Shown here: piece by piece, positions 1 through 64,000 of the stretch
Position numbering within the stretch: the stretch's first letter is position 1
How the letters are laid out: every line of letters begins with the position of its first letter
DNA from: a virus
DNA: 64,000 bases
Strand: one strand, 5' to 3'
IMG/VR virus record: IMGVR_UViG_3300032316_000329
Coordinates: 101,115-165,114 of that record
Translations under genes and position numbers: made by a program
The notes under the pieces: model-generated
Database searches by the model: none
The model's input: the letters and a program-made list of their open reading frames with translations, nothing else
What the model was told of the DNA's origin: nothing

Positions 1-1
1 T

Positions 2-499
2 AATACATTCACCAGTGCTACATATGCCACTATAACAAATGCGGCCGCATCCTTTACAGTTGCTAATGCGGCATTTAATAAAGCAAATACCGGTGGACTT
101 TCCGTCAATACAGAAACATCATCATCTTCAACATATTATCCATTATTTACATCAAATACAACCGGAACTATCGCATATGCTAATATTTCTAATAGTGGTT
201 TATATTTTGTTCCATCAACCGGAACACTGTCAGCAACGGTGTTTAACTCATTATCTGATATAACAGTTAAAGAAAACATTTCACCAATCAATAACGCACT
301 AGACATTGTTGATAAAATGCAAGGTGTAGGATTTACATGGAAGAAAACCGGTCGTCCATCATTCGGTGTTATTGCTCAGGAACTAGAAAAGGTCGCGCCA
401 GAATTGGTAGATCAGGTAGATGGACTAAAAACAGTTAACTATGATGCGATCATTGCGTTCCTTATTGAAGCAATTAAAGAATTAAAAAATAAAGAATGA
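2..499 (+). CDS. Tail fibre/structural protein, C-terminal part, with S74 chaperone domain (partial)
   Basis: The reading frame is open from base 2, so only the last 165 residues are present and the true start lies to the left. The first ~80 residues are Ser/Thr/Asn/Ala-rich, as in a beta-structured fibre shaft. The last ~85 begin SDITVKENI and contain GVIAQELEKVAPELV and a terminal helix FLIEAIKELKNK, the hallmarks of the peptidase S74 intramolecular chaperone. In that family the domain trimerises the fibre and then cuts itself off at the Ser of the SD motif. It lies just before the terminase genes. Which fibre or host receptor is involved cannot be told from this fragment. Confidence 0.85.
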   Translation, partial: NTFTSATYATITNAAASFTVANAAFNKANTGGLSVNTETSSSSTYYPLFTSNTTGTIAYANISNSGLYFVPSTGTLSATVFNSLSDITVKENISPINNALDIVDKMQGVGFTWKKTGRPSFGVIAQELEKVAPELVDQVDGLKTVNYDAIIAFLIEAIKELKNKE

Positions 500-514
500 T
501 AAAGGTGTTATACT

Positions 515-997
515 ATGGGCGTTGAAAAAAATCTATCAGATGCTTTGGGCATAGACCACGAAACACCTCCTGCTGAACCACGGCAGGAGGTTATTCCATA
601 TGAAGAACCTGAAACTCCTATTAATACAATGCAGGATCAAGAGGATGATTATCGTCTAGCAAGAAGGGTTCTTAGAAATCTTATCACCAAAGGTAATGAT
701 GCGATTGAAGAAATTAGCCAGATTGCTAGACAGAATGAAAGTGCTAGAGGTTATGAGGTTGTTTCTACATTAATTAAAACGGTGGCAGATACGACTAAGG
801 ACCTATATAATGTTCAGAAGATGACAAAGGACTTAAAAGGTCCTGATCCTGACAGTGATCCACGTAAGAAAAGTGCGGACGCTGGCAATATCAACGTAGA
901 ACAAGCCGTATTCGTCGGTTCTGCGGCTGAATTGTTGGATGCTATTAAAAAGAAAAAAGAGCAAGATGGCCCGGACTCCTTACACATATCAGAATAA
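515..997 (+). CDS. 16: Terminase small subunit, gp16-like
   Basis: 160 residues, close to T4 gp16 (164). The N-terminus is acidic and Pro-rich; a predicted helical core follows (residues ~45-110, with LARRVLRNLITKGNDAI), as expected for the DNA-recognising ring of the packaging motor. It ends inside the start of the large terminase subunit, so the two are translationally linked. The ATG follows an AAAGGTG ribosome site. The call rests on length, composition and its place directly before gp17. Confidence 0.85.
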   Translation: MGVEKNLSDALGIDHETPPAEPRQEVIPYEEPETPINTMQDQEDDYRLARRVLRNLITKGNDAIEEISQIARQNESARGYEVVSTLIKTVADTTKDLYNVQKMTKDLKGPDPDSDPRKKSADAGNINVEQAVFVGSAAELLDAIKKKKEQDGPDSLHISE

Positions 998-2642
998 TCC
1001 TAACCTCCCTAACGAACAGTATAGGCACGCCTTTACTCAACATGAACTTGATGAATATATCAAGTGTGAGTCCGACCCAGTTTACTTTTCCACAAAGTAT
1101 ATCAAGATTGTTAACGTTGACCACGGTCTAATGCCTTTCAAGATGTGGGACTTTCAAAAAGATATGCTTTCAAAGTTTCATGAGAATAGATTTAGTATTT
1201 GCAAACTACCACGACAGGTCGGTAAGTCTACCACATCGGTAGCATATATTTTACATCAAGTTCTATTCAATAAAGATATGATGATTGCCATCCTTGCTAA
1301 CCGTGCGCCTACGGCCCGTGAGTTATTACAGAAACTAAAACTAGCATTTGAATACTTACCTATGTTTCTTAAACAAGGTATCAAAGAGTGGAACAAGGGT
1401 TCTATCTTTCTTGCTAATGGTTCTAGAGTTCTAGCAGATTCCACCTCAGGCAGTTCCGTCCGTGGTTTCTCATTTAACATTATCTTTCTTGACGAGTTTG
1501 CGTTCGTACCTAATAACATTGCCGAAGAGTTCTTTAACTCAACCTATCCTACCATTTCATCTGGTAAAACTTCCAAGGTCATTATCGTTTCTACACCAAA
1601 CGGTATGAACCTATTCTACCGAATGTGGACAAAGGCCGTTGAAAAGTTAAGTGACTATGTGCCTATTGAAATCCACTGGTCTATGGTACCCGGCAGAGAC
1701 GCAGCATGGGCAGAAGAAACTATCCGTAACACTAGTCAAAGACAATTTGACCAAGAGTTTGGTTGTGAGTTCCTAGGTTCATCTAATACACTTATTGCTG
1801 GTTCTAAACTGGCATCATTGGCCATTAAGAATCCTATACAAAGTCAAGATTGCCTAGACATATACGATTTACCACAACCTAAACACACCTATGTAATGTG
1901 TGTAGATGTGGCCGAGGGACAAGGACTAGATTACTCTACATTCTCCATCTTTGACGTTACAGAAATACCATATAGGCAGGTTGCTAAATACCGTAACAAC
2001 GAAATTAGTCCAATGCTTTTTCCGGCAGTCATATACTCGGCTGCTATGAGATATAACGAAGCATTTGTCCTTGTGGAAATTAACTCTATCGGATTACAGG
2101 TAGCAGACATTCTACACTTTGAGTTGAACTATGAGAACCTTCTAAAGTTCCAGATAAAAGGTAAACAAGGTATTCAGGCTTCTGGCGGTTTTGCTGCCGG
2201 TAAAAACAGACTTGCATTTGGTTTGAAGATTAGTCCTCAGACTAAAATGATTGGGTGTTCTAACCTAAAAACATTGATTGAGTCCGATAAACTTATTGTC
2301 AATGATGAACATACAATTTCGGAACTATATTCTTTCTCGGCTGATAAGAAATCTTTTAGGGCCGAAGAAGGTAGTAACGACGACCTTGCAATGACATTGG
2401 TTCATTTTGGTTGGCTTACTGCACAAAAACTATTTAAAGAAACCGTATCTAATGACATTAGGTTCGTTTTGCAATCCGAGCAAGCATATTTGCAAGATGT
2501 GGAAAATGTACCTTTTGGTTTTATTGATGACGGGTTAAATGAAACAGTGGAAAAAGATGCCAATGGTGACTTATGGAGTCGTGATAGAGAACAATTATAT
2601 CCATTTGACGATTTCAACTATAGTTGGAACAGTCGCCTATAA
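966..2642 (+). CDS. 17: Terminase large subunit, gp17-like
   Basis: ATPase-nuclease that pumps DNA into the prohead. With the start at 966 (MARTPYTY) it has 558 residues, against 610 in T4. An in-frame ATG at 939 would add nine Lys/Arg-rich residues; 966 is preferred because an AAGAG site sits just before it. Visible motifs are Walker A PRQVGKST (residues 82-89), Walker B IIFLDE (172-177), the coupling motif STPNG (~209-213), and the RNase H-fold nuclease start VDVAEG (~313-318) with its metal-binding Asp. It overlaps gp16 by 32 bases. Confidence 0.95.
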   Translation: MARTPYTYQNNPNLPNEQYRHAFTQHELDEYIKCESDPVYFSTKYIKIVNVDHGLMPFKMWDFQKDMLSKFHENRFSICKLPRQVGKSTTSVAYILHQVLFNKDMMIAILANRAPTARELLQKLKLAFEYLPMFLKQGIKEWNKGSIFLANGSRVLADSTSGSSVRGFSFNIIFLDEFAFVPNNIAEEFFNSTYPTISSGKTSKVIIVSTPNGMNLFYRMWTKAVEKLSDYVPIEIHWSMVPGRDAAWAEETIRNTSQRQFDQEFGCEFLGSSNTLIAGSKLASLAIKNPIQSQDCLDIYDLPQPKHTYVMCVDVAEGQGLDYSTFSIFDVTEIPYRQVAKYRNNEISPMLFPAVIYSAAMRYNEAFVLVEINSIGLQVADILHFELNYENLLKFQIKGKQGIQASGGFAAGKNRLAFGLKISPQTKMIGCSNLKTLIESDKLIVNDEHTISELYSFSADKKSFRAEEGSNDDLAMTLVHFGWLTAQKLFKETVSNDIRFVLQSEQAYLQDVENVPFGFIDDGLNETVEKDANGDLWSRDREQLYPFDDFNYSWNSRL

Positions 2643-2661
2643 TTCTGAAAATCAACAAAAC

Positions 2662-2669
2662 AATAAATA
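2662..2669 (+). promoter_or_regulatory. Putative late promoter (AATAAATA) before gp18
   Basis: AATAAATA matches the T4-like late promoter type (TATAAATA) and lies 50 bases before the sheath gene. The expected start of transcription, about 7 bases downstream, coincides with the first base of an inverted repeat at 2676-2699. Confidence 0.55.
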
Positions 2670-2675
2670 AAGGTA

Positions 2676-2699
2676 TTGGAATACTTTACACCATTCCAA
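2676..2699 (+). other. Leader stem-loop of the gp18 transcript
   Basis: TTGGAAT (2676-2682) pairs with ATTCCAA (2693-2699) across a 10-base loop. It starts where a late transcript from 2662-2669 would begin, so it may be a 5'-terminal hairpin. Confidence 0.45.
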
Positions 2700-2718
2700 C
2701 CTATAAAAGGAGTAAAAG

Positions 2719-4425
2719 ATGGCATATCAACTTTCACCAGGTGTGACATGGTCCGAAATAGATTTGACGACCGTTGTTCCCGCCGTTGCTACTACTGAAG
2801 GAGGTTTTGCCGGAGATTTTGATTGGGGTCCTGTTAATGAGATTAAGACCGTTGCCAATGAAGTAGAACTTGTTCGTTATTTTGGTAAACCAAGTGCTAA
2901 TACCTTCAAATCATTTTTCACCGCTGCAAACTTTCTAAATTATGGACAGAACTTACGCCTAATTCGTTCTGCCAATACAACCGTTGCTAAAAACGCTACA
3001 AACGGTACAGCACTACTTATTAGGAATAAAGATCAGTATGAAGTAGAGTATATGGATCTTTCTGCCGCAAATACAGCAGGTATGTTTGCAGCACGTTATG
3101 CAGGCGATCTAGGAAATAGCATTAGAGTTTCGCTTTGGGCTTCTTCTAATTCCATAGCATTTAATAGCTGGACATATGCAGAAGAATTTCCAGGTGCTAC
3201 AGCAACATCAAACTTTACTGGTACAAGAGGTGGTGCTAATGACGAAATGCATATCATCGTAGTTGACGTTGATGGTAGAATTTCTGGTTACGCTAACACC
3301 GTTCTAGAAAAATTTGCCTATGTATCTAAAGCATTTGATGCAAAGAACGATGATGGTTCTTCTAATTACTGGGTAAATATTATTTCTGATAAGTCAGAAT
3401 ACATTTATGCCATGAATCCTGCACAGAACACCACTACACAGGTTGTAGAAACTACAACTTGGGGTTCAACTGCCGCAAATACTACATTTGCTCAGACATC
3501 AAATGAATATACAGCAAGACTAGCAGGAGGTTCAGTTGCAGCACCAACCGATGCTGATCTATCTAGATCCTATGATCTATTTGTTAATTCTGAAGATGTT
3601 GATGTTTCCTTAATTATGACCGGTGCTGCTTCTCAGACAGTTTCCGAATATATTATCAATAACATCGCAGAAGTTCGTAAAGATTGTGTTGTATTCATTT
3701 CACCACTTTACGCCGATGCTGTTAATAACGATGGCGGTGAGGTTACCGATATTGTTGCTTATCGTAACGATTTCCCATCTTCATCTTATGCTGTTCTAGA
3801 TTCAGCATGGAAGAAACAGTTTGATAAATATAACAATGTTTATCGTTGGATTCCTTTCAATGGCGACATTGCCGGTCTTTGTGCCCGCACAGACTTTGAT
3901 CGTGATCCATGGTGGTCACCAGCTGGTCTAAATCGTGGTATTATCAAGAATGTTACAAAACTTTCTTGGAATCCATCAAAAGCTGAAAGAGACGATCTTT
4001 ATAAGAATGGTATTAACCCGATTGTTCAGTTTGCTGGCGAAGGCACAGTCCTTTACGGTGATAAGACAATGCTTGCTAAACCGTCTGCGTTTGATCGTAT
4101 TAATGTCCGTCGTCTTTTTATTGTCCTTGAAAAGGCAATTTCAAGAGCGGCAAAATACTCACTCTTTGAGTTCAACGATGAATTTACAAGAGCGCAGTTT
4201 ATAGCCCTAGTTGAACCTTTCCTGCGTGATGTCAAGGGCCGTCGTGGTATCTATGACTTCAAGGTTGTTTGTGACGAAACAAACAACACACCAGAGGTCA
4301 TCGACAGAAACGAATTTGTCGGAGACATTTACATTAAGCCAGCCCGTGCCATTAACTTTATTCAGCTTAATTTCGTGGCTGTTAGAACTGGTGTTGCCTT
4401 CTCCGAAGTTGTTGGCAAATTTTAA
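2719..4425 (+). CDS. 18: Contractile tail sheath protein gp18
   Basis: 568 residues (T4 gp18 is 659). The opening LSPGVTWSEID and the following GGFAGDFDWGPVNE stretch are typical of T4-like sheath proteins. The C-terminal part holds the conserved sheath domain, including DRDPWWSPAGLNRG and ending in INFIQLNFVAVRTG. Six-fold rings of this protein contract to drive the tube through the cell envelope. Start ATG follows AAAAGGAG. The next gene is the tail tube, the usual T4 order. Confidence 0.95.
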   Translation: MAYQLSPGVTWSEIDLTTVVPAVATTEGGFAGDFDWGPVNEIKTVANEVELVRYFGKPSANTFKSFFTAANFLNYGQNLRLIRSANTTVAKNATNGTALLIRNKDQYEVEYMDLSAANTAGMFAARYAGDLGNSIRVSLWASSNSIAFNSWTYAEEFPGATATSNFTGTRGGANDEMHIIVVDVDGRISGYANTVLEKFAYVSKAFDAKNDDGSSNYWVNIISDKSEYIYAMNPAQNTTTQVVETTTWGSTAANTTFAQTSNEYTARLAGGSVAAPTDADLSRSYDLFVNSEDVDVSLIMTGAASQTVSEYIINNIAEVRKDCVVFISPLYADAVNNDGGEVTDIVAYRNDFPSSSYAVLDSAWKKQFDKYNNVYRWIPFNGDIAGLCARTDFDRDPWWSPAGLNRGIIKNVTKLSWNPSKAERDDLYKNGINPIVQFAGEGTVLYGDKTMLAKPSAFDRINVRRLFIVLEKAISRAAKYSLFEFNDEFTRAQFIALVEPFLRDVKGRRGIYDFKVVCDETNNTPEVIDRNEFVGDIYIKPARAINFIQLNFVAVRTGVAFSEVVGKF

Positions 4426-4431
4426 TAAATA
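4424..4431 (+). promoter_or_regulatory. Putative late promoter (AATAAATA) before gp19
   Basis: AATAAATA overlaps the gp18 stop codon and lies 22 bases before the gp19 ATG. The predicted leader would be short and carry the GGAG site. Confidence 0.45.
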
Positions 4432-4452
4432 GAAACAAAGGAGAAATCACAA

Positions 4453-5022
4453 ATGGCATTTAATGTTCAACAGTTTAGATCAAGTCTCGTTAATGACGGT
4501 GCAAGAGCCGCCCTTTTTGAGGTGATTATGACTTTACCTCCAACAATTGGAATTGGTGCTGCATTAGACCAAGAAGTTCGCTTCAAGGCTCGCGCGACAT
4601 CACTACCAGGTGATTCAGTTTCTTCAATCTCCGTCAATTACTTTGGTCGTGAGATTAAGGTTGCTGGTACTAGAACATTCCCAGATTGGTCAATCACAGT
4701 TATCAATGACGAGAACTTTAGAATCCGTAACAATCTAGAAATCTGGATGTCCGGTCTAAATTCACATGTTGGTAACCTACGTTCACCAAATCTTGTCAAT
4801 AATGCACAATATCAGACCGATGCTTGGGTTAATCAGTATGCCAAGAGCGGTCAGATCATTAAGCAATACAAGATTGTTGGACTATTTCCAACTGATGTTG
4901 CGCCGATCGATCTAGATTGGGCATCAGGTGACCAGATCGAGGAGTTTTCAGTAACCTGGGCATATCAGTGGTGGGAGTCACTATTCCCAGTAGTCACAAC
5001 CGACTCGGTTGGTGCTATCTAA
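4453..5022 (+). CDS. 19: Tail tube protein gp19
   Basis: 189 residues (T4 gp19: 163). It begins FNVQQFRSSL and has the tube-protein pattern of RFKARATSLPG, YFGREIKVAG and FPDWSITVINDENFRIRN. It assembles the inner tube through which DNA leaves. It follows the sheath gene and precedes the portal gene, as in T4. The ribosome site AAAGGAG is strong. Confidence 0.95.
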   Translation: MAFNVQQFRSSLVNDGARAALFEVIMTLPPTIGIGAALDQEVRFKARATSLPGDSVSSISVNYFGREIKVAGTRTFPDWSITVINDENFRIRNNLEIWMSGLNSHVGNLRSPNLVNNAQYQTDAWVNQYAKSGQIIKQYKIVGLFPTDVAPIDLDWASGDQIEEFSVTWAYQWWESLFPVVTTDSVGAI

Positions 5023-5025
5023 ATA
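5019..5025 (+). promoter_or_regulatory. Putative late promoter (CTAAATA) before gp20
   Basis: CTAAATA overlaps the gp19 stop and precedes the GTG start of gp20 by about 60 bases. It is followed at the expected +1 by a long perfect hairpin. Confidence 0.6.
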
Positions 5026-5033
5026 CCTCTATA

Positions 5034-5061
5034 ATACCGTGGGGAGAAATCCCCACGGTAT
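5034..5061 (+). other. 12-bp perfect stem-loop with GAAA loop, gp20 leader
   Basis: ATACCGTGGGGA (5034-5045) pairs perfectly with 5050-5061 across a GAAA tetraloop. No T-run follows (next bases CTAATAAAA), so it is a poor intrinsic terminator. Its position at the +1 of the 5019-5025 promoter suggests a protective 5' hairpin; an RNA-processing site or weak terminator for gp19 is the alternative. Confidence 0.6.
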
Positions 5062-5082
5062 CTAATAAAAAGGACAGTCATA

Positions 5083-6903
5083 GTGAAATTATTTGGTTTT
5101 CAAATTGGTGGTGATGATACTGACAAAAAAAAGCAGCAAGAACAGGATGTAAAGAATAAATCATTCACGCTACCTCAAAACGAGGATGGCGCTGTTACCG
5201 TTGCTGGTGCTGGTTATTATGGTACATATGTTGACCTTGACGGTACCTTCCGTAACGAAACTCAATTAATCACCAAGTATAGAGAAATGGCCATTCAACC
5301 AGAATTGGAAACGGCTATTGATGAAATTGTTAATGAAGCCATTGTTCATGAAGATGATGGACAGTCGGTTGAGATTAATACAGACAAAACTAAACTACCA
5401 GAAAATATTAAGAAAAGAATACAAGACGAATTTGAGTATATTCTAAAACTACTCAACTTTGGTAATATGGGCCATTAAATTCTTAGAAGATGGTATATTG
5501 ATGGCCGTCTATTCTATCATATCGTTATTGACGAAACTAATCCAAATAACGGTATCATAGAGTTGAAGTATATCGATCCTCGTCGTATTAGAAAGATCCG
5601 CGAAATCCAAAAGATGAAGGACCCTAATACAGGTATTGAATTAATCAAAAGACATATAGAGTATTACCTTTATAATGAAAAAGGTATGATCGGTGCTGGT
5701 ACCAATCTTGGTGCTAAGATTGCCGTTGACTCTATCGTAAATGTCAATTCAGGCATCATGGATCCAAAACAGACTATGGTGCTATCTTATATTCACAAGG
5801 CAATTAAACCACTTAATAACCTACGCATGATTGAAGATGCCACGGTTATCTACCGTCTCTCCAGAGCACCAGAACGCCGTATCTTTTATATTGATGTTGG
5901 TAATATGCCTACCATTAAAGCGGAACAATATGTCCGTGATATTATGGTCAAGTATCGTAACAAGTTGGTTTATAACTCCGATACTGGTGAAATCAAGGAT
6001 GACCGTAAACATCTATCTATGCTTGAGGATTTTTGGTTACCACGTCGTGAAGGTTCTAAGGGAACCGAAATCTCTACACTACAAGGTGCTATGAACCTTG
6101 GTGAATTAGAAGATGTTAAGTATTTTGAAAAGAAACTAATGAAGGCCCTTGGTATTCCTATGTCTCGCCTTGAACAGAACCAGGGTTTCTCACTAGGTCG
6201 TACCACTGAGATTAGCAGAGATGAAATCAAGTTTAATAAATTTATTGAGCGTCTCCGTAATAAATTTGCCACTCTCTTTGACGACCTTCTTCGTGTTCAA
6301 CTTGTAATGAAACGCATTTGTACCGAAGAAGAATGGAAAGAGTTCAAAGAAGATATTTGGTATGACTATAAGAAAGATAATAATTTTGATGAAATGAAAG
6401 AAGCCGAACTATTAAATGTTCGTGTTGATACACTCGCTAAGTTGGACCCTTTTGTTGGTAAGTATTTCAGTATTGAATGGGTTCGTAAGAATGTTCTACA
6501 ACAGACCGATGAAGATATAGAAGAAATCAACGGTCAGATAGAACAAGAGGGTGCCGTTATTGCTCAACAGCAACAGCAACAAATGATTGCCCAGCAACAA
6601 GCCGATGCCCAAGCACAACAAGATAATATGGAACTACAGGCACAGCAACAGTTTAATCAAGCCGCTATTCAAGATAAAATTCAAAAAACATTTGGTAATG
6701 ATGAAAAAGAAATAGTCAATAAAGACCATGAACAGTCTGTGTTGGATAAGAAGATTGAATTGGAAAGACTTAAATCTAAAAAGACAATTAAAGAGGCCAG
6801 AAATCTTGGTCTAACATATATTGGTAATAACCAATACGCTAATAATGAAGGACAAGTCACTCATTTAGCACAAAATGGTTATCTAGTTGAAATAACTAAA
6901 TAA
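5083..6903 (+). CDS. 20: Portal vertex protein gp20, interrupted by an in-frame TAA
   Basis: Read through, this frame gives about 605 residues (T4 gp20: 524). Family landmarks are present on both sides of the stop: the N-terminal part (YREMAIQPELETAIDEIVNEA) and the central RRWYIDGRLFYHIVID ... YIDPRRIRKIREI. Codon 132 (5476-5478) is TAA, in the same frame, between NMGH and ILRRWY, where homologues continue without a break. A single GAA-to-TAA change would explain it. The C-terminus is Gln-rich (QQQQQ tracts near residue 495), then a charged helix. Start is GTG after AAAAGGA. The gene may be broken, read through, or the base may be a sequencing/assembly error; the phage could not assemble heads without this protein. 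Confidence 0.85.
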
Positions 6904-6913
6904 GGATTAGGTT

Positions 6914-8410
6914 TTGGCAAAAGGTCTTAAAAGTGTTTCTACACTATCAGCAAAAGAGATTGCCGAAAAACACGGTTTATCTCTTGCTTATATCGCAAAG
7001 CAAATTGTTAAAGGTGTAAAGGTAGAGAAAGAACACACCAAGTCAACCAGAGAGGCAAATGAAATTGCCCGTGATCATCTTGGTGAGAGACCTGATTACT
7101 ATATTAAACTAGATAAAATGGAAAAGACTAAAGTTATTAATGAACTAGGTGAGTATGATAATAAAGGTGGTTCACCAGTAGTTGGTGACTTGACGGGTTC
7201 ATCTAGAAAAGTTTCTAAAGTAGATGAAGGTAAAAGATTAGACAAGGCAAAAAAAGCGGTTATGGCAGGAGTTACTGCTGCTAATATGTATACCTTGGCA
7301 GATGTTGCTGGAAGAGCAACGGAGGGCGGACATGGTTCACCTAAAGGGGATATTGTTAGAGCCGCAACAGCATTACCAGGTGCCGCAGGATGGGGTGCTA
7401 CTGCCGTCCATTATGGTAAAAAAGGTTATGATGCTGCAAAAGAAGTATTAAAGAAAAAGAAATCTTCTATGGAAGAAGAAACCGTTAAAGAAGATTTGCG
7501 TAAATGGTTTAGAGAAAAATGGGTTCGCTACGACACAAAAGGAAACATAAAAGGTCCTTGTGCGAGAGAAGAAGGTGAAGGTAAACCAAAATGCAGACCA
7601 CTTGCAAGTGCCAGAGCAATGAGTAAAGATGAAAGAGCGAAATCCGCAAGACGAAAAAGAAGGGAAGACCCAGTGGCAGATAGACCAGGAAAAGGTGGTA
7701 AACCTATTATGGTTAATACCAACGAAGAAACACTTTTAGAAAAAAATGTTCCTACAAATCCTGAGTTGTGGGCTAGAGCAAAGTCCCAAGCAAAAGCAAA
7801 GTTTGATGTTTATCCTTCTGCTTATGCTAATGGTTGGGCTTCCAAATGGTATAAATCAAAAGGTGGTGGATGGAAATCTGCTGCTAATGAATCAGTTGAT
7901 GAAGCGTGTTGGGATAATTATAAACAAGAGGGTATGAAGAAAAAAGGCAATAAGATGGTACCTAATTGTGTACCAGTTGAAGAACAAGGTCAGGTAATGT
8001 CAAGATATACCGAAAGACCAACTTACGAAAGTAGAACTACAAAAGGTGATACATTTGGTCAGTCTATTGAACGTGGAATTTATGAAAAGCAAATTGATGA
8101 AATCTCCGCAGAGTTAGTCGGCAAGGTTTCTAATGCTCGTTTCTGGAGAGGCGAAGTACCATCTAAGACACTGGCCCGTGCCATAAATAAAAAGTTTATT
8201 GAATCTGGTAAGAAAAAAGATGTTAAAAAACAAACAGTAAAAGAGGAAACAATGGATACCAAAGAACAAATCCACGAAGCAATCGGAAATATTATGGAAG
8301 AGAATCTCCATGAAATGAAAGAAAACTTCCTTGCTGTTCTACAAGAAAAGGCTATTGAGAAACTTGAAGAACGCAAGAAAGAAATCGCAGCAAATTATTT
8401 CGGTCAGTAA
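6914..8410 (+). CDS. Prohead/virion-associated protein with DUF5661-like N-terminus
   Basis: 498 residues from a TTG start after AAGGATTAG. Residues ~8-75 (VEKEHTKS ... DHLGERPDYYIKL) resemble the DUF5661 helical domain of phage and bacterial proteins. Further blocks are a Gly/Ala segment, a CAREEGEGKPKCRPL block, VYPSAYANGWASKWY (~300) and CWDNYKQEGMKKKG (~330); these recur in virion proteins of marine and freshwater T4-like phages. It sits between portal and protease, where T4 keeps prohead core genes. The patchwork, Lys-rich, low-complexity make-up fits an internal core or packaged protein. No enzymatic role is visible. Confidence 0.6.
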   Translation: MAKGLKSVSTLSAKEIAEKHGLSLAYIAKQIVKGVKVEKEHTKSTREANEIARDHLGERPDYYIKLDKMEKTKVINELGEYDNKGGSPVVGDLTGSSRKVSKVDEGKRLDKAKKAVMAGVTAANMYTLADVAGRATEGGHGSPKGDIVRAATALPGAAGWGATAVHYGKKGYDAAKEVLKKKKSSMEEETVKEDLRKWFREKWVRYDTKGNIKGPCAREEGEGKPKCRPLASARAMSKDERAKSARRKRREDPVADRPGKGGKPIMVNTNEETLLEKNVPTNPELWARAKSQAKAKFDVYPSAYANGWASKWYKSKGGGWKSAANESVDEACWDNYKQEGMKKKGNKMVPNCVPVEEQGQVMSRYTERPTYESRTTKGDTFGQSIERGIYEKQIDEISAELVGKVSNARFWRGEVPSKTLARAINKKFIESGKKKDVKKQTVKEETMDTKEQIHEAIGNIMEENLHEMKENFLAVLQEKAIEKLEERKKEIAANYFGQ

Positions 8411-8419
8411 GGAGATACG

Positions 8420-9712
8420 ATGAAAACGATCAAGCAGATTCGTGAAGAATACGATGCTAACTTTTTAGATCAGGTAGAATATCTACCTGGTGAAATCGTG
8501 CTTGACGAGGCAAAGATATCTCCAAAATATACTGTGCCATCTTCTAGAGAAATGCCTGTTATGCTTATCTTTAGAAGAATTACTTACCGAACATACCCAA
8601 ATAAACAAACCGTAGCACTATACTATTCCAAGTTAGTTGATAAGTATCTTTCTATCCCATTTGGTCCAGGCGGTAATCTAAATCTTTCCGAAGCACAAGT
8701 TGTAGAAGGTAAGATGTTAGATGCTATTAAGGGCGGAGCAAAAGGAGCATTATCTGGTGCTTTAAAAGGTGCTGCGATAGGTAATGTAGCACATCTTCCT
8801 GGATCGGCCGCAGGTGCGGTTGTCGGTGGTGCTATTGGTGCTTATAAAGGTGCTAAAAAAGCATTACGAAACGAAGAAGAGATTGATGAAGATTGGCAGT
8901 CAGTAAACCGTAAAGATAAGACCGATGGTCTATCTCAAAAGGCAGTTAATGCTTACCGTAGAGAGAACCCAGGTTCTAAATTGCAAACTGCCGTTACAGA
9001 AAAGAATCCATCTGGTAAAAGAGCATCCCGCCGTAAATCATTCTGTTCGCGTATGGGTGGAATGAAAAAGAGATTAACATCTGCTAAAACAGCAAGAGAT
9101 CCAGATTCAAGAATTAATAAGGCACTACGCCGTTGGAACTGTGAAGAAGATTTCCAGATAAAGTTATATGAACTTCGTGTGCAACAAGACGAAGGTGTTA
9201 TGTGGGATACATTATCTGGTGCTGCCAAAGGAGCATTTGCAGGACGTGCTGGAGGAATACCAGGTATGGCGGCTGGTGCATTAGCAGGTGGTGCTGCCAG
9301 TTATTTAAAAAGCAAACTACAACAGAAACCGGAAGACAGTGAAAAACCCGAATCAGCGGAAACCGGAAGAAAATCTGGAGAAAAAATTAGACCAGTTTCT
9401 GGTCCAAAAACATATAGTTCATTTAGTAAAAAACCTGAAGGTTCACCTATCACAAAAGAAAAAGAACGTCAACGTGTGATGAGTATGAAAGAAAATAAAA
9501 TTTCTGACATACAGAAGATGATTAGAGAAGGTATTGATTCTATAGACCTTCCCATTAATGGAAGGCAAGTTACACTAAATACCTCTATGGCAAAAAGAAT
9601 ACTTGAAGTTTACGACTCGGTCAATACCAAAAACAAAAAGATTGTAGAAGGTATGTTAAATGATGACCTAGAGTCCTTCAAGAAACTATTAAACTTTTCA
9701 ATAAAGGCATAA
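8420..9712 (+). CDS. Prohead/virion-associated protein, DUF6321-like with two glycine-zipper segments
   Basis: 430 residues. Two Gly/Ala-rich segments (residues ~105-150 and ~262-295, with GGAKGALSGALKGAA and GMAAGALAGGAASY) have GxxxG spacing typical of glycine zippers. Between them lies a conserved block, AYRRENPGSKLQTAVT then RRKSFCSRMGGMKKRLTS and RRWNCEE, which I recall as DUF6321. It overlaps nothing and follows the previous gene by 9 bases in the gp20-gp21 interval. Membrane-active or core-scaffold roles are both possible; the glycine zippers could help DNA or protein ejection. Confidence 0.55.
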   Translation: MKTIKQIREEYDANFLDQVEYLPGEIVLDEAKISPKYTVPSSREMPVMLIFRRITYRTYPNKQTVALYYSKLVDKYLSIPFGPGGNLNLSEAQVVEGKMLDAIKGGAKGALSGALKGAAIGNVAHLPGSAAGAVVGGAIGAYKGAKKALRNEEEIDEDWQSVNRKDKTDGLSQKAVNAYRRENPGSKLQTAVTEKNPSGKRASRRKSFCSRMGGMKKRLTSAKTARDPDSRINKALRRWNCEEDFQIKLYELRVQQDEGVMWDTLSGAAKGAFAGRAGGIPGMAAGALAGGAASYLKSKLQQKPEDSEKPESAETGRKSGEKIRPVSGPKTYSSFSKKPEGSPITKEKERQRVMSMKENKISDIQKMIREGIDSIDLPINGRQVTLNTSMAKRILEVYDSVNTKNKKIVEGMLNDDLESFKKLLNFSIKA

Positions 9713-9716
9713 GTAA

Positions 9717-10226
9717 ATGGCAAACGTAATCACAGAGCAGAAGGTTATCGATAACCACAATAGAGCATTGCTAAAATATGTTATCCGTTTCGATGGGACA
9801 ACAACTGCCAATACTCTTTTGGTTGATGTATCACAGTTGGCGTATGCCATGAATACTAGTAACAAAATTATGGTTTCTAATACTAATCCAAAAACATCAT
9901 ATCATAACAGTATCAGAAGAATTTTTGGCCAAGGTCAATTCAAATCAGGATTTGGTGTAGCACTTGGTTGGCATTCAGATTCCAATACAGACATTGTTAC
10001 AATCGGTAGCGGTATTTTTGATTACAATTTTGACCCACAAGGATTAACTGCTGCTATTCCAATGACAGGAGCAAATGCTACAGGCGATATTCTTTTGAGT
10101 AATATTGGTAGTGTCGCCTCTGGTGATGCAGTTACCATTTTTATCGACCTTAAGAAAGATAATCGTGATTATGATAACGGTCAGACTGCCGATCCATCCG
10201 CATTTAACGTTACAGGTATTCTATAA
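9717..10226 (+). CDS. Virion structural protein, function unknown
   Basis: 169 residues, no signal peptide or membrane segment. The protein looks all-beta, with Gly/Asn/Thr-rich strands (GVALGWHSDSN, GSGIFDYNF). Proteins of this type recur near the prohead genes of T4-like marine phages and could be a capsid decoration or vertex protein. The stop overlaps the next start (TAATG). Confidence 0.5.
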   Translation: MANVITEQKVIDNHNRALLKYVIRFDGTTTANTLLVDVSQLAYAMNTSNKIMVSNTNPKTSYHNSIRRIFGQGQFKSGFGVALGWHSDSNTDIVTIGSGIFDYNFDPQGLTAAIPMTGANATGDILLSNIGSVASGDAVTIFIDLKKDNRDYDNGQTADPSAFNVTGIL

Positions 10227-11017
10227 TGTTTCAATTACTAGAACACATTCTCAATAAAGATTATCTTTCTGCCAATGAACTTTTTGAATCTTCATTAGAT
10301 ACAATCGTTGAGAAAAAACTATATGAAATAAAACGCATGATCCAATCTGAGGCTGCCGGTGGTATGTCTAGAGCAGATTTTGAACGCCGTAAAAAAGCAG
10401 GATTTATGAAAGCTTCTGATTATTTTGAGGCATTAAAGGCAGCAAAAGAAATTGAAAGAAAAGCAAAAAGTGATATCACACCTGGTATAACCAAAAAGAA
10501 AAAAATATCGGAAGCAAATACAGGTATAGGTTCTGGTTCACAAGAAGAATTAGAAAAAAAAGCAAAAAAGTCCGCTGTTGCACTTGGTCAAGCAATTAAA
10601 AGTGCTTCAAAAGCACAGGCTGAAAGAGTTAGTCGTGAACAGGCAAAAAGAGCCGCTATGAAGAAAAGTGCCACTAAATCACAAGCAGCACCTGTTCCTC
10701 CTTCAGTACCTCAAAAACCTACTTCCGGTACGGTTCCTACAATAGAACCAGAGGTTAGAGTAAAGAAACTTGCTCCTAAATCCGCTGCTAAAACACCAGA
10801 AGATAGACAAAAGCAAGTTGCTAAAATAGCAGATATAGCCAAGCGTCTTAAAGCAAGAGGTCATAGCGATCCTTATGGAAAATTAAAAAAAGTATCTCCA
10901 TTAGGTTATCAAACACATAAAGTCAAAACTGCTATGACAAATATTGGAGACTTTAAAAGAAAAGCAGATTCCAAAGCAGGTCAAATTGCCGGACATTTTG
11001 GATCATCAGCAATTTAA
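10226..11017 (+). CDS. 67: Prohead core protein, gp67-like N-terminus with basic tail
   Basis: 263 residues. The first ~40 (LLEHILNKDYLSANELFE ... YEIKRMIQ) follow the pattern of T4 gp67, a short prohead core protein that begins with the same amphipathic helix. T4 gp67 then has an acidic tail; here the remaining 220 residues are Lys/Ala/Pro-rich and basic. It lies directly before the protease gp21, as gp67 and gp68 do in T4. Peptides from it may stay with the packaged DNA. Assignment is by motif and position. Confidence 0.55.
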   Translation: MFQLLEHILNKDYLSANELFESSLDTIVEKKLYEIKRMIQSEAAGGMSRADFERRKKAGFMKASDYFEALKAAKEIERKAKSDITPGITKKKKISEANTGIGSGSQEELEKKAKKSAVALGQAIKSASKAQAERVSREQAKRAAMKKSATKSQAAPVPPSVPQKPTSGTVPTIEPEVRVKKLAPKSAAKTPEDRQKQVAKIADIAKRLKARGHSDPYGKLKKVSPLGYQTHKVKTAMTNIGDFKRKADSKAGQIAGHFGSSAI

Positions 11018-11022
11018 AATAA

Positions 11023-11029
11023 CTAAATA
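11023..11029 (+). promoter_or_regulatory. Putative late promoter (CTAAATA) before gp21
   Basis: CTAAATA lies 20 bases before the gp21 ATG in a 31-base gap after the gp67-like gene. Confidence 0.55.
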
Positions 11030-11048
11030 TACCTAATAGGTTAAAGAA

Positions 11049-11696
11049 ATGAAATTAATTACAGAAGAAATTCAAGATATTCAATACCTCGTAGAGTCCG
11101 ATGGTAAAGGTGGTAAAAACCACTTTATCACTGGTATCTTTATGCAGGCAGAGAAGCAGAACCGTAACGGTCGTGTATATCCTATGTCTGTTCTTTCAAA
11201 AGAGGCAGAAAGATATAACCGAGACTATGTTACGAAAGGCAGAGCATTTGGTGAACTAGGTCATCCAGAGAATCCTCAAATCAACCTAGACCGTGTGTCC
11301 CACATGATTACATCATTGAAACCTGAAGGGACAAACTTTATTGGTAAAGCAAAGATTTTAGATACTCCTAACGGTAAGATTGTTAAGAGTTTATTAGATG
11401 GAGGTGCAAGTCTTGGTGTATCAACGAGAGGCGTAGGGTCTCTAAAAGCATACAATGGATACCAGCAGGTACAAGACGATTATAAGTTAGCAACAGCAGC
11501 AGATGTTGTGGCCGACCCATCAGCACCAGACGCCTTCGTTCAGGGGATTATGGAAGGTAAAGAGTGGATCTTTGAGAATGGTAAGTGGAAAGAGCGTGAT
11601 TTTTATCGTGCCAAGAAACTTATCACCGAAGCGTCTAAAAACGAAATTGAAGATGTAGCACTGAAAATTTTCAGTAACTATATTTCAAAACTTTGA
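11049..11696 (+). CDS. 21: Prohead core protease gp21
   Basis: 215 residues (T4 gp21: 212). Herpesvirus-type serine protease fold that cleaves scaffold and capsid proteins during head maturation. The catalytic His lies in FGELGHPENP (~residue 75) and the Ser in LGVSTRGVG (~residue 122). The typical opening region EKQNRNGRVYP is present. Neighbours are the gp67-like core protein and the scaffold gp22, matching T4. Confidence 0.95.
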   Translation: MKLITEEIQDIQYLVESDGKGGKNHFITGIFMQAEKQNRNGRVYPMSVLSKEAERYNRDYVTKGRAFGELGHPENPQINLDRVSHMITSLKPEGTNFIGKAKILDTPNGKIVKSLLDGGASLGVSTRGVGSLKAYNGYQQVQDDYKLATAADVVADPSAPDAFVQGIMEGKEWIFENGKWKERDFYRAKKLITEASKNEIEDVALKIFSNYISKL

Positions 11697-11701
11697 AAAT
11701 A

Positions 11702-11708
11702 CTAAATA
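11702..11708 (+). promoter_or_regulatory. Putative late promoter (CTAAATA) before gp22
   Basis: CTAAATA immediately follows the gp21 stop and lies 32 bases before the gp22 ATG, whose site is AAAGGAG. Confidence 0.6.
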
Positions 11709-11739
11709 ACAATTAGGATAATAAAGGAGTATCTATCCA

Positions 11740-13152
11740 ATGGCATCACTAACTGAAACTGCAAAGGCAGTTCTAGAAGGTAAAACGCTGGTAGAGGGTA
11801 TCCCAACCGTTGGTTCAACCAGTGGCGGAGTTTCTAACCCAAACCCAGTAGACCCTTCAACCGCCTCTACAGGCAATGCTAAAACACTACGCCCTGGTTC
11901 AAAGGCCAAGGATGAGCGTCACTCACAGAGCGCCGGTTCTGCCGACGTTTCATCATTCTCTGGTGTTGACGACCTCGATGGTGCTACACCAACAGAAACA
12001 CCTGACGAGAATCTTGGCGCCAATGCTGCTAAGAAAGTCGGCAAGGACACCTCTCGTTCATCTAAATCATCCGTTGCTGCTGATCCAACAAAGAAGCTAA
12101 ATGCTATGGCAGAAGAAATGGAAGATGAAGGTGAAGTTGTTGAAGAAGGTATGACAGTTGCCGAGCGTTTAAAGGCCCTCAAAGAAGCCAAGAAAGAAAA
12201 GGCTGAAAAAGAGGAAGACCACGAAGAAGAAGATGATAAGCACGAAGGCAAGATGGAAAAGTGCGACGAAGAGGTTGAACTCTCCGAAGAACTAGAAGAT
12301 TTCATCGCCGAGGCTATTGAAGCCGGTCTTTCAGAAGAAGAAATTCTTGCTGCTATTGACGAAAACTTTGAGTTTATCTCAGAAGAAGATGAATCAGAGA
12401 TTTCAGAAGCCTTAGAGACCTACGAGGTCGATATGGCCGAACACGTTAATGCACTACTAGAAGGTGAAAACCTTTCAGAAGAGTTCCATGCTAAGGCTAC
12501 AACAATCTTCGAAGCAGCCGTTAAGGCAAAGTTAGAAGAAGAAGTTGCCCTACTAGAGCAGGCTTATGCCGAGACTCTTGAGGAACGTGTTGCTCAGATT
12601 GAAGAGGAACTATCTTCACAGGTTGACGAATATCTAAACTACGTTGTTGAACAGTGGATTGAAGAAAACGAAGTTGCTGTTGAGTCCGCTCTCCGTAGCG
12701 AACTTACAGAGGACTTTATCTCTGGTCTCCGTTCACTATTTGCAGAACACTACATTGACGTTCCTGAAGAGGAAGTTCAGGTAGTTGAGGAACTATCACA
12801 GACAGTTGAAGAACTTGAAGCAAAGCTAAACGAAGAAATTCAGCGTAATGTTGAACTAACCGGTATGCTTGCCGAGTCACGTAAGGTTGAATTGACCGCT
12901 GTTGTTTGTGAAGGCCTAACCAGCACCCAAGCTGCCAAACTACAGGCACTTGCTGAAGGTGTTGACTATACATCTGATGAACAATTTATAGAAAAAGTTT
13001 CTACACTTAAGGAAAATTATTTCCCAGTGTCGGCTAAGAACGATGCTGTCCTAGACAAAGTTGAGTCAAATGACCCACAGTCTCTTAATGAGAACCTAGA
13101 AGGTCCGATGTCTCGCTACGTTCAGGCTCTTGGCAGAAGTCTTCCAAATTAA
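11740..13152 (+). CDS. 22: Prohead scaffold protein gp22
   Basis: 470 residues, longer than T4 gp22 (269). Very acidic, with Glu-rich coiled-coil segments (residues ~120-390) and a Ser/Thr/Pro-rich N-terminus. T4-type cleavage sites for gp21 (Leu/Ile-x-Glu) are frequent in it. It forms the core around which the shell assembles and is then digested. Position between protease and major capsid protein supports the call; the extra length is in the acidic helical repeats. Confidence 0.85.
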   Translation: MASLTETAKAVLEGKTLVEGIPTVGSTSGGVSNPNPVDPSTASTGNAKTLRPGSKAKDERHSQSAGSADVSSFSGVDDLDGATPTETPDENLGANAAKKVGKDTSRSSKSSVAADPTKKLNAMAEEMEDEGEVVEEGMTVAERLKALKEAKKEKAEKEEDHEEEDDKHEGKMEKCDEEVELSEELEDFIAEAIEAGLSEEEILAAIDENFEFISEEDESEISEALETYEVDMAEHVNALLEGENLSEEFHAKATTIFEAAVKAKLEEEVALLEQAYAETLEERVAQIEEELSSQVDEYLNYVVEQWIEENEVAVESALRSELTEDFISGLRSLFAEHYIDVPEEEVQVVEELSQTVEELEAKLNEEIQRNVELTGMLAESRKVELTAVVCEGLTSTQAAKLQALAEGVDYTSDEQFIEKVSTLKENYFPVSAKNDAVLDKVESNDPQSLNENLEGPMSRYVQALGRSLPN

Positions 13153-13188
13153 TTTAACTTAAAAAACATAGAAAGAAGGGTAAAACAA

Positions 13189-14529
13189 ATGTATCTTACA
13201 GAAAACCTAGAGAAGAAGTGGTCACCAGTTCTTGACCACAACGGTCTCGACACCATTAAGGATTCATATCGCCGTGCTGTTACAGCGGTTATCCTTGAGA
13301 ACCAAGAAAAGGCAATGGCTGAAGAGTCACGTGCCCTTAACGAAGCCGCTCCAACTAACGCTGGTGGCGGTCTCGGTGCAGGCACCAATGTTGCTTCATA
13401 CGACCCAATTCTTATCTCACTCGTTCGTCGTGCGCTTCCTAACCTAATCGCATACGACATCTGCGGCGTTCAGCCAATGACCGGTCCAACCGGCCTTATC
13501 TTCGCAATGCGTTCTAAGTATAAGACAATGGATGGCGGCGAAGCACTATTTCTCGAAGCAAACACAGCATTTTCTTCACAGAACTCTGCTGGTGGTCTTG
13601 CTGGTGCTGTTTCTGGCGTTTCTGGTAACACCAACCCAGTTCTAGACCTTGGCGACTCCGCTACATTCGGTGTTGGTAAGGGCATGACTACTGCTCAGTC
13701 AGAAGCTCTCGGCGATGCTGCTGGTAACATGTTTGCTGAAATGGCATTCTCAATCGAGAAGGTTACTGTAACCGCTCGTTCACGTGCCCTAAAAGCAGAA
13801 TACACCACAGAACTTGCTCAGGATCTTAAGGCAATTCACGGCCTAGATGCTGAAACAGAACTTGCTAACATCCTTTCAACAGAGATTCTTGCTGAAATTA
13901 ACCGTGAGGTTATCCGCAGCATTTATCGTTCTGCTACAACAGGTGCTCAGTATGGTGTAACAACCGCTGGTACATTCGATCTTGACACAGACTCAAACGG
14001 CCGTTGGTCAGTTGAGAAGTTCAAGGGTCTTATTTTCCACATTGAGCGTGAAGCAAACGCAATCGCAAAAGCAACCCGTAGAGGCAAAGGCAATGTCCTT
14101 ATCGTTTCTTCAGACGTTGCTTCAGCAATGGCTATGGCTGGTGTTCTCGACTACACCCCTGCTCTACAGGCTAACCTAACCGTTGACGATACAGGCAACA
14201 CATTTGTTGGCGTTCTTCACGGCCGTATTAAGGTCTATATCGACCCTTACTTCGGTGGTTCAGCAAACGGCGACGAACTCGTAACCGTTGGTTACCGTGG
14301 TTCTTCACCATTTGACGCTGGTCTATTCTACTGCCCATACGTTCCACTACAGATGGTTCGTGCTATCGGCCAGGATACATTCCAGCCAAAGATTGGATTT
14401 AAAACCCGCTACGGCATGGTTGCAAATCCATTCGCAACTTCAAATGCTGATGGTGTTGTTGGTGACCGCAATACTGCTGGTCAGGCAAACATCTACTATC
14501 GTATTTTCCGTGTGCGTAACCTCACATAA
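13189..14529 (+). CDS. 23: Major capsid protein gp23
   Basis: 446 residues (T4: 521), HK97-type shell protein. Typical pieces are the RRALPNLIAYDICGVQPMTGPTG block (~residues 85-107), then ALKAEYTTELAQDLKA, and near the end YCPYVPLQMVRA and KTRYGMVANP. The N-terminal ~65 residues are a maturation propeptide cut by gp21, probably after the Ala/Glu-rich ALNEAAP region. Its ribosome site is GAAGGG. No CTAAATA is seen in the 36-base gap to gp22, so it is probably co-transcribed from the gp22 promoter. Confidence 0.95.
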   Translation: MYLTENLEKKWSPVLDHNGLDTIKDSYRRAVTAVILENQEKAMAEESRALNEAAPTNAGGGLGAGTNVASYDPILISLVRRALPNLIAYDICGVQPMTGPTGLIFAMRSKYKTMDGGEALFLEANTAFSSQNSAGGLAGAVSGVSGNTNPVLDLGDSATFGVGKGMTTAQSEALGDAAGNMFAEMAFSIEKVTVTARSRALKAEYTTELAQDLKAIHGLDAETELANILSTEILAEINREVIRSIYRSATTGAQYGVTTAGTFDLDTDSNGRWSVEKFKGLIFHIEREANAIAKATRRGKGNVLIVSSDVASAMAMAGVLDYTPALQANLTVDDTGNTFVGVLHGRIKVYIDPYFGGSANGDELVTVGYRGSSPFDAGLFYCPYVPLQMVRAIGQDTFQPKIGFKTRYGMVANPFATSNADGVVGDRNTAGQANIYYRIFRVRNLT

Positions 14530-14538
14530 AATCAATAA

Positions 14539-14564
14539 CTTATACACACTTATAAGTGTATAAG
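14539..14564 (+). repeat. Inverted repeat after gp23
   Basis: CTTATACAC (14539-14547) is the reverse complement of 14556-14564. The 14-base core ACACTTATAAGTGT (14546-14559) is itself a perfect palindrome, so two alternative foldings exist. It lies just before the terminator. Confidence 0.6.
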
Positions 14565-14571
14565 CAAGACT

Positions 14572-14598
14572 GGCGGGGATTTATTCCCCGCCTTTTTT
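14572..14598 (+). terminator. Intrinsic terminator after gp23
   Basis: GGCGGGGA (14572-14579) pairs with TCCCCGCC (14585-14592) across TTTAT, followed by six T's. A strong rho-independent terminator closing the head gene transcript. Confidence 0.9.
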
Positions 14599-14615
14599 GT
14601 GTCTTTTGGCAAGAC

Positions 14616-14622
14616 CTAAATA
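14616..14622 (+). promoter_or_regulatory. Putative late promoter (CTAAATA)
   Basis: CTAAATA lies just downstream of the gp23 terminator and 23 bases before the ATG at 14645, restarting transcription for the next tail gene. Confidence 0.6.
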
Positions 14623-14644
14623 CCTTGTAAAGAGGTAACCGCAA

Positions 14645-15172
14645 ATGACCACTGAAAGCCTTACATCTAATACACCTGAAAACACATCAATATTACAAAG
14701 CACAAAATTTACGTTTATCATTCCTGATAAACCATTCTTAAAGTATTTCTGCCAAACAGTTCAGTTACCTTCTGTAACCACCTCCGAAGTCATGGTACCT
14801 ACACCATTTTCCAATACATATCGACATGGTGACAAAATGTCATTTGAACCATTAACGGTTACAGCACTTATGGACGAAAATCTTCGTGTATGGGAAGAAA
14901 CATATAAATGGATGGAATCTCTCACACGTCCATCTTCTTATGATCAGTATGCCAAGAAAACATTAAGAGACGTTCAGACACCTCTATATTTTGATGGTTA
15001 CCTAACTATTAATACAAATGCGAATAATCCTAATATTCGTGTTAAATTCCACAACTGTCATCCTACCTCAATCGGTATGATTAACTTTGATACCAAGGTT
15101 GATGCCGATGTTATTCCTACCGCAGACTTTACCTTCCGTTACGATATCTTTGAGATAGAACGCTTGACATAA
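14645..15172 (+). CDS. Tail completion/tube-like protein (gp3 position)
   Basis: 175 residues; T4 gp3 has 176. Residues 18-60 (KFTFIIPDKPFLKYFCQTVQLP) and the following LRVWEETYKWMESL resemble the tube-fold proteins gp19/gp54. In T4-like marine phages the gene after gp23 and before uvsY is usually annotated gp3, the tail completion and sheath-stabilising protein. I cannot decide between gp3 and a gp54/gp19-like tube paralogue from sequence alone. It is preceded by a late promoter and expressed apart from gp23. Confidence 0.55.
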   Translation: MTTESLTSNTPENTSILQSTKFTFIIPDKPFLKYFCQTVQLPSVTTSEVMVPTPFSNTYRHGDKMSFEPLTVTALMDENLRVWEETYKWMESLTRPSSYDQYAKKTLRDVQTPLYFDGYLTINTNANNPNIRVKFHNCHPTSIGMINFDTKVDADVIPTADFTFRYDIFEIERLT

Positions 15173-15179
15173 TGATCTG

Positions 15180-15221
15180 TTTATGATACATTAAGATGGT
15201 TTATGATTCATTTATGATACA
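15180..15221 (+). repeat. Three copies of TTTATGATNCA upstream of uvsY
   Basis: TTTATGATACA at 15180-15190, TTTATGATTCA at 15200-15210 and TTTATGATACA at 15211-15221. They fill the gap between the tail gene and uvsY. Each contains TATGAT, a -10-like hexamer, and TTGACA occurs at 15164-15169, but the spacing does not fit one simple promoter. A binding site for a phage regulator is an alternative. Confidence 0.55.
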
Positions 15222-15232
15222 AAAGGAACACT

Positions 15233-15694
15233 ATGTTTTTGCGACCACCTGTAACCCTTGACCAGTTGAATGACGAATGGGAAAAAGATTGTAATATTGA
15301 CCATACCGATATTGATTTGGAGTTGTTAAAGATTTCTTCTTTACATTCCAAGTATTGTCGTATCCGTTCCCATCATAAACAAGTATCCTTTTCCCTAGAT
15401 GAAAAGTATAGAAACATGAAAGAACTCCGTAGGGAGTGGATTGAAGGTAAATCGGAACAGGAAACTTTGGAAAAGTATGGATGGCACCAGTATCAAGGTC
15501 AACCAGTCACCATGCGAACGGCTCAGGAATCTAAACTGGAGCACGATCCAGAACTCACCAAAATACTATTGAAGAAGAAACTACAGGACCTCATTGTAGA
15601 GCAATGTGACCTAAACATTAGAGAACTTAATAATAGAAACTTTGCCTTAAGAGGCGTCATTGATGTGAGAAGGTTCCTAAAGGGTAATGATTAG
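15233..15694 (+). CDS. uvsY: Recombination mediator UvsY
   Basis: 153 residues (T4: 137). Loads the UvsX recombinase onto gp32-coated single-stranded DNA. The segment DIDLELLKISSLHSKYCRIRSHHK and the basic helical C-terminus (LNNRNFALRGVIDVRRFLKG) fit the family. It overlaps uvsW by 8 bases; this gene pair is conserved in T4-like phages. Confidence 0.8.
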   Translation: MFLRPPVTLDQLNDEWEKDCNIDHTDIDLELLKISSLHSKYCRIRSHHKQVSFSLDEKYRNMKELRREWIEGKSEQETLEKYGWHQYQGQPVTMRTAQESKLEHDPELTKILLKKKLQDLIVEQCDLNIRELNNRNFALRGVIDVRRFLKGND

Positions 15695-17153
15695 AATTAG
15701 CAATAAAGATGAATCCTATATTAGGGTTGATTGTGAAGAAAGCATAGCATGGGAACTCCGTGATGCCTTCTCCTTCCGCCCACCTGGATTTCAGTTTGTT
15801 CCGGCCTATAAGCAAAAACTTTGGGATGGATATTTGCGCCTCTACGACACCAACAAAAGACAAATCTACCGTGGTCTAGCACCACAAGTTATGGAATGGG
15901 CAACTAAAAGAGGTTATACTTATGAATATGAAGATGAATCCTATGACACCGATTTTTCATTGGAAGAAGCCAATCAGTTCGTTGAGGTACTTAATCCAAA
16001 ATACCCACCCCGTGACTACCAACTTAATTCCTTCGTTCATGCGATACGTTCTCAACGGCGTATTGTATTGTCACCAACTGGGTCTGGTAAATCTCTATTA
16101 CTATATCTCATTAGCATGTATCTACTCCGGCAGGGAAAGAGAGGACTACTAATCGTTCCTCGTTCGGCCTTGGTTGAACAAATGTTCTCCGACTTTCAAG
16201 ACTATTCTTGTAACAATGGTAAAGATATGTTCAAGTATTGTTGGAAAGTATATTCAGGTAGAGATAAAGACTCCGAGCATCCAATCATTATCTCCACTTG
16301 GCAGTCATTACAGAGAATGCCTAAGGAGTATTTTGTAAAGTTTGATTATGTAATCTGTGATGAGGTTCATCTGGCACAAGCAAAAGCCCTATCTGATATT
16401 GTGACTAAGTGTACCAATGCCCAGTATAGACTTGGTGTTACCGGTACCTTATCTGGTGCCAAGGCACATGAATGGGTGCTAGTTGGTTTGTTTGGACAAA
16501 TCTATAAGGCCACTACCTCAAAAGAACTAATGGATAAGAAGCAACTTGCGGAACTCACCATTAAATGTCTGCTATTGAAATATAGTGAAGAAGAATGTGA
16601 GTATATGAAACATGCTACTTACCAGCAGGAGATTGAGTATATCATTTCCAATAAGGCAAGAAATAAGTTCATATGTAATCTTACCCTCTCTTTAGATGGC
16701 AATAGTCTACTGCTATTCAACTATGTTGATAAGCATGGCACCGTCTTATACGACATGCTAAATAAGAAGGTTAAAGAAGGTCGAAAAGTATTCTTTATAC
16801 ATGGAGGAACAGATGTTGAGGATCGTGAACAGATTAGAAAGATTATGGAACAAGAAACCAATGCTATCATTGTTGGTTCTATCGGCGTTCTCAGTACCGG
16901 CACTAACATCGTGCGACTCAATAACATCATATTTGCATCCCCAAGTAAGTCCAAAATTAGGAATCTACAGTCAATCGGTAGGGGCCTCCGTGTTAATGAC
17001 ACCAAACAATCCGCCACTCTCTTTGACATTGCCGACGACTTTAGCTGGAAAAAGAAAGAAAACTTTACTCTTAAACACTTCTTCGAACGCCTCAAAACCT
17101 ACACAGAAGAACAGTTCAAGTTTAAACTCTACAAAATCCAAATCAAAGACTAA
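15687..17153 (+). CDS. uvsW: ATP-dependent helicase UvsW
   Basis: 488 residues (T4: 503). Superfamily 2 helicase that unwinds R-loops and D-loops and drives the switch from origin- to recombination-dependent replication. Visible are an N-terminal DNA-binding region, Walker A SPTGSGKS (~residues 131-138), DEVH box in VICDEVHLAQ (~229), motif III GVTGTL (~252) and motif VI region QSIGRGLRVND (~430). It starts inside the uvsY end. Confidence 0.95.
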   Translation: MIRISNKDESYIRVDCEESIAWELRDAFSFRPPGFQFVPAYKQKLWDGYLRLYDTNKRQIYRGLAPQVMEWATKRGYTYEYEDESYDTDFSLEEANQFVEVLNPKYPPRDYQLNSFVHAIRSQRRIVLSPTGSGKSLLLYLISMYLLRQGKRGLLIVPRSALVEQMFSDFQDYSCNNGKDMFKYCWKVYSGRDKDSEHPIIISTWQSLQRMPKEYFVKFDYVICDEVHLAQAKALSDIVTKCTNAQYRLGVTGTLSGAKAHEWVLVGLFGQIYKATTSKELMDKKQLAELTIKCLLLKYSEEECEYMKHATYQQEIEYIISNKARNKFICNLTLSLDGNSLLLFNYVDKHGTVLYDMLNKKVKEGRKVFFIHGGTDVEDREQIRKIMEQETNAIIVGSIGVLSTGTNIVRLNNIIFASPSKSKIRNLQSIGRGLRVNDTKQSATLFDIADDFSWKKKENFTLKHFFERLKTYTEEQFKFKLYKIQIKD

Positions 17154-17162
17154 GAGAAGATA

Positions 17163-17594
17163 ATGAATGATGTAAGTGAAGAACCATCTGTCAAATTTAT
17201 CCGATTAAACAACGGTGATGATATTATAGCAGAAGTGGTAGAGGTAGGTGATGATACACAGACCGATTATATGGTAATTAATCCATTAAAAGTAGTTTAT
17301 ATACCTTCCCAGAGAGGTTCATCGTATCTACAAGTGGCATTTATGCCTTGGGTTTTTACCAAAATCTGTGAAGAACAGGAGTTTCTAATTCATTCAGATG
17401 ATATCGTTACCATAGGTAATGTAAGTGAATATATGTTAGAATATTACTGGAAGAATATGGATTACTTTATTACTTCGGAAGATTCAACAGTGGTGAGTGA
17501 AGAAAAACCAGAACCAGAAGAAACAGAACCAGAAGAAACATCTTTAGAAGAACTATTAGAAGCAATCAAATCATCAAGAAGGACTTTTCACTAA
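17163..17594 (+). CDS. Small Sm-like beta-barrel protein, paralogue of 52787-53104
   Basis: 143 residues. The first ~100 follow the pattern FIRLNNGDDIIAEVV ... INPLKVVYIPS ... VAFMPWVF ... HSDDIVTIGNV, shared with the shorter protein at 52787. The repeated short strands and INP turn suggest an Sm/Hfq-like barrel, which is inference from pattern only. The last ~45 residues are acidic (EEKPEPEETEPEE). It sits between uvsW and the gp55 region and ends with an overlap to the next gene. Confidence 0.45.
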   Translation: MNDVSEEPSVKFIRLNNGDDIIAEVVEVGDDTQTDYMVINPLKVVYIPSQRGSSYLQVAFMPWVFTKICEEQEFLIHSDDIVTIGNVSEYMLEYYWKNMDYFITSEDSTVVSEEKPEPEETEPEETSLEELLEAIKSSRRTFH

Positions 17595-17893
17595 TGGCAA
17601 CCATAGCAACTAACGAATACCTTACACTAGATGATGCTGAACTTGTAGATGATTTCGGATTTACCTTTGGTAATGAGGACGATATCGTTGCCGAGGCCAT
17701 CGCACCAGCATCCGACGAGATTACAGACCTTAAGAAAAGACTAGAGGCCGTTCGGAAGATTTATCTACCTCTCCTTGAAAACCTTAATAAGAATTCCGAC
17801 CAACCTATCATTAAGTGGCCAAATCGTGGTCCTATCCTTACAAAGCAGATTACAAAGTTAAAAATGCTCACCGAACCAGGTTTCGTTAAGTAG
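17594..17893 (+). CDS. Conserved hypothetical protein upstream of gp55
   Basis: 99 residues: acidic N-terminal half (TLDDAELVDDFGFTF) and a basic C-terminal helix-loop (KKRLEAVRKIYLPLLENL ... WPNRGPILTKQI). Proteins of this shape occur next to gp55 in T4-like cyanophages; their role is unknown. Start overlaps the previous stop (TAATG). Confidence 0.6.
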   Translation: MATIATNEYLTLDDAELVDDFGFTFGNEDDIVAEAIAPASDEITDLKKRLEAVRKIYLPLLENLNKNSDQPIIKWPNRGPILTKQITKLKMLTEPGFVK

Positions 17894-17906
17894 TTGCTTC
17901 GCAACT
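17894..17906 (+). other. Short stem-loop in the gap before gp55
   Basis: GTTGC TTC GCAAC forms a compact hairpin directly after the TAG of the preceding gene. No T-run follows. The whole gap 17894-18075 has no credible gene; it holds this hairpin and the promoter at 18020-18048. Confidence 0.4.
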
Positions 17907-18019
17907 GTCTCGCTACGCTCGACGGGTTGCTTTTGGTTAATATTGGTGGTGGTTTTCTTTCCAAGATTATACACACAAAACTGGAACCTTGTCAAGCCCC
18001 GGAATGAAAAAATCCGCCA

Positions 18020-18048
18020 TTGACAATAACTTTTTTTTATTATATAAT
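18020..18048 (+). promoter_or_regulatory. Early-type promoter for gp55
   Basis: TTGACA (18020-18025), 17-base spacer, TATAAT (18043-18048): a consensus host sigma-70 promoter with a T-rich spacer, 28 bases before the gp55 ATG. Confidence 0.85.
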
Positions 18049-18075
18049 GTATCCAATAACTATAAGAGGATTGTT

Positions 18076-18624
18076 ATGGCAAAGAAACCCAACCACTATG
18101 TAGATAACCAAAAGTTTTTAGCAGAGATTATTGAGTATAAGGACAAATGTAAAAAGGCCGCAGACAACGGCCTAGAAAAACCTCGGGTCTCAGAGTATAT
18201 CGGATCTTGTATTCTATTGATTGCTGAAAGACTTAGTACCAAACCTAGGTTTATGAACTACTCATTCCGTGATGAGTTGGTTTCCGATGCCTTAGAGAAT
18301 TGCTTTCTATACTTTGATAATTTCAATCCAGAGATTAGTCAGAATCCTTTTGCCTACTTTACACAAATCATCTACTATGCCTTCCATAGACGAATCTCAA
18401 AAGAAGAAAAAAATCGTTATATTATTTACAAAAAATTTCAAGAATCCGTCCTACATACCTCAGATGCATCCTTGATGATTGATGCTGATGATAATCACTT
18501 GATTTCCTCCGCAATGTATGATAACCTAAATGACTTCATAGGAAAGTTTGAAAAGCGAGAAGCGGAAAAGAAAGAGAAACGCAAGCAGGTCAAACAAGGA
18601 TTAGAAAATTTTACCGAGGAGTGA
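18076..18624 (+). CDS. 55: Late transcription sigma factor gp55
   Basis: 182 residues from ATG 18076 (T4 gp55: 185). An upstream in-frame ATG at 17989 lies before the promoter and is not used. The central part (SFRDELVSDALENCFLYFDNF ... NPFAYFTQIIYYAFHRRISKE) is the sigma region 2-like helix pair, with FAYFTQIIYYAFHRR the core/promoter-melting helix. It would direct host RNA polymerase to the CTAAATA sites, coupled to the sliding clamp gp45. C-terminus is Lys/Glu-rich. Confidence 0.9.
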   Translation: MAKKPNHYVDNQKFLAEIIEYKDKCKKAADNGLEKPRVSEYIGSCILLIAERLSTKPRFMNYSFRDELVSDALENCFLYFDNFNPEISQNPFAYFTQIIYYAFHRRISKEEKNRYIIYKKFQESVLHTSDASLMIDADDNHLISSAMYDNLNDFIGKFEKREAEKKEKRKQVKQGLENFTEE

Positions 18625-18629
18625 AAACA

Positions 18630-18836
18630 ATGAAGGAAGAGTTTGACGTACCTTTTCAAGTTCAGATGGTGATTGACTCACTAAAGAACAAGAATGAACG
18701 ACCAACTATTCGTGGTAATTACCGTATGCGATTAGATGGTATTCGTAAGGCCATTGATAATGCGATTAATGAATATGATACAGAAATGGGAACGGCAAGT
18801 ACCTTTGGTCGCCGTAAGTCCAATGGATCTAGATGA
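18630..18836 (+). CDS. Hypothetical protein
   Basis: 68 residues from ATG 18630 (a GTG at 18621 is possible). Contains FQVQMVIDSLKNKNERPTI and a basic end. It starts 6 bases after the gp55 stop with GAGG upstream and is co-transcribed with gp55. Not recognised. Confidence 0.55.
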   Translation: MKEEFDVPFQVQMVIDSLKNKNERPTIRGNYRMRLDGIRKAIDNAINEYDTEMGTASTFGRRKSNGSR

Positions 18837-19005
18837 TATCGTAAAAGAGGTTGACCAGCAGATTGAATGGTTCTGTGATAAGGTTATAGAGCCATATCCT
18901 ATACATCGCAAAGATAAAGAAAAAATCTTTGAACGGATGAAAACCTTAGGATGGATTCGGCAATCAGAGATTGATACCTATAATGAAATTACCAAAGAAG
19001 ATTGA
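18823..19005 (+). CDS. Hypothetical protein
   Basis: 60 residues from ATG 18823, which overlaps the end of the previous gene by 14 bases. Charged, helical (MDLDDIVKEVDQQIEWF). The longer reading from 18736 is a chance extension inside the preceding gene. Not recognised. Confidence 0.5.
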   Translation: MDLDDIVKEVDQQIEWFCDKVIEPYPIHRKDKEKIFERMKTLGWIRQSEIDTYNEITKED

Positions 19006-19029
19006 CGAGGTCATTTTTTTAGTATATAC
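19002..19029 (+). promoter_or_regulatory. Early-type promoter for gp47
   Basis: TTGACG (19002-19007), 16-base spacer, TATACT (19024-19029), 39 bases before the gp47 ATG. Confidence 0.6.
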
Positions 19030-19068
19030 TGTATCTAAGAGTTTGTTACTTGAACTAAAGGATAGATT

Positions 19069-20145
19069 ATGGCGTTGATTGCTATGCCGACTGATACACA
19101 CGCCGGAGTAAGAAATGACAATCCAGCGTTTCAGTTGTATCAGAAGAAATGCTGGAAGTGGTTCTTTGATTACATTGATGAACATAACATTAAGCATGTT
19201 GTTCATCTTGGTGATATCTATGACCGCCGTAAGTATGTGAATTTTATGTCCGCCAAGAGACTGCGTGAGGATTTTCTTGAACCTCTGGAGGAACGAGGCG
19301 TTGAGACACATATTATACAAGGCAATCATGATTCATATTACAAGGATACACACGAGGTTAATGCCTTAGATGAACTTGTCGCAGGAAAGTATAGGTATAT
19401 TAGGACTCATTCTGTACCTAGCATTATCAATATTGATGGGTTGGATATCCAAATAATGCCTTGGATTACCGACAGTAATCGTGAAGAGGCATTTGAAGCA
19501 ATAACAAAACCAAGAGCGCCAATACTAATGGGCCATTTAGAATTGAATGGTTTCCAAATGCATAGAGGCACTATTTCAGACCACGGAATGGATAGAAATG
19601 TATTTGATAAATTTGATGCGGTATACTCGGGACATTACCATCATCGTTCTACTATTGGTAATGTTTCTTACATTGGTGCCTTTGCTGAATATACTTGGTC
19701 TGATTACGACGACCCTCGAGGATTTAGTATATTGGATACTGAATCACGACAAACCACCTTTTTAAGAAATCCTTATAGGATGTTCAGACTGGCCAAGTAT
19801 GATGATGTTGCAAATCCTAATATCATTGAGAAGATACAAAATACTGACTTTTCAAAATATGCTGACACTTATGTTAAACTGGTTGTTGTTAACAAAAGTA
19901 ATCCGTATGCTTTTGACTTGTTGTTTGATAGCATATACAAGGCAGGGCCTCTTGACATTACTATTATTGAGGACCCTACGGTTTTATTAGATAATGAAGA
20001 AGAAGCGGAAGTTAATGAAGCGGAAGATACCGCTACTATATTGAGAAAGTATATTGGCGGTCTTACTTTACCAATAGATAATGATAAAATGAAAGAGTTC
20101 ATGCTTGATGTTTATCAAGAGGCCCTTCAAGTGGAAACTGTCTAA
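19069..20145 (+). CDS. 47: Recombination endonuclease subunit gp47 (SbcD/Mre11-like)
   Basis: 358 residues (T4: 339). Calcineurin-like phosphoesterase: metal-binding motifs DTHAG (residues 9-13), HLGDIYDRR (~44-52), QGNHD (~84-88), MGHLELNG (~150) and SGHYHH (~185-190). Works with gp46 in DNA-end resection, host DNA breakdown and recombination-dependent replication. In T4 gp47 and gp46 are almost adjacent; here an ftsH gene separates them. Confidence 0.95.
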
Positions 20146-20148
20146 ATA
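20142..20148 (+). promoter_or_regulatory. Putative late promoter (CTAAATA) for ftsH
   Basis: CTAAATA overlaps the gp47 stop, 23 bases before the ftsH ATG. It is directly followed by GTATAAT, so an early -10 could be superimposed, but no convincing -35 is seen. The ribosome site AGGAAGG (20162-20168) follows. Confidence 0.55.
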
Positions 20149-20171
20149 GTATAATATGTATAGGAAGGTTT

Positions 20172-21965
20172 ATGAATATGAAAAAATATTTCCCTTGGGT
20201 GCTGTTGATTGCCGTTACTATTGGTCTTGCAATCTTTATGATGGAAGGCCAGGGAAAGAAGGCAGTTGCGGATGTCAACTTTACAGATTTTATTGCTCAG
20301 GTTGACCGTAATAACGTTCATGACGTTATCATTAGTGGTTCACATGTTGTAGGACATTTTAGAGATAGTAATAGGGTTTTTACAACTACTATTGCAGGCA
20401 TTTCATCACTATTACCTCGGTTAGAGGAACATAATGTTAACATTGAGATTAAAGGAGAAGGTGAGGATTCTTTCTGGACCACACTCTTTCTTAATGCTTT
20501 CCCTATGTTTATTTTTATTGCTGTTTGGATTTACTTTGCTCGTAGAGGTACCGGCGGCCCTGGTGGTATCTCCGCATTTGGTAAGTCAAAGGCCAAACTA
20601 CTAACAGAGGCCACAGGCACAAAGACATTTGAAGATGTTGCTGGTGTTGATGAAGCAAAGGAAGACCTACAAGAGGTTGTAGAGTTTCTACAGGATCCCG
20701 GTAAGTTTGAACGTCTCGGTGGTCGTATTCCAAAGGGTGTTCTACTCGTTGGTCCACCTGGCACAGGTAAGACATTGCTTGCCCGTGCCGTTGCTGGTGA
20801 AGCAGGTGTTCCATTCTTCTCTATCTCTGGTTCAGACTTTGTTGAAATGTTTGTGGGTGTGGGTGCTTCCCGTGTCCGTGACATGTTTGAACAGGCCAAG
20901 AAAAACGCACCATGCATTATCTTCATTGACGAAATTGATGCCGTTGGTCGCTCCCGTGCCAATGGTATCTCAGGTAACGATGAAAGAGACCAGACACTAA
21001 ACGCCATGCTGGTTGAAATGGACGGTTTCAATGATAATGAAGGTATCATTGTTATTGCTGCTACAAACCGTGTGGATGTTCTAGATGCTGCATTAACACG
21101 TCCTGGTCGTTTTGACCGTCAGATTCAGGTTCCTAATCCTGACTTTGTTGGTCGTGAGAAAATCCTTAAAGTTCATTCTCGCAAGGTTCCAATCGGTCCT
21201 GATGTCAACCTCAAGACAGTTGCAAAGGGCACACCAGGGTTCTCTGGAGCAGACCTGGCGAACCTTGTAAACGAGGCCGCACTACTAGCAGCAAGACGTT
21301 CAAAGCGTATTGTTACTGCTAAGGAGTTTGAAGATGCCCGAGATAAAATCCTCATGGGTGCCGAGCGCCGAACTCTATTGATGACCGAAGAAGAAAAGAG
21401 TATGACTGCCTATCACGAAGCAGGTCACGCCCTTGTCTCTATGCGTATGCCTGCATCCACCCCTATTCATAAGGCAACAATCATTCCTCGTGGTCGTGCA
21501 TTAGGTATGGTTCAGTCTCTACCAGAACGTGACCGTATCTCTATGCATTATGAAGAAATGATTGCTCAACTTGCTATGGCAATGGGTGGTCGTGTAGCAG
21601 AGGAATTAATCTTTGGTAAAGACAAGGTATCTTCTGGTGCTTCTGGTGATATTCAGCAAGCAACCCAGTTGGCCCGTGCCATGGTTACCGAGTATGGGTT
21701 CTCCTCCAAGTTAGGAAGAATGGCATATACAACACCTAATGCTGATATGTTTCATACACCTAAGATTTCGGAGAAAACACAAGAAACGGTAGATAAAGAA
21801 GTCCTTAAACTTGTAGAAGAAGGATATGATACTGCTAAGAAAATCTTGACGGATGAAAAGAAACATCTTGACACAATAGCAAAAAGTCTGATAGAATATG
21901 AAACTCTATCAGGTAATGAACTCAAGGACTTGTTAGAAGGAAAGAAGCCAACAAGAGATTATTGA
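20172..21965 (+). CDS. ftsH: ATP-dependent zinc metalloprotease FtsH
   Basis: 597 residues, full-length and apparently functional (E. coli FtsH: 644). Order: transmembrane helix 1 (residues ~6-24), periplasmic domain, transmembrane helix 2 (~103-122), AAA+ ATPase with Walker A GPPGTGKT (194-201), Walker B IIFIDE (249-254) and second region of homology [19 protein letters not shown] (~297-315), then the protease with zinc site HEAGH (415-419) and a likely third ligand Asp in SGDIQQA (~493). In bacteria it extracts and degrades damaged or unassembled membrane proteins and some regulators. The sequence is of alphaproteobacterial type, pointing to acquisition from the host. It has its own late promoter and splits the gp47-gp46 pair, with the next start overlapping its stop. 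Confidence 0.95.
21868..21897 (+). promoter_or_regulatory. Possible internal promoter for gp46
   Basis: TTGACA (21868-21873), 18-base spacer, TAGAAT (21892-21897) inside the 3' end of ftsH, 68 bases before gp46. It could keep gp46 expressed early although ftsH lies upstream. Confidence 0.4.
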
Positions 21966-23686
21966 TGATTACTTTTCATTATGTCAAGTGGAAAAACTTT
22001 TTATCTGCTGGTAATAATTTTACTGAGATAGAACTAGACACACACAAGAATACCCTTATTATGGGACACAATGGGTCGGGGAAGTCAACCTTCCTCGACG
22101 CATTAACTTTTGCTCTATTCGGCAAACCTTTTCGTAAGGTAAACAAGGGTAATGTCGTTAACTCTATCAACCAAAAGAACTGCGAGGTTCAGATTGAGTT
22201 TACTATTTCCAATAAGAGATACAAAGTTATTCGTGGTGTAAAACCGAACATCTTTGAAATCTTTTGTGAAAGTGTTATGGTGAATCAAGATGCGGCCGCC
22301 AAGGACTACCAGGATTACCTTGAGAAGCACATTCTCAAGATGAACTTTAAATCATTCACACAGATTGTTATTCTAGGATCGGCCTCGTTTACTCCGTTTA
22401 TGCAACTATCTCCCAATGACCGTAGAACTATCATCGAGGATCTTTTAGATATCCAAATCTTCTCGGCTATGTCTACTGTTGTTAAGAACCGATTACAATT
22501 GAACCGTGAAGGCCTAGAGAAGAATAGAATTACACTTACCAGCAAAGAAGAAAATAAAACTTACATTGAAACTACCTTAGCATCATTAAGAGTAAATAAT
22601 GAAGATAAACTTTCTCAATTGAGAGAAAAAGAACAGGAACTAAAAGATAGTTTAGTTTCCGAAAAATCAACAATTTCCCAGTTAGAGAATCAAAGAGATA
22701 AAATTTTAGAGAATGGTATTGACCTTACACCATTAAAGTCTAAGCATTCCAAACTAATTGGTTTCAAGGCCAAAATGGAAGGTAATATTGAGCGTATTCA
22801 AAAAGATAACTCGTTTTTTGAGACGAATGATACTTGTCCCACTTGCCGTCAGAGCATTGAAGAATCATTCAAAAAAGAAACAATCAATTCTAACGAAAAG
22901 AAGATTACAGAAATTGATGATGGACTAAATAAGGTTTCCGAACAGATAGACTCAGTTCTAGCCGAGATAGAGAAAATAGATGCTGTCCTCCGAGAGATCA
23001 ACCAAATTAAAATGGATCTTTCATCTGCTAATTCTACCTATAACAATATCTCTAATAATCTTAAACAAATTGTGGGTCAGATTGAGACCTTCGCAGGATC
23101 AGACAAGACAACACAAGATAGCGAACGACAACTTGAAACCGTCCAATATGATATTTCCACCCTCGAAGAAGAAAAGAAGGCCCTTCTAGATGAAAGACAA
23201 TATGTGGATTTGGCAACAACTCTTCTTAAAGACGGTGGCATTAAGACCAAGATTATTAAACAATATCTACCTATCATCAATAAGCATATCAACAAATACC
23301 TGGCCAAACTGGGTTTCTTTGTTAACTTTAACATCAATGAATCCTTTGAAGAATCTATCAAGTCTAGATACAGAGACGAGTTCTCCTATCACAATTTCTC
23401 CGAAGGTGAGAAGTTGCGAATTGATTTGGCCATTCTACTGACATGGAGACAAATTGCCAAACTAAAGAACTCCGTAAATGTTAACATTATTGTGTTTGAT
23501 GAAATCCTTGACCGTGCTATGGACAATACTGGCATTGACGAGTTTATGAAGATTATGTGGGATGACCTGGGTAAAGATTCCAATGTCTTTGTCATTTCTC
23601 ATAAGGAAACTATGACCGAAAGATTCCAAAGGACTCTTCGTTTTGAAAAGGTGAAAAACTTTAGTAGCTTGACAAAAGAGACCTGA
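21965..23686 (+). CDS. 46: Recombination endonuclease subunit gp46 (SbcC/Rad50-like)
   Basis: 573 residues from ATG 21965 (T4: 560). SMC-type ATPase: Walker A GHNGSGKS (~34-41), long coiled coil with the zinc hook CPTCRQS (~residue 297), ABC signature NFSEGEKLRID (~475) and Walker B IIVFDEILDRA (~510). Partner of gp47. The start overlaps the ftsH stop as TGATG, so translation is coupled. Confidence 0.95.
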   Translation: MITFHYVKWKNFLSAGNNFTEIELDTHKNTLIMGHNGSGKSTFLDALTFALFGKPFRKVNKGNVVNSINQKNCEVQIEFTISNKRYKVIRGVKPNIFEIFCESVMVNQDAAAKDYQDYLEKHILKMNFKSFTQIVILGSASFTPFMQLSPNDRRTIIEDLLDIQIFSAMSTVVKNRLQLNREGLEKNRITLTSKEENKTYIETTLASLRVNNEDKLSQLREKEQELKDSLVSEKSTISQLENQRDKILENGIDLTPLKSKHSKLIGFKAKMEGNIERIQKDNSFFETNDTCPTCRQSIEESFKKETINSNEKKITEIDDGLNKVSEQIDSVLAEIEKIDAVLREINQIKMDLSSANSTYNNISNNLKQIVGQIETFAGSDKTTQDSERQLETVQYDISTLEEEKKALLDERQYVDLATTLLKDGGIKTKIIKQYLPIINKHINKYLAKLGFFVNFNINESFEESIKSRYRDEFSYHNFSEGEKLRIDLAILLTWRQIAKLKNSVNVNIIVFDEILDRAMDNTGIDEFMKIMWDDLGKDSNVFVISHKETMTERFQRTLRFEKVKNFSSLTKET

Positions 23687-23697
23687 TAGTCTATGAT
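23669..23697 (+). promoter_or_regulatory. Early-type promoter
   Basis: TTGACA (23669-23674), 17-base spacer, TATGAT (23692-23697), across the end of gp46 and 24 bases before the next gene. Confidence 0.7.
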
Positions 23698-23720
23698 ATA
23701 GACCGTCGAAAGGAAAATCT

Positions 23721-24020
23721 ATGTTCAATAAGGAAATGATCCGAACATTGGCTGAATCCGAACGAATGATGGACCGAGGCGAAACTCCATTTGTTTGGAT
23801 GATGTCTAATGGCGGACAATATGAACGAATGGCCGTTGCTCCTCAAATTATGGAAGAATTAGGATTAGAACAAGGTCAAACAATTAACACTATCATACAG
23901 GATGCCATAGCACAACTATCTTTACAATTACTTGCTGAAAGATTGGATAAACTTGTTGAACAGGCACAAGATAGTTTACTAGATGAAAACTTTGACTTTC
24001 GTAAGGAGATGGATAAGTGA
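23721..24020 (+). CDS. Hypothetical protein
   Basis: 99 residues, acidic and Gln/Leu-rich, predicted mostly helical (IIQDAIAQLSLQLLAERLDKLVEQ). Preceded by GAAAGGAAA and an early promoter. It starts a run of small early genes up to 24784. Not recognised. Confidence 0.6.
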   Translation: MFNKEMIRTLAESERMMDRGETPFVWMMSNGGQYERMAVAPQIMEELGLEQGQTINTIIQDAIAQLSLQLLAERLDKLVEQAQDSLLDENFDFRKEMDK

Positions 24021-24130
24021 TTACTATTGTATATAATACACAGTATGGTTATCAGACATATAATCTAGATAATCTTTGGACTGGCCTTTTGCAAATGGGT
24101 GATGTGAATGTTAACCTCGAAACAAATTGA
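24017..24130 (+). CDS. Small hypothetical protein (37 aa)
   Basis: GTG start overlapping the previous stop (GTGA); 37 residues, Tyr/Asn-rich (YNTQYGYQTYNLDN). Overlaps the next membrane protein by 23 bases. Weak: supported only by tight packing. Confidence 0.35.
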   Translation: MITIVYNTQYGYQTYNLDNLWTGLLQMGDVNVNLETN

Positions 24131-24347
24131 ATTTTTCTTTGAGTGGGTTTCTACCTTCATTCTGTTGGCAGGTGCTGCTCTAACATCTTTAAACATCTAT
24201 CCTATGAATGTCTTCCTTTCATTGGCAGGCAATCTAGGGTGGTTAGTAGTTTCTCTAATGTGGCGTAAGCCCTCACTAATAGTAATCCAGTTAGTGATAT
24301 CCTTTATCTATGTTGCTGGTCTAATCGATAAAGGAGTTATTCTATGA
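24108..24347 (+). CDS. Small membrane protein
   Basis: 79 residues with two to three hydrophobic helices (residues ~12-30, 33-52, 56-75), including SLAGNLGWLVVSLMWRKPS. Similar small membrane proteins occur in many T4-like phages. Function unknown. Confidence 0.6.
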   Translation: MLTSKQIEFFFEWVSTFILLAGAALTSLNIYPMNVFLSLAGNLGWLVVSLMWRKPSLIVIQLVISFIYVAGLIDKGVIL

Positions 24348-24451
24348 GATATAATCACTGGTTCTGGAATAGTAGATTTATGAATTGCGTGGCCCGTTTA
24401 TTCGTCAATGCTAACAACTATATCTGGAGTAAGCAGTATGGCAAAAACTGA
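24344..24451 (+). CDS. Small hypothetical protein (35 aa)
   Basis: ATG overlaps the preceding stop (ATGA) and has AAAGGAG 8 bases upstream, a good sign of translation. Trp/Asn/Arg-rich (MRYNHWFWNSRFMN). Overlaps the next gene by 14 bases. Function unknown. Confidence 0.45.
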   Translation: MRYNHWFWNSRFMNCVARLFVNANNYIWSKQYGKN

Positions 24452-24614
24452 TCCATATAAAACACATAGTTATTCCCAAGATTACATATTGATGACTGCC
24501 TTTCAAACAGAAATTAATAGCTTGACAGTCCGCAAAAATAATGATAATATAACACCTATAGTTGAAGAATACCTTAGAGACCGTGTAAAAGAGATTAAAG
24601 AACGATGGAAGTAA
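24438..24614 (+). CDS. Small hypothetical protein
   Basis: 58 residues from ATG 24438 (MAKTDPYKTHS). Ends in a charged helix (EEYLRDRVKEIKERWK). Not recognised. Confidence 0.5.
   Translation: MAKTDPYKTHSYSQDYILMTAFQTEINSLTVRKNNDNITPIVEEYLRDRVKEIKERWK
24523..24551 (+). promoter_or_regulatory. Possible early-type promoter inside a small gene
   Basis: TTGACA (24523-24528), 17-base spacer, TAATAT (24546-24551), positioned to serve the gene at 24605 and those after it. Confidence 0.45.
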
Positions 24615-24784
24615 ATGTCGGCGACTTCTACTACCATAAACATATGTATCAAAAGTTCCAAGTTATGGCGATTGATAGTAATTATGTATGGTTGAAAAGT
24701 GAAGAATATTACCTCACTACAACTATAGGCGAATTGGAGAAAGAAAAGGCACCACTGCCTTTACCTGATAATGGAGTTAAGTGA
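24605..24784 (+). CDS. Small hypothetical protein
   Basis: 59 residues, start overlapping the previous end by 10 bases. The pattern VGDFYYHKHMYQKFQVMAI ... VWLKS looks like a small beta-barrel. Not recognised. Confidence 0.5.
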   Translation: MEVNVGDFYYHKHMYQKFQVMAIDSNYVWLKSEEYYLTTTIGELEKEKAPLPLPDNGVK

Positions 24785-26044
24785 TTGGCAAAAAGTGAAG
24801 ATGAACTAAAAGATGTTGAACGCCAGTGGGATCAGTTTCAAGAAACATTTGTAGCACCAGAGGCCCTTAATGATGACCAACTAAAAAAGGCCGTCGTTGA
24901 GGACCTTACAAATGTTTCCGCAATGACTGTAGAGGAATATACTCTCTATCAAAAGTGGCTTGAAATTCATATCAAGTATCCTACACATGAAGCTCTATTC
25001 GGTACCTGTTTACAAGATGGTGAACAGGAACTTGCAATCAATAAGATTAAAGATAACATCTGGATTCCTAATGATCCAATGGACTATGCGAAACTGAAAC
25101 CAGTCCTTGTATATACTCCTGAGTTTGATATGCAAGACACTTGGAACACTATTCGTAACTTTACCTCAACTATGAAGAACAACTCCAACATCGGCCGTAA
25201 TTTATCTTATATTGTGCAGGATGATGTTACAGGTAAATATCTTGGTGTTATTTGCATTTCATCGGACTTTCTTGATCTTACACCAAGAGATAACCATATT
25301 GGTTGGTCCCGTGAGGTAAAGACTAATCAAGGTATGATTAATCACACGGCCATTGGTTCTACTATTGTGCCTTTACAACCTCTTGGTTATAATTATACAG
25401 GCGGTAAACTTTTAGCATTACTTTGTCTTTGTGATAAGGTACAACAAGATTGGAAAAAACAATATGGTGATACACTCATTGGCGTTACTACTACATCATT
25501 ATATGGTAAGTCTAAAACTAACCAGTTATCGCAGTATGATCGCCTACAACATTGGAAGAAAATGGGCTTCACATCAGGCTCTGTCTCTTATGAAGCAAGA
25601 AAACCTACTGTAAAATTAATGCTTGATTGGTTGAAGAAGAACCATACAAGGAAATACTTTGAGTGGTATGTTGCAAAGAACCTTGACGGTATGCCTTACA
25701 AAAGAGACCACAAGAACCGATCCTATACATTTATGTATTCTCAGTTAAATGTTCCTAAAGAGTTGATTAGATCCGAGCACGCCCGTGGTATCTATTTCAG
25801 TCCTTTATACACAAACACAAATGAATTCCTACGTAAGGAAATTACCGAAGATAAACTTGCCAAAGCATTTGATTCCAGTTATGATGCACTGGTTGGTCTA
25901 TGGAAAGACAAGTATGCAGCAAAACGGATCAAGTCCTTAGTTGAACAAGACCGTGTTTCTAAGGAAACTCTTTTCTATGATGACCTAATCTATATGGATT
26001 GGCAACAAACTAAAGACAAATATCTGGGCCAGGTTGGGAGATAA
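24785..26044 (+). CDS. DUF4338/DruA-like protein
   Basis: 419 residues from a TTG start. The central part (residues ~135-280) contains YLGVICISSD, RDNHIGWS, a PLQPLGYNYTGGKLLALL segment and DWKKQYGDTLIGV, then YDRLQHWKKMGF. This order (LGV ... RDxxIGW ... small-residue LLA ... DW..xYG ... W..(L/M)G) matches the DUF4338 fold seen in DruA of the Druantia defence system and in related phage proteins. The N-terminal ~110 residues are acidic and helical and the C-terminal ~130 are basic. The biochemical activity of phage members is not established. The next gene starts 1 base after its stop, so the two probably act together. Confidence 0.5.
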   Translation: MAKSEDELKDVERQWDQFQETFVAPEALNDDQLKKAVVEDLTNVSAMTVEEYTLYQKWLEIHIKYPTHEALFGTCLQDGEQELAINKIKDNIWIPNDPMDYAKLKPVLVYTPEFDMQDTWNTIRNFTSTMKNNSNIGRNLSYIVQDDVTGKYLGVICISSDFLDLTPRDNHIGWSREVKTNQGMINHTAIGSTIVPLQPLGYNYTGGKLLALLCLCDKVQQDWKKQYGDTLIGVTTTSLYGKSKTNQLSQYDRLQHWKKMGFTSGSVSYEARKPTVKLMLDWLKKNHTRKYFEWYVAKNLDGMPYKRDHKNRSYTFMYSQLNVPKELIRSEHARGIYFSPLYTNTNEFLRKEITEDKLAKAFDSSYDALVGLWKDKYAAKRIKSLVEQDRVSKETLFYDDLIYMDWQQTKDKYLGQVGR

Positions 26045-26045
26045 A

Positions 26046-26564
26046 ATGGCACACTATGATCTTTTTGACGGTAGTATAAAACTAAGTGAATTTGATCTTG
26101 CTAAAGAGGTTTATATTTCTTTGGAAAGAAAAGAACTCATAAGAGTTACGGGTGAAAAAACAGAGAAAGGAGTTTCTCTAAGTGTGGGTTTAGATGAAAT
26201 TCCTCAAGTTGCAGGAAATTATCTGATATATTATAAGGATAGTTTCAATCAATATATTTGTGTATATGCTGGAGAATCAAATTCAGAAGAAGGAGGCCTG
26301 CGTTACAGAATATATAGATTTGTAAAAGAATTGGCCGACATGTCGAGAGATGATGAAGGACATAGTGCCGCAAAGAAAATAAGACAATTAGGATTACTTA
26401 GACATGATGATGATATCTATGTAAGATATATAACAAAGTTGGAAATGTATTACATCGTTGCAAGTACCTTATGTAATCATTTGCATTTGGTGTTGAGAAA
26501 TATTGATGAGTGCATTGCCCATTTAGCCGGTGCAATCTTTAATAAGAGAGTGAAAAAGGCATGA
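26046..26564 (+). CDS. GIY-YIG-like nuclease domain protein
   Basis: 172 residues from ATG 26046. GNYLIYYK (~residue 58) and VYAGES (~73), then an Arg-rich helix LRYRIYRFVKEL, have the spacing of a GIY-YIG catalytic domain, with the Arg in place and Glu/His-rich helices after. The resemblance is partial and the catalytic Glu is not certain. It follows the DUF4338-like gene with 1-base spacing, so it looks like a partner rather than an independent homing endonuclease. Confidence 0.4.
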   Translation: MAHYDLFDGSIKLSEFDLAKEVYISLERKELIRVTGEKTEKGVSLSVGLDEIPQVAGNYLIYYKDSFNQYICVYAGESNSEEGGLRYRIYRFVKELADMSRDDEGHSAAKKIRQLGLLRHDDDIYVRYITKLEMYYIVASTLCNHLHLVLRNIDECIAHLAGAIFNKRVKKA

Positions 26565-26698
26565 AATATACACCAACATACTTTAACTTTGATGGATTAG
26601 AATTTAAACAGGAAATATTGGAAATATTCCTTACCGTAGCGGTTGTTTACATTCTAATATTCACTACCGCCTGGGTTTACAATCGACTAGACCGCTAA
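26561..26698 (+). CDS. Single-pass membrane peptide (45 aa)
   Basis: ATG overlaps the previous stop (ATGA). Residues ~20-40 (EIFLTVAVVYILIFTTAW) form one transmembrane helix, followed by a short basic end. Function unknown. Confidence 0.45.
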   Translation: MKYTPTYFNFDGLEFKQEILEIFLTVAVVYILIFTTAWVYNRLDR

Positions 26699-26718
26699 CC
26701 TACTGATTCCATTTGGAC

Positions 26719-26747
26719 TTGACAAACCAGTTTCGATTTGCTATAAT
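26719..26747 (+). promoter_or_regulatory. Early-type promoter for the VWA gene
   Basis: TTGACA (26719-26724), 17-base spacer ending TTTGC, TATAAT (26742-26747): perfect hexamers, 24 bases before the ATG. Confidence 0.9.
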
Positions 26748-26771
26748 ACTGAAAATCGAGAAAGGTTATCA

Positions 26772-28988
26772 ATGAAAACGGAATCACAGTCTCTACTAGC
26801 TAAACTGCTGGCTACGGAAAATATTACGGTTCAACAAACACCCGGTATTAAAACGGCAATGTTTGACCTCAAGAACCGTGTCCTTATGATGCCTATTTGG
26901 GCAAATGTTTCTAAAGACCTTGAGGACCTTCTCCTTGGCCATGAGACTGGCCATGCTTTGGATACTCCTGTCGGTGAGTATAAAGAAGCAATTGAAACTA
27001 TTACAAAAAATGTTTTCGGTGATGAAAAACTATCAAAGCGGTTACAATCAACCGTCGGCGGTTTCCTTAATGTTATTGAGGACGCCCGTATAGATAAACG
27101 CCAAAAACGCCGTTACCCTGGCCTCCGTAAAAACTATCTAATCGGTTATAAAGAGTTAATGGACCGTGACTTCTTTGGCACGGCTAAACGGGATGTTAAT
27201 TCCATGACCTTTATTGACCGTGTTAACCTTTATTTCAAGGGCGGTTCTATTCACCTTAACCTTGAGTTCTCTCCCGCAGAAAAGGTTTTCCTGCGTCGTA
27301 TTGAAAGCCTAGAAACATTCCCTGAAACCGTTACACTAACGGAAGAAATCTATCGCTTCTGTAAGGAAGAGTTAGAAAAACAGCAGACAATGGAAAACGA
27401 CCTTTATGAAGGCGAAGAAGAAGAGTATTATGATGAATATGATTCCGATAATGATGGTGACGGTGATGTTACTGATGAAATGGAAGATGGAAACGATGAA
27501 GGCCAAGACGGTCAAGGTGAAGGTGATGAAGAGGACAGCAAGTCCGATGGTGAACAAGGACAAGGTAATTTAAAATCCGAAGGTGATAACTCTGCGGCTG
27601 CTGGCCTAGAAGGTTCTCCTTCCCATGATGATGAGATAGCACCAGAGTCCAAGACTGATGCCGCCTGGCAGGAAAAAATCCAATCCCTTGTTAAGGATGA
27701 AAACAACACCTATGTTTATGTTAATATGCCTAAAATCAATTGGGACAAGGCAGTAAACGACTATAAGGTTGTCCTTGAGGACTGGAAAAACTCTATTGAT
27801 AAACCTAACTGGAATGGTGTAACAAAAGACCAATTAGAAATAGCCCGCAAACAGTTTACACAATGGCGTATGAAGGAAAAAGATAGTATCTCCTTTATGG
27901 TCAAAGAGTTTGAACAGCGCAAGGCTGCGGAAATGTATAGTCGCACCCAAGTTGCCAAGACTGGTGTGATTGATACTAACAAACTCCATACCTACAAGTT
28001 TAATGATGATATCTTCCGCCGTATTACCACCATACCTCAAGGTAAGAACCACGGTTTCATTATGTTTCTTGATTGGTCTGGTTCAATGAATTATGGATTA
28101 AAAGACACGGTTAAACAATTGTTGTCGCTGTGCCTTTTCTGTAAGCAAATCCAAGTTCCTTTCGAGGTCTATGCTTTCAAAGATTCTGGTACTGATAATC
28201 CTTTTACTGCTATCGGTCAAAATAATGTGTTGAGATTCGGTAATGTTGTTCTTCGGAACTTTATCTCCTCCCGAATGAAAACCGAAGAGTTCAACTTCGC
28301 CGCATCCGTATTGTGGTCAATAGGTATGGGTGGTAATATTTCATCTGATGGTATGGGTGGTACACCTCTTAATGAGGCAATCATTATTGCTCCTCATATG
28401 GTTAAAGAGTTCCAACGCAAGAATAAACTTGAAATTGTCAATACCATCTTCCTGACCGACGGTGAAGGTAATGGTATCGGTTCAGTTTTAGAAAATGATG
28501 TGAACCCTGCCGGTCGTAAATCTTATAAAGACAAACACTTTTATAATGACCCCGAAACTGGTAAAACATATGAGTTGGATTTCTATAATTGGGGTCAAAG
28601 TATTACTCCTACTCTATTGAAAATCCTTAAAGATAAGACGCAATCTAATCTTGTAGGTTTCTTCCTGTTTAACTCTGGGTTCCGTTATCTTTCCAGTCGC
28701 TTAGGTCTCCGTAACGGGAGTGCCGAATATATGTCAAAGGTTAAAAAGTTCTGGAATGATAATAAGTTCTTTGCTGTTACATCCGAAGGTTATGATGAAT
28801 ATTATTACATTAACTGTGATGCCATGAAAGATGATAAGGTTGAACTGGAAATCACCGAAAAAACTAAAACGAATAAACAGTTGGCGAAGGCCTTCTCCAA
28901 GTTTGCTTCCAAAAAGGTCGTTAACCGTGTCCTTTTGAGGCAGTTTATTGAGAAAGTTGCTGGTATGTCAACAAGAAAAGTTGCTTAA
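26772..28988 (+). CDS. VWA-domain protein with HExGH metallopeptidase-like N-terminus (CobT-like)
   Basis: 738 residues. Residues 56-60 are HETGH in LLLGHETGHALDTP, a zinc-protease-type motif in the N-terminal domain. The middle (~210-290) is very acidic. The C-terminal half is a von Willebrand A domain with a MIDAS motif DWSGS (~residue 433) in GFIMFLDWSGSMN, a later Thr (GMGGTPLNEA) and Asp (FLTDGEG). The following gene encodes a CobS/MoxR-type AAA ATPase; AAA plus VWA pairs act as metal-insertion or remodelling chaperones. T4-like cyanophages carry a similar pair. The substrate here is unknown. Confidence 0.75.
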   Translation: MKTESQSLLAKLLATENITVQQTPGIKTAMFDLKNRVLMMPIWANVSKDLEDLLLGHETGHALDTPVGEYKEAIETITKNVFGDEKLSKRLQSTVGGFLNVIEDARIDKRQKRRYPGLRKNYLIGYKELMDRDFFGTAKRDVNSMTFIDRVNLYFKGGSIHLNLEFSPAEKVFLRRIESLETFPETVTLTEEIYRFCKEELEKQQTMENDLYEGEEEEYYDEYDSDNDGDGDVTDEMEDGNDEGQDGQGEGDEEDSKSDGEQGQGNLKSEGDNSAAAGLEGSPSHDDEIAPESKTDAAWQEKIQSLVKDENNTYVYVNMPKINWDKAVNDYKVVLEDWKNSIDKPNWNGVTKDQLEIARKQFTQWRMKEKDSISFMVKEFEQRKAAEMYSRTQVAKTGVIDTNKLHTYKFNDDIFRRITTIPQGKNHGFIMFLDWSGSMNYGLKDTVKQLLSLCLFCKQIQVPFEVYAFKDSGTDNPFTAIGQNNVLRFGNVVLRNFISSRMKTEEFNFAASVLWSIGMGGNISSDGMGGTPLNEAIIIAPHMVKEFQRKNKLEIVNTIFLTDGEGNGIGSVLENDVNPAGRKSYKDKHFYNDPETGKTYELDFYNWGQSITPTLLKILKDKTQSNLVGFFLFNSGFRYLSSRLGLRNGSAEYMSKVKKFWNDNKFFAVTSEGYDEYYYINCDAMKDDKVELEITEKTKTNKQLAKAFSKFASKKVVNRVLLRQFIEKVAGMSTRKVA

Positions 28989-29000
28989 ATCAGTAGGTTA

Positions 29001-29021
29001 GGAGGGTGGTTGACACCCTCC
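29001..29021 (+). promoter_or_regulatory. 8-bp inverted repeat overlapping the -35 of the CobS-like gene
   Basis: GGAGGGTG (29001-29008) pairs with CACCCTCC (29014-29021), loop GTTGA. The -35 TTGACA (29010-29015) lies in the loop and 3' arm. No T-run follows, so it is not a clear terminator; it could be an operator or an RNA end for the upstream transcript. Confidence 0.55.
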
Positions 29022-29038
29022 ATTCCTTGTGCTATAAT
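29010..29038 (+). promoter_or_regulatory. Early-type promoter for the CobS-like gene
   Basis: TTGACA (29010-29015), 17-base spacer, TATAAT (29033-29038). The spacer end ATTCCTTGTGC is identical to that of the promoter at 46875-46903. Confidence 0.9.
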
Positions 29039-29074
29039 CCATATATAATGAGAAATCAGAAAGGAAAGATTGTA

Positions 29075-30286
29075 ATGGCTAAGAAGATTGACCGCGCCGA
29101 GTTCCTCGACAAAATCCGTTTTGAGTTCGGTGCTATTCGTTCAATCACCCGTCCGCAGGTTCTTGAAATCTGTGACAAGTATGGTCTTGATAAACCTAAC
29201 TGGATACTTAATGATGTATCCCGCAAACTTGGCCGTGGTATCTATGCTCTTCCTGAACATGGTGCCGACCTTCCAAAAGTTGAACCTAAAATTATTAATG
29301 TGGCAAAATCTGCTACTGTTGCGACTAAAGCACCTGTTATCCCTGCTACTGCCGTTGCTATGGTTCAATCATCGGTTTCCTCTCACTCGCAAGTCTCTTT
29401 AGTTCCTGAAAAGGCCATTGGTTATGTTCCGTTCGGTCATTTTGCCGATGTCCGTTCTATTATCAAATCCAAAAAGTTCTATCCAACATATATCACCGGC
29501 CTTTCTGGTAATGGTAAGACTATGATGGTAGAACAAATCTGTGCCTCCGAAAAACGAGAAATGGTCCGTGTTAATATTACAATTGAAACTGATGAAGATG
29601 ACCTTATCGGTGGTTTCCGCCTTGTTAATGGTGAAACAGTCTGGCAGGATGGCCCTGTTATTACTGCTATGTCTCGTGGTGCCGTATTACTATTGGACGA
29701 GGTTGACCTTGGTTCAAATAAACTTATGTGCCTCCAACCAGTCCTCGAAGGCAAGTCAGTCTTCCTAAAGAAGGTTGGTAAAGTTGTTCAACCTGAAAAA
29801 GGTTTCACCGTTATCGCCACTGCCAATACTAAAGGCAAAGGTTCGGATGATGGCCGTTTTATCGGTACCAATGTTATGAATGAGGCGTTCCTTGAGCGTT
29901 TCAGTATTACAATGGAACAGGAATATCCTGCTGCTAAGGTTGAAACTAAAATCCTTAACAATGTATTACAGGCATCAGGTATCAATGCTTCCGAGTTTGT
30001 TGATAAACTTGTAAAGTGGGCGGATGTTATTCGCCAGTCCTTCTTTGAAGGTGCTTTATCCGAGATTATCTCAACCCGTCGCCTTGTCCATATCTGTGAG
30101 GCATATGCTATCTTTAATCAGAACAAAGTAAAGGCAATTGAATTGTGCCTTAACCGTTTTGATGTTGATACTAAAACTGCCTTCCTTGAACTATACAAGA
30201 AAGTTGATGAAGATGCTATTGAAACTCCTGTGGCGGAATCGGCGAGTGCCGAAGATGCTTCAAAGGGTATGGAATCTGCTTTCTAA
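29075..30286 (+). CDS. cobS: CobS/MoxR-like AAA+ ATPase
   Basis: 403 residues from ATG 29075, which follows AAGGAAAG; the longer in-frame reading from 29006 begins upstream of the promoter and is rejected. N-terminal ~60 residues look like a small HTH-type domain. AAA+ core: Walker A GLSGNGKT (~154-161), DEDDLIGGFRL, Walker B VLLLDEVD (~208-215) and sensor VIATANTKGKGSDDG (~250). Such ATPases work with VWA partners, here the gene before. Phage cobS was named for cobaltochelatase, but a role in cobalamin synthesis is unproven in phages. Confidence 0.85.
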   Translation: MAKKIDRAEFLDKIRFEFGAIRSITRPQVLEICDKYGLDKPNWILNDVSRKLGRGIYALPEHGADLPKVEPKIINVAKSATVATKAPVIPATAVAMVQSSVSSHSQVSLVPEKAIGYVPFGHFADVRSIIKSKKFYPTYITGLSGNGKTMMVEQICASEKREMVRVNITIETDEDDLIGGFRLVNGETVWQDGPVITAMSRGAVLLLDEVDLGSNKLMCLQPVLEGKSVFLKKVGKVVQPEKGFTVIATANTKGKGSDDGRFIGTNVMNEAFLERFSITMEQEYPAAKVETKILNNVLQASGINASEFVDKLVKWADVIRQSFFEGALSEIISTRRLVHICEAYAIFNQNKVKAIELCLNRFDVDTKTAFLELYKKVDEDAIETPVAESASAEDASKGMESAF

Positions 30287-30295
30287 AAATAAAGC

Positions 30296-30324
30296 TTGAC
30301 AGCATACCAATTCCCTGATATAAT
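30296..30324 (+). promoter_or_regulatory. Early-type promoter for tRNA-Gly and the wHTH gene
   Basis: TTGACA (30296-30301), 17-base spacer, TATAAT (30319-30324), 35 bases before the tRNA. Confidence 0.85.
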
Positions 30325-30358
30325 AACATCTATCGTCGGTTATATCTATAGGGAATAT

Positions 30359-30433
30359 GCGGAGGTGGTCTAAAGGTATGACCCGAGGTTCCATCCTCGG
30401 AATGTGTGGTTCGACTCCATACTCTCCGCTCCA
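30359..30433 (+). tRNA. tRNA-Gly(UCC)-like, atypical arms
   Basis: Acceptor GCGGAGG pairs with TCTCCGC, discriminator T, encoded CCA; the GCGG...CCGC-T acceptor is glycine type. D-stem GTC/GAC. Anticodon stem CGAGG/CCTCG leaves only six loop bases (TTCCAT), or eight if one pair fewer is formed, instead of seven. The T-stem can form six pairs (GTGTGG/CCATAC). Compared with the second tRNA-Gly at 50790, one loop T is missing. It may be degenerate or unusual in decoding. Confidence 0.7.
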
Positions 30434-30473
30434 ACGACGATAATTTTAAACTATGAAAAAGGAAGTATATACT

Positions 30474-30695
30474 ATGGCTACACCACGTAAGACCCAGATT
30501 GAAAAGATTGAGAACGTTCTACTCCGTCACAATACTGGCCCAGGTATCACGGCATCTTCAATTGCCCGCATGGCTCGTGTTCCTTATGAGACTGTTTCAA
30601 AGCGTGTTTATGACCTTCGTGAGTTTTATAACATCTACACCAACTACCGTAAGGTTGATGGTAAGCGCACGGCATTTTATCGTCTTGCCGACTAA
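30474..30695 (+). CDS. Small winged-helix DNA-binding protein
   Basis: 73 residues from ATG 30474 with GGAAG 8 bases before it. Pattern NVLLRHNTGPGITASSIARMARVPYETVSKRVYDLRE is a helix-turn-helix, then a wing (YRKVDGKRTAFYRL). Probably a transcription regulator or DNA-binding protein of early expression. It shares its promoter with the tRNA and ends at a terminator. Confidence 0.65.
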   Translation: MATPRKTQIEKIENVLLRHNTGPGITASSIARMARVPYETVSKRVYDLREFYNIYTNYRKVDGKRTAFYRLAD

Positions 30696-30718
30696 TCTTA
30701 TTCTAGATTAGCAATAGA

Positions 30719-30763
30719 GAGGCCGGCGCCTATATATTTGTATAGGCACCAGCCTCTTTTTTT
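30719..30763 (+). terminator. Intrinsic terminator after the wHTH gene
   Basis: A long stem (GAGGC...GCCTC outside, GCCTATA...TATAGGC inside, one mismatch region) spans 30719-30756 and is followed by seven T's. Confidence 0.9.
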
Positions 30764-30775
30764 ATGGAGAAGAAT

Positions 30776-31582
30776 ATGGAAATCAAGATTTCAAGTGAAT
30801 TGTTAAGACAAAAAAAGTTATTTGTGGCCACGCCGTGTTATGGTGGCCAGTGTTTAGGTCTTTATGCCAAGGCCTGCCTAGACCTCCAAGCTACCTGTAT
30901 TCAATATGGTATTGAGTGCCGCTTCTCATTCATCTTTAATGAATCACTTATCACCCGAGCCCGCAATTATCTTGTTGATGAATTTTTGCGGTCAGGATGC
31001 ACCCATCTACTATTCATCGATGCTGATATCCAGTTTAATCCACAGGATGTTTTGGCATTACTAGCACTTGATTATGATATTTCAGGTGGACCCTATCCAA
31101 AGAAGTCCATTAACTGGTCTAACATTGTCAATGCTGTTAAGAGAAATGCCAAGAATGATAAGTTTAATCCAGGTGACCTAGACCAGGTTACAGGCGACTT
31201 TGTGTTTAATCCTGTTCCAGGTACCAAGTCATTTAAGGTAACTGATCCAGTAGAGGTTATGGAAATTGGTACTGGTTTTATGATGATTAAGAAAGAAGTT
31301 TTTGACAAGTATAAAGAAGAGTATCCACATCTTAACTATAAACCAGACCATGTTGGTCAGGCAAACTTTGATGGTTCAAGAATGATTCACGCATACTTTG
31401 ATACCGTTATTGATCCACAATCTCACCGATATCTATCAGAGGATTATATGTTCTGTCAAAATGCCAGGGCAATTGGTTATAATATTTGGTTGATGCCTTG
31501 GATGAAAACCACACACGTTGGTACCTACGGGTTCCAAGGTGACCTTCCAGCAGTAGCAGCATTGAGTGGTAATCTACGATGA
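30776..31582 (+). CDS. Glycosyltransferase-like protein (GT-A fold)
   Basis: 268 residues from ATG 30776, with GGAG of the terminator-proximal ATGGAG as ribosome site. LFVATPCYGG at the N-terminus and the DxD-type motif LLFIDADIQF (~residues 80-89) are GT-A features; CTHLLFIDAD and the late SEDYMFCQNARAIG fit family 2-like enzymes. Its acceptor is unknown: DNA, virion glycoprotein or cell surface are possible. Its stop overlaps the dNMP kinase start (ATGA). Confidence 0.7.
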   Translation: MEIKISSELLRQKKLFVATPCYGGQCLGLYAKACLDLQATCIQYGIECRFSFIFNESLITRARNYLVDEFLRSGCTHLLFIDADIQFNPQDVLALLALDYDISGGPYPKKSINWSNIVNAVKRNAKNDKFNPGDLDQVTGDFVFNPVPGTKSFKVTDPVEVMEIGTGFMMIKKEVFDKYKEEYPHLNYKPDHVGQANFDGSRMIHAYFDTVIDPQSHRYLSEDYMFCQNARAIGYNIWLMPWMKTTHVGTYGFQGDLPAVAALSGNLR

Positions 31583-32178
31583 TAATTGGCCTGGTCGGTT
31601 ATATCGGATCAGGCAAGGGCACGGTTGCGGACCTTCTAGTCCGCAACCACCAATATCATAAGTTTGCCTTTGCTGATGCTCTAAAGGATGCGGTTGCAGG
31701 TATCTTCCTGTGGCCTCGTGGCCTTTTAGAAGGTGATAGTAATGCTTCACGGGCCTTCCGTGAACGTGTAGATGTTTGGTGGTCTAACAAACTCGGTTAT
31801 GAGGTAACTCCTCGTCTTATTCTCCAAAAATTTGGTACGGAGGCCTGTAGGCACGGAATCGCAGATAACATCTGGATTGCAGCTTTAGAAAAACGTATTC
31901 AAGGATATGATGATGTGGTTATAGCGGACTGCCGTTTCCCAAATGAAATCGATTTTATTCGGAGTGCCGGCGGTAAGATTATCCGTGTGAAACGTGGTGA
32001 TGACCCAACACCGGAACAGTTAGCAAATCTCCATGTATCAGAGACGGCATGGAATGATTATATCTCAGATTTTGTTATTCATAATGAAGGAACAAAAGAT
32101 GAATTGAAAGAAAACATAAAAATCATCTTGACACAAAATGAAAAAGATGTTAGTATATATTATAGTTTGACAATATGA
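31579..32178 (+). CDS. 1: Deoxynucleoside monophosphate kinase (gp1-like)
   Basis: 199 residues (T4 gp1: 241). Walker A GYIGSGKGT (residues 7-15), then FADALKDAV, and a second nucleotide-binding stretch VVIADCRFPNEIDFI (~113). It phosphorylates dNMPs from host DNA to dNDPs for phage DNA synthesis. Downstream lies the replication clamp. Confidence 0.8.
   Translation: MIIGLVGYIGSGKGTVADLLVRNHQYHKFAFADALKDAVAGIFLWPRGLLEGDSNASRAFRERVDVWWSNKLGYEVTPRLILQKFGTEACRHGIADNIWIAALEKRIQGYDDVVIADCRFPNEIDFIRSAGGKIIRVKRGDDPTPEQLANLHVSETAWNDYISDFVIHNEGTKDELKENIKIILTQNEKDVSIYYSLTI
32128..32156 (+). promoter_or_regulatory. Probable early-type promoter for gp45
   Basis: TTGACA (32128-32133), 17-base spacer, TAGTAT (32151-32156), inside the end of the kinase gene and 33 bases before gp45. 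Confidence 0.55.
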
Positions 32179-32188
32179 GGAGTATATT

Positions 32189-32842
32189 ATGAAATTATCT
32201 GAGAATACCTTGTCCGTCCTAAAGAACTTCTCTTCTATCAATAGCGGTGTTGTTCTTAATACAGGTAAGGTTCAGAAAACAATCTCACCTGAAAAGTCCA
32301 TTCTTGTTGAGGCAATTCTTGAAGATGACATTCCTTCCAAGTTTGGTATCTATGACCTAAATCAGTTCCTTGGTAATGTTACAACTCTAAAGAGTCCTGA
32401 ACTATTCTTTGCGAGTGAGTCGGTAACATTGGATGATGGTGACTTGGCGTTAACCTATCATGCTTGTTCACCTAATCTAATCATTTCACCGCCTGAGAAA
32501 GAGTTGGTTCTAAAGAACGTGGATGTGTCCTTTGCACTACCTAATGCAACCTTACAGAAACTACTCAAGGTTGCGACCATGAACTCTCTACCAAACCTAA
32601 CGGTTGTTGGTAAAGACGGAGAACTCCGCCTAAAGATTCATGAGAAGGCGAATGATACTTCCAATCATGGTTCGTTAAAGATTGGTGATTATGCTGGTGG
32701 TGATTTCACCGCAACATTCAAGACAGATAACCTCAAGTTGCTTCCAGATGATTACAATGTAGAGGTTCAGAAGAACGCATTTGCCAAGTTTGTGAATGTG
32801 AAAAAGACCCTTACCTACTTCATTGCTCTGGAGACAAAGTAA
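32189..32842 (+). CDS. 45: Sliding clamp gp45
   Basis: 217 residues (T4: 228). Opens LSENTLSVLKNFSSINSG and has the repeated two-domain beta-alpha pattern of DNA clamps (VEAILEDDIPSKFGIYDLNQFLG). Trimeric ring that tethers the polymerase; in T4 it also activates gp55-dependent late transcription, which fits the CTAAATA promoters here. ATG follows ATGAGGAG. Confidence 0.9.
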   Translation: MKLSENTLSVLKNFSSINSGVVLNTGKVQKTISPEKSILVEAILEDDIPSKFGIYDLNQFLGNVTTLKSPELFFASESVTLDDGDLALTYHACSPNLIISPPEKELVLKNVDVSFALPNATLQKLLKVATMNSLPNLTVVGKDGELRLKIHEKANDTSNHGSLKIGDYAGGDFTATFKTDNLKLLPDDYNVEVQKNAFAKFVNVKKTLTYFIALETK

Positions 32843-33021
32843 TGAGAACATTACAAATCCTTGATTTGGTTTTCTATGTTGTGCTTTTTATGTTTCTTTC
32901 TTTTATCTCATGGAATAGTTTTCAAGAAGCATCATGGAAAGATAGATGTAGGGATGCTGGAGGTGTTCCAACATCCAATTTTGTTTGTGTTAACCCTGGA
33001 TCAGTAATAGAGGTGGACTAA
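32842..33021 (+). CDS. Small membrane-anchored protein
   Basis: 59 residues; ATG overlaps the gp45 stop (TAATG) and its stop overlaps the next start. One transmembrane helix (residues ~7-23, DLVFYVVLFMFLSFISW) followed by a soluble tail with two Cys (DRCRDAGG ... NFVCV), likely outside the cytoplasm and disulphide-bonded. Function unknown. Confidence 0.55.
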   Translation: MRTLQILDLVFYVVLFMFLSFISWNSFQEASWKDRCRDAGGVPTSNFVCVNPGSVIEVD

Positions 33022-33317
33022 TGGCAGGTATTGGACATAATCAGCAGCAACGTTCGGTTCAGGGTTTGAATGAAGGTGAACGTAAGCAACTCCGCAAGGC
33101 AGTCATGGAAATGAATGACTCCATGACCCGTCAAGGTGCCGAGCGTGAACTACAGAAGGAAACCACCGATGTAATCTGTGGTCAGTTAGGTCTAGATAAG
33201 AAACTATTCAAGCGTATGGCTCGGGCCTATTTCAAGGCGAACTTCAAGGATGAGGTTCAAGAGAATACAGACTTTGAAGAGTTTTATACCGCAGTTATGG
33301 AAAACACGGCATCTTAG
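33021..33317 (+). CDS. Possible DsbA-like late-transcription DNA-binding protein
   Basis: 98 residues, basic, helical. The C-terminal half (GLDKKLFKRMARAYFKANFKDEVQEN ... FYTAVME) resembles T4 DsbA, a dsDNA-binding protein that enhances late promoters, including the LFKRM and final tyrosine-rich helix. Placed between clamp and clamp loader. The match is by pattern only. Confidence 0.45.
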   Translation: MAGIGHNQQQRSVQGLNEGERKQLRKAVMEMNDSMTRQGAERELQKETTDVICGQLGLDKKLFKRMARAYFKANFKDEVQENTDFEEFYTAVMENTAS

Positions 33318-33544
33318 TGAAATATATTATTCATATAAACAGAAACATCATCCAACAAAACGCAAGAAGAGGTGAAAACAAACCTGTTTGTCGTGTTCAA
33401 AGTGGTAAGGATGTTCGTTATTGTATGGAGGTAGATATTAAAGGACCATCTAGAATGGTTTATCGTCCAGATAGTCCACGACCTTGCGGTGCTAAGTTGT
33501 GGATTGAAACTGATAGTGATATTGAACTGATTGGTGAGGAATGA
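33317..33544 (+). CDS. Conserved hypothetical protein
   Basis: 75 residues from GTG overlapping the previous stop. Contains HINRNIIQQNARRG and PCGAKLWIETD, a pattern I recognise from uncharacterised phage and alphaproteobacterial proteins. Stop is directly adjacent to the gp44 ATG. Function unknown. Confidence 0.55.
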   Translation: MKYIIHINRNIIQQNARRGENKPVCRVQSGKDVRYCMEVDIKGPSRMVYRPDSPRPCGAKLWIETDSDIELIGEE

Positions 33545-34480
33545 ATGAGTGAATATTTGCTATGTGAAAAGTATCGTCCTCATAGTGTTGAGGAATGTAT
33601 CTTGCCTGACCGTATCAAATCGGTCTTTCAAGAATATGTGAACACTGAAAATATTCCAAATCTAATGCTAACAGGTCCTGCCGGTTGCGGCAAGACTACT
33701 ATCGCCAAGGCCATGTGTGAACAACTTGGTCTTAATCATCTGTTCATTAATAGTTCTGAGGAACGTGGCATTGATATGCTTCGAACCAAGATTAAGGGGT
33801 ATGCGTCAACCGTATCTCTTACTGGTGGTCGTAAGGTGATTATCCTCGATGAGGCCGATTATCTTACACCAGAGGCACAGGCAGGCCTGCGCGGAGCAAT
33901 TGAGGAGTTTAGTGAGAACTGCTCCTTTATCTTTACTTGTAATTTTAAGGCTCGCCTAATCGATGCTCTACATTCCCGTTGTGCTGTTGTGGACTTTGGT
34001 TTGAAAGGTGATGAAAAGCCTAAGATGGCATCTAAGATGTTCAAACGTCTTGAACAGATTCTAACTACAGAAGGCATTACATATGATAAAGCAGTCATCG
34101 TCAAATTGGTTGAGCGTTATTTCCCAGACTATCGGCGGTTGCTTAATGAGTTACAACGGCATTCTGTTTCTGGAAGCATTGATGCTGCTGTTGTTTCTCA
34201 ACTCGATAGTGTTCGTAGCCTAGGTGATTTAATCAAGGCATTGAAGGAGAAAGATTTCTCGGCAATGCGTAAGTGGGTTGTTGCTAATTCGGATATGGAC
34301 CCATCCAGGATATATCAAGAGATTTACGATGGTATGCAGCATTTTCTTAAACCAGAATCTATGCCCTATGTTATTGTTACTGTTGCAAAATACCAGTATC
34401 AACAAGCCTTTGTTGCCAGTTCCGAAATCAATCTTGTAGCATGTTTAACAGAGATTATGGTTGAGGCGGAGTTTAAGTAA
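33545..34480 (+). CDS. 44: Clamp loader large subunit gp44
   Basis: 311 residues (T4: 319). AAA+ ATPase: Walker A GPAGCGKT (44-51), Walker B VIILDEAD (~98-105), SRC motif HSRCAVV (~142). Opens the gp45 ring on primed DNA together with gp62. Overlaps gp62 by TAATG. Confidence 0.95.
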   Translation: MSEYLLCEKYRPHSVEECILPDRIKSVFQEYVNTENIPNLMLTGPAGCGKTTIAKAMCEQLGLNHLFINSSEERGIDMLRTKIKGYASTVSLTGGRKVIILDEADYLTPEAQAGLRGAIEEFSENCSFIFTCNFKARLIDALHSRCAVVDFGLKGDEKPKMASKMFKRLEQILTTEGITYDKAVIVKLVERYFPDYRRLLNELQRHSVSGSIDAAVVSQLDSVRSLGDLIKALKEKDFSAMRKWVVANSDMDPSRIYQEIYDGMQHFLKPESMPYVIVTVAKYQYQQAFVASSEINLVACLTEIMVEAEFK

Positions 34481-34875
34481 TGGTTGATGTATTTAAAGAA
34501 ATCATACCTTCTATTCAACAAACTAAAAAAGACCTATCTAACGAGGAAGGATTTACAAAGAATTATTTGCCTTTCATAGTTAATAGGTCTCTTTCATTTC
34601 ATTATGATTGTGTTATGCAGGTAAACGAAATGAATCGGTATCCTGGATTGGATAAGAAGATGCAGTATGATTATCTTTTACATTCTATCAGGGGTTACAA
34701 GAGAAGGTTTGAACCTTGGCAAAAGTTATCCAAAAATGAAAATCTAGAATTGGTAAAAGAATACTTTAACTATTCTAATGAAAAGGCAAAAGACGTATTA
34801 TCTTTGTTAAATGATAATCAAATCAATGAAATCCGTGGAACGCTAAATAAAGGTGGAGTTGCTAAAAGAAAGTAA
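34480..34875 (+). CDS. 62: Clamp loader small subunit gp62
   Basis: 131 residues, shorter than T4 gp62 (187) but similar in size to those of T4-like marine phages. Recognised by position after gp44 and by NYLPFIVNRSLSFHYDCVMQ plus LLHSIRGYKRRFEPWQK. Pairs with gp44 in the 4:1 loader. Confidence 0.85.
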   Translation: MVDVFKEIIPSIQQTKKDLSNEEGFTKNYLPFIVNRSLSFHYDCVMQVNEMNRYPGLDKKMQYDYLLHSIRGYKRRFEPWQKLSKNENLELVKEYFNYSNEKAKDVLSLLNDNQINEIRGTLNKGGVAKRK

Positions 34876-34897
34876 CAAAACCACGGAGAACGAGGTA

Positions 34898-35314
34898 ATG
34901 AATGATGAAATATTGAGTGGATTTATTGAAGTGAAACTTCCGGATCCACAAGCATTCCTAAAAGTAAAAGAGACTTTGACTCGTATTGGAGTTGCATCTA
35001 AGAAAGACAAAACACTCTACCAATCTTGTCATATACTACATAAACAGGGTCATTATTATATTGTTCATTTTAAGCAAATGTTTATGTTGGATGGTAAATC
35101 TACCGATTTTTCCGAAGAAGATCAAGGCAGACGAAATACTATTGCCAATCTTCTAGCAGAATGGGGTTTGGTTACATTAGTGGATTCGGCCAAAAGTACC
35201 GAGCCGCTAACGCCTCTAAATAGAATTAAGATTATCTCCTACTCCGAAAAGTCAGAGTGGAACCTAGTTGCTAAGTATTCTCTAGGTAAAAAGAGATACA
35301 ATCCAGACGAATAA
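34898..35314 (+). CDS. regA: Translational repressor RegA
   Basis: 138 residues from ATG 34898 (T4: 122). KVKETLTRIGVASKKDKTLYQ, CHILHKQGHYYIVHFK and EEDQGRRNTIANLLAEWGL follow T4 RegA almost residue by residue. RegA binds ribosome sites of early phage mRNAs and shuts them off. The gp44-gp62-regA order is that of T4. An upstream in-frame ATG at 34853 lies inside gp62 and is less likely. Confidence 0.95.
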   Translation: MNDEILSGFIEVKLPDPQAFLKVKETLTRIGVASKKDKTLYQSCHILHKQGHYYIVHFKQMFMLDGKSTDFSEEDQGRRNTIANLLAEWGLVTLVDSAKSTEPLTPLNRIKIISYSEKSEWNLVAKYSLGKKRYNPDE

Positions 35315-35329
35315 GATGGAGTTTATATT

Positions 35330-35944
35330 ATGTCAAAATTGAAACTATGGCGAACACATCCAAGCAATGTTCTTCCTCGAAAACAGACCAAAGGATCATC
35401 TTGTTTTGATCTAATGTTTCAGGGACACGGTAAAAGTGAGTATAGAGGATATACTCGCATGAATAAACCTTTTGATCGTCCTATGCATAATCAAATTGTA
35501 ATTCAACCGGGTGATCGTATTATAGTACCAACTGGTTTGATTATGGATATTCCAGAAGGCCACTCCGTGCGCGTCCATGCTCGTTCCGGTATGTCTCTAA
35601 AGCAGGGTCTTGTCCTTGCTAATGCCGAGGGTGTTATTGATTCCGACTATGTGGAAGAGGTAATGGTCTTGGTATATAACCTGTCCGACAATTCAATCAC
35701 AATTCATACCGGTGACCGTATTGCCCAGGCGGAACTAATCAAAGACGAAGATTATGAAATCGAGGAAACCGCTGCTCGGCCCGGTGTAAAAACTTCTCGG
35801 GTTGGTGGCATGGGTTCTACGGGTATCAAAACATTAGGTGAAACTATTACAATAACAGTAGCAGAACCACCACCATCAGCATTAACTAAAACTGATGAGA
35901 AAAAAGGCAGAGGGAGACCTAAGAAGAATGTTTCCGGTTCATAG
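35330..35944 (+). CDS. dut: dUTP diphosphatase with AT-hook-like tail
   Basis: 204 residues. Trimeric dUTPase motifs: GSSCFDLMF (I), HARSGMSLKQG (II), NAEGVIDSDYVEEV (III), GDRIAQAELI (IV) and the P-loop-like RVGGMGSTG (V). Keeps uracil out of DNA and yields dUMP. After motif V there is a ~45-residue tail ending KKGRGRPKKN, which contains the AT-hook core GRGRPKK and could bind AT-rich DNA. Confidence 0.95.
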   Translation: MSKLKLWRTHPSNVLPRKQTKGSSCFDLMFQGHGKSEYRGYTRMNKPFDRPMHNQIVIQPGDRIIVPTGLIMDIPEGHSVRVHARSGMSLKQGLVLANAEGVIDSDYVEEVMVLVYNLSDNSITIHTGDRIAQAELIKDEDYEIEETAARPGVKTSRVGGMGSTGIKTLGETITITVAEPPPSALTKTDEKKGRGRPKKNVSGS

Positions 35945-37004
35945 AATACTCGATATAAGATTATGTGGTGCCATCACACAAGGTATGGGTTTAAATAGTT
36001 CTGTTTTCGTTAATGGAATATTAGCTGCTGTTGTTGGTGATCCTAGTAGTCATGGCGGCGGAGGTGCCGCAGGTGCTTTATCTACCGCAGCTGGCCTTAG
36101 TGGACTGAATAATCTTAGTGGATTGAGTATGTTGGGACAGATGACCGGAATATCCAATCTCAGTGCTTTAGGAAGTTTAAGTGGGTTGGAAGGATTAAGT
36201 TCACTAAGTGATCTATCTGGATTTGGTGGGTTTAATAACATACTACAAAATGTAGGAACTAACATTCCAGGATTAATGACATCTATGGATGGTATTGGTA
36301 TGTCTATGAGTTCAATAGGTGATGTTGCAGGAATAACTTCTACACTATCAAGTATTAGTGGAGTGTCTGCTGAATCATTAATAAGCAGCGGATTTAGTGG
36401 ACTTAGTGGTATGTCGGGTTTAAGTGGTATTGCCAATATTGGTAATTTAGGAAACTATATGAATATGGCACAGGGTATCACGGGTCTTGCTGGTAGTTTA
36501 GGAAACATGTCTACTGCTATAAATGCTGGCGCCGGGGCCATAGCAGGTGCTCTAGGCGGTAGTAGTGGATTACCTGGTGCTCTTGTTTCAACAGGTTCTC
36601 AACTTTTTATTCAAGGTGTTCCTGCTATTGCTGCACTCAAAGATTTAGGACAAACAGATTTTATAGGATTGATTACACATGTTACAGGTCTTCCTATACC
36701 AGGCGCAGGATCACCTAATGTGATGATGGGTATGGGTAGTGGCGCAGCCGCTCTAGGAAATATGCAATCTATTTTAGGTGGATTTGGTGCTTTGCAAGTT
36801 GGTGAGTTGGTTTCTATAGGATCACAGGTTGCAGGACAAGTATCCGGTTTTTTCCAAACAGGAGGTTCAGGTGCTGTAATGCAATTGAGTAATCTACAAG
36901 GATCAACAATTTCATCTGGTTCCACAGTTACGGGTCAAACCTCGGGGTATAATTTTACTATAGGCACCTTCTATGATTCTAGAGTTTTATCCGGTGAGAT
37001 ATAA
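35928..37004 (+). CDS. PAAR-like tip protein with Gly/Leu/Ser repeat tail
   Basis: 358 residues from ATG 35928, overlapping the dUTPase end by 17 bases. The N-terminal ~40 residues (CGAITQGMGLNSSVFVNG ... VVGDPSSHGGG) look like the PAAR fold that caps the tail spike: a small beta cone with GD and H/C positions. The rest is low-complexity with repeated LSGL/LSSL/GLSG units and no charged core, ending in a short beta segment. It may be the spike tip of the baseplate with a flexible fibrous part. It is far from the other tail genes. Confidence 0.6.
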   Translation: MFPVHRILDIRLCGAITQGMGLNSSVFVNGILAAVVGDPSSHGGGGAAGALSTAAGLSGLNNLSGLSMLGQMTGISNLSALGSLSGLEGLSSLSDLSGFGGFNNILQNVGTNIPGLMTSMDGIGMSMSSIGDVAGITSTLSSISGVSAESLISSGFSGLSGMSGLSGIANIGNLGNYMNMAQGITGLAGSLGNMSTAINAGAGAIAGALGGSSGLPGALVSTGSQLFIQGVPAIAALKDLGQTDFIGLITHVTGLPIPGAGSPNVMMGMGSGAAALGNMQSILGGFGALQVGELVSIGSQVAGQVSGFFQTGGSGAVMQLSNLQGSTISSGSTVTGQTSGYNFTIGTFYDSRVLSGEI

Positions 37005-37012
37005 AATTTTTC

Positions 37013-37042
37013 TTGACAAGTGATATAATTTTACTATATAAT
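37013..37042 (+). promoter_or_regulatory. Early-type promoter for hsp20
   Basis: TTGACA (37013-37018), 18-base spacer, TATAAT (37037-37042). The ~60-base leader (to 37103) is unusually long for this phage and has no clear structure. Confidence 0.8.
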
Positions 37043-37103
37043 ACTAGAATGATGGGCAGGAGTCCTTCGTTCCTAATTTCTCGCTAACTATAGGAGAATA
37101 CAA

Positions 37104-37646
37104 ATGACTAAAGAAACACTATTTTTCGATCCTTTTTCTTTTACAACTGGAAATCTTCCGAAGACCATTATCGGTTTCGACCAAGTGTTACAGCGACTAA
37201 AAGAAGCAAGTGAATATGCACCAAAGATTCCATCATACCCTCCATACAATATCAAGAAGGTTGACGATGAACATTTTGTTATCGAAATCGCCCTTGCTGG
37301 TTTTGGAAAACAGAACCTTGATATTGAATTGAAGGATGATACCTTAACGGTCTCTGGACAAGTTGATAATGAGGACAAAGATTATATCTTCCAGGGTATT
37401 GCCAACCGTGCCTTCACCCGAAAGTTTACTCTTGCTGATACAGTAGTAGTAAAGAACGCGGAGATGGCCAATGGACTTCTTAAAATCTTTCTTGAACGCT
37501 TTATTCCGGAAGAAAAGAAGGCTAAACGCATAGATATTCTTGATCCTTTTGGGGTAGGTGAAACAACAAGACAACTCTTGACCGAAAGTGGAAAATCTTG
37601 GGCCGAAACAGCACAAAAGATGGCCTCAAATATGACTCCTAAATAA
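37104..37646 (+). CDS. hsp20: Small heat shock protein Hsp20 (IbpA-like)
   Basis: 180 residues. Alpha-crystallin domain with YPPYNIKKVDDEHFVIEIALAG, then DNTLTVSG-like DDTLTVSGQ and the ANRAFTRKFTLAD block; the C-terminal tail lacks a clear IxI motif at its end. Holds unfolding proteins, perhaps during capsid assembly or stress. Common in T4-like cyanophages. It has its own promoter and a terminator after it. Confidence 0.9.
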   Translation: MTKETLFFDPFSFTTGNLPKTIIGFDQVLQRLKEASEYAPKIPSYPPYNIKKVDDEHFVIEIALAGFGKQNLDIELKDDTLTVSGQVDNEDKDYIFQGIANRAFTRKFTLADTVVVKNAEMANGLLKIFLERFIPEEKKAKRIDILDPFGVGETTRQLLTESGKSWAETAQKMASNMTPK

Positions 37647-37657
37647 GTGTAACATGG

Positions 37658-37691
37658 ACGGGGCCTCTGTTATCAAGCCCCGTTCTTCTTT
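37658..37691 (+). terminator. Intrinsic terminator after hsp20
   Basis: ACGGGGC (37658-37664) pairs with GCCCCGT (37677-37683), followed by TCTTCTTT. Confidence 0.75.
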
Positions 37692-37702
37692 ATGAGGTTA
37701 TT

Positions 37703-38446
37703 ATGAAACTTGTGATTGAAAAACCCGTTACTGTAATCACGCCTACTATCGGTTCTCCAAAACTATTAGATGCTATTGAGTCTGTAAAGAAACAGACTTA
37801 TAAGTGTAAACATCTTATTGTTGCAGATGGTCCTGATGCTTATTTCGATGTTGTAAAATTATTTCCAGAACCACCAGAACTTGATATCACTGTTACACCA
37901 GAGAACACAGGCAAGACGGGTGGAAACTTCTATGGTCATCGTATCTATGCCGCATATCCACACCTAATTAATTCTGATTATATTTTATTACTAGATGAAG
38001 ATAACTGGTATGAACCCAACCATGTTGAAACCCTTGTTAACACCATCGAAAGTAAGAACCTGGATTTTTCTTATTCCCTCCGTAAAATTTATAGTCCCGA
38101 CCGGGCCTACCTTATGGACGACAACTGTGAAAGTCTTGGTAAATGGCCAATCTTTATGTCTCGCGGTTCGCCCCACGGGCCACAGTTCCTAATCGATACA
38201 TCATCATTCTGTTTTAAGAGAGAGTTTATCCAAAAGACTTGTCATTTCTGGCATTCTGGATGGGGAGGTGACCGTCAGTATCTTTATTCTATAAAAGACC
38301 ATGCCAAGTATGATACAAACGGCAAGCACACATTATGTTATCGATTAGATGGAAATGAAGGTTCGGTAACTAAACAATTTTTTGAAGTAGGAAATAAAAC
38401 ACAGGAACAATATTACGGAGGCAAGTTTCCATGGGTAAAGATGTAA
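37703..38446 (+). CDS. Family 2 glycosyltransferase
   Basis: 247 residues. GT-A fold: VTVITPTIGSPKLLDAIESV at the N-terminus and the nucleotide/metal motif LLLDEDNWYEP (~residues 93-103). Opens an eight-gene glycan cluster with overlapping starts and stops (to 44507). Sugar and acceptor unknown. Confidence 0.8.
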   Translation: MKLVIEKPVTVITPTIGSPKLLDAIESVKKQTYKCKHLIVADGPDAYFDVVKLFPEPPELDITVTPENTGKTGGNFYGHRIYAAYPHLINSDYILLLDEDNWYEPNHVETLVNTIESKNLDFSYSLRKIYSPDRAYLMDDNCESLGKWPIFMSRGSPHGPQFLIDTSSFCFKREFIQKTCHFWHSGWGGDRQYLYSIKDHAKYDTNGKHTLCYRLDGNEGSVTKQFFEVGNKTQEQYYGGKFPWVKM

Positions 38447-39345
38447 TCATAGGCGTAGTGGATAACTATGACTGGGATAAAATTAAGTATTGGGCCAACT
38501 CCATTAAGCAATCAGGTTTTGACGGTCATAAGGCATTGATCGTTTATAACATGAATGCTGAAACATCTAAAAAACTTTCTAGCGAAGGTTTTATTGTTGT
38601 TGGTTGTAATGAATATAGTGAAGAAAAAGGTTTTAGTTTCGATACATCAAAGCGAAGTATTATGGTAGATCGTTTCTTTAACATTCATAACTTCTTAAAC
38701 ATGCTACAAGACCCTACTGATGTTGAGCGTGTGATTATTACAGACGTTCGTGATGTGGTGTTTCAGGTTAATCCAACTGAATGGTTAAACACATTCTTTC
38801 TACCTCAATATAATCTGCTGGTTGGTTCCGAGAATATGCTTTATAAGGATGAACCATGGGGTCGTAACAACATGCTACAATCTTTTGGTGAGTATTTTTA
38901 TGATCGCCTAAAGGATGAACGCATTATCTGTGCCGGCGTTATTGCTGGCACTCTGGAAGATGTTCGTGATCTTTGTCTAACACTATGGTTAGTTTGTCGC
39001 AATATGAATCCCCATGTTCCAGGAGGAGGCGGGCCAGACCAGGCGACCCTTAATATCTTACTTGATACGGTTGTTCATAAATATACAACTTTCTTTACTG
39101 AACCTGTTGACGGTTGGGTTGTTCATGCTGGTACCTCTATGGATGCTGTCCGTGCTGGTTCTGGTGGTATTGGTGAGGCATATCTAAAAGATCCTAGTAT
39201 CAATCTACCATTCGTAAATAATATTGAGTATTCTGTTATTAACAATAAAATTGCTGCTAATCAAACACCATTAACAATTGTCCATCAATGGGACCGTGTG
39301 CCCGCGTGGAAGAAACTGATTGAGGAAAAATATGGCTCTAACTGA
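38431..39345 (+). CDS. Glycosyltransferase-like protein
   Basis: 304 residues, overlapping the previous gene by 16 bases. VIITDVRDVVFQVNP (~residues 96-110) carries a DxxD metal motif as in GT-A enzymes; VPGGGGPDQATLN (~205) matches acceptor-site regions of such enzymes. Part of the glycan cluster. Confidence 0.6.
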   Translation: MGKDVIIGVVDNYDWDKIKYWANSIKQSGFDGHKALIVYNMNAETSKKLSSEGFIVVGCNEYSEEKGFSFDTSKRSIMVDRFFNIHNFLNMLQDPTDVERVIITDVRDVVFQVNPTEWLNTFFLPQYNLLVGSENMLYKDEPWGRNNMLQSFGEYFYDRLKDERIICAGVIAGTLEDVRDLCLTLWLVCRNMNPHVPGGGGPDQATLNILLDTVVHKYTTFFTEPVDGWVVHAGTSMDAVRAGSGGIGEAYLKDPSINLPFVNNIEYSVINNKIAANQTPLTIVHQWDRVPAWKKLIEEKYGSN

Positions 39346-39916
39346 TGAAGATTTTAAGACTATTGAGGAACTAGGTGACGCATATCCACAGGAGTGGATT
39401 TCTAACAAAGGATTGGTTCCGTATATCAAGAGACTAGGCGAGAAACTAAAAGGTATTGAGATTGGTACCTGCCGTGCCGAAAGTACCGCATACTTTCTTG
39501 AAAAGTGTCCGAATATTGACCTTCTAACAACGATTGATCCTTATAAAGGTTATCAGGATTGGAATGGTGAGATTACACAGGAGACGGTTGATCGTTTCAT
39601 GGAAGTCGCCAAAAAGAACTTAAAGCAATATGGTAAGCGTGTTAAGATGCTCCGAGAGGAATCTACCGGTGTTGCTGATACATTCAAGGACAAATCCATA
39701 GATTTCATCTTTGTTGATGGCGATCATTCTTATGATGCTACCTTGGCAGATTGTGAAGCATATTATTCCAAACTGAAAAGCGGCGGCCTATTTTGTGGCC
39801 ACGATTATCAAACTATTGAAAGTGTTAAACGATCTGTTGATGATTTTCGCGCAAAGCACAAGATTACCTCACCAGTCAATCTAACAACAAACTCGGCATT
39901 TTTTTGGTATAAGTAA
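39332..39916 (+). CDS. SAM-dependent methyltransferase
   Basis: 194 residues from ATG 39332. Class I fold: GIEIGTCRAESTAYF (motif I, ~residues 41-55) and IDFIFVDGDHSYDATL (motif IV region). Resembles Methyltransf_24 proteins of glycan clusters, which methylate sugars. Stop overlaps the next start (TAATG). Confidence 0.75.
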   Translation: MALTDEDFKTIEELGDAYPQEWISNKGLVPYIKRLGEKLKGIEIGTCRAESTAYFLEKCPNIDLLTTIDPYKGYQDWNGEITQETVDRFMEVAKKNLKQYGKRVKMLREESTGVADTFKDKSIDFIFVDGDHSYDATLADCEAYYSKLKSGGLFCGHDYQTIESVKRSVDDFRAKHKITSPVNLTTNSAFFWYK

Positions 39917-40797
39917 TGAGAGAGATTAAACTAGGATTTGCTGATACTTTTTCTACTGCGGTAAACTTCTTTACCGAGGCATTAAGTAAGCAATTCCATA
40001 TTATTCGTGATGATGCACAACCAGAATATCTAATCTACGGTGAAGGAGTCTATGGACAAAATCACCGCAGGTTCGGTCCTGAGGTCACCAAAATCTTCTA
40101 TACAGGAGAGAATGTTCGCCCACCTTGGGGTGAGTGTCAGTATGCTATGACATTTGACCATGAGAACAGTGCCAGACATTATCGTTTACCTTTATATGTT
40201 ATCGATATGTGGGGTGCGGTGACCGAAGGATGGACCAAAGACTACTATCAACTGGTTGGTCTAAAACACGACTATGAACGAGAATACGATGAAAGAGACT
40301 TTTGTTCTTTTGTTGTATCTAATCCAGGCCAGGATATGAGAAATAAGGCCTTTCGTTTCATCAATGAATATAAAACGGTTGATAGTGGCGGGCCGCATCT
40401 AAACAACATTGGTCATGTTCTACCTAGGGACAAACTATTACATAAACTAAACTTCTTAGATTGTTACCGTTTCAATATCTGTTTTGAGAATGGTTCGCAT
40501 CCTGGTTATGTTACCGAGAAACTATTCAATGCACTACAGATAAAGACCATGCCAATCTATTGGGGTTCGGCCACGGTTGATAGAGACTTTAATCCTTTAG
40601 CCTTCATCAATGCTGCTGACCATGGTAATTTTAATAAACTGGTAGACTATGTTCAGCATTTGGATTCACCTTCTGGTAAACAAGAGTACCTAGATATTAT
40701 AGAGAGACCTGCTTTTAAGAATGATGTTCCTAATGAGTTTACAGATATGAATAATCTATGTGACTGGTGGGAAACATTTGTAATGGGTGTAAAATGA
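39916..40797 (+). CDS. Alpha-1,3-fucosyltransferase-like protein (GT10)
   Basis: 293 residues. The donor-binding block RFNICFENGSHPGYVTEKLF ... TMPIYWG (~residues 178-215) is the signature of the GT10 family, which transfers fucose from GDP-fucose. An N-terminal Rossmann-like half is less conserved. Suggests that a fucosylated or related deoxysugar glycan is made, although no GDP-fucose synthesis gene is in the window. Confidence 0.8.
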   Translation: MREIKLGFADTFSTAVNFFTEALSKQFHIIRDDAQPEYLIYGEGVYGQNHRRFGPEVTKIFYTGENVRPPWGECQYAMTFDHENSARHYRLPLYVIDMWGAVTEGWTKDYYQLVGLKHDYEREYDERDFCSFVVSNPGQDMRNKAFRFINEYKTVDSGGPHLNNIGHVLPRDKLLHKLNFLDCYRFNICFENGSHPGYVTEKLFNALQIKTMPIYWGSATVDRDFNPLAFINAADHGNFNKLVDYVQHLDSPSGKQEYLDIIERPAFKNDVPNEFTDMNNLCDWWETFVMGVK

Positions 40798-41738
40798 GAT
40801 TATTGTTTGTGGTTCATCGATATGCTCCATTCCCTGGTGGTAGTGAGTATTATGTCCAGAATATGGCCGAGGAAATGCTTAAACGTAAGCATCAGGTTAC
40901 CGTTCTAGCACATGAACATCAAGGTAACCTGAATGACATTACCGTTTCAAATGACTATAACACTCTTCTAAATCAGAAATGGGACCTTATCATTGTTCAT
41001 GGAGGTGATGTTATCTCTCAGAACGTTGTTCATATCAATGCGGAGAAACTACAATCACCTGTTCTTTATCTAATTGTCAAACCAAGTGATAGTCCAACCT
41101 GTGTTCAAGGATTAAATAATCATCGTTTTCTTGGTTACTCAACCAGCATGGACGTTGAACACCTCAAGAAATATGGTGTAATCAATAAAGGCCGGCGTAT
41201 TCGTCATGGTATTGTTCCTCACAAATATCAAAGAGCAAACTTAACAGGCAAAACAATCTTTGTATCCGCAGGTGGATTCTGGCAGCATAAGGCCATGACA
41301 CCTTTGGCAGAGGCATTTACAAAAGCAAATATTCCTAATGCTCAACTCCATCTATATGGATACGGTGAAGAACATTTGATGCCAAAAGAAACTAAGAATG
41401 TAAAGTGTTTCTTTGGTAAAGACAAGACAGAGGTTTTACTCTCTATTAGTGCCGCAGATGCTTATATTATGAACTCTTATGAGGAAGGTTTTGGTCTTGT
41501 CCTTTTAGAATCCATGATGAATAAGGTGCCTTGGTATGCAAGAGATATTGCCGGTGCTAAAGATATGTGCTACCATGGGACAGTTTATGAAACAGAGGAA
41601 GAGTTGATAAAACTCCTCCGTAAACATAAACGGAATGATAAGAAGATTGAAGATGCATATAACTATGTTATGTGTAATCATACCATCCAAGATACCTGTA
41701 ATGATATTGAAGATATACTATTGGAGACATTAAGATGA
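40794..41738 (+). CDS. Family 4 glycosyltransferase (GT-B)
   Basis: 314 residues from ATG 40794, overlapping the previous stop (ATGA). LLFVVHRYAPFPGGSEYYV at the N-terminus and the Ex7E motif EEGFGLVLLESM (~residues 236-247) mark a GT4 retaining enzyme. Confidence 0.85.
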   Translation: MRLLFVVHRYAPFPGGSEYYVQNMAEEMLKRKHQVTVLAHEHQGNLNDITVSNDYNTLLNQKWDLIIVHGGDVISQNVVHINAEKLQSPVLYLIVKPSDSPTCVQGLNNHRFLGYSTSMDVEHLKKYGVINKGRRIRHGIVPHKYQRANLTGKTIFVSAGGFWQHKAMTPLAEAFTKANIPNAQLHLYGYGEEHLMPKETKNVKCFFGKDKTEVLLSISAADAYIMNSYEEGFGLVLLESMMNKVPWYARDIAGAKDMCYHGTVYETEEELIKLLRKHKRNDKKIEDAYNYVMCNHTIQDTCNDIEDILLETLR

Positions 41739-42970
41739 AGGTAGCAGTTATTGGTGCCGGCGGCCATGTAGGATTTCCATTTTCATGTGTTATCGCCGAT
41801 GCTGGTCATACAGTGTTTGGTATTGACATAAACCAAGATGTTGTAGATAACCTAAACTTTGGCCATGTTCCTTATGTTGAAGAAGGTGCCGAGGATATTT
41901 TAGCAAGAAACATAGCACAAGAAAGATTATTCTTCACTACCAATTTTGACTTCATTAAACAGGCTGATGTTGTCGCTATTATGATTGGCACACCGGTTGA
42001 TGGAGAAGGCAATGCTAGATTGGATGACCTTTTTAATTTTGTTGACGATACTCTTATTCCTCGTATGAAAACAGGACAGTTAATTGTCCTTCGTTCTACA
42101 GTATCACCAGGAACATTAGAGGTTCTTCGCAACCATATTGCTGACCGTCATGGATGGGCGGAAGGTGCCGATTATCATCTTGTATTCTGTCCTGAGAGAG
42201 TGGTACAGGGCAGGTCTATTATTGAGACGGGTAAACTACCACAAATCATCGGTGCTTTTACCGACCAATCTTATAGAGTTGCTAAAGATTTCTTTAGCAC
42301 ATTTATTAACAATGAAATCTTCCAACTTACTCCTAAAGAGGCTGAGATTGGTAAACTAATGACGAATATGTATCGTTATGTTACCTTTGCCTTTGCTAAC
42401 GAGTTTTGGATGATTGGTGAAAAACATGGAGTGAATATTGACAAAGTTATCGATGCATGTAATTACGATTATCCTAGAATGGCAGTTCCTCATCCAGGAC
42501 CTAATGTTGGCGGTCCTTGCCTATTCAAAGACGGTAAGTTCCTGCTTACTGACATTCCCTTTGGCGATCTTATTAACACTAGCTTTCATATTAACGAAGG
42601 TATGCCTGATTATATCTTTAATCGTATTAAGAACATCAGTCCAAATATCAAGAATGTATTGATACTTGGTGCCACTTTTAAAAAGGATTGTGATGATACC
42701 AGAAACAGTCTATCTTTTAAAATGCGTAAGGTATGTAAGAAACATGGTGTGAAATCTTGGATGTGGGATCCGTTTGTAGTAGTGGATCAAAACTTACCTT
42801 CGGCAAAAGATTATGATGCTGTTATTGTAATGACGCCTCACTCAGATACAGAAAAAATGTGGCCAATATGGGACTTTAGAAAAGATTGTACCATTGTTGA
42901 TTTATGGAAAATCTATCCACGAAGCAAGATAAGTAATACGGGCATTTATAGAAATGGAGATATTTTATGA
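41735..42970 (+). CDS. Nucleotide-sugar dehydrogenase (UDP-ManNAc/UDP-glucose dehydrogenase family)
   Basis: 411 residues. NAD-binding GAGGHVGFP (residues 7-15), catalytic Cys in GGPCLFKDGKF (~256-266), and a third domain with LGATFKKDCDDTRNS. Oxidises a UDP-sugar to a uronic acid. Similar to WecC-type enzymes; the exact substrate cannot be read from sequence. Follows GT4 with an ATGA overlap. Confidence 0.85.
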   Translation: MKVAVIGAGGHVGFPFSCVIADAGHTVFGIDINQDVVDNLNFGHVPYVEEGAEDILARNIAQERLFFTTNFDFIKQADVVAIMIGTPVDGEGNARLDDLFNFVDDTLIPRMKTGQLIVLRSTVSPGTLEVLRNHIADRHGWAEGADYHLVFCPERVVQGRSIIETGKLPQIIGAFTDQSYRVAKDFFSTFINNEIFQLTPKEAEIGKLMTNMYRYVTFAFANEFWMIGEKHGVNIDKVIDACNYDYPRMAVPHPGPNVGGPCLFKDGKFLLTDIPFGDLINTSFHINEGMPDYIFNRIKNISPNIKNVLILGATFKKDCDDTRNSLSFKMRKVCKKHGVKSWMWDPFVVVDQNLPSAKDYDAVIVMTPHSDTEKMWPIWDFRKDCTIVDLWKIYPRSKISNTGIYRNGDIL

Positions 42971-43962
42971 TTAAAGTTTTGGTGACAGGTAGTGAAGGTT
43001 CTTTGATGCAGGCGGTCATTCCGCTTCTACTAAAAAAGAACTATGTTGTTGTCGGTGTTGATAATCTTGCTCGTTATGGTGAACGCCTTGGTATTGCTGG
43101 TAATGATTATCAGTTTATTAAATGTGACTTGACAGACCGTTTGAATGTTGATAACTTGGTTAAACAGACCAAACCAGATTATATCATTCAGGCAGCAGCA
43201 ACCATCTACGGTGTCGGTGGATTCAACAAGTATTGCGGAGAAATGTATAAGGACATTACTCTACATGATAATGTCCTCCGTGCGGCCGTTGCTTATGGTG
43301 TTAAAAAGGTAATCTATATTTCATCATCGATGGTTTATGAGAACTGTCCACAAGAGATTGGTAAGCCAGTAACAGAAGATATTGTTGATTATTACCCAGC
43401 ACCATATACAGATTACGGTTTGTCTAAGTTTGTTGGTGAACGTGTATCTAAGGCATATCTCAAGCAGCATGGCCTAAAGTATACCATTTGGCGTCCATTC
43501 AATATCATTACACCATACGAAAAGAGTGAAGATGAACAGGTTGGTATCTCTCATGTGTTTGCTGATTACATTAAGAATATTGCTATTGAGAAAAAGAAAC
43601 CACTCCCAATCATAGGAGACGGTCTACAGATTCGTTGCTTTACTTGGATTGATGAAGTAGCACAGGCAATTGCTGAATACTCTTTTTTAGATAAGACAGA
43701 CAATGAGACATACAATCTTGGTAATCCAGAACCAATCTCTATGCGTGTTTTAGCAGAAAAGATTGTTCATATTGGTTCTAATGAGTTCAAGACGTTTGAT
43801 GATTACTTTCTTCTTTATGAATCGGTTGGTGAATATGAGAATGATGTCCGTGTTCGTATTCCAGATGTTGATAAGGCCAAGAATGAACTTGGTTGGCAGG
43901 CAAAGATGCGAGCCGATGATTCCATTCGTTTATGTCTAAAGTATATTGTGGAGGGTAAATGA
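42967..43962 (+). CDS. NAD-dependent sugar epimerase/dehydratase
   Basis: 331 residues, extended SDR. NAD motif VTGSEGSLMQ (variant of TGxxGxxG), catalytic YGLSK (~residue 158; YxxxK) after SSSMVYENCP. Makes or edits a nucleotide sugar for the neighbouring transferases. The glycine motif deviates slightly at its last position. Confidence 0.85.
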   Translation: MIKVLVTGSEGSLMQAVIPLLLKKNYVVVGVDNLARYGERLGIAGNDYQFIKCDLTDRLNVDNLVKQTKPDYIIQAAATIYGVGGFNKYCGEMYKDITLHDNVLRAAVAYGVKKVIYISSSMVYENCPQEIGKPVTEDIVDYYPAPYTDYGLSKFVGERVSKAYLKQHGLKYTIWRPFNIITPYEKSEDEQVGISHVFADYIKNIAIEKKKPLPIIGDGLQIRCFTWIDEVAQAIAEYSFLDKTDNETYNLGNPEPISMRVLAEKIVHIGSNEFKTFDDYFLLYESVGEYENDVRVRIPDVDKAKNELGWQAKMRADDSIRLCLKYIVEGK

Positions 43963-44507
43963 TTTTAGATATAGGTTCTGGACCACATCCTAAAGCGGAT
44001 GCTACTGAAAGAATGGATATGCACCAGTGGGCAGGCGTGACACAGGTTCACGACCTGCGCCATTTCCCTTATCCATATGAAGATAGCTCCGCAGAAAAGA
44101 TTTACCTTGGTGATGTTATTGAACACCTTACCAAGTTTGATGCACCAAACGTATTGAAAGAAATCCATCGTATTCTAAAATCAGGTGGTCAATTTGAGAT
44201 TACCTGTCCAGATGCTTTATGGATTATGACACAAATTGTTGAAGGTACATGGAACGAAAATGCTAATGTTGATTGGTTAAGACAGAATGAGGACCCATGG
44301 GATAATGCTATGGACTATCTGTTTGGTGGTTGGCGTCATCCAGAAGAACACAGGATTCCTGGCATGGGACACATTAACGGATTTTGTTTCACTTCTTTAA
44401 GAAAAGAACTTGAGGCGGCAGGATTTAAAAATATTGAACGAGTAGCAGATGATAGAAATCCTGAACCAGCAAGATGGTCGGTGTTAAAACTGGTAGCAAC
44501 AAAATGA
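43959..44507 (+). CDS. SAM-dependent methyltransferase
   Basis: 182 residues. LDIGSGPHPK (motif I, residues 3-12), YLGDVIEHLTKFDAPNVLKE and RILKSGGQFEI are class I features as in Methyltransf_11. Last gene of the glycan cluster; ATGA overlap with the gene before. Confidence 0.8.
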   Translation: MILDIGSGPHPKADATERMDMHQWAGVTQVHDLRHFPYPYEDSSAEKIYLGDVIEHLTKFDAPNVLKEIHRILKSGGQFEITCPDALWIMTQIVEGTWNENANVDWLRQNEDPWDNAMDYLFGGWRHPEEHRIPGMGHINGFCFTSLRKELEAAGFKNIERVADDRNPEPARWSVLKLVATK

Positions 44508-44776
44508 TGGATAAATGGGAAGAACTTAAACTCCTTATTGATGGGCACATGGCATGGCCTGTAATTTACAGTCACTCTAGAGATTTTGAAAAGGGTGAAA
44601 TGAAACGTGTTAAAGAATGGATGACATATCTTGAAAAGAAAGAATCGGAGTCCATAAATTTACATATTCAAAAGATGGCAGTAAAAGAAGAATCAGGATT
44701 TCTTTTCACAGGAGTTCCAACATTTGACCAAAAAGAATGGGATAAAATGTTAAAAAACTTAGAAGGATTATCTTAG
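44504..44776 (+). CDS. Hypothetical protein
   Basis: 90 residues from ATG 44504, overlapping the methyltransferase stop. Charged, helical (MKRVKEWMTYLEKKESESI). Not recognised. Confidence 0.55.
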   Translation: MMDKWEELKLLIDGHMAWPVIYSHSRDFEKGEMKRVKEWMTYLEKKESESINLHIQKMAVKEESGFLFTGVPTFDQKEWDKMLKNLEGLS

Positions 44777-44779
44777 TGT

Positions 44780-45067
44780 ATGATGAAATATTTGATGACA
44801 ACCTTAATGGTGGTATTCCCCACGGTTACTAATGCACAATATCATTCTTTGAGTGGTGGCCCTGTAACAGATATTCCTGCTTTCTCTTGGGAAAATCCAA
44901 GATGGAGTGAAGGTTCAACCGCATTTAATGCTAGCCCACATCAACTACCTACGGCATCAGCACCTACGATGGTTCCTTCATTTGCTCCTGATAGTCGTGG
45001 TACTGCCGCTGCCGGTGGTTTTATTCCACCTTCAAGATTGAATAATGACTTCGGAAATATGGACTAA
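44780..45067 (+). CDS. Secreted hypothetical protein
   Basis: 95 residues. Signal peptide (residues ~1-19, YLMTTLMVVFPTVTNA, cleavage before QYHS). The mature part is Pro/Ser/Ala-rich without Cys and low in predicted structure. Likely periplasmic or outer-membrane-facing. It is the last gene before the pmoC unit. Confidence 0.6.
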   Translation: MMKYLMTTLMVVFPTVTNAQYHSLSGGPVTDIPAFSWENPRWSEGSTAFNASPHQLPTASAPTMVPSFAPDSRGTAAAGGFIPPSRLNNDFGNMD

Positions 45068-45103
45068 TTGTCTAAAAATTGACGGCGATTGTCTAAAACT
45101 GAC
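45067..45103 (+). repeat. Tandem ATTGTCTAAAA-TGAC repeats upstream of pmoC
   Basis: ATTGTCTAAAAATTGAC (45067-45083) and ATTGTCTAAAACTGAC (45088-45103), 21 bases apart. TATTAT (45113-45118) follows, so TTGTCT could be a weak -35 of an early promoter; a regulator site is the alternative. The gap 45068-45215 has no credible gene. Confidence 0.5.
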
Positions 45104-45157
45104 TGTTTTCCTTATTATTTCTATGTCATAATGTTGTTATGTAGTCAATCAGGACTA

Positions 45158-45164
45158 CTAAATA
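45158..45164 (+). promoter_or_regulatory. Putative late promoter (CTAAATA) for pmoC
   Basis: CTAAATA 52 bases before the pmoC ATG. The expected +1 (~45171) coincides with the start of a leader hairpin. Confidence 0.65.
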
Positions 45165-45171
45165 TCTTATC

Positions 45172-45191
45172 GGGTCCTATTACCGGGACCC
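45172..45191 (+). other. Leader stem-loop of the pmoC transcript
   Basis: GGGTCC (45172-45177) pairs with GGACCC (45186-45191), 8-base loop. It would be the 5' end of the late pmoC mRNA; ATAGGAGTG further on is the ribosome site. Confidence 0.55.
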
Positions 45192-45215
45192 TAAGAAAAA
45201 CAATAGGAGTGATAA

Positions 45216-45986
45216 ATGAGCGTTGTAAATCGAGCGGCAACAGCCGTGGCTACCGGCGTTGACAGTAAGGTCGTTGACCTTCGAGGAATGTGGATAGGAC
45301 TCGCAACCTTAAACATATTCTATTTAATTGTCCGTATCTATGAACAGGTTTTCGGTTGGCGTGCCGGCCTTGACTCGTTCGCACCAGAGTTCCAGACATA
45401 TTGGATGTCTATTCTTTGGACGGAAATCCCACTAGAACTTGTTTCAGGTCTTGGTCTTGCGGGTTATCTTTGGAAGACCCGTGATAGAGACCTAGCAAAT
45501 GTAGCACCTCGGGAGGAGTTGCGTCGTTTGGTAACACTGGTTCAGTGGTTGGTTGTTTATGCTGTTGCTATTTACTGGGGTGCAAGTTTCTTCACTGAAC
45601 AGGATGGTACATGGCATATGACAGTCATTCGTGATACTGACTTCACTCCGTCACATATCATTGAGTTCTACATGAGTTATCCAATCTACTCAATTATTGC
45701 TGTTGGTGCGTTCTTCTATGCCCGCACCCGTATTCCTTACTTTGCTCAGGGATATAGTTTGGCATTCTTGATTGTTGCAATTGGTCCATTCATGATTATT
45801 CCAAATGTTGGACTTAATGAGTGGGGCCATACATTCTGGTTCATGGAAGAACTATTCGTTGCTCCGCTTCATTGGGGTTTCGTGTTCTTCGGTTGGATGG
45901 CATTAGGCGTCTTTGGTGTTGTTCTACAAATCCTTGGACGAGTTCATGCCCTTGTTGGTAAAGAAGGTTCTGCCCTTCTAACCTAA
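45216..45986 (+). CDS. pmoC: Particulate methane monooxygenase subunit C (PmoC/AmoC family)
   Basis: 256 residues, the usual length for bacterial PmoC, with about six hydrophobic helices. The known copper ligands of PmoC are all present: Asp130, His134 and His147 (DGTWH ... FTPSH; the Asp156/His160/His173 site of Methylococcus numbering) and Asn201, His205 and His219 (NEWGH ... APLHWGF; the Asn227/His231/His245 site). The run from FTPSHIIEFY to the end is very close to alphaproteobacterial methanotroph PmoC. The protein would sit in host intracytoplasmic membranes with host PmoA and PmoB; no pmoA or pmoB is in the window. Membrane insertion needs no signal peptide. Own late promoter before, small secreted peptide and terminator after. 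Confidence 0.95.
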   Translation: MSVVNRAATAVATGVDSKVVDLRGMWIGLATLNIFYLIVRIYEQVFGWRAGLDSFAPEFQTYWMSILWTEIPLELVSGLGLAGYLWKTRDRDLANVAPREELRRLVTLVQWLVVYAVAIYWGASFFTEQDGTWHMTVIRDTDFTPSHIIEFYMSYPIYSIIAVGAFFYARTRIPYFAQGYSLAFLIVAIGPFMIIPNVGLNEWGHTFWFMEELFVAPLHWGFVFFGWMALGVFGVVLQILGRVHALVGKEGSALLT

Positions 45987-46003
45987 AAATAGGAGAGAAA
46001 GAA

Positions 46004-46138
46004 ATGGGTAATAAAAAACTATATAGATTTTTGTTCTTGGTTCTTTCGTGTTTGATTCTACAGGTGTCCTTTAATCCTACATATGCTCATCATGATGGAT
46101 CAAGTGGTGTGGTATATGAAGGTGCTGGAGGAAGATAA
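46004..46138 (+). CDS. Small secreted His-leading peptide in the pmoC unit
   Basis: 44 residues, ATG after AGGAGAGAAAG, 17 bases after the pmoC stop and before the same terminator, so co-transcribed. Residues 1-28 are a signal peptide (LFLVLSCLILQ core, TYA cleavage site). The mature 16-mer would begin HHDGSSG and end GGR. A free N-terminal His is used for copper in PmoB, CopC and LPMOs, but no such function is shown here. Cleavage before Cys16 as a lipoprotein is a weaker alternative. Not recognised as a known family. Confidence 0.6.
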   Translation: MGNKKLYRFLFLVLSCLILQVSFNPTYAHHDGSSGVVYEGAGGR

Positions 46139-46146
46139 AAATTAAG

Positions 46147-46172
46147 GGGTGGGATTAGTTCCCACCCTTTTT
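46147..46172 (+). terminator. Intrinsic terminator of the pmoC unit
   Basis: GGGTGGGA (46147-46154) pairs with TCCCACCC (46160-46167), loop TTAGT, followed by five T's. Confidence 0.9.
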
Positions 46173-46182
46173 GTATGTAAAC

Positions 46183-46267
46183 ATCGGTTATGCTATTTTT
46201 GACATAATAACCGATTATGCAGGAAATAACATAAACAAATGTAAACAGGGTGCGACAATATGTCGCA
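46183..46267. repeat. Two inverted repeats between pmoC unit and homing endonuclease
   Basis: ATCGGTTAT (46183-46191) with ATAACCGAT (46207-46215), and TGCGACA (46251-46257) with TGTCGCA (46261-46267). The second lies just past the end of the minus-strand gene and could be its 3' end structure. They may also mark the insertion boundary of the endonuclease. Confidence 0.5.
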
Positions 46268-46287
46268 TTGACTCCTATAAAAGAACC

Positions 46288-46794
46288 TTATAGGATGTAT
46301 TCACATTTGTCAAAATGCCATCTTTTCATAGCTGGTTTTTGGCCTACTTTACCACAATGAGGACAAATGACTTTTTCCTGGTTTATTTCCAGAAAATGGT
46401 GTGTTCCATTTGACAATCGTTCCTTTTGTCTATTGGATGCCGCTTCTCTATCAAGGAAAGGATGTTTTCCTTCTTTTGCCTGCCTTTTAGCATTTATTGA
46501 CCTTAGTTTTTTTCCGTATTCCGTTGCTTTATGTCCTTCCACACCATCACCACCATCGGTCAGGTTTCTCAATATACCTGTTCCGTTATCCTTACGACCA
46601 TACCAACGAATATAGAACCTTTCCAAGGCCAAGGCGCCAACTTCCGTAAGATTGGATTCCATAATGACTATTTTTGATTTATCCTTAGGAACGGAAACAC
46701 TATGCCCTATATTCCAGGCTCTGGTTCCTTTTCCTTTTCCGATATAATATGGTGTTAGATTGTCTTTGCGTAGGTAGGCATAAATATAAAACAT
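46288..46794 (-). CDS. GIY-YIG homing endonuclease with C2HC zinc finger
   Basis: 168 residues on the minus strand, in a region otherwise read rightward. N-terminus FYIYAYLR ... [13 protein letters not shown] is the GIY-YIG catalytic start, with Glu in [18 protein letters not shown]-like basic middle is followed by a C-terminal zinc finger CPHC ... HFDKC (~residues 143-163), as in T4 Seg-type endonucleases. It is free-standing, not within an intron. It lies directly downstream of the pmoC unit. Confidence 0.85.
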
Positions 46795-46822
46795 AGCTGA
46801 TACTCCTTACCGAGTGTTAGAT

Positions 46823-46850
46823 TCCGTGGGAGCGCCAACTCCGCGACGGA
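46823..46850 (-). other. Leader stem-loop of the homing endonuclease transcript
   Basis: Outer arms TCCGT (46823-46827) and ACGGA (46846-46850), inner GGAG (46829-46832) and CTCC (46839-46842). On the minus strand it begins at the expected +1 of the late promoter. In T4, leader hairpins of homing endonuclease genes can block early translation. Confidence 0.55.
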
Positions 46851-46855
46851 TACCT

Positions 46856-46862
46856 TATTTAG
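46856..46862 (-). promoter_or_regulatory. Putative late promoter (CTAAATA, minus strand) for the homing endonuclease
   Basis: TATTTAG on the + strand reads CTAAATA on the minus strand, 62 bases before the endonuclease ATG. Presence on the minus strand upstream of a minus-strand gene supports the late-promoter reading of this motif. Confidence 0.65.
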
Positions 46863-46874
46863 GCATTTTTGTAT

Positions 46875-46903
46875 TTGACAAATACTATTCCTTGTGCTAT
46901 AAT
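46875..46903 (+). promoter_or_regulatory. Early-type promoter
   Basis: TTGACA (46875-46880), 17-base spacer ending ATTCCTTGTGC, TATAAT (46898-46903), 35 bases before the Api92-like gene. The spacer end matches the promoter at 29010. Confidence 0.9.
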
Positions 46904-46937
46904 ATGTTATAAAATGAAACTGAAAAAGGAATACATT

Positions 46938-47423
46938 ATGTGCCCTAATTGGTGTTCTAATAATCTCTCCCTATCACATAAAGATCCGGCTATGATTTCT
47001 CGTGCCAAAAAGGCATTTGAGGAAAACAGGTTTTTTCAAGAGTTTGTTCCTCTTCCTGAGGATAAGAAAGATGACTGGTACGAGTGGCATATTGACCATT
47101 GGGGAACCAAGTGGGATGTTGCAAACGGTTTCATCGGAATGGAGTCTGCTAAGGAACTTGGCCTAGGTTTTGATACAGCCTGGTCGCCGCCTCTTGCTTT
47201 CTATAAAAAGATGGAAGAGTTAGGGTTTGAGATTTCTGCTCATTACCGTGAAGAAGGTATGGGTTTTATTGGTGAGTATTCTGACGGTATTGATGAGTGT
47301 TATGATTATGATTTTGCCGATGATGAATGGCGAGATCATCTTCCTGAGCACCTTGCCGAGGAGTTGGAGTCGGAATACGAGTTTTGGAAAGAATATCAGG
47401 AAGAAAACACAGAGGAACAATAA
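46938..47423 (+). CDS. Api92/YubB-like ferredoxin-fold protein
   Basis: 161 residues from ATG 46938 with AAAAAGGA upstream; the in-frame ATG at 46869 lies before the promoter. CPNWCSNNLSLS at the N-terminus, HWGTKWD and FDTAWSPPLAF in the middle are the landmarks of the Api92-like ferredoxin-like domain family found in phages and plasmids. It is a ferredoxin fold by name, not an iron-sulphur protein. C-terminus acidic. Function unknown. Confidence 0.75.
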   Translation: MCPNWCSNNLSLSHKDPAMISRAKKAFEENRFFQEFVPLPEDKKDDWYEWHIDHWGTKWDVANGFIGMESAKELGLGFDTAWSPPLAFYKKMEELGFEISAHYREEGMGFIGEYSDGIDECYDYDFADDEWRDHLPEHLAEELESEYEFWKEYQEENTEEQ

Positions 47424-47816
47424 GTGCATCTATTACATCCTTGTTATACTACCAACAACACCCGCAAACGGAAGGCCCGCAAGCCTTCCAAGTCTGCGAG
47501 AGAACATGAGGCGTGGCTAAAATCCATTGGCCTACATATATCACAGTTGCCTAAAAAACGTAAAGCAGTTAATAGTATAAAAGAATGTGCCGAAGGTCTC
47601 AAAGTAGATCGGTCGGGTTATGTTTCGTCAGGTATTAAAGGTACTAAGTATGCCTGTGCCAAAACTGATATTATGACTAATCTTCACAAAGAACCTCGGC
47701 ACATACAGGAAGCGATCTTGGCTAAAGCGGCCAGGACCGCTCCCTTATATTCCAAAGGACCTTATCAACTTATAACTGATGGTGCGTCTTTATCGGAAAT
47801 CGGCAAAAAAATGTAA
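47424..47816 (+). CDS. Hypothetical protein
   Basis: 130 residues from a GTG start one base after the previous stop. Basic, with KRKARKPSKSAREHEAWLKS and SGIKGTKYACAK. Proteins of this shape occur in T4-like cyanophages. Function unknown. Confidence 0.55.
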   Translation: MHLLHPCYTTNNTRKRKARKPSKSAREHEAWLKSIGLHISQLPKKRKAVNSIKECAEGLKVDRSGYVSSGIKGTKYACAKTDIMTNLHKEPRHIQEAILAKAARTAPLYSKGPYQLITDGASLSEIGKKM

Positions 47817-47825
47817 GGTAGCACG

Positions 47826-47906
47826 GTGAAAGAGAACCTTTTGGTCATTCTAATCTTTCTTTATTTCACCACACTTTTACTTGCTGCTTTACTACATGGA
47901 AACTAA
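47826..47906 (+). CDS. Membrane peptide (26 aa)
   Basis: GTG start; almost entirely one hydrophobic helix (LLVILIFLYFTTLLLAALL). Too short for certainty, but tightly packed between neighbours. Confidence 0.3.
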   Translation: MKENLLVILIFLYFTTLLLAALLHGN

Positions 47907-47907
47907 A

Positions 47908-48105
47908 ATGACTGATCTTGTAAAAAAACTTCGTTCATATCCTCAATCATCTTGTAATGATAAGGACATCTATGATGCTGCCGACCGTCTCGAGGAGTTA
48001 GAGAAAGAACTGGATAAACACAGACAGGCGTTAGTGTTTATACAAATGAACATCATGGATGTTCTAAGGCCAATACCATTTCAGGAGGATGATGATGAAA
48101 ATTGA
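47908..48105 (+). CDS. Hypothetical protein
   Basis: 65 residues from ATG 47908 (MTDLVKKLRSY). The segment CNDKDIYDAADRLEELEKEL is a helical pattern common in small phage proteins. Not assigned. Confidence 0.55.
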   Translation: MTDLVKKLRSYPQSSCNDKDIYDAADRLEELEKELDKHRQALVFIQMNIMDVLRPIPFQEDDDEN

Positions 48106-48334
48106 TATTGATGGTGATACGATATCTAACATAGTAGTTCAGGATCTAAAAGGTTACCATGAGATTATGCTAAACAATCCAGAAGAGGATGGTGTCTGTA
48201 ATGCTATTGAGATTATATTATCACACTATATGAATAGACAAGATTATATAACATGGTATAAAGATGTATATGGGCCAAAGGGTAAAGAGGTTGACTTTGG
48301 CGAAGATGTTGGGTTGGAGATCATAGATGACTAA
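48095..48334 (+). CDS. Hypothetical protein
   Basis: 79 residues. Three ATGs in a row (48089, 48092, 48095); the last is best spaced from AGGAGG (48083-48088). The KIDIDGDTISNIVVQDLKGY pattern is common in uncharacterised phage proteins. Overlaps the gene before by 11 bases. Confidence 0.55.
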   Translation: MKIDIDGDTISNIVVQDLKGYHEIMLNNPEEDGVCNAIEIILSHYMNRQDYITWYKDVYGPKGKEVDFGEDVGLEIIDD

Positions 48335-48512
48335 AGTTCACTACATTGACCCACCTTCTGGTTGGAAGTATGGATTTCCAAAAGTATTACCAGAAGGTGT
48401 TAAAGATACAATAGCGTGGTTATTAGAACAAGGTTATCCGCAGCAAGAGATTGACCTTTGCGGAAATCATTTCATTTGCCGTCACTGGGAAGAAGAGGTT
48501 GAAAATGTCTAA
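48327..48512 (+). CDS. Hypothetical protein
   Basis: 61 residues with PPSGWKYGFPKVLPEGV and two Cys (DLCGNHFICRHW). Overlaps both neighbours by 8 bases. Not recognised. Confidence 0.5.
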   Translation: MTKVHYIDPPSGWKYGFPKVLPEGVKDTIAWLLEQGYPQQEIDLCGNHFICRHWEEEVENV

Positions 48513-48789
48513 AATCGTATTGGTAGAAACCGTAAGCACCTTTCGTCATATGTATGCCATAGAGTTAAGAGATGAACATCCAATTGAGTATGCTCTTGAT
48601 GATGTTTGTTATGCTACTGGTGGTATAGAAAATGGATTACAAGAGTTTGCACAACAACATATCGCAGAGGATACATTCTCTCATCGTGAAATCACCGAAG
48701 ATGAATACCTAAAAATCTTTGATAAGGAGAATGACTATCTCAGAGAATGGACTGCGGAACAGAAAAAGCAGTTTATACACAAAGCCTAA
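48505..48789 (+). CDS. Conserved hypothetical protein
   Basis: 94 residues from ATG 48505. VSTFRHMYAIEL and REITEDEYLKIFDKENDYLREW recur in T4-like cyanophage proteins of unknown role. Confidence 0.6.
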   Translation: MSKIVLVETVSTFRHMYAIELRDEHPIEYALDDVCYATGGIENGLQEFAQQHIAEDTFSHREITEDEYLKIFDKENDYLREWTAEQKKQFIHKA

Positions 48790-48792
48790 ATA
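48786..48792 (+). promoter_or_regulatory. Possible late promoter (CTAAATA)
   Basis: CTAAATA overlaps the stop of the gene before. The expected +1 falls at the ATG of the next gene, so it would serve downstream genes or make a leaderless message. Confidence 0.35.
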
Positions 48793-48798
48793 ATAAAC

Positions 48799-49008
48799 AT
48801 GCTAAAAAGATGGTACGAAAGTAGACCATTCACATTTGGATCGGTATTCATATTTTTCTATATGACCATACCGATTTTTGACCGGATATTCATAGACCCT
48901 AAGATGAAACCGGATTGTGAGAATCAAATGGAACAGGTGAAATCATGCGCCTCGTGGATCATAAAAAAGGATACGAAGCATGTTTCAACTAATACAGGAA
49001 GACCTTGA
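48799..49008 (+). CDS. Small membrane protein
   Basis: 69 residues; one transmembrane helix (~11-28, FTFGSVFIFFYMTIPIF) and a soluble tail with two Cys. Overlaps the next gene by 29 bases. Function unknown. Confidence 0.45.
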   Translation: MLKRWYESRPFTFGSVFIFFYMTIPIFDRIFIDPKMKPDCENQMEQVKSCASWIIKKDTKHVSTNTGRP

Positions 49009-49171
49009 GGATTGTATAGAAATCCTTAAAAGAATAGCAAACGAATCCGGACCAGAAAGAACTCTCCTTATATCTGAATTGTATATGACAGAACGGAAAG
49101 AAGATGTGAAAAAAGTGGTTGACTTGTGCGAACAAATGATGTATTATTATGAGAAATCAAAACTAAACTAA
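48980..49171 (+). CDS. Hypothetical protein
   Basis: 63 residues, acidic and helical (LIQEDLEDCIEILKRIANES). Not recognised. Confidence 0.5.
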   Translation: MFQLIQEDLEDCIEILKRIANESGPERTLLISELYMTERKEDVKKVVDLCEQMMYYYEKSKLN

Positions 49172-49180
49172 GGACTTAAA

Positions 49181-49381
49181 ATGCTTATATTCATGATTGT
49201 AATGAGTTTGGTTTTAGCCGTTCTTCTGAATGTTGTTACAAGCTGCTATGTCTGCTACAATGTGGCCGTTAATCCTGATGCGCCTAAAACGGCAATTTTA
49301 ACGGTCACAGGTATTGTTATACTTAATGCCTTGTTTCCCTACTTTTTGGGTTGTGTTACAGGCCTTTGGTATATTGGGTGA
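49181..49381 (+). CDS. Small membrane protein
   Basis: 66 residues with two transmembrane helices (~2-22 and ~40-62) joined by a short loop (NPDAPKTAI). A weak promoter TTGACT ... TATTAT lies upstream near 49121. Function unknown. Confidence 0.5.
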   Translation: MLIFMIVMSLVLAVLLNVVTSCYVCYNVAVNPDAPKTAILTVTGIVILNALFPYFLGCVTGLWYIG

Positions 49382-49382
49382 T

Positions 49383-49505
49383 ATGATGAACGAATATGGT
49401 TCCATCTTTGAACTTGTCTTAAATTGGTTTTTCTGGTTTTTATTAGGTACTATCGGCGCATATATCTTTTACTCAATCATGGAGTATATTGATGGACGAA
49501 AGTAA
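49383..49505 (+). CDS. Membrane peptide (40 aa)
   Basis: Starts MMNEYGSIFELVL, one Phe/Trp-rich transmembrane helix (NWFFWFLLGTIGAYIFYS). Overlaps the next gene by 14 bases. Confidence 0.4.
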   Translation: MMNEYGSIFELVLNWFFWFLLGTIGAYIFYSIMEYIDGRK

Positions 49506-49740
49506 AATGAGTATACCTATTAATGTTCCTCTAAATCGTTTTAAAGAAGAGTTTGATAAAGAATGTCGTAAGTTGGATGAAAGTGAACCGAAAGATAAAC
49601 AATTTACATTGGAGATGGCAGAACATGTCTGGCGAAAAGTCAAAGGTTATCCAATTCCCCACTGCTACTCGGAAGAAGATAGATTATCCATCTTTGAACG
49701 ATACTATCACAGAGCAGTCTCTCAATCTCAAGGAGAGTAG
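49492..49740 (+). CDS. Hypothetical protein
   Basis: 82 residues from ATG 49492 (GGAG at 49481-49484); ATG 49507 is an alternative. Charged and helical (FKEEFDKECRKLDE). Not recognised. Confidence 0.5.
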   Translation: MDESKMSIPINVPLNRFKEEFDKECRKLDESEPKDKQFTLEMAEHVWRKVKGYPIPHCYSEEDRLSIFERYYHRAVSQSQGE

Positions 49741-49828
49741 ATACTGGATCCAAATTATAGGATCTTTGATTGGTACCACAATCATGTTTACTCTATTTTA
49801 TTTCACAGGAAAGGTTATTCATGGATGA
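49625..49828 (+). CDS. Possible small membrane protein overlapping the previous gene
   Basis: 67 residues from ATG 49625 in another frame, overlapping the gene before by 116 bases. Ends in one transmembrane helix (QIIGSLIGTTIMFTLFYF). The large overlap lowers confidence; the C-terminal part beyond 49740 must be coded or empty. Confidence 0.4.
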   Translation: MSGEKSKVIQFPTATRKKIDYPSLNDTITEQSLNLKESRYWIQIIGSLIGTTIMFTLFYFTGKVIHG

Positions 49829-50000
49829 AAATACACTAATTGGCATCCAAAAGATGCGAGAAGATAACAAATGGCATCGTTTCAATCTTGATAAAGAATG
49901 TGAAGCATATAAGAAAGCATTAGAAGATATTACTAATGCTGACACGGCCGGCCAGATGCTTACCATCGCCTATCGTGTATTAGAGGAGAATAAGAAATGA
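49821..50000 (+). CDS. Hypothetical protein
   Basis: 59 residues from ATG 49821, AGGAAAGG upstream. Helical, charged (NKWHRFNLDKECEAYKKALED). Not recognised. Confidence 0.5.
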   Translation: MDENTLIGIQKMREDNKWHRFNLDKECEAYKKALEDITNADTAGQMLTIAYRVLEENKK

Positions 50001-50161
50001 AAGAGTTGATTTTTTGTGTTATCTCGGTTTGCCTAACAACGGGTGAATGTGAGACACATCAACTAAAAGTAGAACCTAAGGTGTGTAAACTAGGAACCGT
50101 TCAAGCCCAGGTGCCACATGGTGGTGAGTGGAAAGAAGCAACGGTAACTTTCAAGTGTTAA
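49997..50161 (+). CDS. Small Cys-rich protein, possibly secreted
   Basis: 54 residues with five Cys (positions 7, 12, 18, 30, 54). The N-terminus (LIFCVISVCLTTGEC) may be a short signal or anchor. ATGA overlap with the gene before. Similar short Cys proteins are common in phages; role unknown. Confidence 0.5.
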   Translation: MKELIFCVISVCLTTGECETHQLKVEPKVCKLGTVQAQVPHGGEWKEATVTFKC

Positions 50162-50195
50162 AAAGTTCATATATACTAATACTAGGGAGAAATAA

Positions 50196-50432
50196 ATGCT
50201 AGTAGGAGATAAACTAAGTCACGATGCGGCCAGCGAGGCATATATCCTTTTGACTGCCTATATTCGTGAAGAGGGCAAAGTTGCAACTACATATGATGCA
50301 AACCGATTAACAGAGTTTGTTGGATTTCTAGCAGAGATTTTGAAGAACCCTGATAACTTCAGTTTTTCGGAAAAGAAACTAATAGAACCAGTAAAAGAAT
50401 TGTCGGACCAAGATGTTGTCGGTCTGGCCTAA
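50196..50432 (+). CDS. Hypothetical protein
   Basis: 78 residues, acidic, helical (GDKLSHDAASEAYILLTAYI). Preceded by GGGAGAAA. Not recognised. Confidence 0.5.
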   Translation: MLVGDKLSHDAASEAYILLTAYIREEGKVATTYDANRLTEFVGFLAEILKNPDNFSFSEKKLIEPVKELSDQDVVGLA

Positions 50433-50450
50433 AAAAGAAAGGTGATAATA

Positions 50451-50729
50451 ATGAATAAGGTATTTCTAACAGTAGCAATCGTTCTTGGTCTAACTGTTTC
50501 CGCTTCGGCGTTTCAGGATGAGACACACAATGGTAAGACTGTTGCTGTTCCTGGAGCAACAAAGAGCAGAGGTGTATTTGCTCCAGCGGCACAGGTAACA
50601 CCACATGGTGTTATTGCTACTGCCCCAGTTGGTTCAGATGTTGATGTTGATGTTGATGGTAATGACATTGAAATCGATGTTTCACCAAAGAGCCGTGGCG
50701 TTCTAGGCGTAGGTTTTCTAGGTCTCTAA
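50451..50729 (+). CDS. Secreted hypothetical protein
   Basis: 92 residues from ATG 50451. Signal peptide (residues 1-20, VFLTVAIVLGLTVSASA, cleavage before FQDE). The mature part repeats KSRGVFAP and KSRGVLGV around an alternating Asp segment (DVDVDVDGNDIEIDV) that could bind metal or form a beta strand. Unknown family. Confidence 0.6.
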   Translation: MNKVFLTVAIVLGLTVSASAFQDETHNGKTVAVPGATKSRGVFAPAAQVTPHGVIATAPVGSDVDVDVDGNDIEIDVSPKSRGVLGVGFLGL

Positions 50730-50732
50730 ATA
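50726..50732 (+). promoter_or_regulatory. Possible late promoter (CTAAATA) before tRNA-Gly
   Basis: CTAAATA overlaps the stop of the secreted protein. TTGTCT CCC AGACAA (50736-50750) forms a hairpin next to the expected +1; the tRNA starts at 50790. Confidence 0.45.
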
Positions 50733-50789
50733 GTATTGTCTCCCAGACAAGTGCTACGTCCATGGGGCCGACGTTAAATGTCCCCACCT

Positions 50790-50863
50790 GCGGAATTGGT
50801 ATATGGGTTGTGCCCTAGGTTTCCATCCTAGAGAAAGCGGTTCGAGTCCGTTATTCCGCTCCA
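50790..50863 (+). tRNA. tRNA-Gly(UCC)
   Basis: Acceptor GCGGAAT/ATTCCGC, discriminator T, encoded CCA. Anticodon stem CTAGG/CCTAG, seven-base loop TTTCCAT, anticodon TCC. T-arm AGCGG/CCGTT. The D-stem is short (GTA/TGC). Reads GGA/GGG. Confidence 0.9.
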
Positions 50864-50864
50864 A

Positions 50865-51137
50865 TTAATCCTCAATACGAGCCTTTGCTTCATTGAGATA
50901 CTTTTCAACCGCTTCAATCGAGGCCTTACAAATCCGATTGTTCTTATAAAGTCGAACAATTGTCTTAGCAACCTCAACATCATTTAAGGTCTGCCAGTTT
51001 GGATAACGCTTTTCTAAAGGGCAGTTATACATTTCAGCAGGGGGTGTAACAACTGCCAACTTGGTTTCAATCAACATTGGTGATGACTGACAACCAGCCA
51101 ATAATAGGAATGGGATTGCTAGTAATAGTTTTTTCAC
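50865..51137 (-). CDS. Outer-membrane spanin lipoprotein (Rz1-like)
   Basis: 90 residues on the minus strand. Lipobox LLAGC at residues 12-16 of a short signal peptide; the mature part is short with two further Cys. It starts 4 bases inside the end of the coiled-coil gene at 51134-51499, the usual i-spanin/o-spanin pairing. The pair would fuse the two membranes at the end of lysis. Confidence 0.75.
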   Translation of the reverse strand: MKKLLLAIPFLLLAGCQSSPMLIETKLAVVTPPAEMYNCPLEKRYPNWQTLNDVEVAKTIVRLYKNNRICKASIEAVEKYLNEAKARIED

Positions 51138-51499
51138 TTGTTCAACTCCTTAAAGGTACGCTTAAGGACATCTGATGATTGTTTGCCCTTATATGCTCTA
51201 ACTGTAGAATCCTTATTGAGGTATTCATCTAGTTCATTAAACTTCTTTTCTAAAGCCTCGTTTCTGGCCTTTAGTTCGGCGGTAAGTTCTTTTTGTGTCT
51301 TGTTAATTTCGGTGAGGTCTTGAATGAGTTTTTGTTGTTCTTTTGCCACCTGTTCCTGCTGGGCTTTGTTCCATTCTAGGAGTGCCTCAGTCTTAATGGT
51401 ATGTTTCCAGTAGTAATATCCGCCAACCAATAGAACGACAAGGGTAATAATACCGATGATTTGGGATGCAACTTTATCTAATCCAAAAAGCGAAAACAT
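51134..51499 (-). CDS. Inner-membrane spanin (Rz-like)
   Basis: 121 residues from ATG 51499 (complement), with GGAGG 5 bases before. One transmembrane helix (residues ~14-32, IIGIITLVVLLVGGYYYW), then a Gln/Lys/Glu-rich coiled coil to residue ~95. Typical i-spanin. No minus-strand promoter was found just upstream; the pair converges with the tRNA-Gly. Confidence 0.75.
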   Translation of the reverse strand: MFSLFGLDKVASQIIGIITLVVLLVGGYYYWKHTIKTEALLEWNKAQQEQVAKEQQKLIQDLTEINKTQKELTAELKARNEALEKKFNELDEYLNKDSTVRAYKGKQSSDVLKRTFKELNK

Positions 51500-51500
51500 C

Positions 51501-51529
51501 TTGACCTCCATCTATAAGTCTGCTATGAT
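51501..51529 (+). promoter_or_regulatory. Early-type promoter
   Basis: TTGACC (51501-51506), 17-base spacer, TATGAT (51524-51529), 24 bases before the Bfd-like gene. Confidence 0.65.
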
Positions 51530-51552
51530 ATATAGGTAATAAGGAGTCCAAG

Positions 51553-51741
51553 ATGATTTTATGTTCCTGTAATACTATATCATCAAACACTGTTAAACAA
51601 ATCCTTGAACATCATACTGGTGATGTTCCTTCGGTTCAAGAAATTATGGAAAAGCACGGATGCTCGGTAGTTTGTGCTACCTGTGTTCAAAGTATCAAAG
51701 TTGAAATAAGGAAACATTATGGTATCAATAGTGAGAATTGA
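51553..51741 (+). CDS. Bfd-like [2Fe-2S]-binding small protein
   Basis: 62 residues. Cysteines C4, C6 (ILCSCNTIS) and C41, C44 (VVCATCV) give the CxC ... CxxC pattern of the bacterioferritin-associated ferredoxin and BFD-like domains, with the helical VKQILEHHTGDVPSVQEIM between them. Such domains bind a 2Fe-2S cluster; Bfd helps release iron from bacterioferritin. A fifth Cys (C37) lies nearby. Role in the phage is inferred. Confidence 0.7.
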   Translation: MILCSCNTISSNTVKQILEHHTGDVPSVQEIMEKHGCSVVCATCVQSIKVEIRKHYGINSEN

Positions 51742-51934
51742 TCCACCCATTCCGTTAAACACCCCTAAAGGAACAGCATACGCACATTTTTTAATAGACA
51801 ATGGACTTGAAGATAATCTACACTGGGTATGCTTTCAAGATGATACCGGTGAGTGTTGGACATGGGACAATTCAAAAATAAGAGCAACGAAAAACATTAC
51901 CGTTGAAAGAACTAATATCTCGGAGATTACATAA
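51719..51934 (+). CDS. Conserved hypothetical protein
   Basis: 71 residues, beta-rich (LHWVCFQDDTGECWTWDNSKIRA). Overlaps the Bfd-like gene by 23 bases and the next start by one base. Proteins of this shape are frequent in phages; unknown role. Confidence 0.55.
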   Translation: MVSIVRIDPPIPLNTPKGTAYAHFLIDNGLEDNLHWVCFQDDTGECWTWDNSKIRATKNITVERTNISEIT

Positions 51935-52575
51935 TGAAGGTACATATTGGGCCGTATCATAGATGGTGGGGAGTTTATCAAACCGTCGACCTTCTACAGA
52001 AAGTTGGTGTGAGTGAAGATAGGTGTGAAAAGATTGCCGATTGGATTTGTGAAAATACTCCAGCCGAAGATTTCTTTAATTATATTTACAAACTAAAAGG
52101 TGACCGCAAGGTCAAGATTCGTATTGATGAATATGACACCTGGAATATGGACAATACACTTGCACTCATTATTCTTCCTATGCTTAAACAACTCAAAGAA
52201 ACCAAGCATGGTTCACCAATGGTTGATGATGAGGATGTTCCATTACATATGCGTCATACTTTAAGTAAGGGTCCAGATGATTATGAAACCGATGACCGTT
52301 GGGTTCATTACAAGTGGGAATGGGTTCTTAATGAAATGATTTGGACCTTTGAACAGGAACTTGATGATTCCTGGGAAGACCAATTCCGTCATGGTGAACC
52401 AAACTATGAGTTTATTCATGTTGGCGGTGAGATTGGAACCGAAAGTGAATTGAATGAAATGATTCAAACAAACCCAAATTATTCATTTGACATTGAGGGC
52501 CATAAAGAGTATAATAAGAGAATAGATAACGGATTTCGTTTGTTCGGTAAGTATTATCGTGGATTATGGGAATAA
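51934..52575 (+). CDS. Conserved hypothetical phage protein
   Basis: 213 residues. KVHIGPYHRWWGVYQ at the N-terminus, VKIRIDEYDTWNMDNTLALIILPML and the C-terminal NGFRLFGKYYRGLW are strongly conserved in T4-like and other phages that lack a functional assignment. Usually expressed early. Confidence 0.75.
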   Translation: MKVHIGPYHRWWGVYQTVDLLQKVGVSEDRCEKIADWICENTPAEDFFNYIYKLKGDRKVKIRIDEYDTWNMDNTLALIILPMLKQLKETKHGSPMVDDEDVPLHMRHTLSKGPDDYETDDRWVHYKWEWVLNEMIWTFEQELDDSWEDQFRHGEPNYEFIHVGGEIGTESELNEMIQTNPNYSFDIEGHKEYNKRIDNGFRLFGKYYRGLWE

Positions 52576-52585
52576 GGAGTATAAC

Positions 52586-52783
52586 ATGAATAAGAAGATT
52601 GAAGTTCTCGCCGAAGAGTTTAAGCAGCGGGCCTTTGATGGCAAGTGGCAGCGTTGGATTAAGATTGCCGACGAGGACAATGCCTATACCTGTACCAGTG
52701 AAACAGGTAGTAGAATGACCTATGTTCCTGAAATGTGGGTTGTTGCTGGAGTTTATGACTATATGCTAACAATTGAGGGTTAA
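52586..52783 (+). CDS. Hypothetical protein
   Basis: 65 residues from ATG 52586 with AAGGAG upstream. Helix then beta (VLAEEFKQRAFDGKWQRW ... AYTCTSETG). Not recognised. Confidence 0.55.
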   Translation: MNKKIEVLAEEFKQRAFDGKWQRWIKIADEDNAYTCTSETGSRMTYVPEMWVVAGVYDYMLTIEG

Positions 52784-52786
52784 TTT

Positions 52787-53104
52787 ATGGCAAATGTAGA
52801 AAATCTTAAAATCCTTCGCCTTTCAACAGGTGAAGAAATTCTGGGCGAAATTCTTGATGAAAACATTACAAAAGTTGTTATCAAGAATCCTGTGCGTATT
52901 GTTGTAGTTCCTAGTAAGTCGGATCCAAAAAATCCTTCTGTGGCCTTTGCTCCATTCTTACAGTGGTCGGATGATAAAGAGTTGACTTTGAACGCAAATC
53001 ATGTTATATTATCATCAATACCCATCACCGAGTTTGTTAATCAGTATAACGGAATGTTCGGTGGTCTTGTAGTTCCTCCAAAATCAGGAATCATTACACC
53101 TTAA
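52787..53104 (+). CDS. Small Sm-like beta-barrel protein, paralogue of 17163-17594
   Basis: 105 residues: LKILRLSTGEEILGEIL ... IKNPVRIVVVPS ... VAFAPFLQW ... LNANHVIL, the same arrangement as at 17163 and as in a conserved protein near the polymerase of T4-like cyanophages. Sm/Hfq-like fold is inferred. Stop overlaps the gp43 start. Confidence 0.5.
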   Translation: MANVENLKILRLSTGEEILGEILDENITKVVIKNPVRIVVVPSKSDPKNPSVAFAPFLQWSDDKELTLNANHVILSSIPITEFVNQYNGMFGGLVVPPKSGIITP

Positions 53105-55665
53105 TGAATAAATTCTATACGAATGTCGAAGTGTGGGGCGGTAAGATCCTATATCGAGGCGTTGAAGAAGGGAGACGGGTTCGCCATAAAGTCGAGTATC
53201 ATCCGTCTCTTTTCGTTCCGTCTAGCACCCCTACAAAGTATATCACTATTCACGGAGAATACATGGGCAAGGTTAGTCCAGGTACGATTCGGGATGCCCG
53301 TGATTTTGTCAAGCAATATGATGGAGTTGAATCTTTCAAGGTATATGGCAATACTCGTTATCAGTATTGTTTCATTGCTGACGAGTTTAAAAGTACCGTT
53401 GATTGGGATATCTCTCTAATCAAAGTGGCCAATATTGATATCGAGGTCGGCGAACCACCAGAAGGTGGGTTCCCTGAACCAGATCATGCGAACGGTCCTC
53501 TAACCGCCATCACAATCAAGATGGACGGTACCTTTGTCACGTTTGGTTGTGGAGATTACAACAATACCCGTGAAGATGTTACCTATTTCAAATGCTATGA
53601 TGAATTTGATCTGATCAAGAAGTTTCTTGGTTGGTGGCAATCTGATTATCCAGATATCATTACCGGTTGGAATGTTCAAAACTTTGATATTCCCTACCTT
53701 GTCAATCGTATCACCAAACTATTGGGTGAGAACGAGGCTCGTAAACTATCACCTTGGAATGTTATCAACAATAAGGTTGTTGACCTTGGTATGAACCGTA
53801 AGATTAACTCTTACAGCATCCTTGGTATTGCTACACTTGATTTGCTTGATCTATACCAACGATATGCTCCTGATGGTAAGTCACAGGAGTCCTATAAGTT
53901 GGATAATATCGGTCATGAGGAACTTGGTGAACGTAAGTTATCTTATGAAGAATATGGTTCCCTTCATAATCTATATAAGGAGGACTATCAAAAGTTCATC
54001 GACTATAACATCAAAGACGTTGACCTCGTTGATCGTATTGATGATAAGAACAAACTCATTGAGTTAGCACTTACTTTGTCCTATGATAATAAGTGTAATT
54101 ATGAGGATGTGTTCGCGCAAGTCCGTATGTGGGATGTTATTTGTTTCCATCATTTGAAGTCTAAGAATGTGGTTGTCCCTCCCATTGAAAGACATGAAAA
54201 GGAGTCTCGTTATGTGGGTGCCTATGTTAAGGATCCCTTGGTTGGATTTCATAATTGGGTTGCTAGTTTTGACGTTAATAGTGAATATCCTAGCGTCATT
54301 ATGGGAAGCAATATTTCCCCAGAGACCATTGTGGAATCTGATCTTTATAGTGATTGTATGCGTTCTATTGTGGCCTCTAATGTTACCGTTGATCGTTTAC
54401 TTAATCGTTCTATTGACACAAGTTGTCTCATGGGTGATAATGTTTGTTTAACTGCTAACGGCCAGTTCTATCGCCGTGATAAACAAGGCTTTATGCCTGA
54501 AATGGTCGAGAAGATGTTCGCTGACCGTAAAATCTACAAAAAGGAGATGTTAGATGCCGAAAGCGCCTACGAAAACGAAAAAGACCCCAGTAAAAAAGCA
54601 GAACTTAAAAACAGAATTGCCCGCTACAGAAACCTCCAGCTCTCCAAAAAAGTCTCACTTAACTCTTTATACGGTGCTCTTGGGTCTAAGTATTTTAGGT
54701 TTTTTGACCTTCGCAATGCTATCGCTGTCACTACCACAGGCCAGCTCTCAATCCGTTGGATCGAAACTGCCCTTAATGGCTATCTCACCAAGATTTTAAA
54801 ACAAGAGGATGATTATGTCATTGCGGTCGATACTGACTCGGTATACCTACGCCTTGGTGATATTGTGGACAAAACTATTAACGCAGACGGTGCAACTAGG
54901 GATACAGCAAACATCATCACCTTCCTGGACAAGGTATGTGAAAGTAAAATACAACCTGTTATTGATAATGCTTGTAGAGACCTTGCTGAATATACTAATG
55001 TTTTTCAGCAAAAGATAGTAATGAAACGAGAAGTCTTGGCAGATAAGGCAATCTGGACTGCCAAGAAACGATACATTCTAAATGTCCATAACTCCGAGGG
55101 TGTGCAGTATGCCCAACCAAAGAAGAAAAGTATGGGTTTAGAGCTTATAAAAAGTTCAACACCATCATATTGCCGTGAAAAACTTAAAGAAGCGGTTGAT
55201 GTTATTTTTGATAAAAATGAAAGTGCTATTCAGGAGTTTATTGGTGAAGTTAGAGAAGATTTCCAAAAACAACCTCTTGCTGATATATCATTTCCCCGTG
55301 GTCTTAATGGTTTGGTTAAATATGCTGATAGAAAAAGTATCTACGCATCCGGATGTCCTATTCATGTTCGTGGTGCTCTCGTATATAATCACTTTTTACA
55401 TCATCATAATCTTACTAACAAGTATCCATTAATCAACAATGGTGAAAAGTTAAAGTTTATCTTCCTTAAAGAACCAAACACTATTCAATCTAATGTCATT
55501 AGTTTTCCTCAGGGAGGAATACCCGATGAATTTGGTTTGGAGAAATATGTGGATTATTCAGTTCAGTATACTAAGGCCTTCTTAGATCCTTTAAAGATTA
55601 TATTAGATAGTATAGGATGGAAAGACGAGAAAAGTTCATCATTGGAAGATTTTTTCTCTTGTTAA
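53104..55665 (+). CDS. 43: DNA polymerase gp43 (family B)
   Basis: 853 residues (T4: 898). The 3'-5' exonuclease site is NIDIEV, with Asp112 and Glu114 at the same numbers as in T4. Polymerase motif A SFDVNSEYPSVI (~393), motif B KKVSLNSLYGALGS (~512), motif C VDTDSVYLR (~577). The end has a plausible clamp-binding tail (SSSLEDFFSC). One uninterrupted frame. Starts TAATG over the previous gene. Confidence 0.97.
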   Translation: MNKFYTNVEVWGGKILYRGVEEGRRVRHKVEYHPSLFVPSSTPTKYITIHGEYMGKVSPGTIRDARDFVKQYDGVESFKVYGNTRYQYCFIADEFKSTVDWDISLIKVANIDIEVGEPPEGGFPEPDHANGPLTAITIKMDGTFVTFGCGDYNNTREDVTYFKCYDEFDLIKKFLGWWQSDYPDIITGWNVQNFDIPYLVNRITKLLGENEARKLSPWNVINNKVVDLGMNRKINSYSILGIATLDLLDLYQRYAPDGKSQESYKLDNIGHEELGERKLSYEEYGSLHNLYKEDYQKFIDYNIKDVDLVDRIDDKNKLIELALTLSYDNKCNYEDVFAQVRMWDVICFHHLKSKNVVVPPIERHEKESRYVGAYVKDPLVGFHNWVASFDVNSEYPSVIMGSNISPETIVESDLYSDCMRSIVASNVTVDRLLNRSIDTSCLMGDNVCLTANGQFYRRDKQGFMPEMVEKMFADRKIYKKEMLDAESAYENEKDPSKKAELKNRIARYRNLQLSKKVSLNSLYGALGSKYFRFFDLRNAIAVTTTGQLSIRWIETALNGYLTKILKQEDDYVIAVDTDSVYLRLGDIVDKTINADGATRDTANIITFLDKVCESKIQPVIDNACRDLAEYTNVFQQKIVMKREVLADKAIWTAKKRYILNVHNSEGVQYAQPKKKSMGLELIKSSTPSYCREKLKEAVDVIFDKNESAIQEFIGEVREDFQKQPLADISFPRGLNGLVKYADRKSIYASGCPIHVRGALVYNHFLHHHNLTNKYPLINNGEKLKFIFLKEPNTIQSNVISFPQGGIPDEFGLEKYVDYSVQYTKAFLDPLKIILDSIGWKDEKSSSLEDFFSC

Positions 55666-55672
55666 ATTTAAC

Positions 55673-55701
55673 TTGACAAAGCAAGCAATAAAGCATAGAA
55701 T
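55673..55701 (+). promoter_or_regulatory. Early-type promoter for the uvsX operon
   Basis: TTGACA (55673-55678), 17-base spacer, TAGAAT (55696-55701), 45 bases before ATG 55746. Confidence 0.75.
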
Positions 55702-55745
55702 AGATTCTAATAATTATGAAGATTGGTATTATAAAGGAGATTAAA

Positions 55746-56000
55746 ATGAGTAATACGGAATGGAAAAATGGTTATGACACAGGATTTGCTGCTGGTTGGA
55801 AGGCTGCAAAGAGTGAACTTTCTGGAGTGTATAACATCACACCAAATGCTTCGTTTTCAACAATGGCCGACCAGTCACCATATAGTGTTGTAAATACCAC
55901 TACAGGTTATGGTACTATTACACTAACAGAATCTCCTAAAACAAAGAAGCCTGACCTAAAAGTCATTCATAACCTATCAGACCATACAAGGATTGTCTAA
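55746..56000 (+). CDS. Hypothetical protein
   Basis: 84 residues from ATG 55746 after AAGGAG. Opens EWKNGYDTGFAAGWKAA, a small helical motif common in phage proteins; the rest is polar. Stop overlaps the next start. Confidence 0.55.
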   Translation: MSNTEWKNGYDTGFAAGWKAAKSELSGVYNITPNASFSTMADQSPYSVVNTTTGYGTITLTESPKTKKPDLKVIHNLSDHTRIV

Positions 56001-56188
56001 TGGCAAAAAAGAAGGACGACGAACTTAAACATTCACCCGCCCGTTTATATGAGTTTGTGCCGGACGAAACAAGTATCACACCAAACAACATTGTTGAACT
56101 TGCTAATCTAGTAAGAGTTGGTATTGGTGGACATGTATTGGAGAAACTATCTCCAGAACTACAAAAACATTTTAAGAAAGTTGCCTAA
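56000..56188 (+). CDS. Hypothetical protein
   Basis: 62 residues, basic N-terminus (AKKKDDELKH) and a helical C-terminus. Lies between the gp43 region and uvsX. Not recognised. Confidence 0.5.
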   Translation: MAKKKDDELKHSPARLYEFVPDETSITPNNIVELANLVRVGIGGHVLEKLSPELQKHFKKVA

Positions 56189-56222
56189 CGAGATTGTTAG
56201 GAACTAAAATAAGGAGAAACTT

Positions 56223-57281
56223 ATGGATATTTTCAATCAGTTGTTGGAAGAAACCAACAACGAATATGCCTCTATTGCTGATGATGGTGTAGAAGCAGGC
56301 GATGTGTCTGGTTTTATTGGAACCGGTTCTTATGCTATGAATGCCTTGCTATCTGGTTCCATCTTCGGTGGTATTCCTCAAAACAAAGTAACCGCATTTG
56401 CCGGTGAACCATCAGTAGGCAAAACATTTTATGCTCTTAATGTTTGCTACCAGTTTCTAGAGGACAATCCAAATGGATTCGTATTCTACTTTGAATCCGA
56501 ATCTGCTATTAGCCGACAGTTTCTTACTGACCGTGGTATTAACACTAAGCGGTTTGCTATTGTTCCTGTTGCTACTGTTCAGGAGTTTAGAACACAAGCG
56601 GTCAAAATTCTAGACAAGTATTTGGAACAAAAGGGTGAAAAGGCACCTATGCTTTTTGTCCTTGACTCTCTTGGTAATCTTTCAACCGATAAAGAAATGG
56701 CCGATATTGCCGATGGTAAAGATACCCGTGATATGACCCGAGCCCAGTTGGTTCGTGGCGCCTTCCGTGTGCTTACTCTCAAATTAGGTAAAGCGAAGGT
56801 GCCATTGATTGTTACTAACCATGTTTATGATGTGGTCGGTTCCTATGTTCCTGTGAAGAAGATGGGCGGTGGTTCAGGCCTTGAGTATGCGGCATCAACT
56901 ATTGTCTTTCTATCTAAGAAGAAAGATAAGACACTGGATGACGATGGAGGTCGCACCGGCGCGGTCATTACAGCACACCTCAAGAAGTCTCGTATGACTA
57001 TTGAGGATAAGAAAGTGGAGACCTGGTTGAACTATTCACACGGTCTTGATCCATATTATGGACTTCTTGACCTTTCTGAAAAGTTTGGTATTGTAAAGAA
57101 GGTTTCTACTCGTTATGAGTTCCCAGATGGTAGTAAGGCCTTTGAGAAGGAAATCAAAAAGAATCCAACCAAGTTCTTTACGACTGATATATTGGAACAG
57201 ATTGATGATGCCTGTAAGACTGAGTTCCTATATGGCAAGAATAATGTAGAAGAGGATGGAGAAGATGGAACTGGGAACTGA
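56223..57281 (+). CDS. uvsX: Recombinase UvsX (RecA-like)
   Basis: 352 residues (T4: 391). Walker A GEPSVGKT (61-68), Walker B LFVLDSLGN (~143), L2-region VVGSYVPVKKMGGGSGLEYAAS. Forms filaments on single-stranded DNA for strand exchange with UvsY. ATG after AAGGAG. Confidence 0.95.
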   Translation: MDIFNQLLEETNNEYASIADDGVEAGDVSGFIGTGSYAMNALLSGSIFGGIPQNKVTAFAGEPSVGKTFYALNVCYQFLEDNPNGFVFYFESESAISRQFLTDRGINTKRFAIVPVATVQEFRTQAVKILDKYLEQKGEKAPMLFVLDSLGNLSTDKEMADIADGKDTRDMTRAQLVRGAFRVLTLKLGKAKVPLIVTNHVYDVVGSYVPVKKMGGGSGLEYAASTIVFLSKKKDKTLDDDGGRTGAVITAHLKKSRMTIEDKKVETWLNYSHGLDPYYGLLDLSEKFGIVKKVSTRYEFPDGSKAFEKEIKKNPTKFFTTDILEQIDDACKTEFLYGKNNVEEDGEDGTGN

Positions 57282-57597
57282 TTGGCAATTTCGTGATGAC
57301 CTCTGGGATTCTAATAAAGAAGGATCAACTGTGCCTATTGAGATTTTGATTGACCCATTTGCCGGAGTGGTGTATAATTATACCACAGTAGCATTTAAGA
57401 TGGGTGAGGATAATGTTCCTCGGATGCAGTATGATTATGAGATTATTAAGTCAAATGATTTGTCTATGATAACCTTAAGAAAGAACCAAAAGTTTAATAC
57501 TATACTTGGTTTAATCCTGAATAATCTATTGCTAGATGCGTCAGAAGCGGAAGGTGCGAGTGAGACTAGAACAAACGATACTCAAAAATCTGATTAA
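57265..57597 (+). CDS. Hypothetical protein between uvsX and gp41
   Basis: 110 residues from ATG 57265 (57256 also in frame), overlapping uvsX by 17 bases and gp41 by 62. Beta-rich middle (IEILIDPFAGVVYNYTTVAF). Unknown role, perhaps in replication by position. Confidence 0.5.
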   Translation: MELGTDWQFRDDLWDSNKEGSTVPIEILIDPFAGVVYNYTTVAFKMGEDNVPRMQYDYEIIKSNDLSMITLRKNQKFNTILGLILNNLLLDASEAEGASETRTNDTQKSD

Positions 57598-58936
57598 GAG
57601 TGAGGCATACACTCGCAAGGTGTTGCCGTTCTTGAAGGAAGATTACTTTGGTAATATGGAAGACCGGCTACTTTTCAAAGAAGTGGCCGGATTCGTCCTC
57701 AAATATAATCAGCAACCAACATTTGATGCCTTAGAGATTGAGGTTAACAATATCCGTGGCACAACCGATGATGCTGTTAAAAGTATTACTGAGACATTAA
57801 AACAACTTGATTCTGACACAAATCCGACAAATCAAGATTGGCTTTTAGATGCGACCGAAAAGTTTTGCCAAGAAAAGGCCATCTATAATGCTATCACCAA
57901 TTCATTGGAGATTATGAATGGCAAAGGTAAACTTACTAAGGGTGCTATCCCATCTTTACTCCATGATGCTCTGGCTGTTTCTTTTGATCCAAATGTCGGT
58001 CACGACTACCTCGAACAATCCGAAGAACGGTTTGACTATTACCATAAAGTAGAAGAACGCCTACCGTTTGACTTAGATTTCTTTAACAAGATTACCAAGA
58101 ATGGTGTTCCAAAGAAAACACTAAACATCGTTATGGCAGGTGTTGGTGTCGGTAAGTCTCTAACTCTTTGTCACTTTGCTTCCTCTTATATCAATCAAGG
58201 TAAGAATGTTCTTTACATTTCTATGGAACTTGCTGAGAAAGAGGTTGCCAAGCGTATTGATGCTAATGTTTTAAATGTGTCTATGGATGATCTTATGGTT
58301 CTATCCAAAGATATGTATAATGATAAAGTGAATAAACTAAAACAAAAGACTGCCGGTAAACTAATCGTCAAAGAGTATCCAACCGCATCCGCATCCACGG
58401 TTCATTTTCGTGCCTTGTTGAACGAATTGAACCTCAAAAAGAACTTTATGCCTGATGTGATTATGATAGATTATCTAAATATATGTGCTTCGGCTCGTAT
58501 CAAACCGGGTAATGGTGTGAATAGTTATACCTATATCAAATCTATCGCAGAAGAACTCCGTGGCCTTGCCGTTGAGTTTAATGTTCCTGTGTGGTCGGCA
58601 ACCCAGTTGACTAGAAGCGGTTATGGTTCTTCCGATCCAGATTTGACAGATACTTCCGAGTCCTTTGGTCTACCAGCAACGGCAGACTTTTTCGTGGCAC
58701 TTGTTACCAACGACCAGTTGGAACAATTGAATCAGTTTGCGGTTAAACAGTTGAAAAACCGTTATGCTGATCCTGCTAAGTTTAAGAAAGACATTATCGG
58801 TGTTGATAAAACCAAAATGAAATTGTATGATGTTGAGGCTTCGGCCAAAAATATCGTAGATACAGGAGAGGACATAACTCCTGTTCCAAAGAAATTTGAT
58901 GGTGGTAAATCTAAATTCAAAGGACTTAAAGTATGA
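57536..58936 (+). CDS. 41: Replicative primase-helicase gp41
   Basis: 466 residues (T4: 475). DnaB-type RecA core: Walker A AGVGVGKS (~200-207), NVLYISMELAEKEVAKRIDANVL, Walker B VIMIDYLNIC (~310), and SGYGSSDPDLTDTSESFGLPATADF near the end, as in T4 gp41. Hexameric helicase at the fork. Confidence 0.95.
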   Translation: MRQKRKVRVRLEQTILKNLIKSEAYTRKVLPFLKEDYFGNMEDRLLFKEVAGFVLKYNQQPTFDALEIEVNNIRGTTDDAVKSITETLKQLDSDTNPTNQDWLLDATEKFCQEKAIYNAITNSLEIMNGKGKLTKGAIPSLLHDALAVSFDPNVGHDYLEQSEERFDYYHKVEERLPFDLDFFNKITKNGVPKKTLNIVMAGVGVGKSLTLCHFASSYINQGKNVLYISMELAEKEVAKRIDANVLNVSMDDLMVLSKDMYNDKVNKLKQKTAGKLIVKEYPTASASTVHFRALLNELNLKKNFMPDVIMIDYLNICASARIKPGNGVNSYTYIKSIAEELRGLAVEFNVPVWSATQLTRSGYGSSDPDLTDTSESFGLPATADFFVALVTNDQLEQLNQFAVKQLKNRYADPAKFKKDIIGVDKTKMKLYDVEASAKNIVDTGEDITPVPKKFDGGKSKFKGLKV

Positions 58937-59172
58937 TGAATCGTCTCTATACATATTATCCAGAAATTGATGAAGATGATTGTTTGTTATGGCATGTCTA
59001 TGAAAATGGCACACAACAGATTATTGATTCATTCTTATTTGAGGATGATGCCGTTGAATTTATGGAGTGTTTAGAAAATGGCCGGGGGTTTAATGGATTC
59101 ACACCTACATTTATATTAACCAAAACACCTAAAATGGATATTAACGCAGCATTTTCCGCAGAATTTGCTTAA
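58933..59172 (+). CDS. Hypothetical protein
   Basis: 79 residues, acidic (YYPEIDEDDCLLWHVY). ATGA overlap with gp41. Not recognised. Confidence 0.5.
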   Translation: MMNRLYTYYPEIDEDDCLLWHVYENGTQQIIDSFLFEDDAVEFMECLENGRGFNGFTPTFILTKTPKMDINAAFSAEFA

Positions 59173-59187
59173 CAAAGGGAGAAAACG

Positions 59188-59307
59188 ATGTTAGAATTAG
59201 CAGTATCATTTGCAGCAGGACTTGTTGTTGGTTGGAATCTTCTACCACAACCAACATGGGTAAAAGAAATCTATGACCGTGTTGCTTCATGGGTAAGAAG
59301 TAAGTAA
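59188..59307 (+). CDS. Membrane peptide (39 aa)
   Basis: ATG after AAGGGAG. One short hydrophobic segment (VSFAAGLVVGWNLL), then PQPTWVKEIYDRV. The GWNLLPQP pattern is frequent in small phage membrane peptides. Directly before tRNA-Arg. Confidence 0.5.
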   Translation: MLELAVSFAAGLVVGWNLLPQPTWVKEIYDRVASWVRSK

Positions 59308-59314
59308 GTGAATT

Positions 59315-59391
59315 GGTCCCATAGCTCAACAGGATAGAGCAACGATCTTCTAAATCGTAGGTTCCCCGTTCGAGCCGGGGTGGGACCACCA
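59315..59391 (+). tRNA. tRNA-Arg(UCU)
   Basis: Acceptor GGTCCCA/TGGGACC, discriminator A, encoded CCA. D-stem GCTC/GAGC, anticodon stem ACGAT/ATCGT with loop CTTCTAA, anticodon TCT. Reads AGA/AGG. Confidence 0.95.
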
Positions 59392-59407
59392 CTCTTTGGA
59401 GCATATT

Positions 59408-59554
59408 ATGAACCATGACCAACTAAAACGCCAAATGATTTTCCGACTCGTGGTAGTTTTTCTAATTACTGTTGTGGTTGGATTTATAGTGCAAGATATA
59501 CAAACAAAATTTGAGTTAGCTAATACGGATCAAACCGTAACAGATATGAGGTAA
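59408..59554 (+). CDS. Single-pass membrane peptide (48 aa)
   Basis: One transmembrane helix (FRLVVVFLITVVVGFIV) and an acidic tail. Starts 17 bases after the tRNA. Function unknown. Confidence 0.45.
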   Translation: MNHDQLKRQMIFRLVVVFLITVVVGFIVQDIQTKFELANTDQTVTDMR

Positions 59555-59558
59555 TAAC

Positions 59559-59696
59559 ATGTTTAAGATTACAGAAGAAACAAAGGTTGCTGCTATTGAG
59601 GCAATGAAGGCCATTCTTGGTGATGTTCCAGAAGATAAGTTATCGGATGCTTTTGATGCTGCCGTTGAGCGGGTCATGAAGCAGTTTGGTATGTAA
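59559..59696 (+). CDS. Hypothetical protein (45 aa)
   Basis: 45 residues, helical, Ala/Glu/Lys-rich (KVAAIEAMKAILGDVPED). Starts 5 bases after the previous gene. Not recognised. Confidence 0.45.
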   Translation: MFKITEETKVAAIEAMKAILGDVPEDKLSDAFDAAVERVMKQFGM

Positions 59697-59708
59697 GGAG
59701 AATCCAAA

Positions 59709-61367
59709 ATGAAATATACCGCCCCAGTTGAGTCAACTCTATTTCTACTTAAAGACGTTCTAGGTTTTGATAATGAACTAGCCGAGCCGATCTTAACTGA
59801 GGCGGCCAAACTATGTGAAGAAACTATTGCGCCCACTAACCAAATTGGCGATATACAAGGTTGTGAAAGAAGTATATTTGACGATGTTATTGTACCAGCA
59901 GTTTTCCATGAACCATATAAACAGTTTGCCGAAGGAGGATGGATCGGTTTATCGGTACCTGAACAGTATGGTGGACAAGGTCTACCATTTACACTTGCGG
60001 TTGCAGCCAACGAGTTTGTATCCTCGTCTAATATGGCTTGGTCTCTTTTTCCTGGCATTACTCGTGGTGCCATTCAAACACTCTTAGTATCCGCTTCTGA
60101 CGCACAGAAACAACATTTTATTCCTCGTTTGGTTCGTGGTGAATGGACAGGAACAATGTGTTTGACAGAACCGCATTGTGGCACCGACCTCGGCCTATTA
60201 AAGACAAAGGCGATAGATAAAGGTAATGGTTCTTATGAAATTACAGGCCAGAAGATTTATATTTCTGGTGGAGAACATGACCTAACTGATAACATTCTAC
60301 ACCTTGTCCTGGCCCGTATTGAAGGTGACCCAGAAGGTGTAAAGGGTATTAGTCTGTTTGCTGTTCCAAAGGTTCTTGTTGATTTTTCACGCAACAAGGT
60401 ATTCTGCGGTTCCATTGAAAGTAAGATGGGTATTCACGGTTCACCAACTTGTGTTATGAACTTTGATGGTGCTACAGGATTTTTAATTGGCGAACGTTGC
60501 CGTGGCCTCCAGGGCATGTTTATTATGATGAATGAACTAAGACTAGGATGTGCTATCCATGGTCTATCACAATCGGAGTTGAGTTATCAAAATGCTTTAC
60601 AATATGCCAAAGACAGAATCCAGAGTAAGAGTGCCGTCAATCTTAGCGGTCCTAGTGTCCCTATTATTACACATCCTGATATTAGGCGGATGCTTATGGA
60701 TGTTAAGTGTATTAATGAAGCTGCCCGTCTATTAGTATTAGAAGCGGCCATGTTGGTTGATAAGGGAGGTGAAGAAGCGGAAGACCGTCTTGGTCTTATG
60801 ACTCCTGTTCTCAAAGGTGTTGTTACTGATTATGGTGTTGAGAACGCCATTAAGATGCAGCAAGTTTGGGGTGGTCATGGTTATGTTCGTGACAACGGCA
60901 TGGAACAGATTGTCCGTGATGCCCGTATTGCCATGATTTATGAAGGCGCTAATGGTATTCAGGCACTTGATTTGGTTGGTCGTAAGTTGCCAAAGAACAT
61001 GGGCCGTGCTGTTATGCGTTTCTTCAAGGACAGTCAATCATTCTTAACTAGTGCTTATGAGAATGGTATTAATCCTATTGTTCAACCAATGACTGCTTCT
61101 CTTGATGATTTGAAACAAGCAACAGAATGGTTAGCAGCAAATGGTATAAAAAATCCTAATAATGCTGGTGGTGCTTCATACGATTATATGAAGATGTTTG
61201 GTCTTGTGTTGCTTGGACTTGCTCATGTTAAGATTTGTCTTAATACAGATGACAAAGATAGACACAATACGGCCAAGTATTTCATGGATCGTTATGTTCG
61301 TGAAACACATTTTCTATTACAGCGTATTCGTTGTGGTAGTGATACAATGATGAACGCCGATCTATGA
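59709..61367 (+). CDS. Acyl-CoA dehydrogenase
   Basis: 552 residues, full three-domain acyl-CoA dehydrogenase with C-terminal extension; bacterial relatives have about 590. FAD/substrate block TGTMCLTEPHCGTDLGLLKTKA (~residue 143) and KIYISGGEHD follow the family, and IYEGANGIQALDLVGRK (~400-416) holds the catalytic Glu. It closely matches the alphaproteobacterial type. Oxidises acyl-CoA to enoyl-CoA with electrons to ETF. A metabolic gene seldom seen in phages. Own ribosome site AAGGAG but no clear late promoter. The next stop/start overlap suggests co-transcription with small phage genes, so it is fully integrated. Confidence 0.93.
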   Translation: MKYTAPVESTLFLLKDVLGFDNELAEPILTEAAKLCEETIAPTNQIGDIQGCERSIFDDVIVPAVFHEPYKQFAEGGWIGLSVPEQYGGQGLPFTLAVAANEFVSSSNMAWSLFPGITRGAIQTLLVSASDAQKQHFIPRLVRGEWTGTMCLTEPHCGTDLGLLKTKAIDKGNGSYEITGQKIYISGGEHDLTDNILHLVLARIEGDPEGVKGISLFAVPKVLVDFSRNKVFCGSIESKMGIHGSPTCVMNFDGATGFLIGERCRGLQGMFIMMNELRLGCAIHGLSQSELSYQNALQYAKDRIQSKSAVNLSGPSVPIITHPDIRRMLMDVKCINEAARLLVLEAAMLVDKGGEEAEDRLGLMTPVLKGVVTDYGVENAIKMQQVWGGHGYVRDNGMEQIVRDARIAMIYEGANGIQALDLVGRKLPKNMGRAVMRFFKDSQSFLTSAYENGINPIVQPMTASLDDLKQATEWLAANGIKNPNNAGGASYDYMKMFGLVLLGLAHVKICLNTDDKDRHNTAKYFMDRYVRETHFLLQRIRCGSDTMMNADL

Positions 61368-61549
61368 CCTCTATTACTCAGGCAGAATTTAATAAACAAT
61401 TCGCTGAGTATGTAAAAGATAAAGAAGTGAATAGAGATAATCTATTGGAACTTCTAATAGAGTATGAAAAGATATTAAAGGAGCAAGGATTAACCGTTCG
61501 TGCTGGATTCAGTATAGACCAATTGGGAAAAGTAACATATGAAGAGTGA
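61364..61549 (+). CDS. Hypothetical protein
   Basis: 61 residues; ATGA overlap with the dehydrogenase. Helical then a short beta end (LLELLIEYEKILKEQGL). Not recognised. Confidence 0.5.
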   Translation: MTSITQAEFNKQFAEYVKDKEVNRDNLLELLIEYEKILKEQGLTVRAGFSIDQLGKVTYEE

Positions 61550-61790
61550 ATATCCGGAGATTATAGATTCTTTACATAAACTGGCAGATTGGATTGAAAA
61601 AGAAAATCACCTTCAATGTCATTCTGTTCCTCGTAAAGCGGCATATTTGATTGGTGCCCTTGAGGAAGATAATAGACTGATGCGTTTACAATTAAACAAA
61701 CGGAAAACACACCTAATTGATTATGTAAACATGGCCATTGGTTTATTCCGTTTGTTTATTTACAAACTAAAAAAGAGGTTGACAAAATAG
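61539..61790 (+). CDS. Hypothetical protein
   Basis: 83 residues; overlaps the previous by 11 bases. Contains LHKLADWIEKEN and a basic C-terminal helix (LFRLFIYKLKKRLTK) that may attach to membrane. Not recognised. Confidence 0.5.
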   Translation: MKSEYPEIIDSLHKLADWIEKENHLQCHSVPRKAAYLIGALEEDNRLMRLQLNKRKTHLIDYVNMAIGLFRLFIYKLKKRLTK

Positions 61791-61807
61791 TTTCCTTTTG
61801 ATATAAT
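61779..61807 (+). promoter_or_regulatory. Early-type promoter for the HAD phosphatase
   Basis: TTGACA (61779-61784), 17-base spacer, TATAAT (61802-61807), 31 bases before the ATG. Confidence 0.85.
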
Positions 61808-61838
61808 AAGACATAATAGAGAAAGGAAAAAAGAAAAT

Positions 61839-62309
61839 ATGAGCAATGTAAACAAGTTATGGATATTCGACATTGACGGAACTTTATCCGACAATGAACA
61901 CCGTATGCATTATATCATGGAAGAAAATCGTGATTGGGACACTTTCTTTTCATTACAGGATAAAGATGAACCATTTGGTGCTGTAATGGAAATCTTCGAT
62001 ACACTATCGGCCGCAGGCCATAAATGTGTTATCATTACTGCCCGTTGCGAACGTTTCCGTGATGTTACTCTTGAATGGTTGAATAAACACCATGAAGGAA
62101 CGATAAAGTCCAAAGATGTTTACATGCGTCCTTTAAATGACCGTACCGATGATGATAAGATCAAGATTGACATTCTCAACAAAATCTTGTATGATAATCC
62201 ACAGTACCGAGTAATGGGTATCTTTGAGGATCGGCATCGTATCATTGATGCCTACCGTGATGCTGGTTTCTATGTGTTTGAATGTAATCAAACACGGTTG
62301 CCATTTTAA
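61839..62309 (+). CDS. HAD-superfamily phosphatase (PseT 3'-phosphatase-like)
   Basis: 156 residues. Motif I FDIDGTLSD (residues 9-17), motif II VIITARCE (~67-74), Lys region and motif III/IV FEDRHRIIDAYRDAG (~131-145). Matches the C-terminal phosphatase half of T4 polynucleotide kinase, without the kinase half. May repair 3'-phosphate ends of RNA or DNA. Followed by two tRNA genes. Confidence 0.85.
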   Translation: MSNVNKLWIFDIDGTLSDNEHRMHYIMEENRDWDTFFSLQDKDEPFGAVMEIFDTLSAAGHKCVIITARCERFRDVTLEWLNKHHEGTIKSKDVYMRPLNDRTDDDKIKIDILNKILYDNPQYRVMGIFEDRHRIIDAYRDAGFYVFECNQTRLPF

Positions 62310-62314
62310 CATAT

Positions 62315-62390
62315 GCACCCATCGTCTAGCGGTCTAGGACGTTGCCCTTTCACGGCAAAAACACGGGTTCGAGTCCCGTTGGGTGTGCCA
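62315..62390 (+). tRNA. tRNA-Glu(UUC)
   Basis: Acceptor GCACCCA/TGGGTGT with a G-T first pair, discriminator G, encoded CCA. Anticodon stem TTGCC/GGCAA, loop CTTTCAC, anticodon TTC. Reads GAA/GAG; it does not read TAA. Confidence 0.92.
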
Positions 62391-62405
62391 CATTTTTGAT
62401 TTAAT

Positions 62406-62481
62406 CTAGGTGTAGCTCAATAGGTAGAGCATCCGCTTTGGGAGCGGAAGGTTGTTGGTTCAAGTCCATCTACCTAGACCA
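62406..62481 (+). tRNA. tRNA-Pro(UGG)
   Basis: Acceptor CTAGGTG/TACCTAG (C1-G72, last pair wobble), discriminator A, encoded CCA. D-stem GCTC/GAGC, anticodon stem TCCGC/GCGGA, loop TTTGGGA, anticodon TGG. One T-stem mismatch. Confidence 0.9.
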
Positions 62482-62496
62482 ACATAAGGATAGATT

Positions 62497-62979
62497 ATGA
62501 ATAAGTTTGTATCGGCCGCGGCCATCTTTATCACACTAACAACTTCGGCCGCTGCCGATCCGTTATCTGATTTTTTCGATGGTGCCTTTGGCGGGCAACA
62601 ACCACAGCAACAGCAGAAAGTGACAAGAGGTAAGCATGGTAAGGGAACTATTTCAAACGACACTACTGATACTGGGAGCGATTGGTTTGGTCGTGCTTCT
62701 GGTGGGAGTCATATGGTTGCTTCCTTTTATGGCCACGGCGAAAAGTTATCCAGACACACGGCGTCGGGAGCAGTTTTCAATCCAAATGCCCATACATGCG
62801 CCCACAGGTCCTATCCATTTGGCACAGTGCTCCGTGTATGCCATCGAGGTTGTGTAAATGTTACGGTTAATGATAGAGGACCCTTTGTCCGCGGTCGTCA
62901 TCTTGACCTGTCTTACGGTGCTGCTAGGGCTATCGGTATGGGATCGACATCATCGGTAACGGTGGAACGATTAAACTAA
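62497..62979 (+). CDS. RlpA-like secreted protein (double-psi beta-barrel)
   Basis: 160 residues. Signal peptide (~1-20, AAIFITLTTSAAA, cut before DPLS). Gln-rich linker, then a barrel domain with ASFYGHGEKLSRHTASGAVF and TVNDRGPFVRGRHLDLSYGAA, the RlpA core with its catalytic-type Asp. Two Cys pairs in CAHRSYPFGTVLRVCHRGC. RlpA proteins cut denuded peptidoglycan; here it could help cell-wall opening or remodelling. No other endolysin is seen in the window. Confidence 0.8.
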   Translation: MNKFVSAAAIFITLTTSAAADPLSDFFDGAFGGQQPQQQQKVTRGKHGKGTISNDTTDTGSDWFGRASGGSHMVASFYGHGEKLSRHTASGAVFNPNAHTCAHRSYPFGTVLRVCHRGCVNVTVNDRGPFVRGRHLDLSYGAARAIGMGSTSSVTVERLN

Positions 62980-63064
62980 TTTTACTATATAAGGTTAATG
63001 TTGCGTTGCAGCATTTACGAATGTTTCGCTAATTCTAGGAAACATAAAACGAAAGGAAAAGGAA

Positions 63065-63304
63065 ATGAATAAAGTTATTTCCCTAGTATCATTTTTTGCA
63101 TTAGTTTCTCCTTCTTTTGCTGCTGGAGCGGCAGAATATAAGGCAGATGATTATACCTCTTATGGTTATGCAGCCGGTGCTTCTGCTATCTTTGGCACCA
63201 ATTTGAAGGGTGGTCTCCGTGGTTCGCACGTTGCTGCCAATCATCATAAGGAAAACTCCTACTACCCTGGTTATACTGCTATCCCGTCCCAGAAGGACAA
63301 GTAA
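63065..63304 (+). CDS. Secreted hypothetical protein
   Basis: 79 residues. Signal peptide (~1-20, LVSFFALVSPSFA), mature part Tyr/Gly/Ala/His-rich (YTSYGYAAGASAIF, VAANHHKENSYYPGY). Unknown family. Gap 62980-63064 before it holds no clear promoter. Confidence 0.55.
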   Translation: MNKVISLVSFFALVSPSFAAGAAEYKADDYTSYGYAAGASAIFGTNLKGGLRGSHVAANHHKENSYYPGYTAIPSQKDK

Positions 63305-63311
63305 CTAAATA
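63305..63311 (+). promoter_or_regulatory. Putative late promoter (CTAAATA)
   Basis: CTAAATA right after the previous stop, 47 bases before the next ATG. The leader hairpin at 63324-63339 follows the expected +1 closely. Confidence 0.55.
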
Positions 63312-63323
63312 CTCGCAGTCGTG

Positions 63324-63339
63324 TCCTAGCGATCTAGGA
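63324..63339 (+). other. Leader stem-loop of the Gly/Tyr-rich protein transcript
   Basis: TCCTAG (63324-63329), CGAT loop, CTAGGA (63334-63339): six perfect pairs. Confidence 0.5.
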
Positions 63340-63357
63340 TTCTCAAGGAGAAATGAA

Positions 63358-63702
63358 ATGAAAAAGATTATCATTACTTTATCAACGGTTCTAGGTCTTT
63401 CCGCAGCTACTATATTACCAGCAAACGCACAGTTTTGGGGTGGTTATGGTGGTTGGGGTTACGGAGGATATGGATACGGATATGGCGGTTATGGTGCCGC
63501 ACTAGGTATTACCGCCGGCGCTGCCCTACTGGGTGGTGTTATAGGCGGCGCCATGGCCTCGCAGTCATATGGTTACGGTGGTTATTATGCTCCTGGTTAT
63601 TATTATCCACAGCAACCTGTTCGTCGGACTATTCGCAAGAATGTAATTATTAAAAATAGTCCCGGTGCTACAGTTATTGAAGAGGATGATTTTGGTTGGT
63701 AA
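63358..63702 (+). CDS. Secreted Gly/Tyr-rich protein
   Basis: 114 residues. Signal peptide (~1-24, STVLGLSAATILPANA, cleavage before QFWG). Mature part: Gly/Tyr repeats (GGYGYGYGGYG), a glycine-zipper segment (LGITAGAALLGGVIGGAMA) and a basic-acidic end. Could insert in the outer membrane or coat the envelope. Strong AAGGAG site and late promoter. Confidence 0.6.
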   Translation: MKKIIITLSTVLGLSAATILPANAQFWGGYGGWGYGGYGYGYGGYGAALGITAGAALLGGVIGGAMASQSYGYGGYYAPGYYYPQQPVRRTIRKNVIIKNSPGATVIEEDDFGW

Positions 63703-63724
63703 TTCATTAAACGAGGTTCAATGA

Positions 63725-64000
63725 ATGTGTTACTACACAATTACACTAGATCACACTAATTTACAAGAGGGTCATAAACGTGCGATTATGATCCTTGACG
63801 CCAAAAACAATAATGAGGCCACGGCAAAGTTCCTTAATACTTTCGGGCCTCAATATTACAATCAACTTTCGGTAACGGAAGGAATACATATTCCTGAAGG
63901 GTTTGACCGGCTCTTGACAGAACAAGTAAAAAAGTATATAATGAAGGTCAAAAGTAAGGCAGAGGATGCGCCCTCTCCTATGATGTATCAAAATATGATA
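63725..64000 (+). CDS. Hypothetical protein, runs off the window
   Basis: At least 92 codons from ATG 63725 (MCYYTITLDHTNLQEG), open to the end. It resembles small phage proteins with a ferredoxin-like fold, but no family is recognised. Confidence 0.5.
   Translation, partial: MCYYTITLDHTNLQEGHKRAIMILDAKNNNEATAKFLNTFGPQYYNQLSVTEGIHIPEGFDRLLTEQVKKYIMKVKSKAEDAPSPMMYQNMI
63914..63942 (+). promoter_or_regulatory. Early-type promoter pointing out of the window
   Basis: TTGACA (63914-63919), 17-base spacer, TATAAT (63937-63942), inside the last partial gene; it would serve a gene beyond 64000. Confidence 0.65.

What the first reader, a model, noticed from the sequence alone, without database searches (positions are those of the whole stretch)
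45216..45986. Complete pmoC in a T4-like phage, all copper ligands kept
The 256-residue protein keeps both PmoC metal sites (Asp130/His134/His147 and Asn201/His205/His219). This is hard to explain unless selection maintains function. It suggests that the phage tops up methane oxidation in an alphaproteobacterial methanotroph during infection. Phage pmoC has been reported from freshwater metagenomes, so the gene type is known. What can be added here is its regulatory unit and neighbours.
Basis: partly seen in the sequence, partly recalled or inferred. Interest (0 to 1): 0.9.

Follow-up and report, generated by a model that had tools for sequence, protein, structure and literature searches.

The report
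Late-promoter pmoC cassette in methanotroph phage
A T4-like phage of methane-eating bacteria carries an intact copy of one subunit of the methane-oxidising enzyme, placed under the phage's own late-infection promoter and kept nearly unchanged by selection; such phages were first reported in 2020, but the switch that drives the gene, and the self-splicing introns that explain 'broken' copies in some related phages, were not found described in the papers searched.

Summary
ORF 45216-45986 is a 256-aa PmoC, and all six copper-site residues are present. It sits in a 165-kb T4-like record. pmoC-phages are known (Chen 2020), so the gene is a new member of a known kind.

What the tools add: (1) Selection: omega is 0.057 across 34 distinct viral alleles, and no intact copy in the 80 fetched viral loci lost a ligand. 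Viral alleles form one, at most a few, old lineages beside Methylocystis PmoC. (2) Regulation: pmoC has the phage's own late promoter (CTAAATA, 45158). Its predicted mRNA opens with a stem-loop, then a Shine-Dalgarno. Of 45 distinct viral pmoC upstreams, 38 carry a T4-type late box; of 73 host upstreams, none. Two leader families occur only at viral pmoC. (3) A pmoC-free relative (L303) has the empty site: pmoC, promoter, a small secreted-peptide ORF and a terminator form one ~1.17-kb insert. (4) In related gamma-type phages, pmoC that looks 'fragmented' is split by one to four group I introns at seven sites; splicing on paper restores full-length PmoC.

Likely mechanism: late synthesis of replacement PmoC for host pMMO. 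Assembly with host PmoA/PmoB and a gain in methane oxidation remain inferred.

The parts
45216..45986 (+). pmoC, 256 aa, all six copper ligands
45072..46237 (+). pmoC cassette as an insert of about 1.17 kb; absent from the same site of a pmoC-free relative (L303)
   Evidence: blastn: window 44777-45071 matches L303 2998-3292, window 46238-46272 matches L303 3288-3322, nothing between; no pmoC in that 93.8-kb record
45158..45164 (+). CTAAATA, phage late promoter (Aeh1-type T4 late box); predicted +1 near 45170
   Evidence: most enriched heptamer upstream of ORFs in the 165-kb genome, 17 seen against 1.6 expected; same consensus as phage Aeh1, starting at -12 (PMC1524935)
45140..45159 (+). 7-bp dyad (TGTAGTC-N6-GACTACT) that overlaps the late box; covaries in relatives
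   Evidence: 2 pairs with double-sided changes, 3 cells against 0.7 in shuffles; role unknown
45172..45191 (+). 5'-terminal stem-loop of the predicted late mRNA (starts at +3)
   Evidence: fold -12.9 kcal/mol, z -1.7; leader model R2 hits only seven viral pmoC
45205..45209 (+). Shine-Dalgarno AGGAG, within the nearly invariant AATAGGAGTGA
45087..45095 (+). GATTGTCTA box, conserved upstream in leader-B phages; possible part of an earlier promoter
   Evidence: GATTGTCT invariant in seven leaders, last base varies in one; function not established
46004..46138 (+). small ORF, 44 aa: signal peptide (by eye), predicted mature HHDGSSGVVYEGAGGR
   Evidence: homologues next to pmoC in L003 and L013, nowhere else in viral contigs by pattern
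46144..46170 (+). intrinsic terminator closing the pmoC unit
   Evidence: 11-bp stem with T-rich tail; a near-identical terminator follows pmoC directly in L002
46288..46794 (-). free-standing GIY-YIG-type homing endonuclease next to the cassette, with its own CTAAATA at 46862
   Evidence: PHROG homing endonuclease hits; late box; also absent from L303
44780..45067 (+). upstream neighbour, 95-aa secreted-type protein; left border of the cassette site
17989..18624 (+). late sigma factor gp55, which would read the late box
   Evidence: phrog_234, 191 bits
32189..32842 (+). sliding clamp gp45, the late-transcription co-activator in T4
   Evidence: phrog_223, 214 bits
37104..37646 (+). HSP20; next to pmoC in leader-A phages, about 8 kb away here
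   Evidence: phrog_432; synteny

Best explanation
pmoC is carried as a self-contained gene cassette (moron-like): late promoter, 5' stem-loop leader, Shine-Dalgarno, pmoC, a small secreted-peptide ORF and a terminator. During late infection gp55-RNA polymerase transcribes it from about 45170; the hairpin at the very 5' end protects the message and PmoC is made at a high level. The phage PmoC, with both copper sites intact, then joins host PmoA and PmoB in the intracytoplasmic membrane and so keeps methane oxidation running while host genes are shut off. Shown: the gene, ligands, purifying selection, late box, leader conservation, terminator, empty site, and no PmoA match in the phage record. 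Inferred: transcript timing for this phage, hairpin function, assembly into host pMMO, and benefit to the phage.
For: Pfam and PDB matches. Ligands kept in all viral copies. omega 0.057 for alpha-type viral, 0.051 for gamma-type viral and 0.072 for host copies. Against the nearest hosts pS is 0.82-0.83 (saturated) while amino-acid identity is 86-88%; GC3 is 0.40 against 0.75-0.79 in hosts: long residence in phage DNA with the protein held fixed. CTAAATA enriched 17 against 1.6 and present at pmoC; gp55 and gp45 encoded. A late box is present in 38 of 45 distinct viral pmoC upstreams and 122 of 584 other viral ORFs; of 73 host upstreams none has even the core TAAATA. Leader models hit only viral pmoC. 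Empty site. In Lake Rotsee, pmoC of other phages was co-expressed with late structural genes (PMC7674155).
Against: No transcript, protein or enzyme data for this phage. Five of 45 viral pmoC upstreams, including the close relatives L001 and L002, lack even the core TAAATA, so late control is not universal. The small alpha-type phages in Lake Rotsee were transcriptionally silent when sampled. PmoC without PmoA/PmoB has no demonstrated activity. Conserved residues show constraint, not which function is constrained. Relatedness of the sequences inflates the promoter statistics. The stem-loop of leader B is only mildly more stable than shuffles (mean z -1.4).
Confidence: 0.72

Rival explanations
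1. Phage PmoC inserts into the membrane or pMMO but does not raise methane oxidation: it retunes or damps the enzyme (altered copper use, electron demand or membrane supply), or serves as an alternative stress isoform like stand-alone host pmoC copies.
For: Chen 2020 notes that the viral N and C termini differ from host ones and suggests stand-alone-type roles; Methylocystis genomes carry PmoC copies that lost copper ligands (THNNHH in L148, L149, L150, L153, L155), so isoforms can differ in function.
Against: Viral copies keep every ligand and sit beside operonic, pmoA-linked PmoC in the tree.
Confidence: 0.15
2. The gene is a passenger, picked up by homologous recombination or carried along by the neighbouring homing endonuclease, with no role in infection.
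For: GIY-YIG endonuclease next door, absent together with pmoC from L303; pmoC presence varies between relatives (and L303).
Against: omega 0.057, synonymous divergence among viral copies of 0.5-1.6, base composition adapted towards the phage, and phage promoters or leaders at most copies do not fit a passive passenger.
Confidence: 0.06
3. The window is a chimaeric assembly of host pmoC and phage DNA.
For: Chen 2020 reports that pmoC breaks assemblies.
Against: Independent contigs share the junctions; GC3 and leader are viral, not host; a second, identical record L059.
Confidence: 0.01

Closest known systems
pmoC-phages of freshwater methanotrophs (Chen et al. 2020, PMC7674155)
   Same: T4-like myovirus of about 160-175 kb, pmoC without a detected pmoA, Methylocystis-type PmoC, copper ligands kept, late co-expression shown for some members
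   Different: Here the late promoter, leader, terminator, cassette boundaries and selection are worked out; that paper's main text does not contain the words promoter or intron
Operonic PmoC of Methylocystis (3rfr, 4phz; L081, L085, L086)
   Same: About 86-92% identity depending on the stretch compared, same ligands, same length
   Different: GC3 0.40 against 0.75-0.79; no pmoA after it; own phage promoter and leader
T4/Aeh1 late promoters (PMC1524935)
   Same: CTAAATA, starting at -12, same as Aeh1; gp55 and gp45 present
   Different: Drives a host-derived metabolic gene; an extra covarying dyad overlaps the box
Cyanophage psbA with group I intron and free-standing endonuclease (PMC5931967)
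   Same: A host-derived energy gene in T4-like phages; in related pmoC-phages it is also split by group I introns; a free-standing endonuclease lies nearby
   Different: pmoC has up to four introns and seven sites; the window's own pmoC has none; the endonuclease target is unknown
amoC of thaumarchaeal viruses (cited in PMC7674155)
   Same: Only the C subunit of the monooxygenase is carried
   Different: Archaeal host, other virus group; not compared here by sequence

Membership tests
PmoC/AmoC protein family (PF04896) | Match over the full model above cut-off | tested here: met
   362.5 bits, model 7-244 of 245
PmoC/AmoC protein family (PF04896) | CuC and CuD ligands (Asp, His, His; Asn, His, His) | tested here: met
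PmoC/AmoC protein family (PF04896) | Forms pMMO with PmoA and PmoB | not testable with these tools
   needs an experiment
pmoC-phage (Chen 2020) | T4-like myovirus core genes around pmoC | tested here: met
pmoC-phage (Chen 2020) | No pmoA or pmoB in the genome | tested here: inconclusive
   No match to host PmoA in the 165-kb record, while the control L085 rings; Pfam searches for both gave nothing but had no positive control; record completeness unknown
pmoC-phage (Chen 2020) | PmoC groups with methanotroph PmoC | tested here: met
   with Methylocystis PmoC; co-occurrence with a host in one sample not tested
T4-type late promoter | Genome-wide late box upstream of late genes, present at pmoC | tested here: met
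   17 against 1.6 expected; found at scaffold, tail tube and other genes and at pmoC
T4-type late promoter | Start site mapped 12 nt after the box start | not testable with these tools
   needs 5'-RACE
Moron (autonomous inserted gene unit) | Own promoter and terminator | tested here: met
   by sequence motifs
Moron (autonomous inserted gene unit) | Absent from the same site of a relative | tested here: met
   L303
Group I intron (related loci, not the window) | Conserved core fits RF00028 above its cut-off | tested here: met
   L071/L182, L183 (two), L185 (four), L214, L215, L247, L248; the inserts of L201, L250 and L254 are below the cut-off
Group I intron (related loci, not the window) | Exon ends in U, intron ends in G, splicing restores the frame | tested here: met
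   all but the first intron of L185, which ends in A; spliced proteins 250-259 aa
Group I intron (related loci, not the window) | Splicing in cells | not testable with these tools
   needs RT-PCR

The most novel reading that the evidence does not exclude
Phage pmoC is a late-expressed, moving cassette with its own two families of 5'-terminal stem-loop leaders, and its coding sequence is a hot spot for group I introns (seven sites, six of them within codons 204-227 around the second copper site, up to four introns in one gene). The published 'fragmented' pmoC genes would then be intact split genes, whose splicing could control PmoC supply during infection, as reported for cyanophage psbA.
Probability: 0.6. 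Interest if true: 0.78.

Novelty: new member of a known kind. Interest (0 to 1): 0.6.

Why it matters
Whether phages change methane oxidation is an open question with weight for lake methane budgets. The gene has been known since 2020, but its control was not described in the papers searched. A defined late promoter and leader give a direct test (5'-RACE, and spliced or unspliced RT-PCR, in methanotroph-rich water or in a phage-host pair). A defined empty site gives a natural control phage. The introns change the reading of 'fragmented' pmoC genes from decay to split but whole genes, which raises the share of pmoC-phages that can make PmoC.

Tried and rejected
1) Early transcript sequesters the pmoC Shine-Dalgarno while the late transcript frees it, as for T4 I-TevI (PMC2988022): RNAalifold paired UGUGUCAU with the start region, but pairing probabilities of SD to AUG did not rise consistently in long transcripts and were no better than shuffles. 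Rejected. 2) The leader is inherited from the host: neither model hits 24 host loci. Rejected. 3) The leader is a general element of this phage: model R2 finds nothing else in the 165-kb genome. Rejected. 4) Rfam families at the leader: none. 5) Covariation support for leader A: helix 1 hardly varies, so it is uninformative; its support is stability (mean z -3.4). 6) ATTGTCTA as a box elsewhere in the window: as frequent as chance. 7) A conserved sigma-70 promoter for leader B: a weak match in the window only, not seen in L004 by eye. 8) The small ORF as a general partner of viral pmoC: only the window, L003 and L013; the other pattern matches are unrelated frames. 9) Single origin of viral alpha-type pmoC: one clade in the quick tree (SH-aLRT 93), but 68% of bootstraps in the careful tree, so one or two origins. 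10) Annotated phages: no pmoC found in 50,697 records.

Full report
WHAT IS THERE. The window is bases 101115-165114 of a 165,114-base virus record. ORF 45216-45986 encodes a 256-residue PmoC that fills the AmoC model (362 bits) and matches Methylocystis-type PmoC of solved pMMO (3rfr, 4phz). The six metal ligands are D130, H134, H147, N201, H205 and H219. Around it lie T4-like core genes: terminase, portal, head, sheath, scaffold, tail tube, gp46/gp47-like nuclease, family-B polymerase, UvsX, helicase, gp45 clamp and gp55 late sigma.

IS IT UNDER SELECTION. I collected 80 viral and 80 genomic relatives. Every viral copy that reaches the positions keeps all six ligands; five Methylocystis-group host copies do not (THNNHH). 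One-ratio codon models give omega 0.057 for 34 distinct alpha-type viral genes, 0.051 for 17 gamma-type viral genes and 0.072 for 24 host genes. Between the window and the nearest hosts, synonymous sites are saturated (pS 0.82-0.83) while amino-acid identity is 86-88%; GC3 is 0.40 in the window gene, 0.25-0.39 in other genes of this phage and 0.75-0.79 in hosts. Identity over the aligned core is 92% to L085. The gene has therefore been in phages for a long time and the protein has been held fixed.

WHERE IT COMES FROM. In a tree of 128 proteins the alpha-type viral copies group together next to Methylocystis PmoC L084, L085 and L086; two further viral groups lie with gammaproteobacterial methanotrophs. 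L081, L085 and L086 are followed by pmoA, so the source type is operonic. A careful tree of the alpha part puts all viral copies on one side in 68% of bootstraps: one origin is likely, two cannot be excluded. No hydrocarbon monooxygenase affinity appears.

HOW IT IS CONTROLLED. In the whole 165-kb genome the heptamer most enriched upstream of ORFs is CTAAATA (17 seen, 1.6 expected). It lies 26-64 bases before the scaffold, tail tube and other genes, and before pmoC at 45158. The same word, starting at -12, is the late promoter of the T4-like phage Aeh1 (PMC1524935). The predicted start is 45170. The 46-nt leader opens with a 7-bp stem-loop at +3, then AATAGGAGTGATAA and ATG. Seven distinct sequences, the window's included, share this 'leader B'. 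A second group, mostly phages in which pmoC lies next to HSP20, has 'leader A': TTGAC, then TATAAATA at a sigma-70-like distance (17 bases between hexamers in those checked by eye), then a long hairpin that again begins at +3 in all 15 distinct sequences (mean z -3.4), and a small hairpin over the Shine-Dalgarno. Leader A thus looks like an overlapping sigma-70 and late promoter, an inference from sequence. Covariance models of both leaders hit only viral pmoC (21 and 7 loci; two further R2 hits, at L002 upstream of pmoC and at L003 just after it, have E 0.5-0.8) in 869 kb that include this whole genome, and nothing in 24 host loci. Over 45 distinct viral pmoC upstreams 38 have a late box, against 122 of 584 other viral ORFs; of 73 host upstreams none has even the core TAAATA (sequences are related, so the p-value of 6e-18 is too small). 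A covarying 7-bp dyad overlaps the late box of leader B; its role is unexplained. An attractive switch, in which long early transcripts hide the start site, was tested and not supported.

A CASSETTE. L303, in a 93.8-kb record without pmoC, has the same left neighbour (84% identical protein) and the same right flank, but joins them directly: window 45072-46237 is the insert. It holds promoter, leader, pmoC, a 44-aa secreted-type ORF (46004-46138) and a terminator (46144-46170). Close relative L002 has a near-identical terminator straight after pmoC without the small ORF. L003 and L013 have the small ORF in the same region. pmoC occupies other sites in other phages (next to HSP20 in the leader-A group), and in L034/L035 the homologue of the left neighbour lies 3.3 kb from pmoC. 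A GIY-YIG-type endonuclease gene with its own late box lies just downstream and is also absent from L303; whether it moved the cassette is an open idea.

INTRONS IN RELATED PHAGES. Scans with gamma-type queries gave ten records in which pmoC is broken by inserts of about 250 bases. Rfam finds group I introns in seven of these records, two in L183 and four in L185 (L182 and L071 are one record). The inserts of L201, L250 and L254 fall below the cut-off but sit and end the same way. Cutting after a U and after an intron-final G restores full-length PmoC of 250-259 residues with every ligand (the first intron of L185 ends in A). Sites in window numbering: 47/48, 204/205, 207, 209, 216/217, 222 and 226/227. 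Unspliced, the frames stop soon after the first junction. No paper in the library holds both 'group I intron' and 'pmoC'. Chen 2020 calls four phage pmoC genes fragmented and notes a transcribed non-coding stretch between the pieces of one. My reading is that these are probably introns, but I did not have those named genomes.

MECHANISM AND LIMITS. Best reading: late-made PmoC replaces host PmoC in pMMO so that methane oxidation, the cell's energy source, goes on during virion assembly. The genetic parts are shown; timing for this phage, assembly and benefit are inferred. Late co-expression of pmoC with structural genes was seen in other pmoC-phages, and the small alpha-type ones were silent in that lake.

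NOVELTY. pmoC in T4-like freshwater phages is known (PMC7674155; also PMC9875498, PMC10904782). New here, as far as the searched open papers show: the late-promoter and leader architecture, the exact cassette and empty site, the clade-wide selection estimate, and group I introns in related copies.

Noticed in passing
L071/L182, L183, L185, L201, L214, L215, L247, L248, L250, L254: Gamma-type phage pmoC genes split by one to four group I introns at seven sites, mostly within codons 204-227; splicing on paper restores PmoC.
   Followed up: yes
L148, L149, L150, L153, L155: A group of Methylocystis-type PmoC copies (57-59% identical) in which the first copper site reads T-H-N instead of D-H-H; all five cluster on one long branch.
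   Followed up: partly
L055:11770-12189: A permuted, alphaproteobacterial-type tmRNA gene in an IMG/VR contig that carries a gamma-type pmoC.
   Followed up: no
window 45140-45159: A 7-bp dyad overlapping the late box changes on both arms together in relatives; neither an operator nor an RNA role was shown.
   Followed up: partly
window 46004-46138: A 44-aa ORF with a signal peptide whose predicted mature end starts with two histidines, a possible metal ligand; homologues only beside pmoC in L003 and L013.
   Followed up: partly
leader-A loci, e.g. L034:6699-6789: The Shine-Dalgarno of pmoC lies in a small hairpin (UUCUC-AAUG-GAGAA), and a similar match stands before the HSP20 gene that follows.
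   Followed up: no
window 46875-46903: A perfect sigma-70 promoter (TTGACA, 17 bases, TATAAT, TG before the second hexamer) just before the ORF at about 46911.
   Followed up: no
window 39916-44507: A run of sugar-type genes (glycosyltransferase-like, UDP-glucose dehydrogenase-like, epimerase, methyltransferase) upstream of the pmoC site, conserved in relatives.
   Followed up: partly

Follow-up and report, generated by a model that had tools for sequence, protein, structure and literature searches.

The window analyzed here is a 64,000-nucleotide stretch of a 165,114-base virus record. Its pmoC gene (positions 45216 to 45986, plus strand) encodes a 256-residue AmoC family protein (Pfam AmoC, E value 1e-108), whose nearest cellular relatives are in Methylocystis (92% amino acid identity). 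A T4-type late-promoter box for pmoC, CTAAATA, lies 51 nt upstream (45158 to 45164, plus strand). Such boxes occur 5' of 10 of the 77 open reading frames (ORFs), against 1.4 expected, with head and tail genes among the 10, as named by reading of the proteins; a late sigma factor of the gp55 type is encoded in the same genome (G000:119193-119732; PHROG 234, E value 1e-57). The window phage is T4-type, and its host is probably Methylocystis. It resembles the pmoC phages of freshwater lakes in gene content and phage type, including a Methylocystis-like pmoC, and some of those phages carry hsp20 beside pmoC (PMC7674155). Homing endonucleases are not mentioned in the main text of that study (PMC7674155). 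Our search of a cultured-phage collection did not retrieve pmoC.

The pmoC transcription unit also includes ORF44 (46004 to 46138, plus strand), which encodes a secreted-type small peptide of 44 amino acids, and has an intrinsic terminator at 46144 to 46172 (plus strand; fold of -19 kcal/mol over 46139 to 46180, z score -3.6). The sole ORF44 relative found lies in contig L014, likewise behind pmoC. As a general companion of pmoC, ORF44 was dropped, its relative being confined to that contig.

On the opposite strand lies a complete, free-standing GIY-YIG homing endonuclease gene of 168 codons (46288 to 46794, minus strand), as judged from PHROG matches, catalytic residues, and predicted fold. 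A preliminary description, whose span (46183 to 46862) comprised this ORF and its flanks, had called it a free-standing GIY-YIG enzyme with a zinc finger, directly following pmoC on the other strand. The gene, its intact catalytic motif, the zinc-finger motif, and the orientation were all confirmed. The nuclease cassette is indeed beside pmoC, but "directly" was too strong, since a 0.3-kb gap with ORF44 and the terminator separates the two. The best profile matches of the nuclease were to PHROG 15526 (2e-24, unknown function) and PHROG 10829, with further matches to the homing-endonuclease PHROGs 314 (3e-8) and 655 (1e-7). Because the Pfam GIY-YIG model (PF01541) did not reach its threshold with this ORF, the assignment leans jointly on motif, fold, and PHROGs. 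Across 12 aligned relatives, Y3, Y5, Y17-I-G, R25, E58, and N77 were invariant; an inactive catalytic site, named in the preliminary description as grounds for abandoning its proposal, is not what these Y, R, E, and N positions indicate. Above a Z score of 4, only GIY-YIG folds matched the predicted N-terminal domain, all of them moderately (Z, 4.2 to 7.4; e.g., PD-T4-3, 7.4; UvrC, 6.1; I-TevI, 5.7), and a plain Foldseek search with the predicted structure gave no significant match. The C terminus carries a C-x2-C...H...C motif of the zinc-finger type, which may bind zinc. Relatives of the nuclease were found in 79 other viral loci, and none of the matches from that search of viral loci was an identical copy from another genome. 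These relatives, together with the empty alleles described below, make the nuclease more than a chance observation.

Insertion of the nuclease cassette and its relation to pmoC

The nuclease lies within an inserted cassette of ∼0.6 kb (46276 to 46880, junctions ±10 bp) that has TTGAC at both ends and is missing from five related contigs (L003, L055, L392, L393, and L396). In alignments of L003 and L055, the intergenic region from pmoC to the same downstream gene is uninterrupted and holds no nuclease. Contigs L392, L393/L394, and L396, searched for with the downstream genes, have the same neighbors and neither pmoC nor nuclease. The left flank of the cassette is a conserved intergenic block with hairpins (46170 to 46275, plus strand; 95 to 98% identity in L003, L392, and L393), and across the right junction L392 and the window are near-identical. 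The conserved block contains two inverted repeats, its flanks are ∼80% identical in relatives, and it is retained where pmoC is absent as well.

To the right lies a gene for a DUF1281_C-like protein (46938 to 47423, plus strand; Pfam DUF1281_C E value of 1e-3, below the cutoff), syntenic in all five contigs. Its -10 hexamer, TATAAT (46898 to 46903, plus strand), stands in the right flank that is nearly identical in L392, and its -35 hexamer, TTGACA (46875 to 46880, plus strand), was either brought by the cassette or rebuilt at its end. The spacing of 17 nt between the two is the same in L055 (TTGACT) and L392 (TTTACA). In the window, the cassette lies between the original -35 and -10 positions and ends in TTGACA; the insertion thus went into a promoter and left behind one that looks functional. 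Judged from these alignments, the promoter invaded by the cassette is that of the DUF1281_C-like gene, next after the pmoC unit, with the -35 replaced and the neighbor's promoter retained. Among T4 homing genes, displaced or embedded promoters have been described (PMC2988022). The small ORF beyond the DUF1281_C-like gene (47424 to 47816) gave a very weak I-HmuI NUMOD-like match and serves as a marker gene for this phage group.

The preliminary description had further proposed that pmoC could spread as a passenger, with the nuclease cutting insertion-less phages and repair copying pmoC along with it. We regard this as quite improbable. Relatives with pmoC and no nuclease, which that description had set beforehand as a refuting case, exist in L003 and L055, and most pmoC loci have no adjoining nuclease. 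Three allele states occur at the locus: neither gene, pmoC alone, or both. On the simplest reading of these alleles, pmoC and the nuclease would be separate insertions ∼0.3 kb apart, with pmoC a neighbor rather than a required passenger. Parsimony would place pmoC first and the nuclease second; loss is possible. The locus is also polymorphic for pmoC itself, which is missing altogether from the syntenic L392, L393, and L396.

What speaks for the passenger proposal comes from signs of exchange and from a weak enrichment. Co-conversion tracts covering pmoC had been suggested as a check, and an apparent exchange tract at pmoC was found in contig L002 (6001 to 6768). This contig is L003-like upstream and in the 5' part of pmoC to approximately codon 188, while over the final ∼200 nt of the gene identity to the window reaches 98.5%; only 3 differences follow position 564, versus 80 before it, and an informative-site test reached this pattern in 0 of 20,000 permutations. 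L002 stops exactly at the pmoC stop codon, however, and may be an assembly chimera, given that end point and the several pmoC phages in the same sample; a search for its continuation past pmoC returned none. The mosaic 3' end of its pmoC thus keeps partial co-conversion open. In L033, which has an HNH nuclease upstream of pmoC, identity to L031 is 80 to 92% from the nuclease to pmoC and 94 to 100% from the pmoC promoter onward. This divergent tract of ∼290 bp ends short of pmoC, and the difference is supportive at most, as the same gene is less conserved in other pairs too. Finally, matches to the RNA element described below fell within 2.5 kb of pmoC on 4 contigs, against 1.36 expected (P = 0.033 with the window excluded; 0.03 to 0.1 across the comparisons on long contigs, likewise excluding it). 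Taken at the level of sequence, exchange beside pmoC appears real or at least likely. For pmoC phages, the allele states would separate gain or loss of pmoC from the arrival of the nuclease, at a spot traded in short tracts.

The two-hairpin element at nuclease genes

Relatives of the nuclease have a 5' leader in common, and a pattern scan found the same element before HNH nucleases. In the window, the element is predicted as a structured RNA antisense to the nuclease, followed by a T-rich stretch (46793 to 46855, plus strand; covariance model R3, 69.3 bits, E value 6.5e-17). It consists of hairpin A (46797 to 46820, plus strand) and hairpin B (46823 to 46850, plus strand), the latter adjoining the T-rich stretch, and the plus-strand fold of 46793 to 46865 has a predicted energy of -24.1 kcal/mol. 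The element overlaps the promoter, ribosome site, and start codon of the nuclease. The GGAG ribosome-binding site (46803 to 46806, minus strand) lies beneath hairpin A and is conserved in the family, and the nuclease's own late-promoter box, TAAATA (46856 to 46861, minus strand), is found 5' of 162 of 177 distinct leaders, mostly 10 nt from the conserved core.

A second box, ATAAATA (46780 to 46786, plus strand), lies in the first codons of the nuclease and is the putative inward late box of the antisense RNA. Its coding-strand counterpart, TATTTA, falls in the first 24 nt of the coding sequence for 142 of 177 leaders, with all three frames represented, compared with 11 of 2,256 control windows. 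Because TATTTA is kept in three frames, the recurring MxIY, MYL, and MIF protein starts reflect conservation of nucleotides and not of protein. Two other explanations of this motif were rejected. As the promoter of a divergent neighbor, it would not be expected to be equally frequent for either neighbor direction, as it is; as one arm of an RNA switch pairing with the promoter box, it has a fixed sequence, flank covariation at one marginal position (P = 0.03), and low predicted pairing.

The pattern-only scan of viral contigs retrieved at least 120 stretches; among the matches listed, 80 loci gave 97 model matches. Of the 97 ORFs behind these matches, again among those listed, 86 join one nuclease cluster by shared domains and two form a second cluster, one of these matching a head-closure PHROG and having zinc-finger-like cysteines; most of the remainder are truncated, either at the end of a contig or by an early stop. 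Representative ORFs matched HNH_3, HNH, GIY-YIG, and homing-endonuclease PHROGs. An Rfam search of the window, L009, L102, L101, and L016 gave no relevant match. At L222:4595-4660 and L232:2658-2723 the element precedes zinc-finger-like proteins, that in L222 with a head-closure-like PHROG 218 domain, and in L165, L168, and L197 it precedes ORFs resembling DNA-binding (NUMOD-like) repeats in which a nuclease domain is not obvious.

Folding strand and candidate functions of the element

The 51 aligned leaders show strong covariation, and several measures distinguish the two strands. For the antisense alignment, the predicted fold has an energy of -22.2 kcal/mol and 19 pairs, of which 15 covary and one is an invariant G-U; for the coding-strand alignment, the values are -14.1 kcal/mol and 10 pairs. 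In the antisense fold, 96.8% of cells are paired, and the covariation score is 0.63, versus 0.21 for shuffled and at most 0.13 for slid alignments. Single-sequence folds were more stable on the antisense strand in 178 of 179 cases. In the Caulobacter phage Cr30 copy, the two strands are nearly equal (-22.5 and -21.5). An A-C mismatch on one strand corresponds to a G-U pair on the other. On the coding strand, helix 1 contains 0 G-U and 12 A-C combinations and helix 3 contains 7 and 109, with 0/9 and 0/83 in an unbiased set, counts that are non-independent because the sequences are related. Terminator-like hairpins on the same contigs contain 6.6% G-U. The occurrence of A-C with hardly any G-U on the coding strand indicates the strand opposite the nuclease as the one that carries the conserved fold. 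These comparisons show that the element is conserved and that the fold predicted for it is an antisense-strand one.

An alternative is a coding-strand leader of the type described for T4 I-TevI and SegB and Aeh1 MobE (PMC2988022), in which mRNA hairpins mask the ribosome site in read-through but not in late transcripts. The late box immediately upstream, the ribosome site inside the element, and the T4 precedent for both free-standing and intron genes (PMC2988022) are all in keeping with such a leader. We nevertheless judge it decidedly unlikely, as the wobble asymmetry points to the opposite strand and the invariant antisense G-U corresponds to a mismatched A-C in the coding-strand fold. Nor do predictions pair the promoter box with TATTTA (mean probability, 0.16), and late and read-through RNAs differ little in how far they open.

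The remaining alternatives accept the fold or the repeats and assign them another role. The inverted repeats could act as DNA, either as a recombination end or as an operator for autorepression, for which repression by I-TevI at its late promoter is a precedent (PMC2988022). Helix 1 is near-strictly Watson-Crick, as a DNA site would allow, but stem sequences are free to vary as long as pairing holds, and A-C mismatches on one strand only imply a single folded strand; this role appears highly improbable. An opposite-strand fold could also insulate or terminate transcription across the cassette without regulating the nuclease. The T-rich stretch after hairpin B would suit a terminator, as would the orientation of the nuclease, which is antisense to both neighbors in 75 loci and co-oriented in 36. 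The element is retained in the co-oriented loci, however, and a terminator has no need of a hairpin A with fixed sequence or of its own box at the right distance, so that we consider this function unlikely. That box, the inward one, lies ∼6 nt ahead of the first antisense hairpin, the spacing expected for T4-type late promoters. Part of the T-rich stretch at the 3' end of the predicted RNA is simply the nuclease's own promoter box.

With moderate confidence, we favor a model in which a selfish cassette sits in its neighbor's promoter, pmoC is separate, and a 5' antisense RNA gates nuclease expression. A cassette made up of a late promoter, structured leader region, and GIY-YIG nuclease would have inserted after the pmoC unit. 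Its two late boxes face each other around the two-hairpin element, and the inward box would give rise to a short antisense RNA of ∼60 nt. By covering the ribosome site and start codon, this RNA would, judging from position and fold, keep translation of the nuclease low while both promoters fire. The nuclease, in turn, would cut the empty promoter allele and be copied in with short flanking tracts.

A broader proposal, to which we give somewhat less than an even chance, is that a portable antisense-RNA module is common to large T4-type phages and has been combined there with homing nucleases of the GIY-YIG, HNH, and other types, and that it constitutes a new RNA family acting as an RNA brake. 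If true, unrelated selfish genes would share one brake, a new way of taming homing genes, and the module would offer a testable model for phage tolerance of homing nucleases. One conserved RNA at unrelated homing nucleases could also serve as a marker for finding nucleases without protein similarity.

Comparison with known systems

In the open-access literature, the nearest precedents were the T4 leaders and CfrI of phage S-PM2. The locus resembles T4 Seg, Mob, and I-TevI in having a nuclease gene of the free-standing or intron kind in T4-type phages, with late expression, a displaced or embedded neighbor promoter, and RNA structure at the ribosome site (PMC2988022). In contrast to those systems, one element is common here to unrelated nuclease families, with its fold on the opposite strand. 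Neither covariance model found the two-hairpin element in T4, Aeh1, or Aeromonas phage 25.

CfrI, like the RNA predicted here, is antisense and is associated with a homing endonuclease gene that adjoins a host-derived metabolic gene (PMC2984593). It differs in its length of ∼225 nt and in spanning both psbA and the nuclease gene F-CphI (PMC2984593). Model R3 gave no match in S-PM2, and the element was likewise not found in ICP1, phiM12, and three others. F-CphI itself, which adjoins psbA and takes part in collaborative homing, is similar in being a free-standing nuclease whose neighbor is an auxiliary metabolic gene (PMC5931967). Unlike the window nuclease, it has an Endo VII-type motif (PMC6083498), and its target is an intron site within psbA, whereas there is no sign here that pmoC is a target. 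In clusters or islands of homing endonuclease genes, nucleases likewise lie close to important genes and at exchange boundaries; the account of those islands describes no RNA element, promoter, or leader that they have in common (PMC10448857).

Among cultured phages, BLAST gave no convincing match to the element, but the covariance models did find copies. R3 matched Sinorhizobium phage phiM9 (twice), Caulobacter phage Cr30, and, with a low score, Pseudoalteromonas phage XG4; the phiM9 and Cr30 copies adjoin genes annotated as homing endonucleases. The presence of the element in cultured Sinorhizobium and Caulobacter phages makes it testable in ordinary laboratory hosts. Copy number varies among phages: the window's own genome has a single copy, and the phage contigs L206, L233, and L240 (142, 361, and 333 kb, respectively) carry 12 or 13 each.
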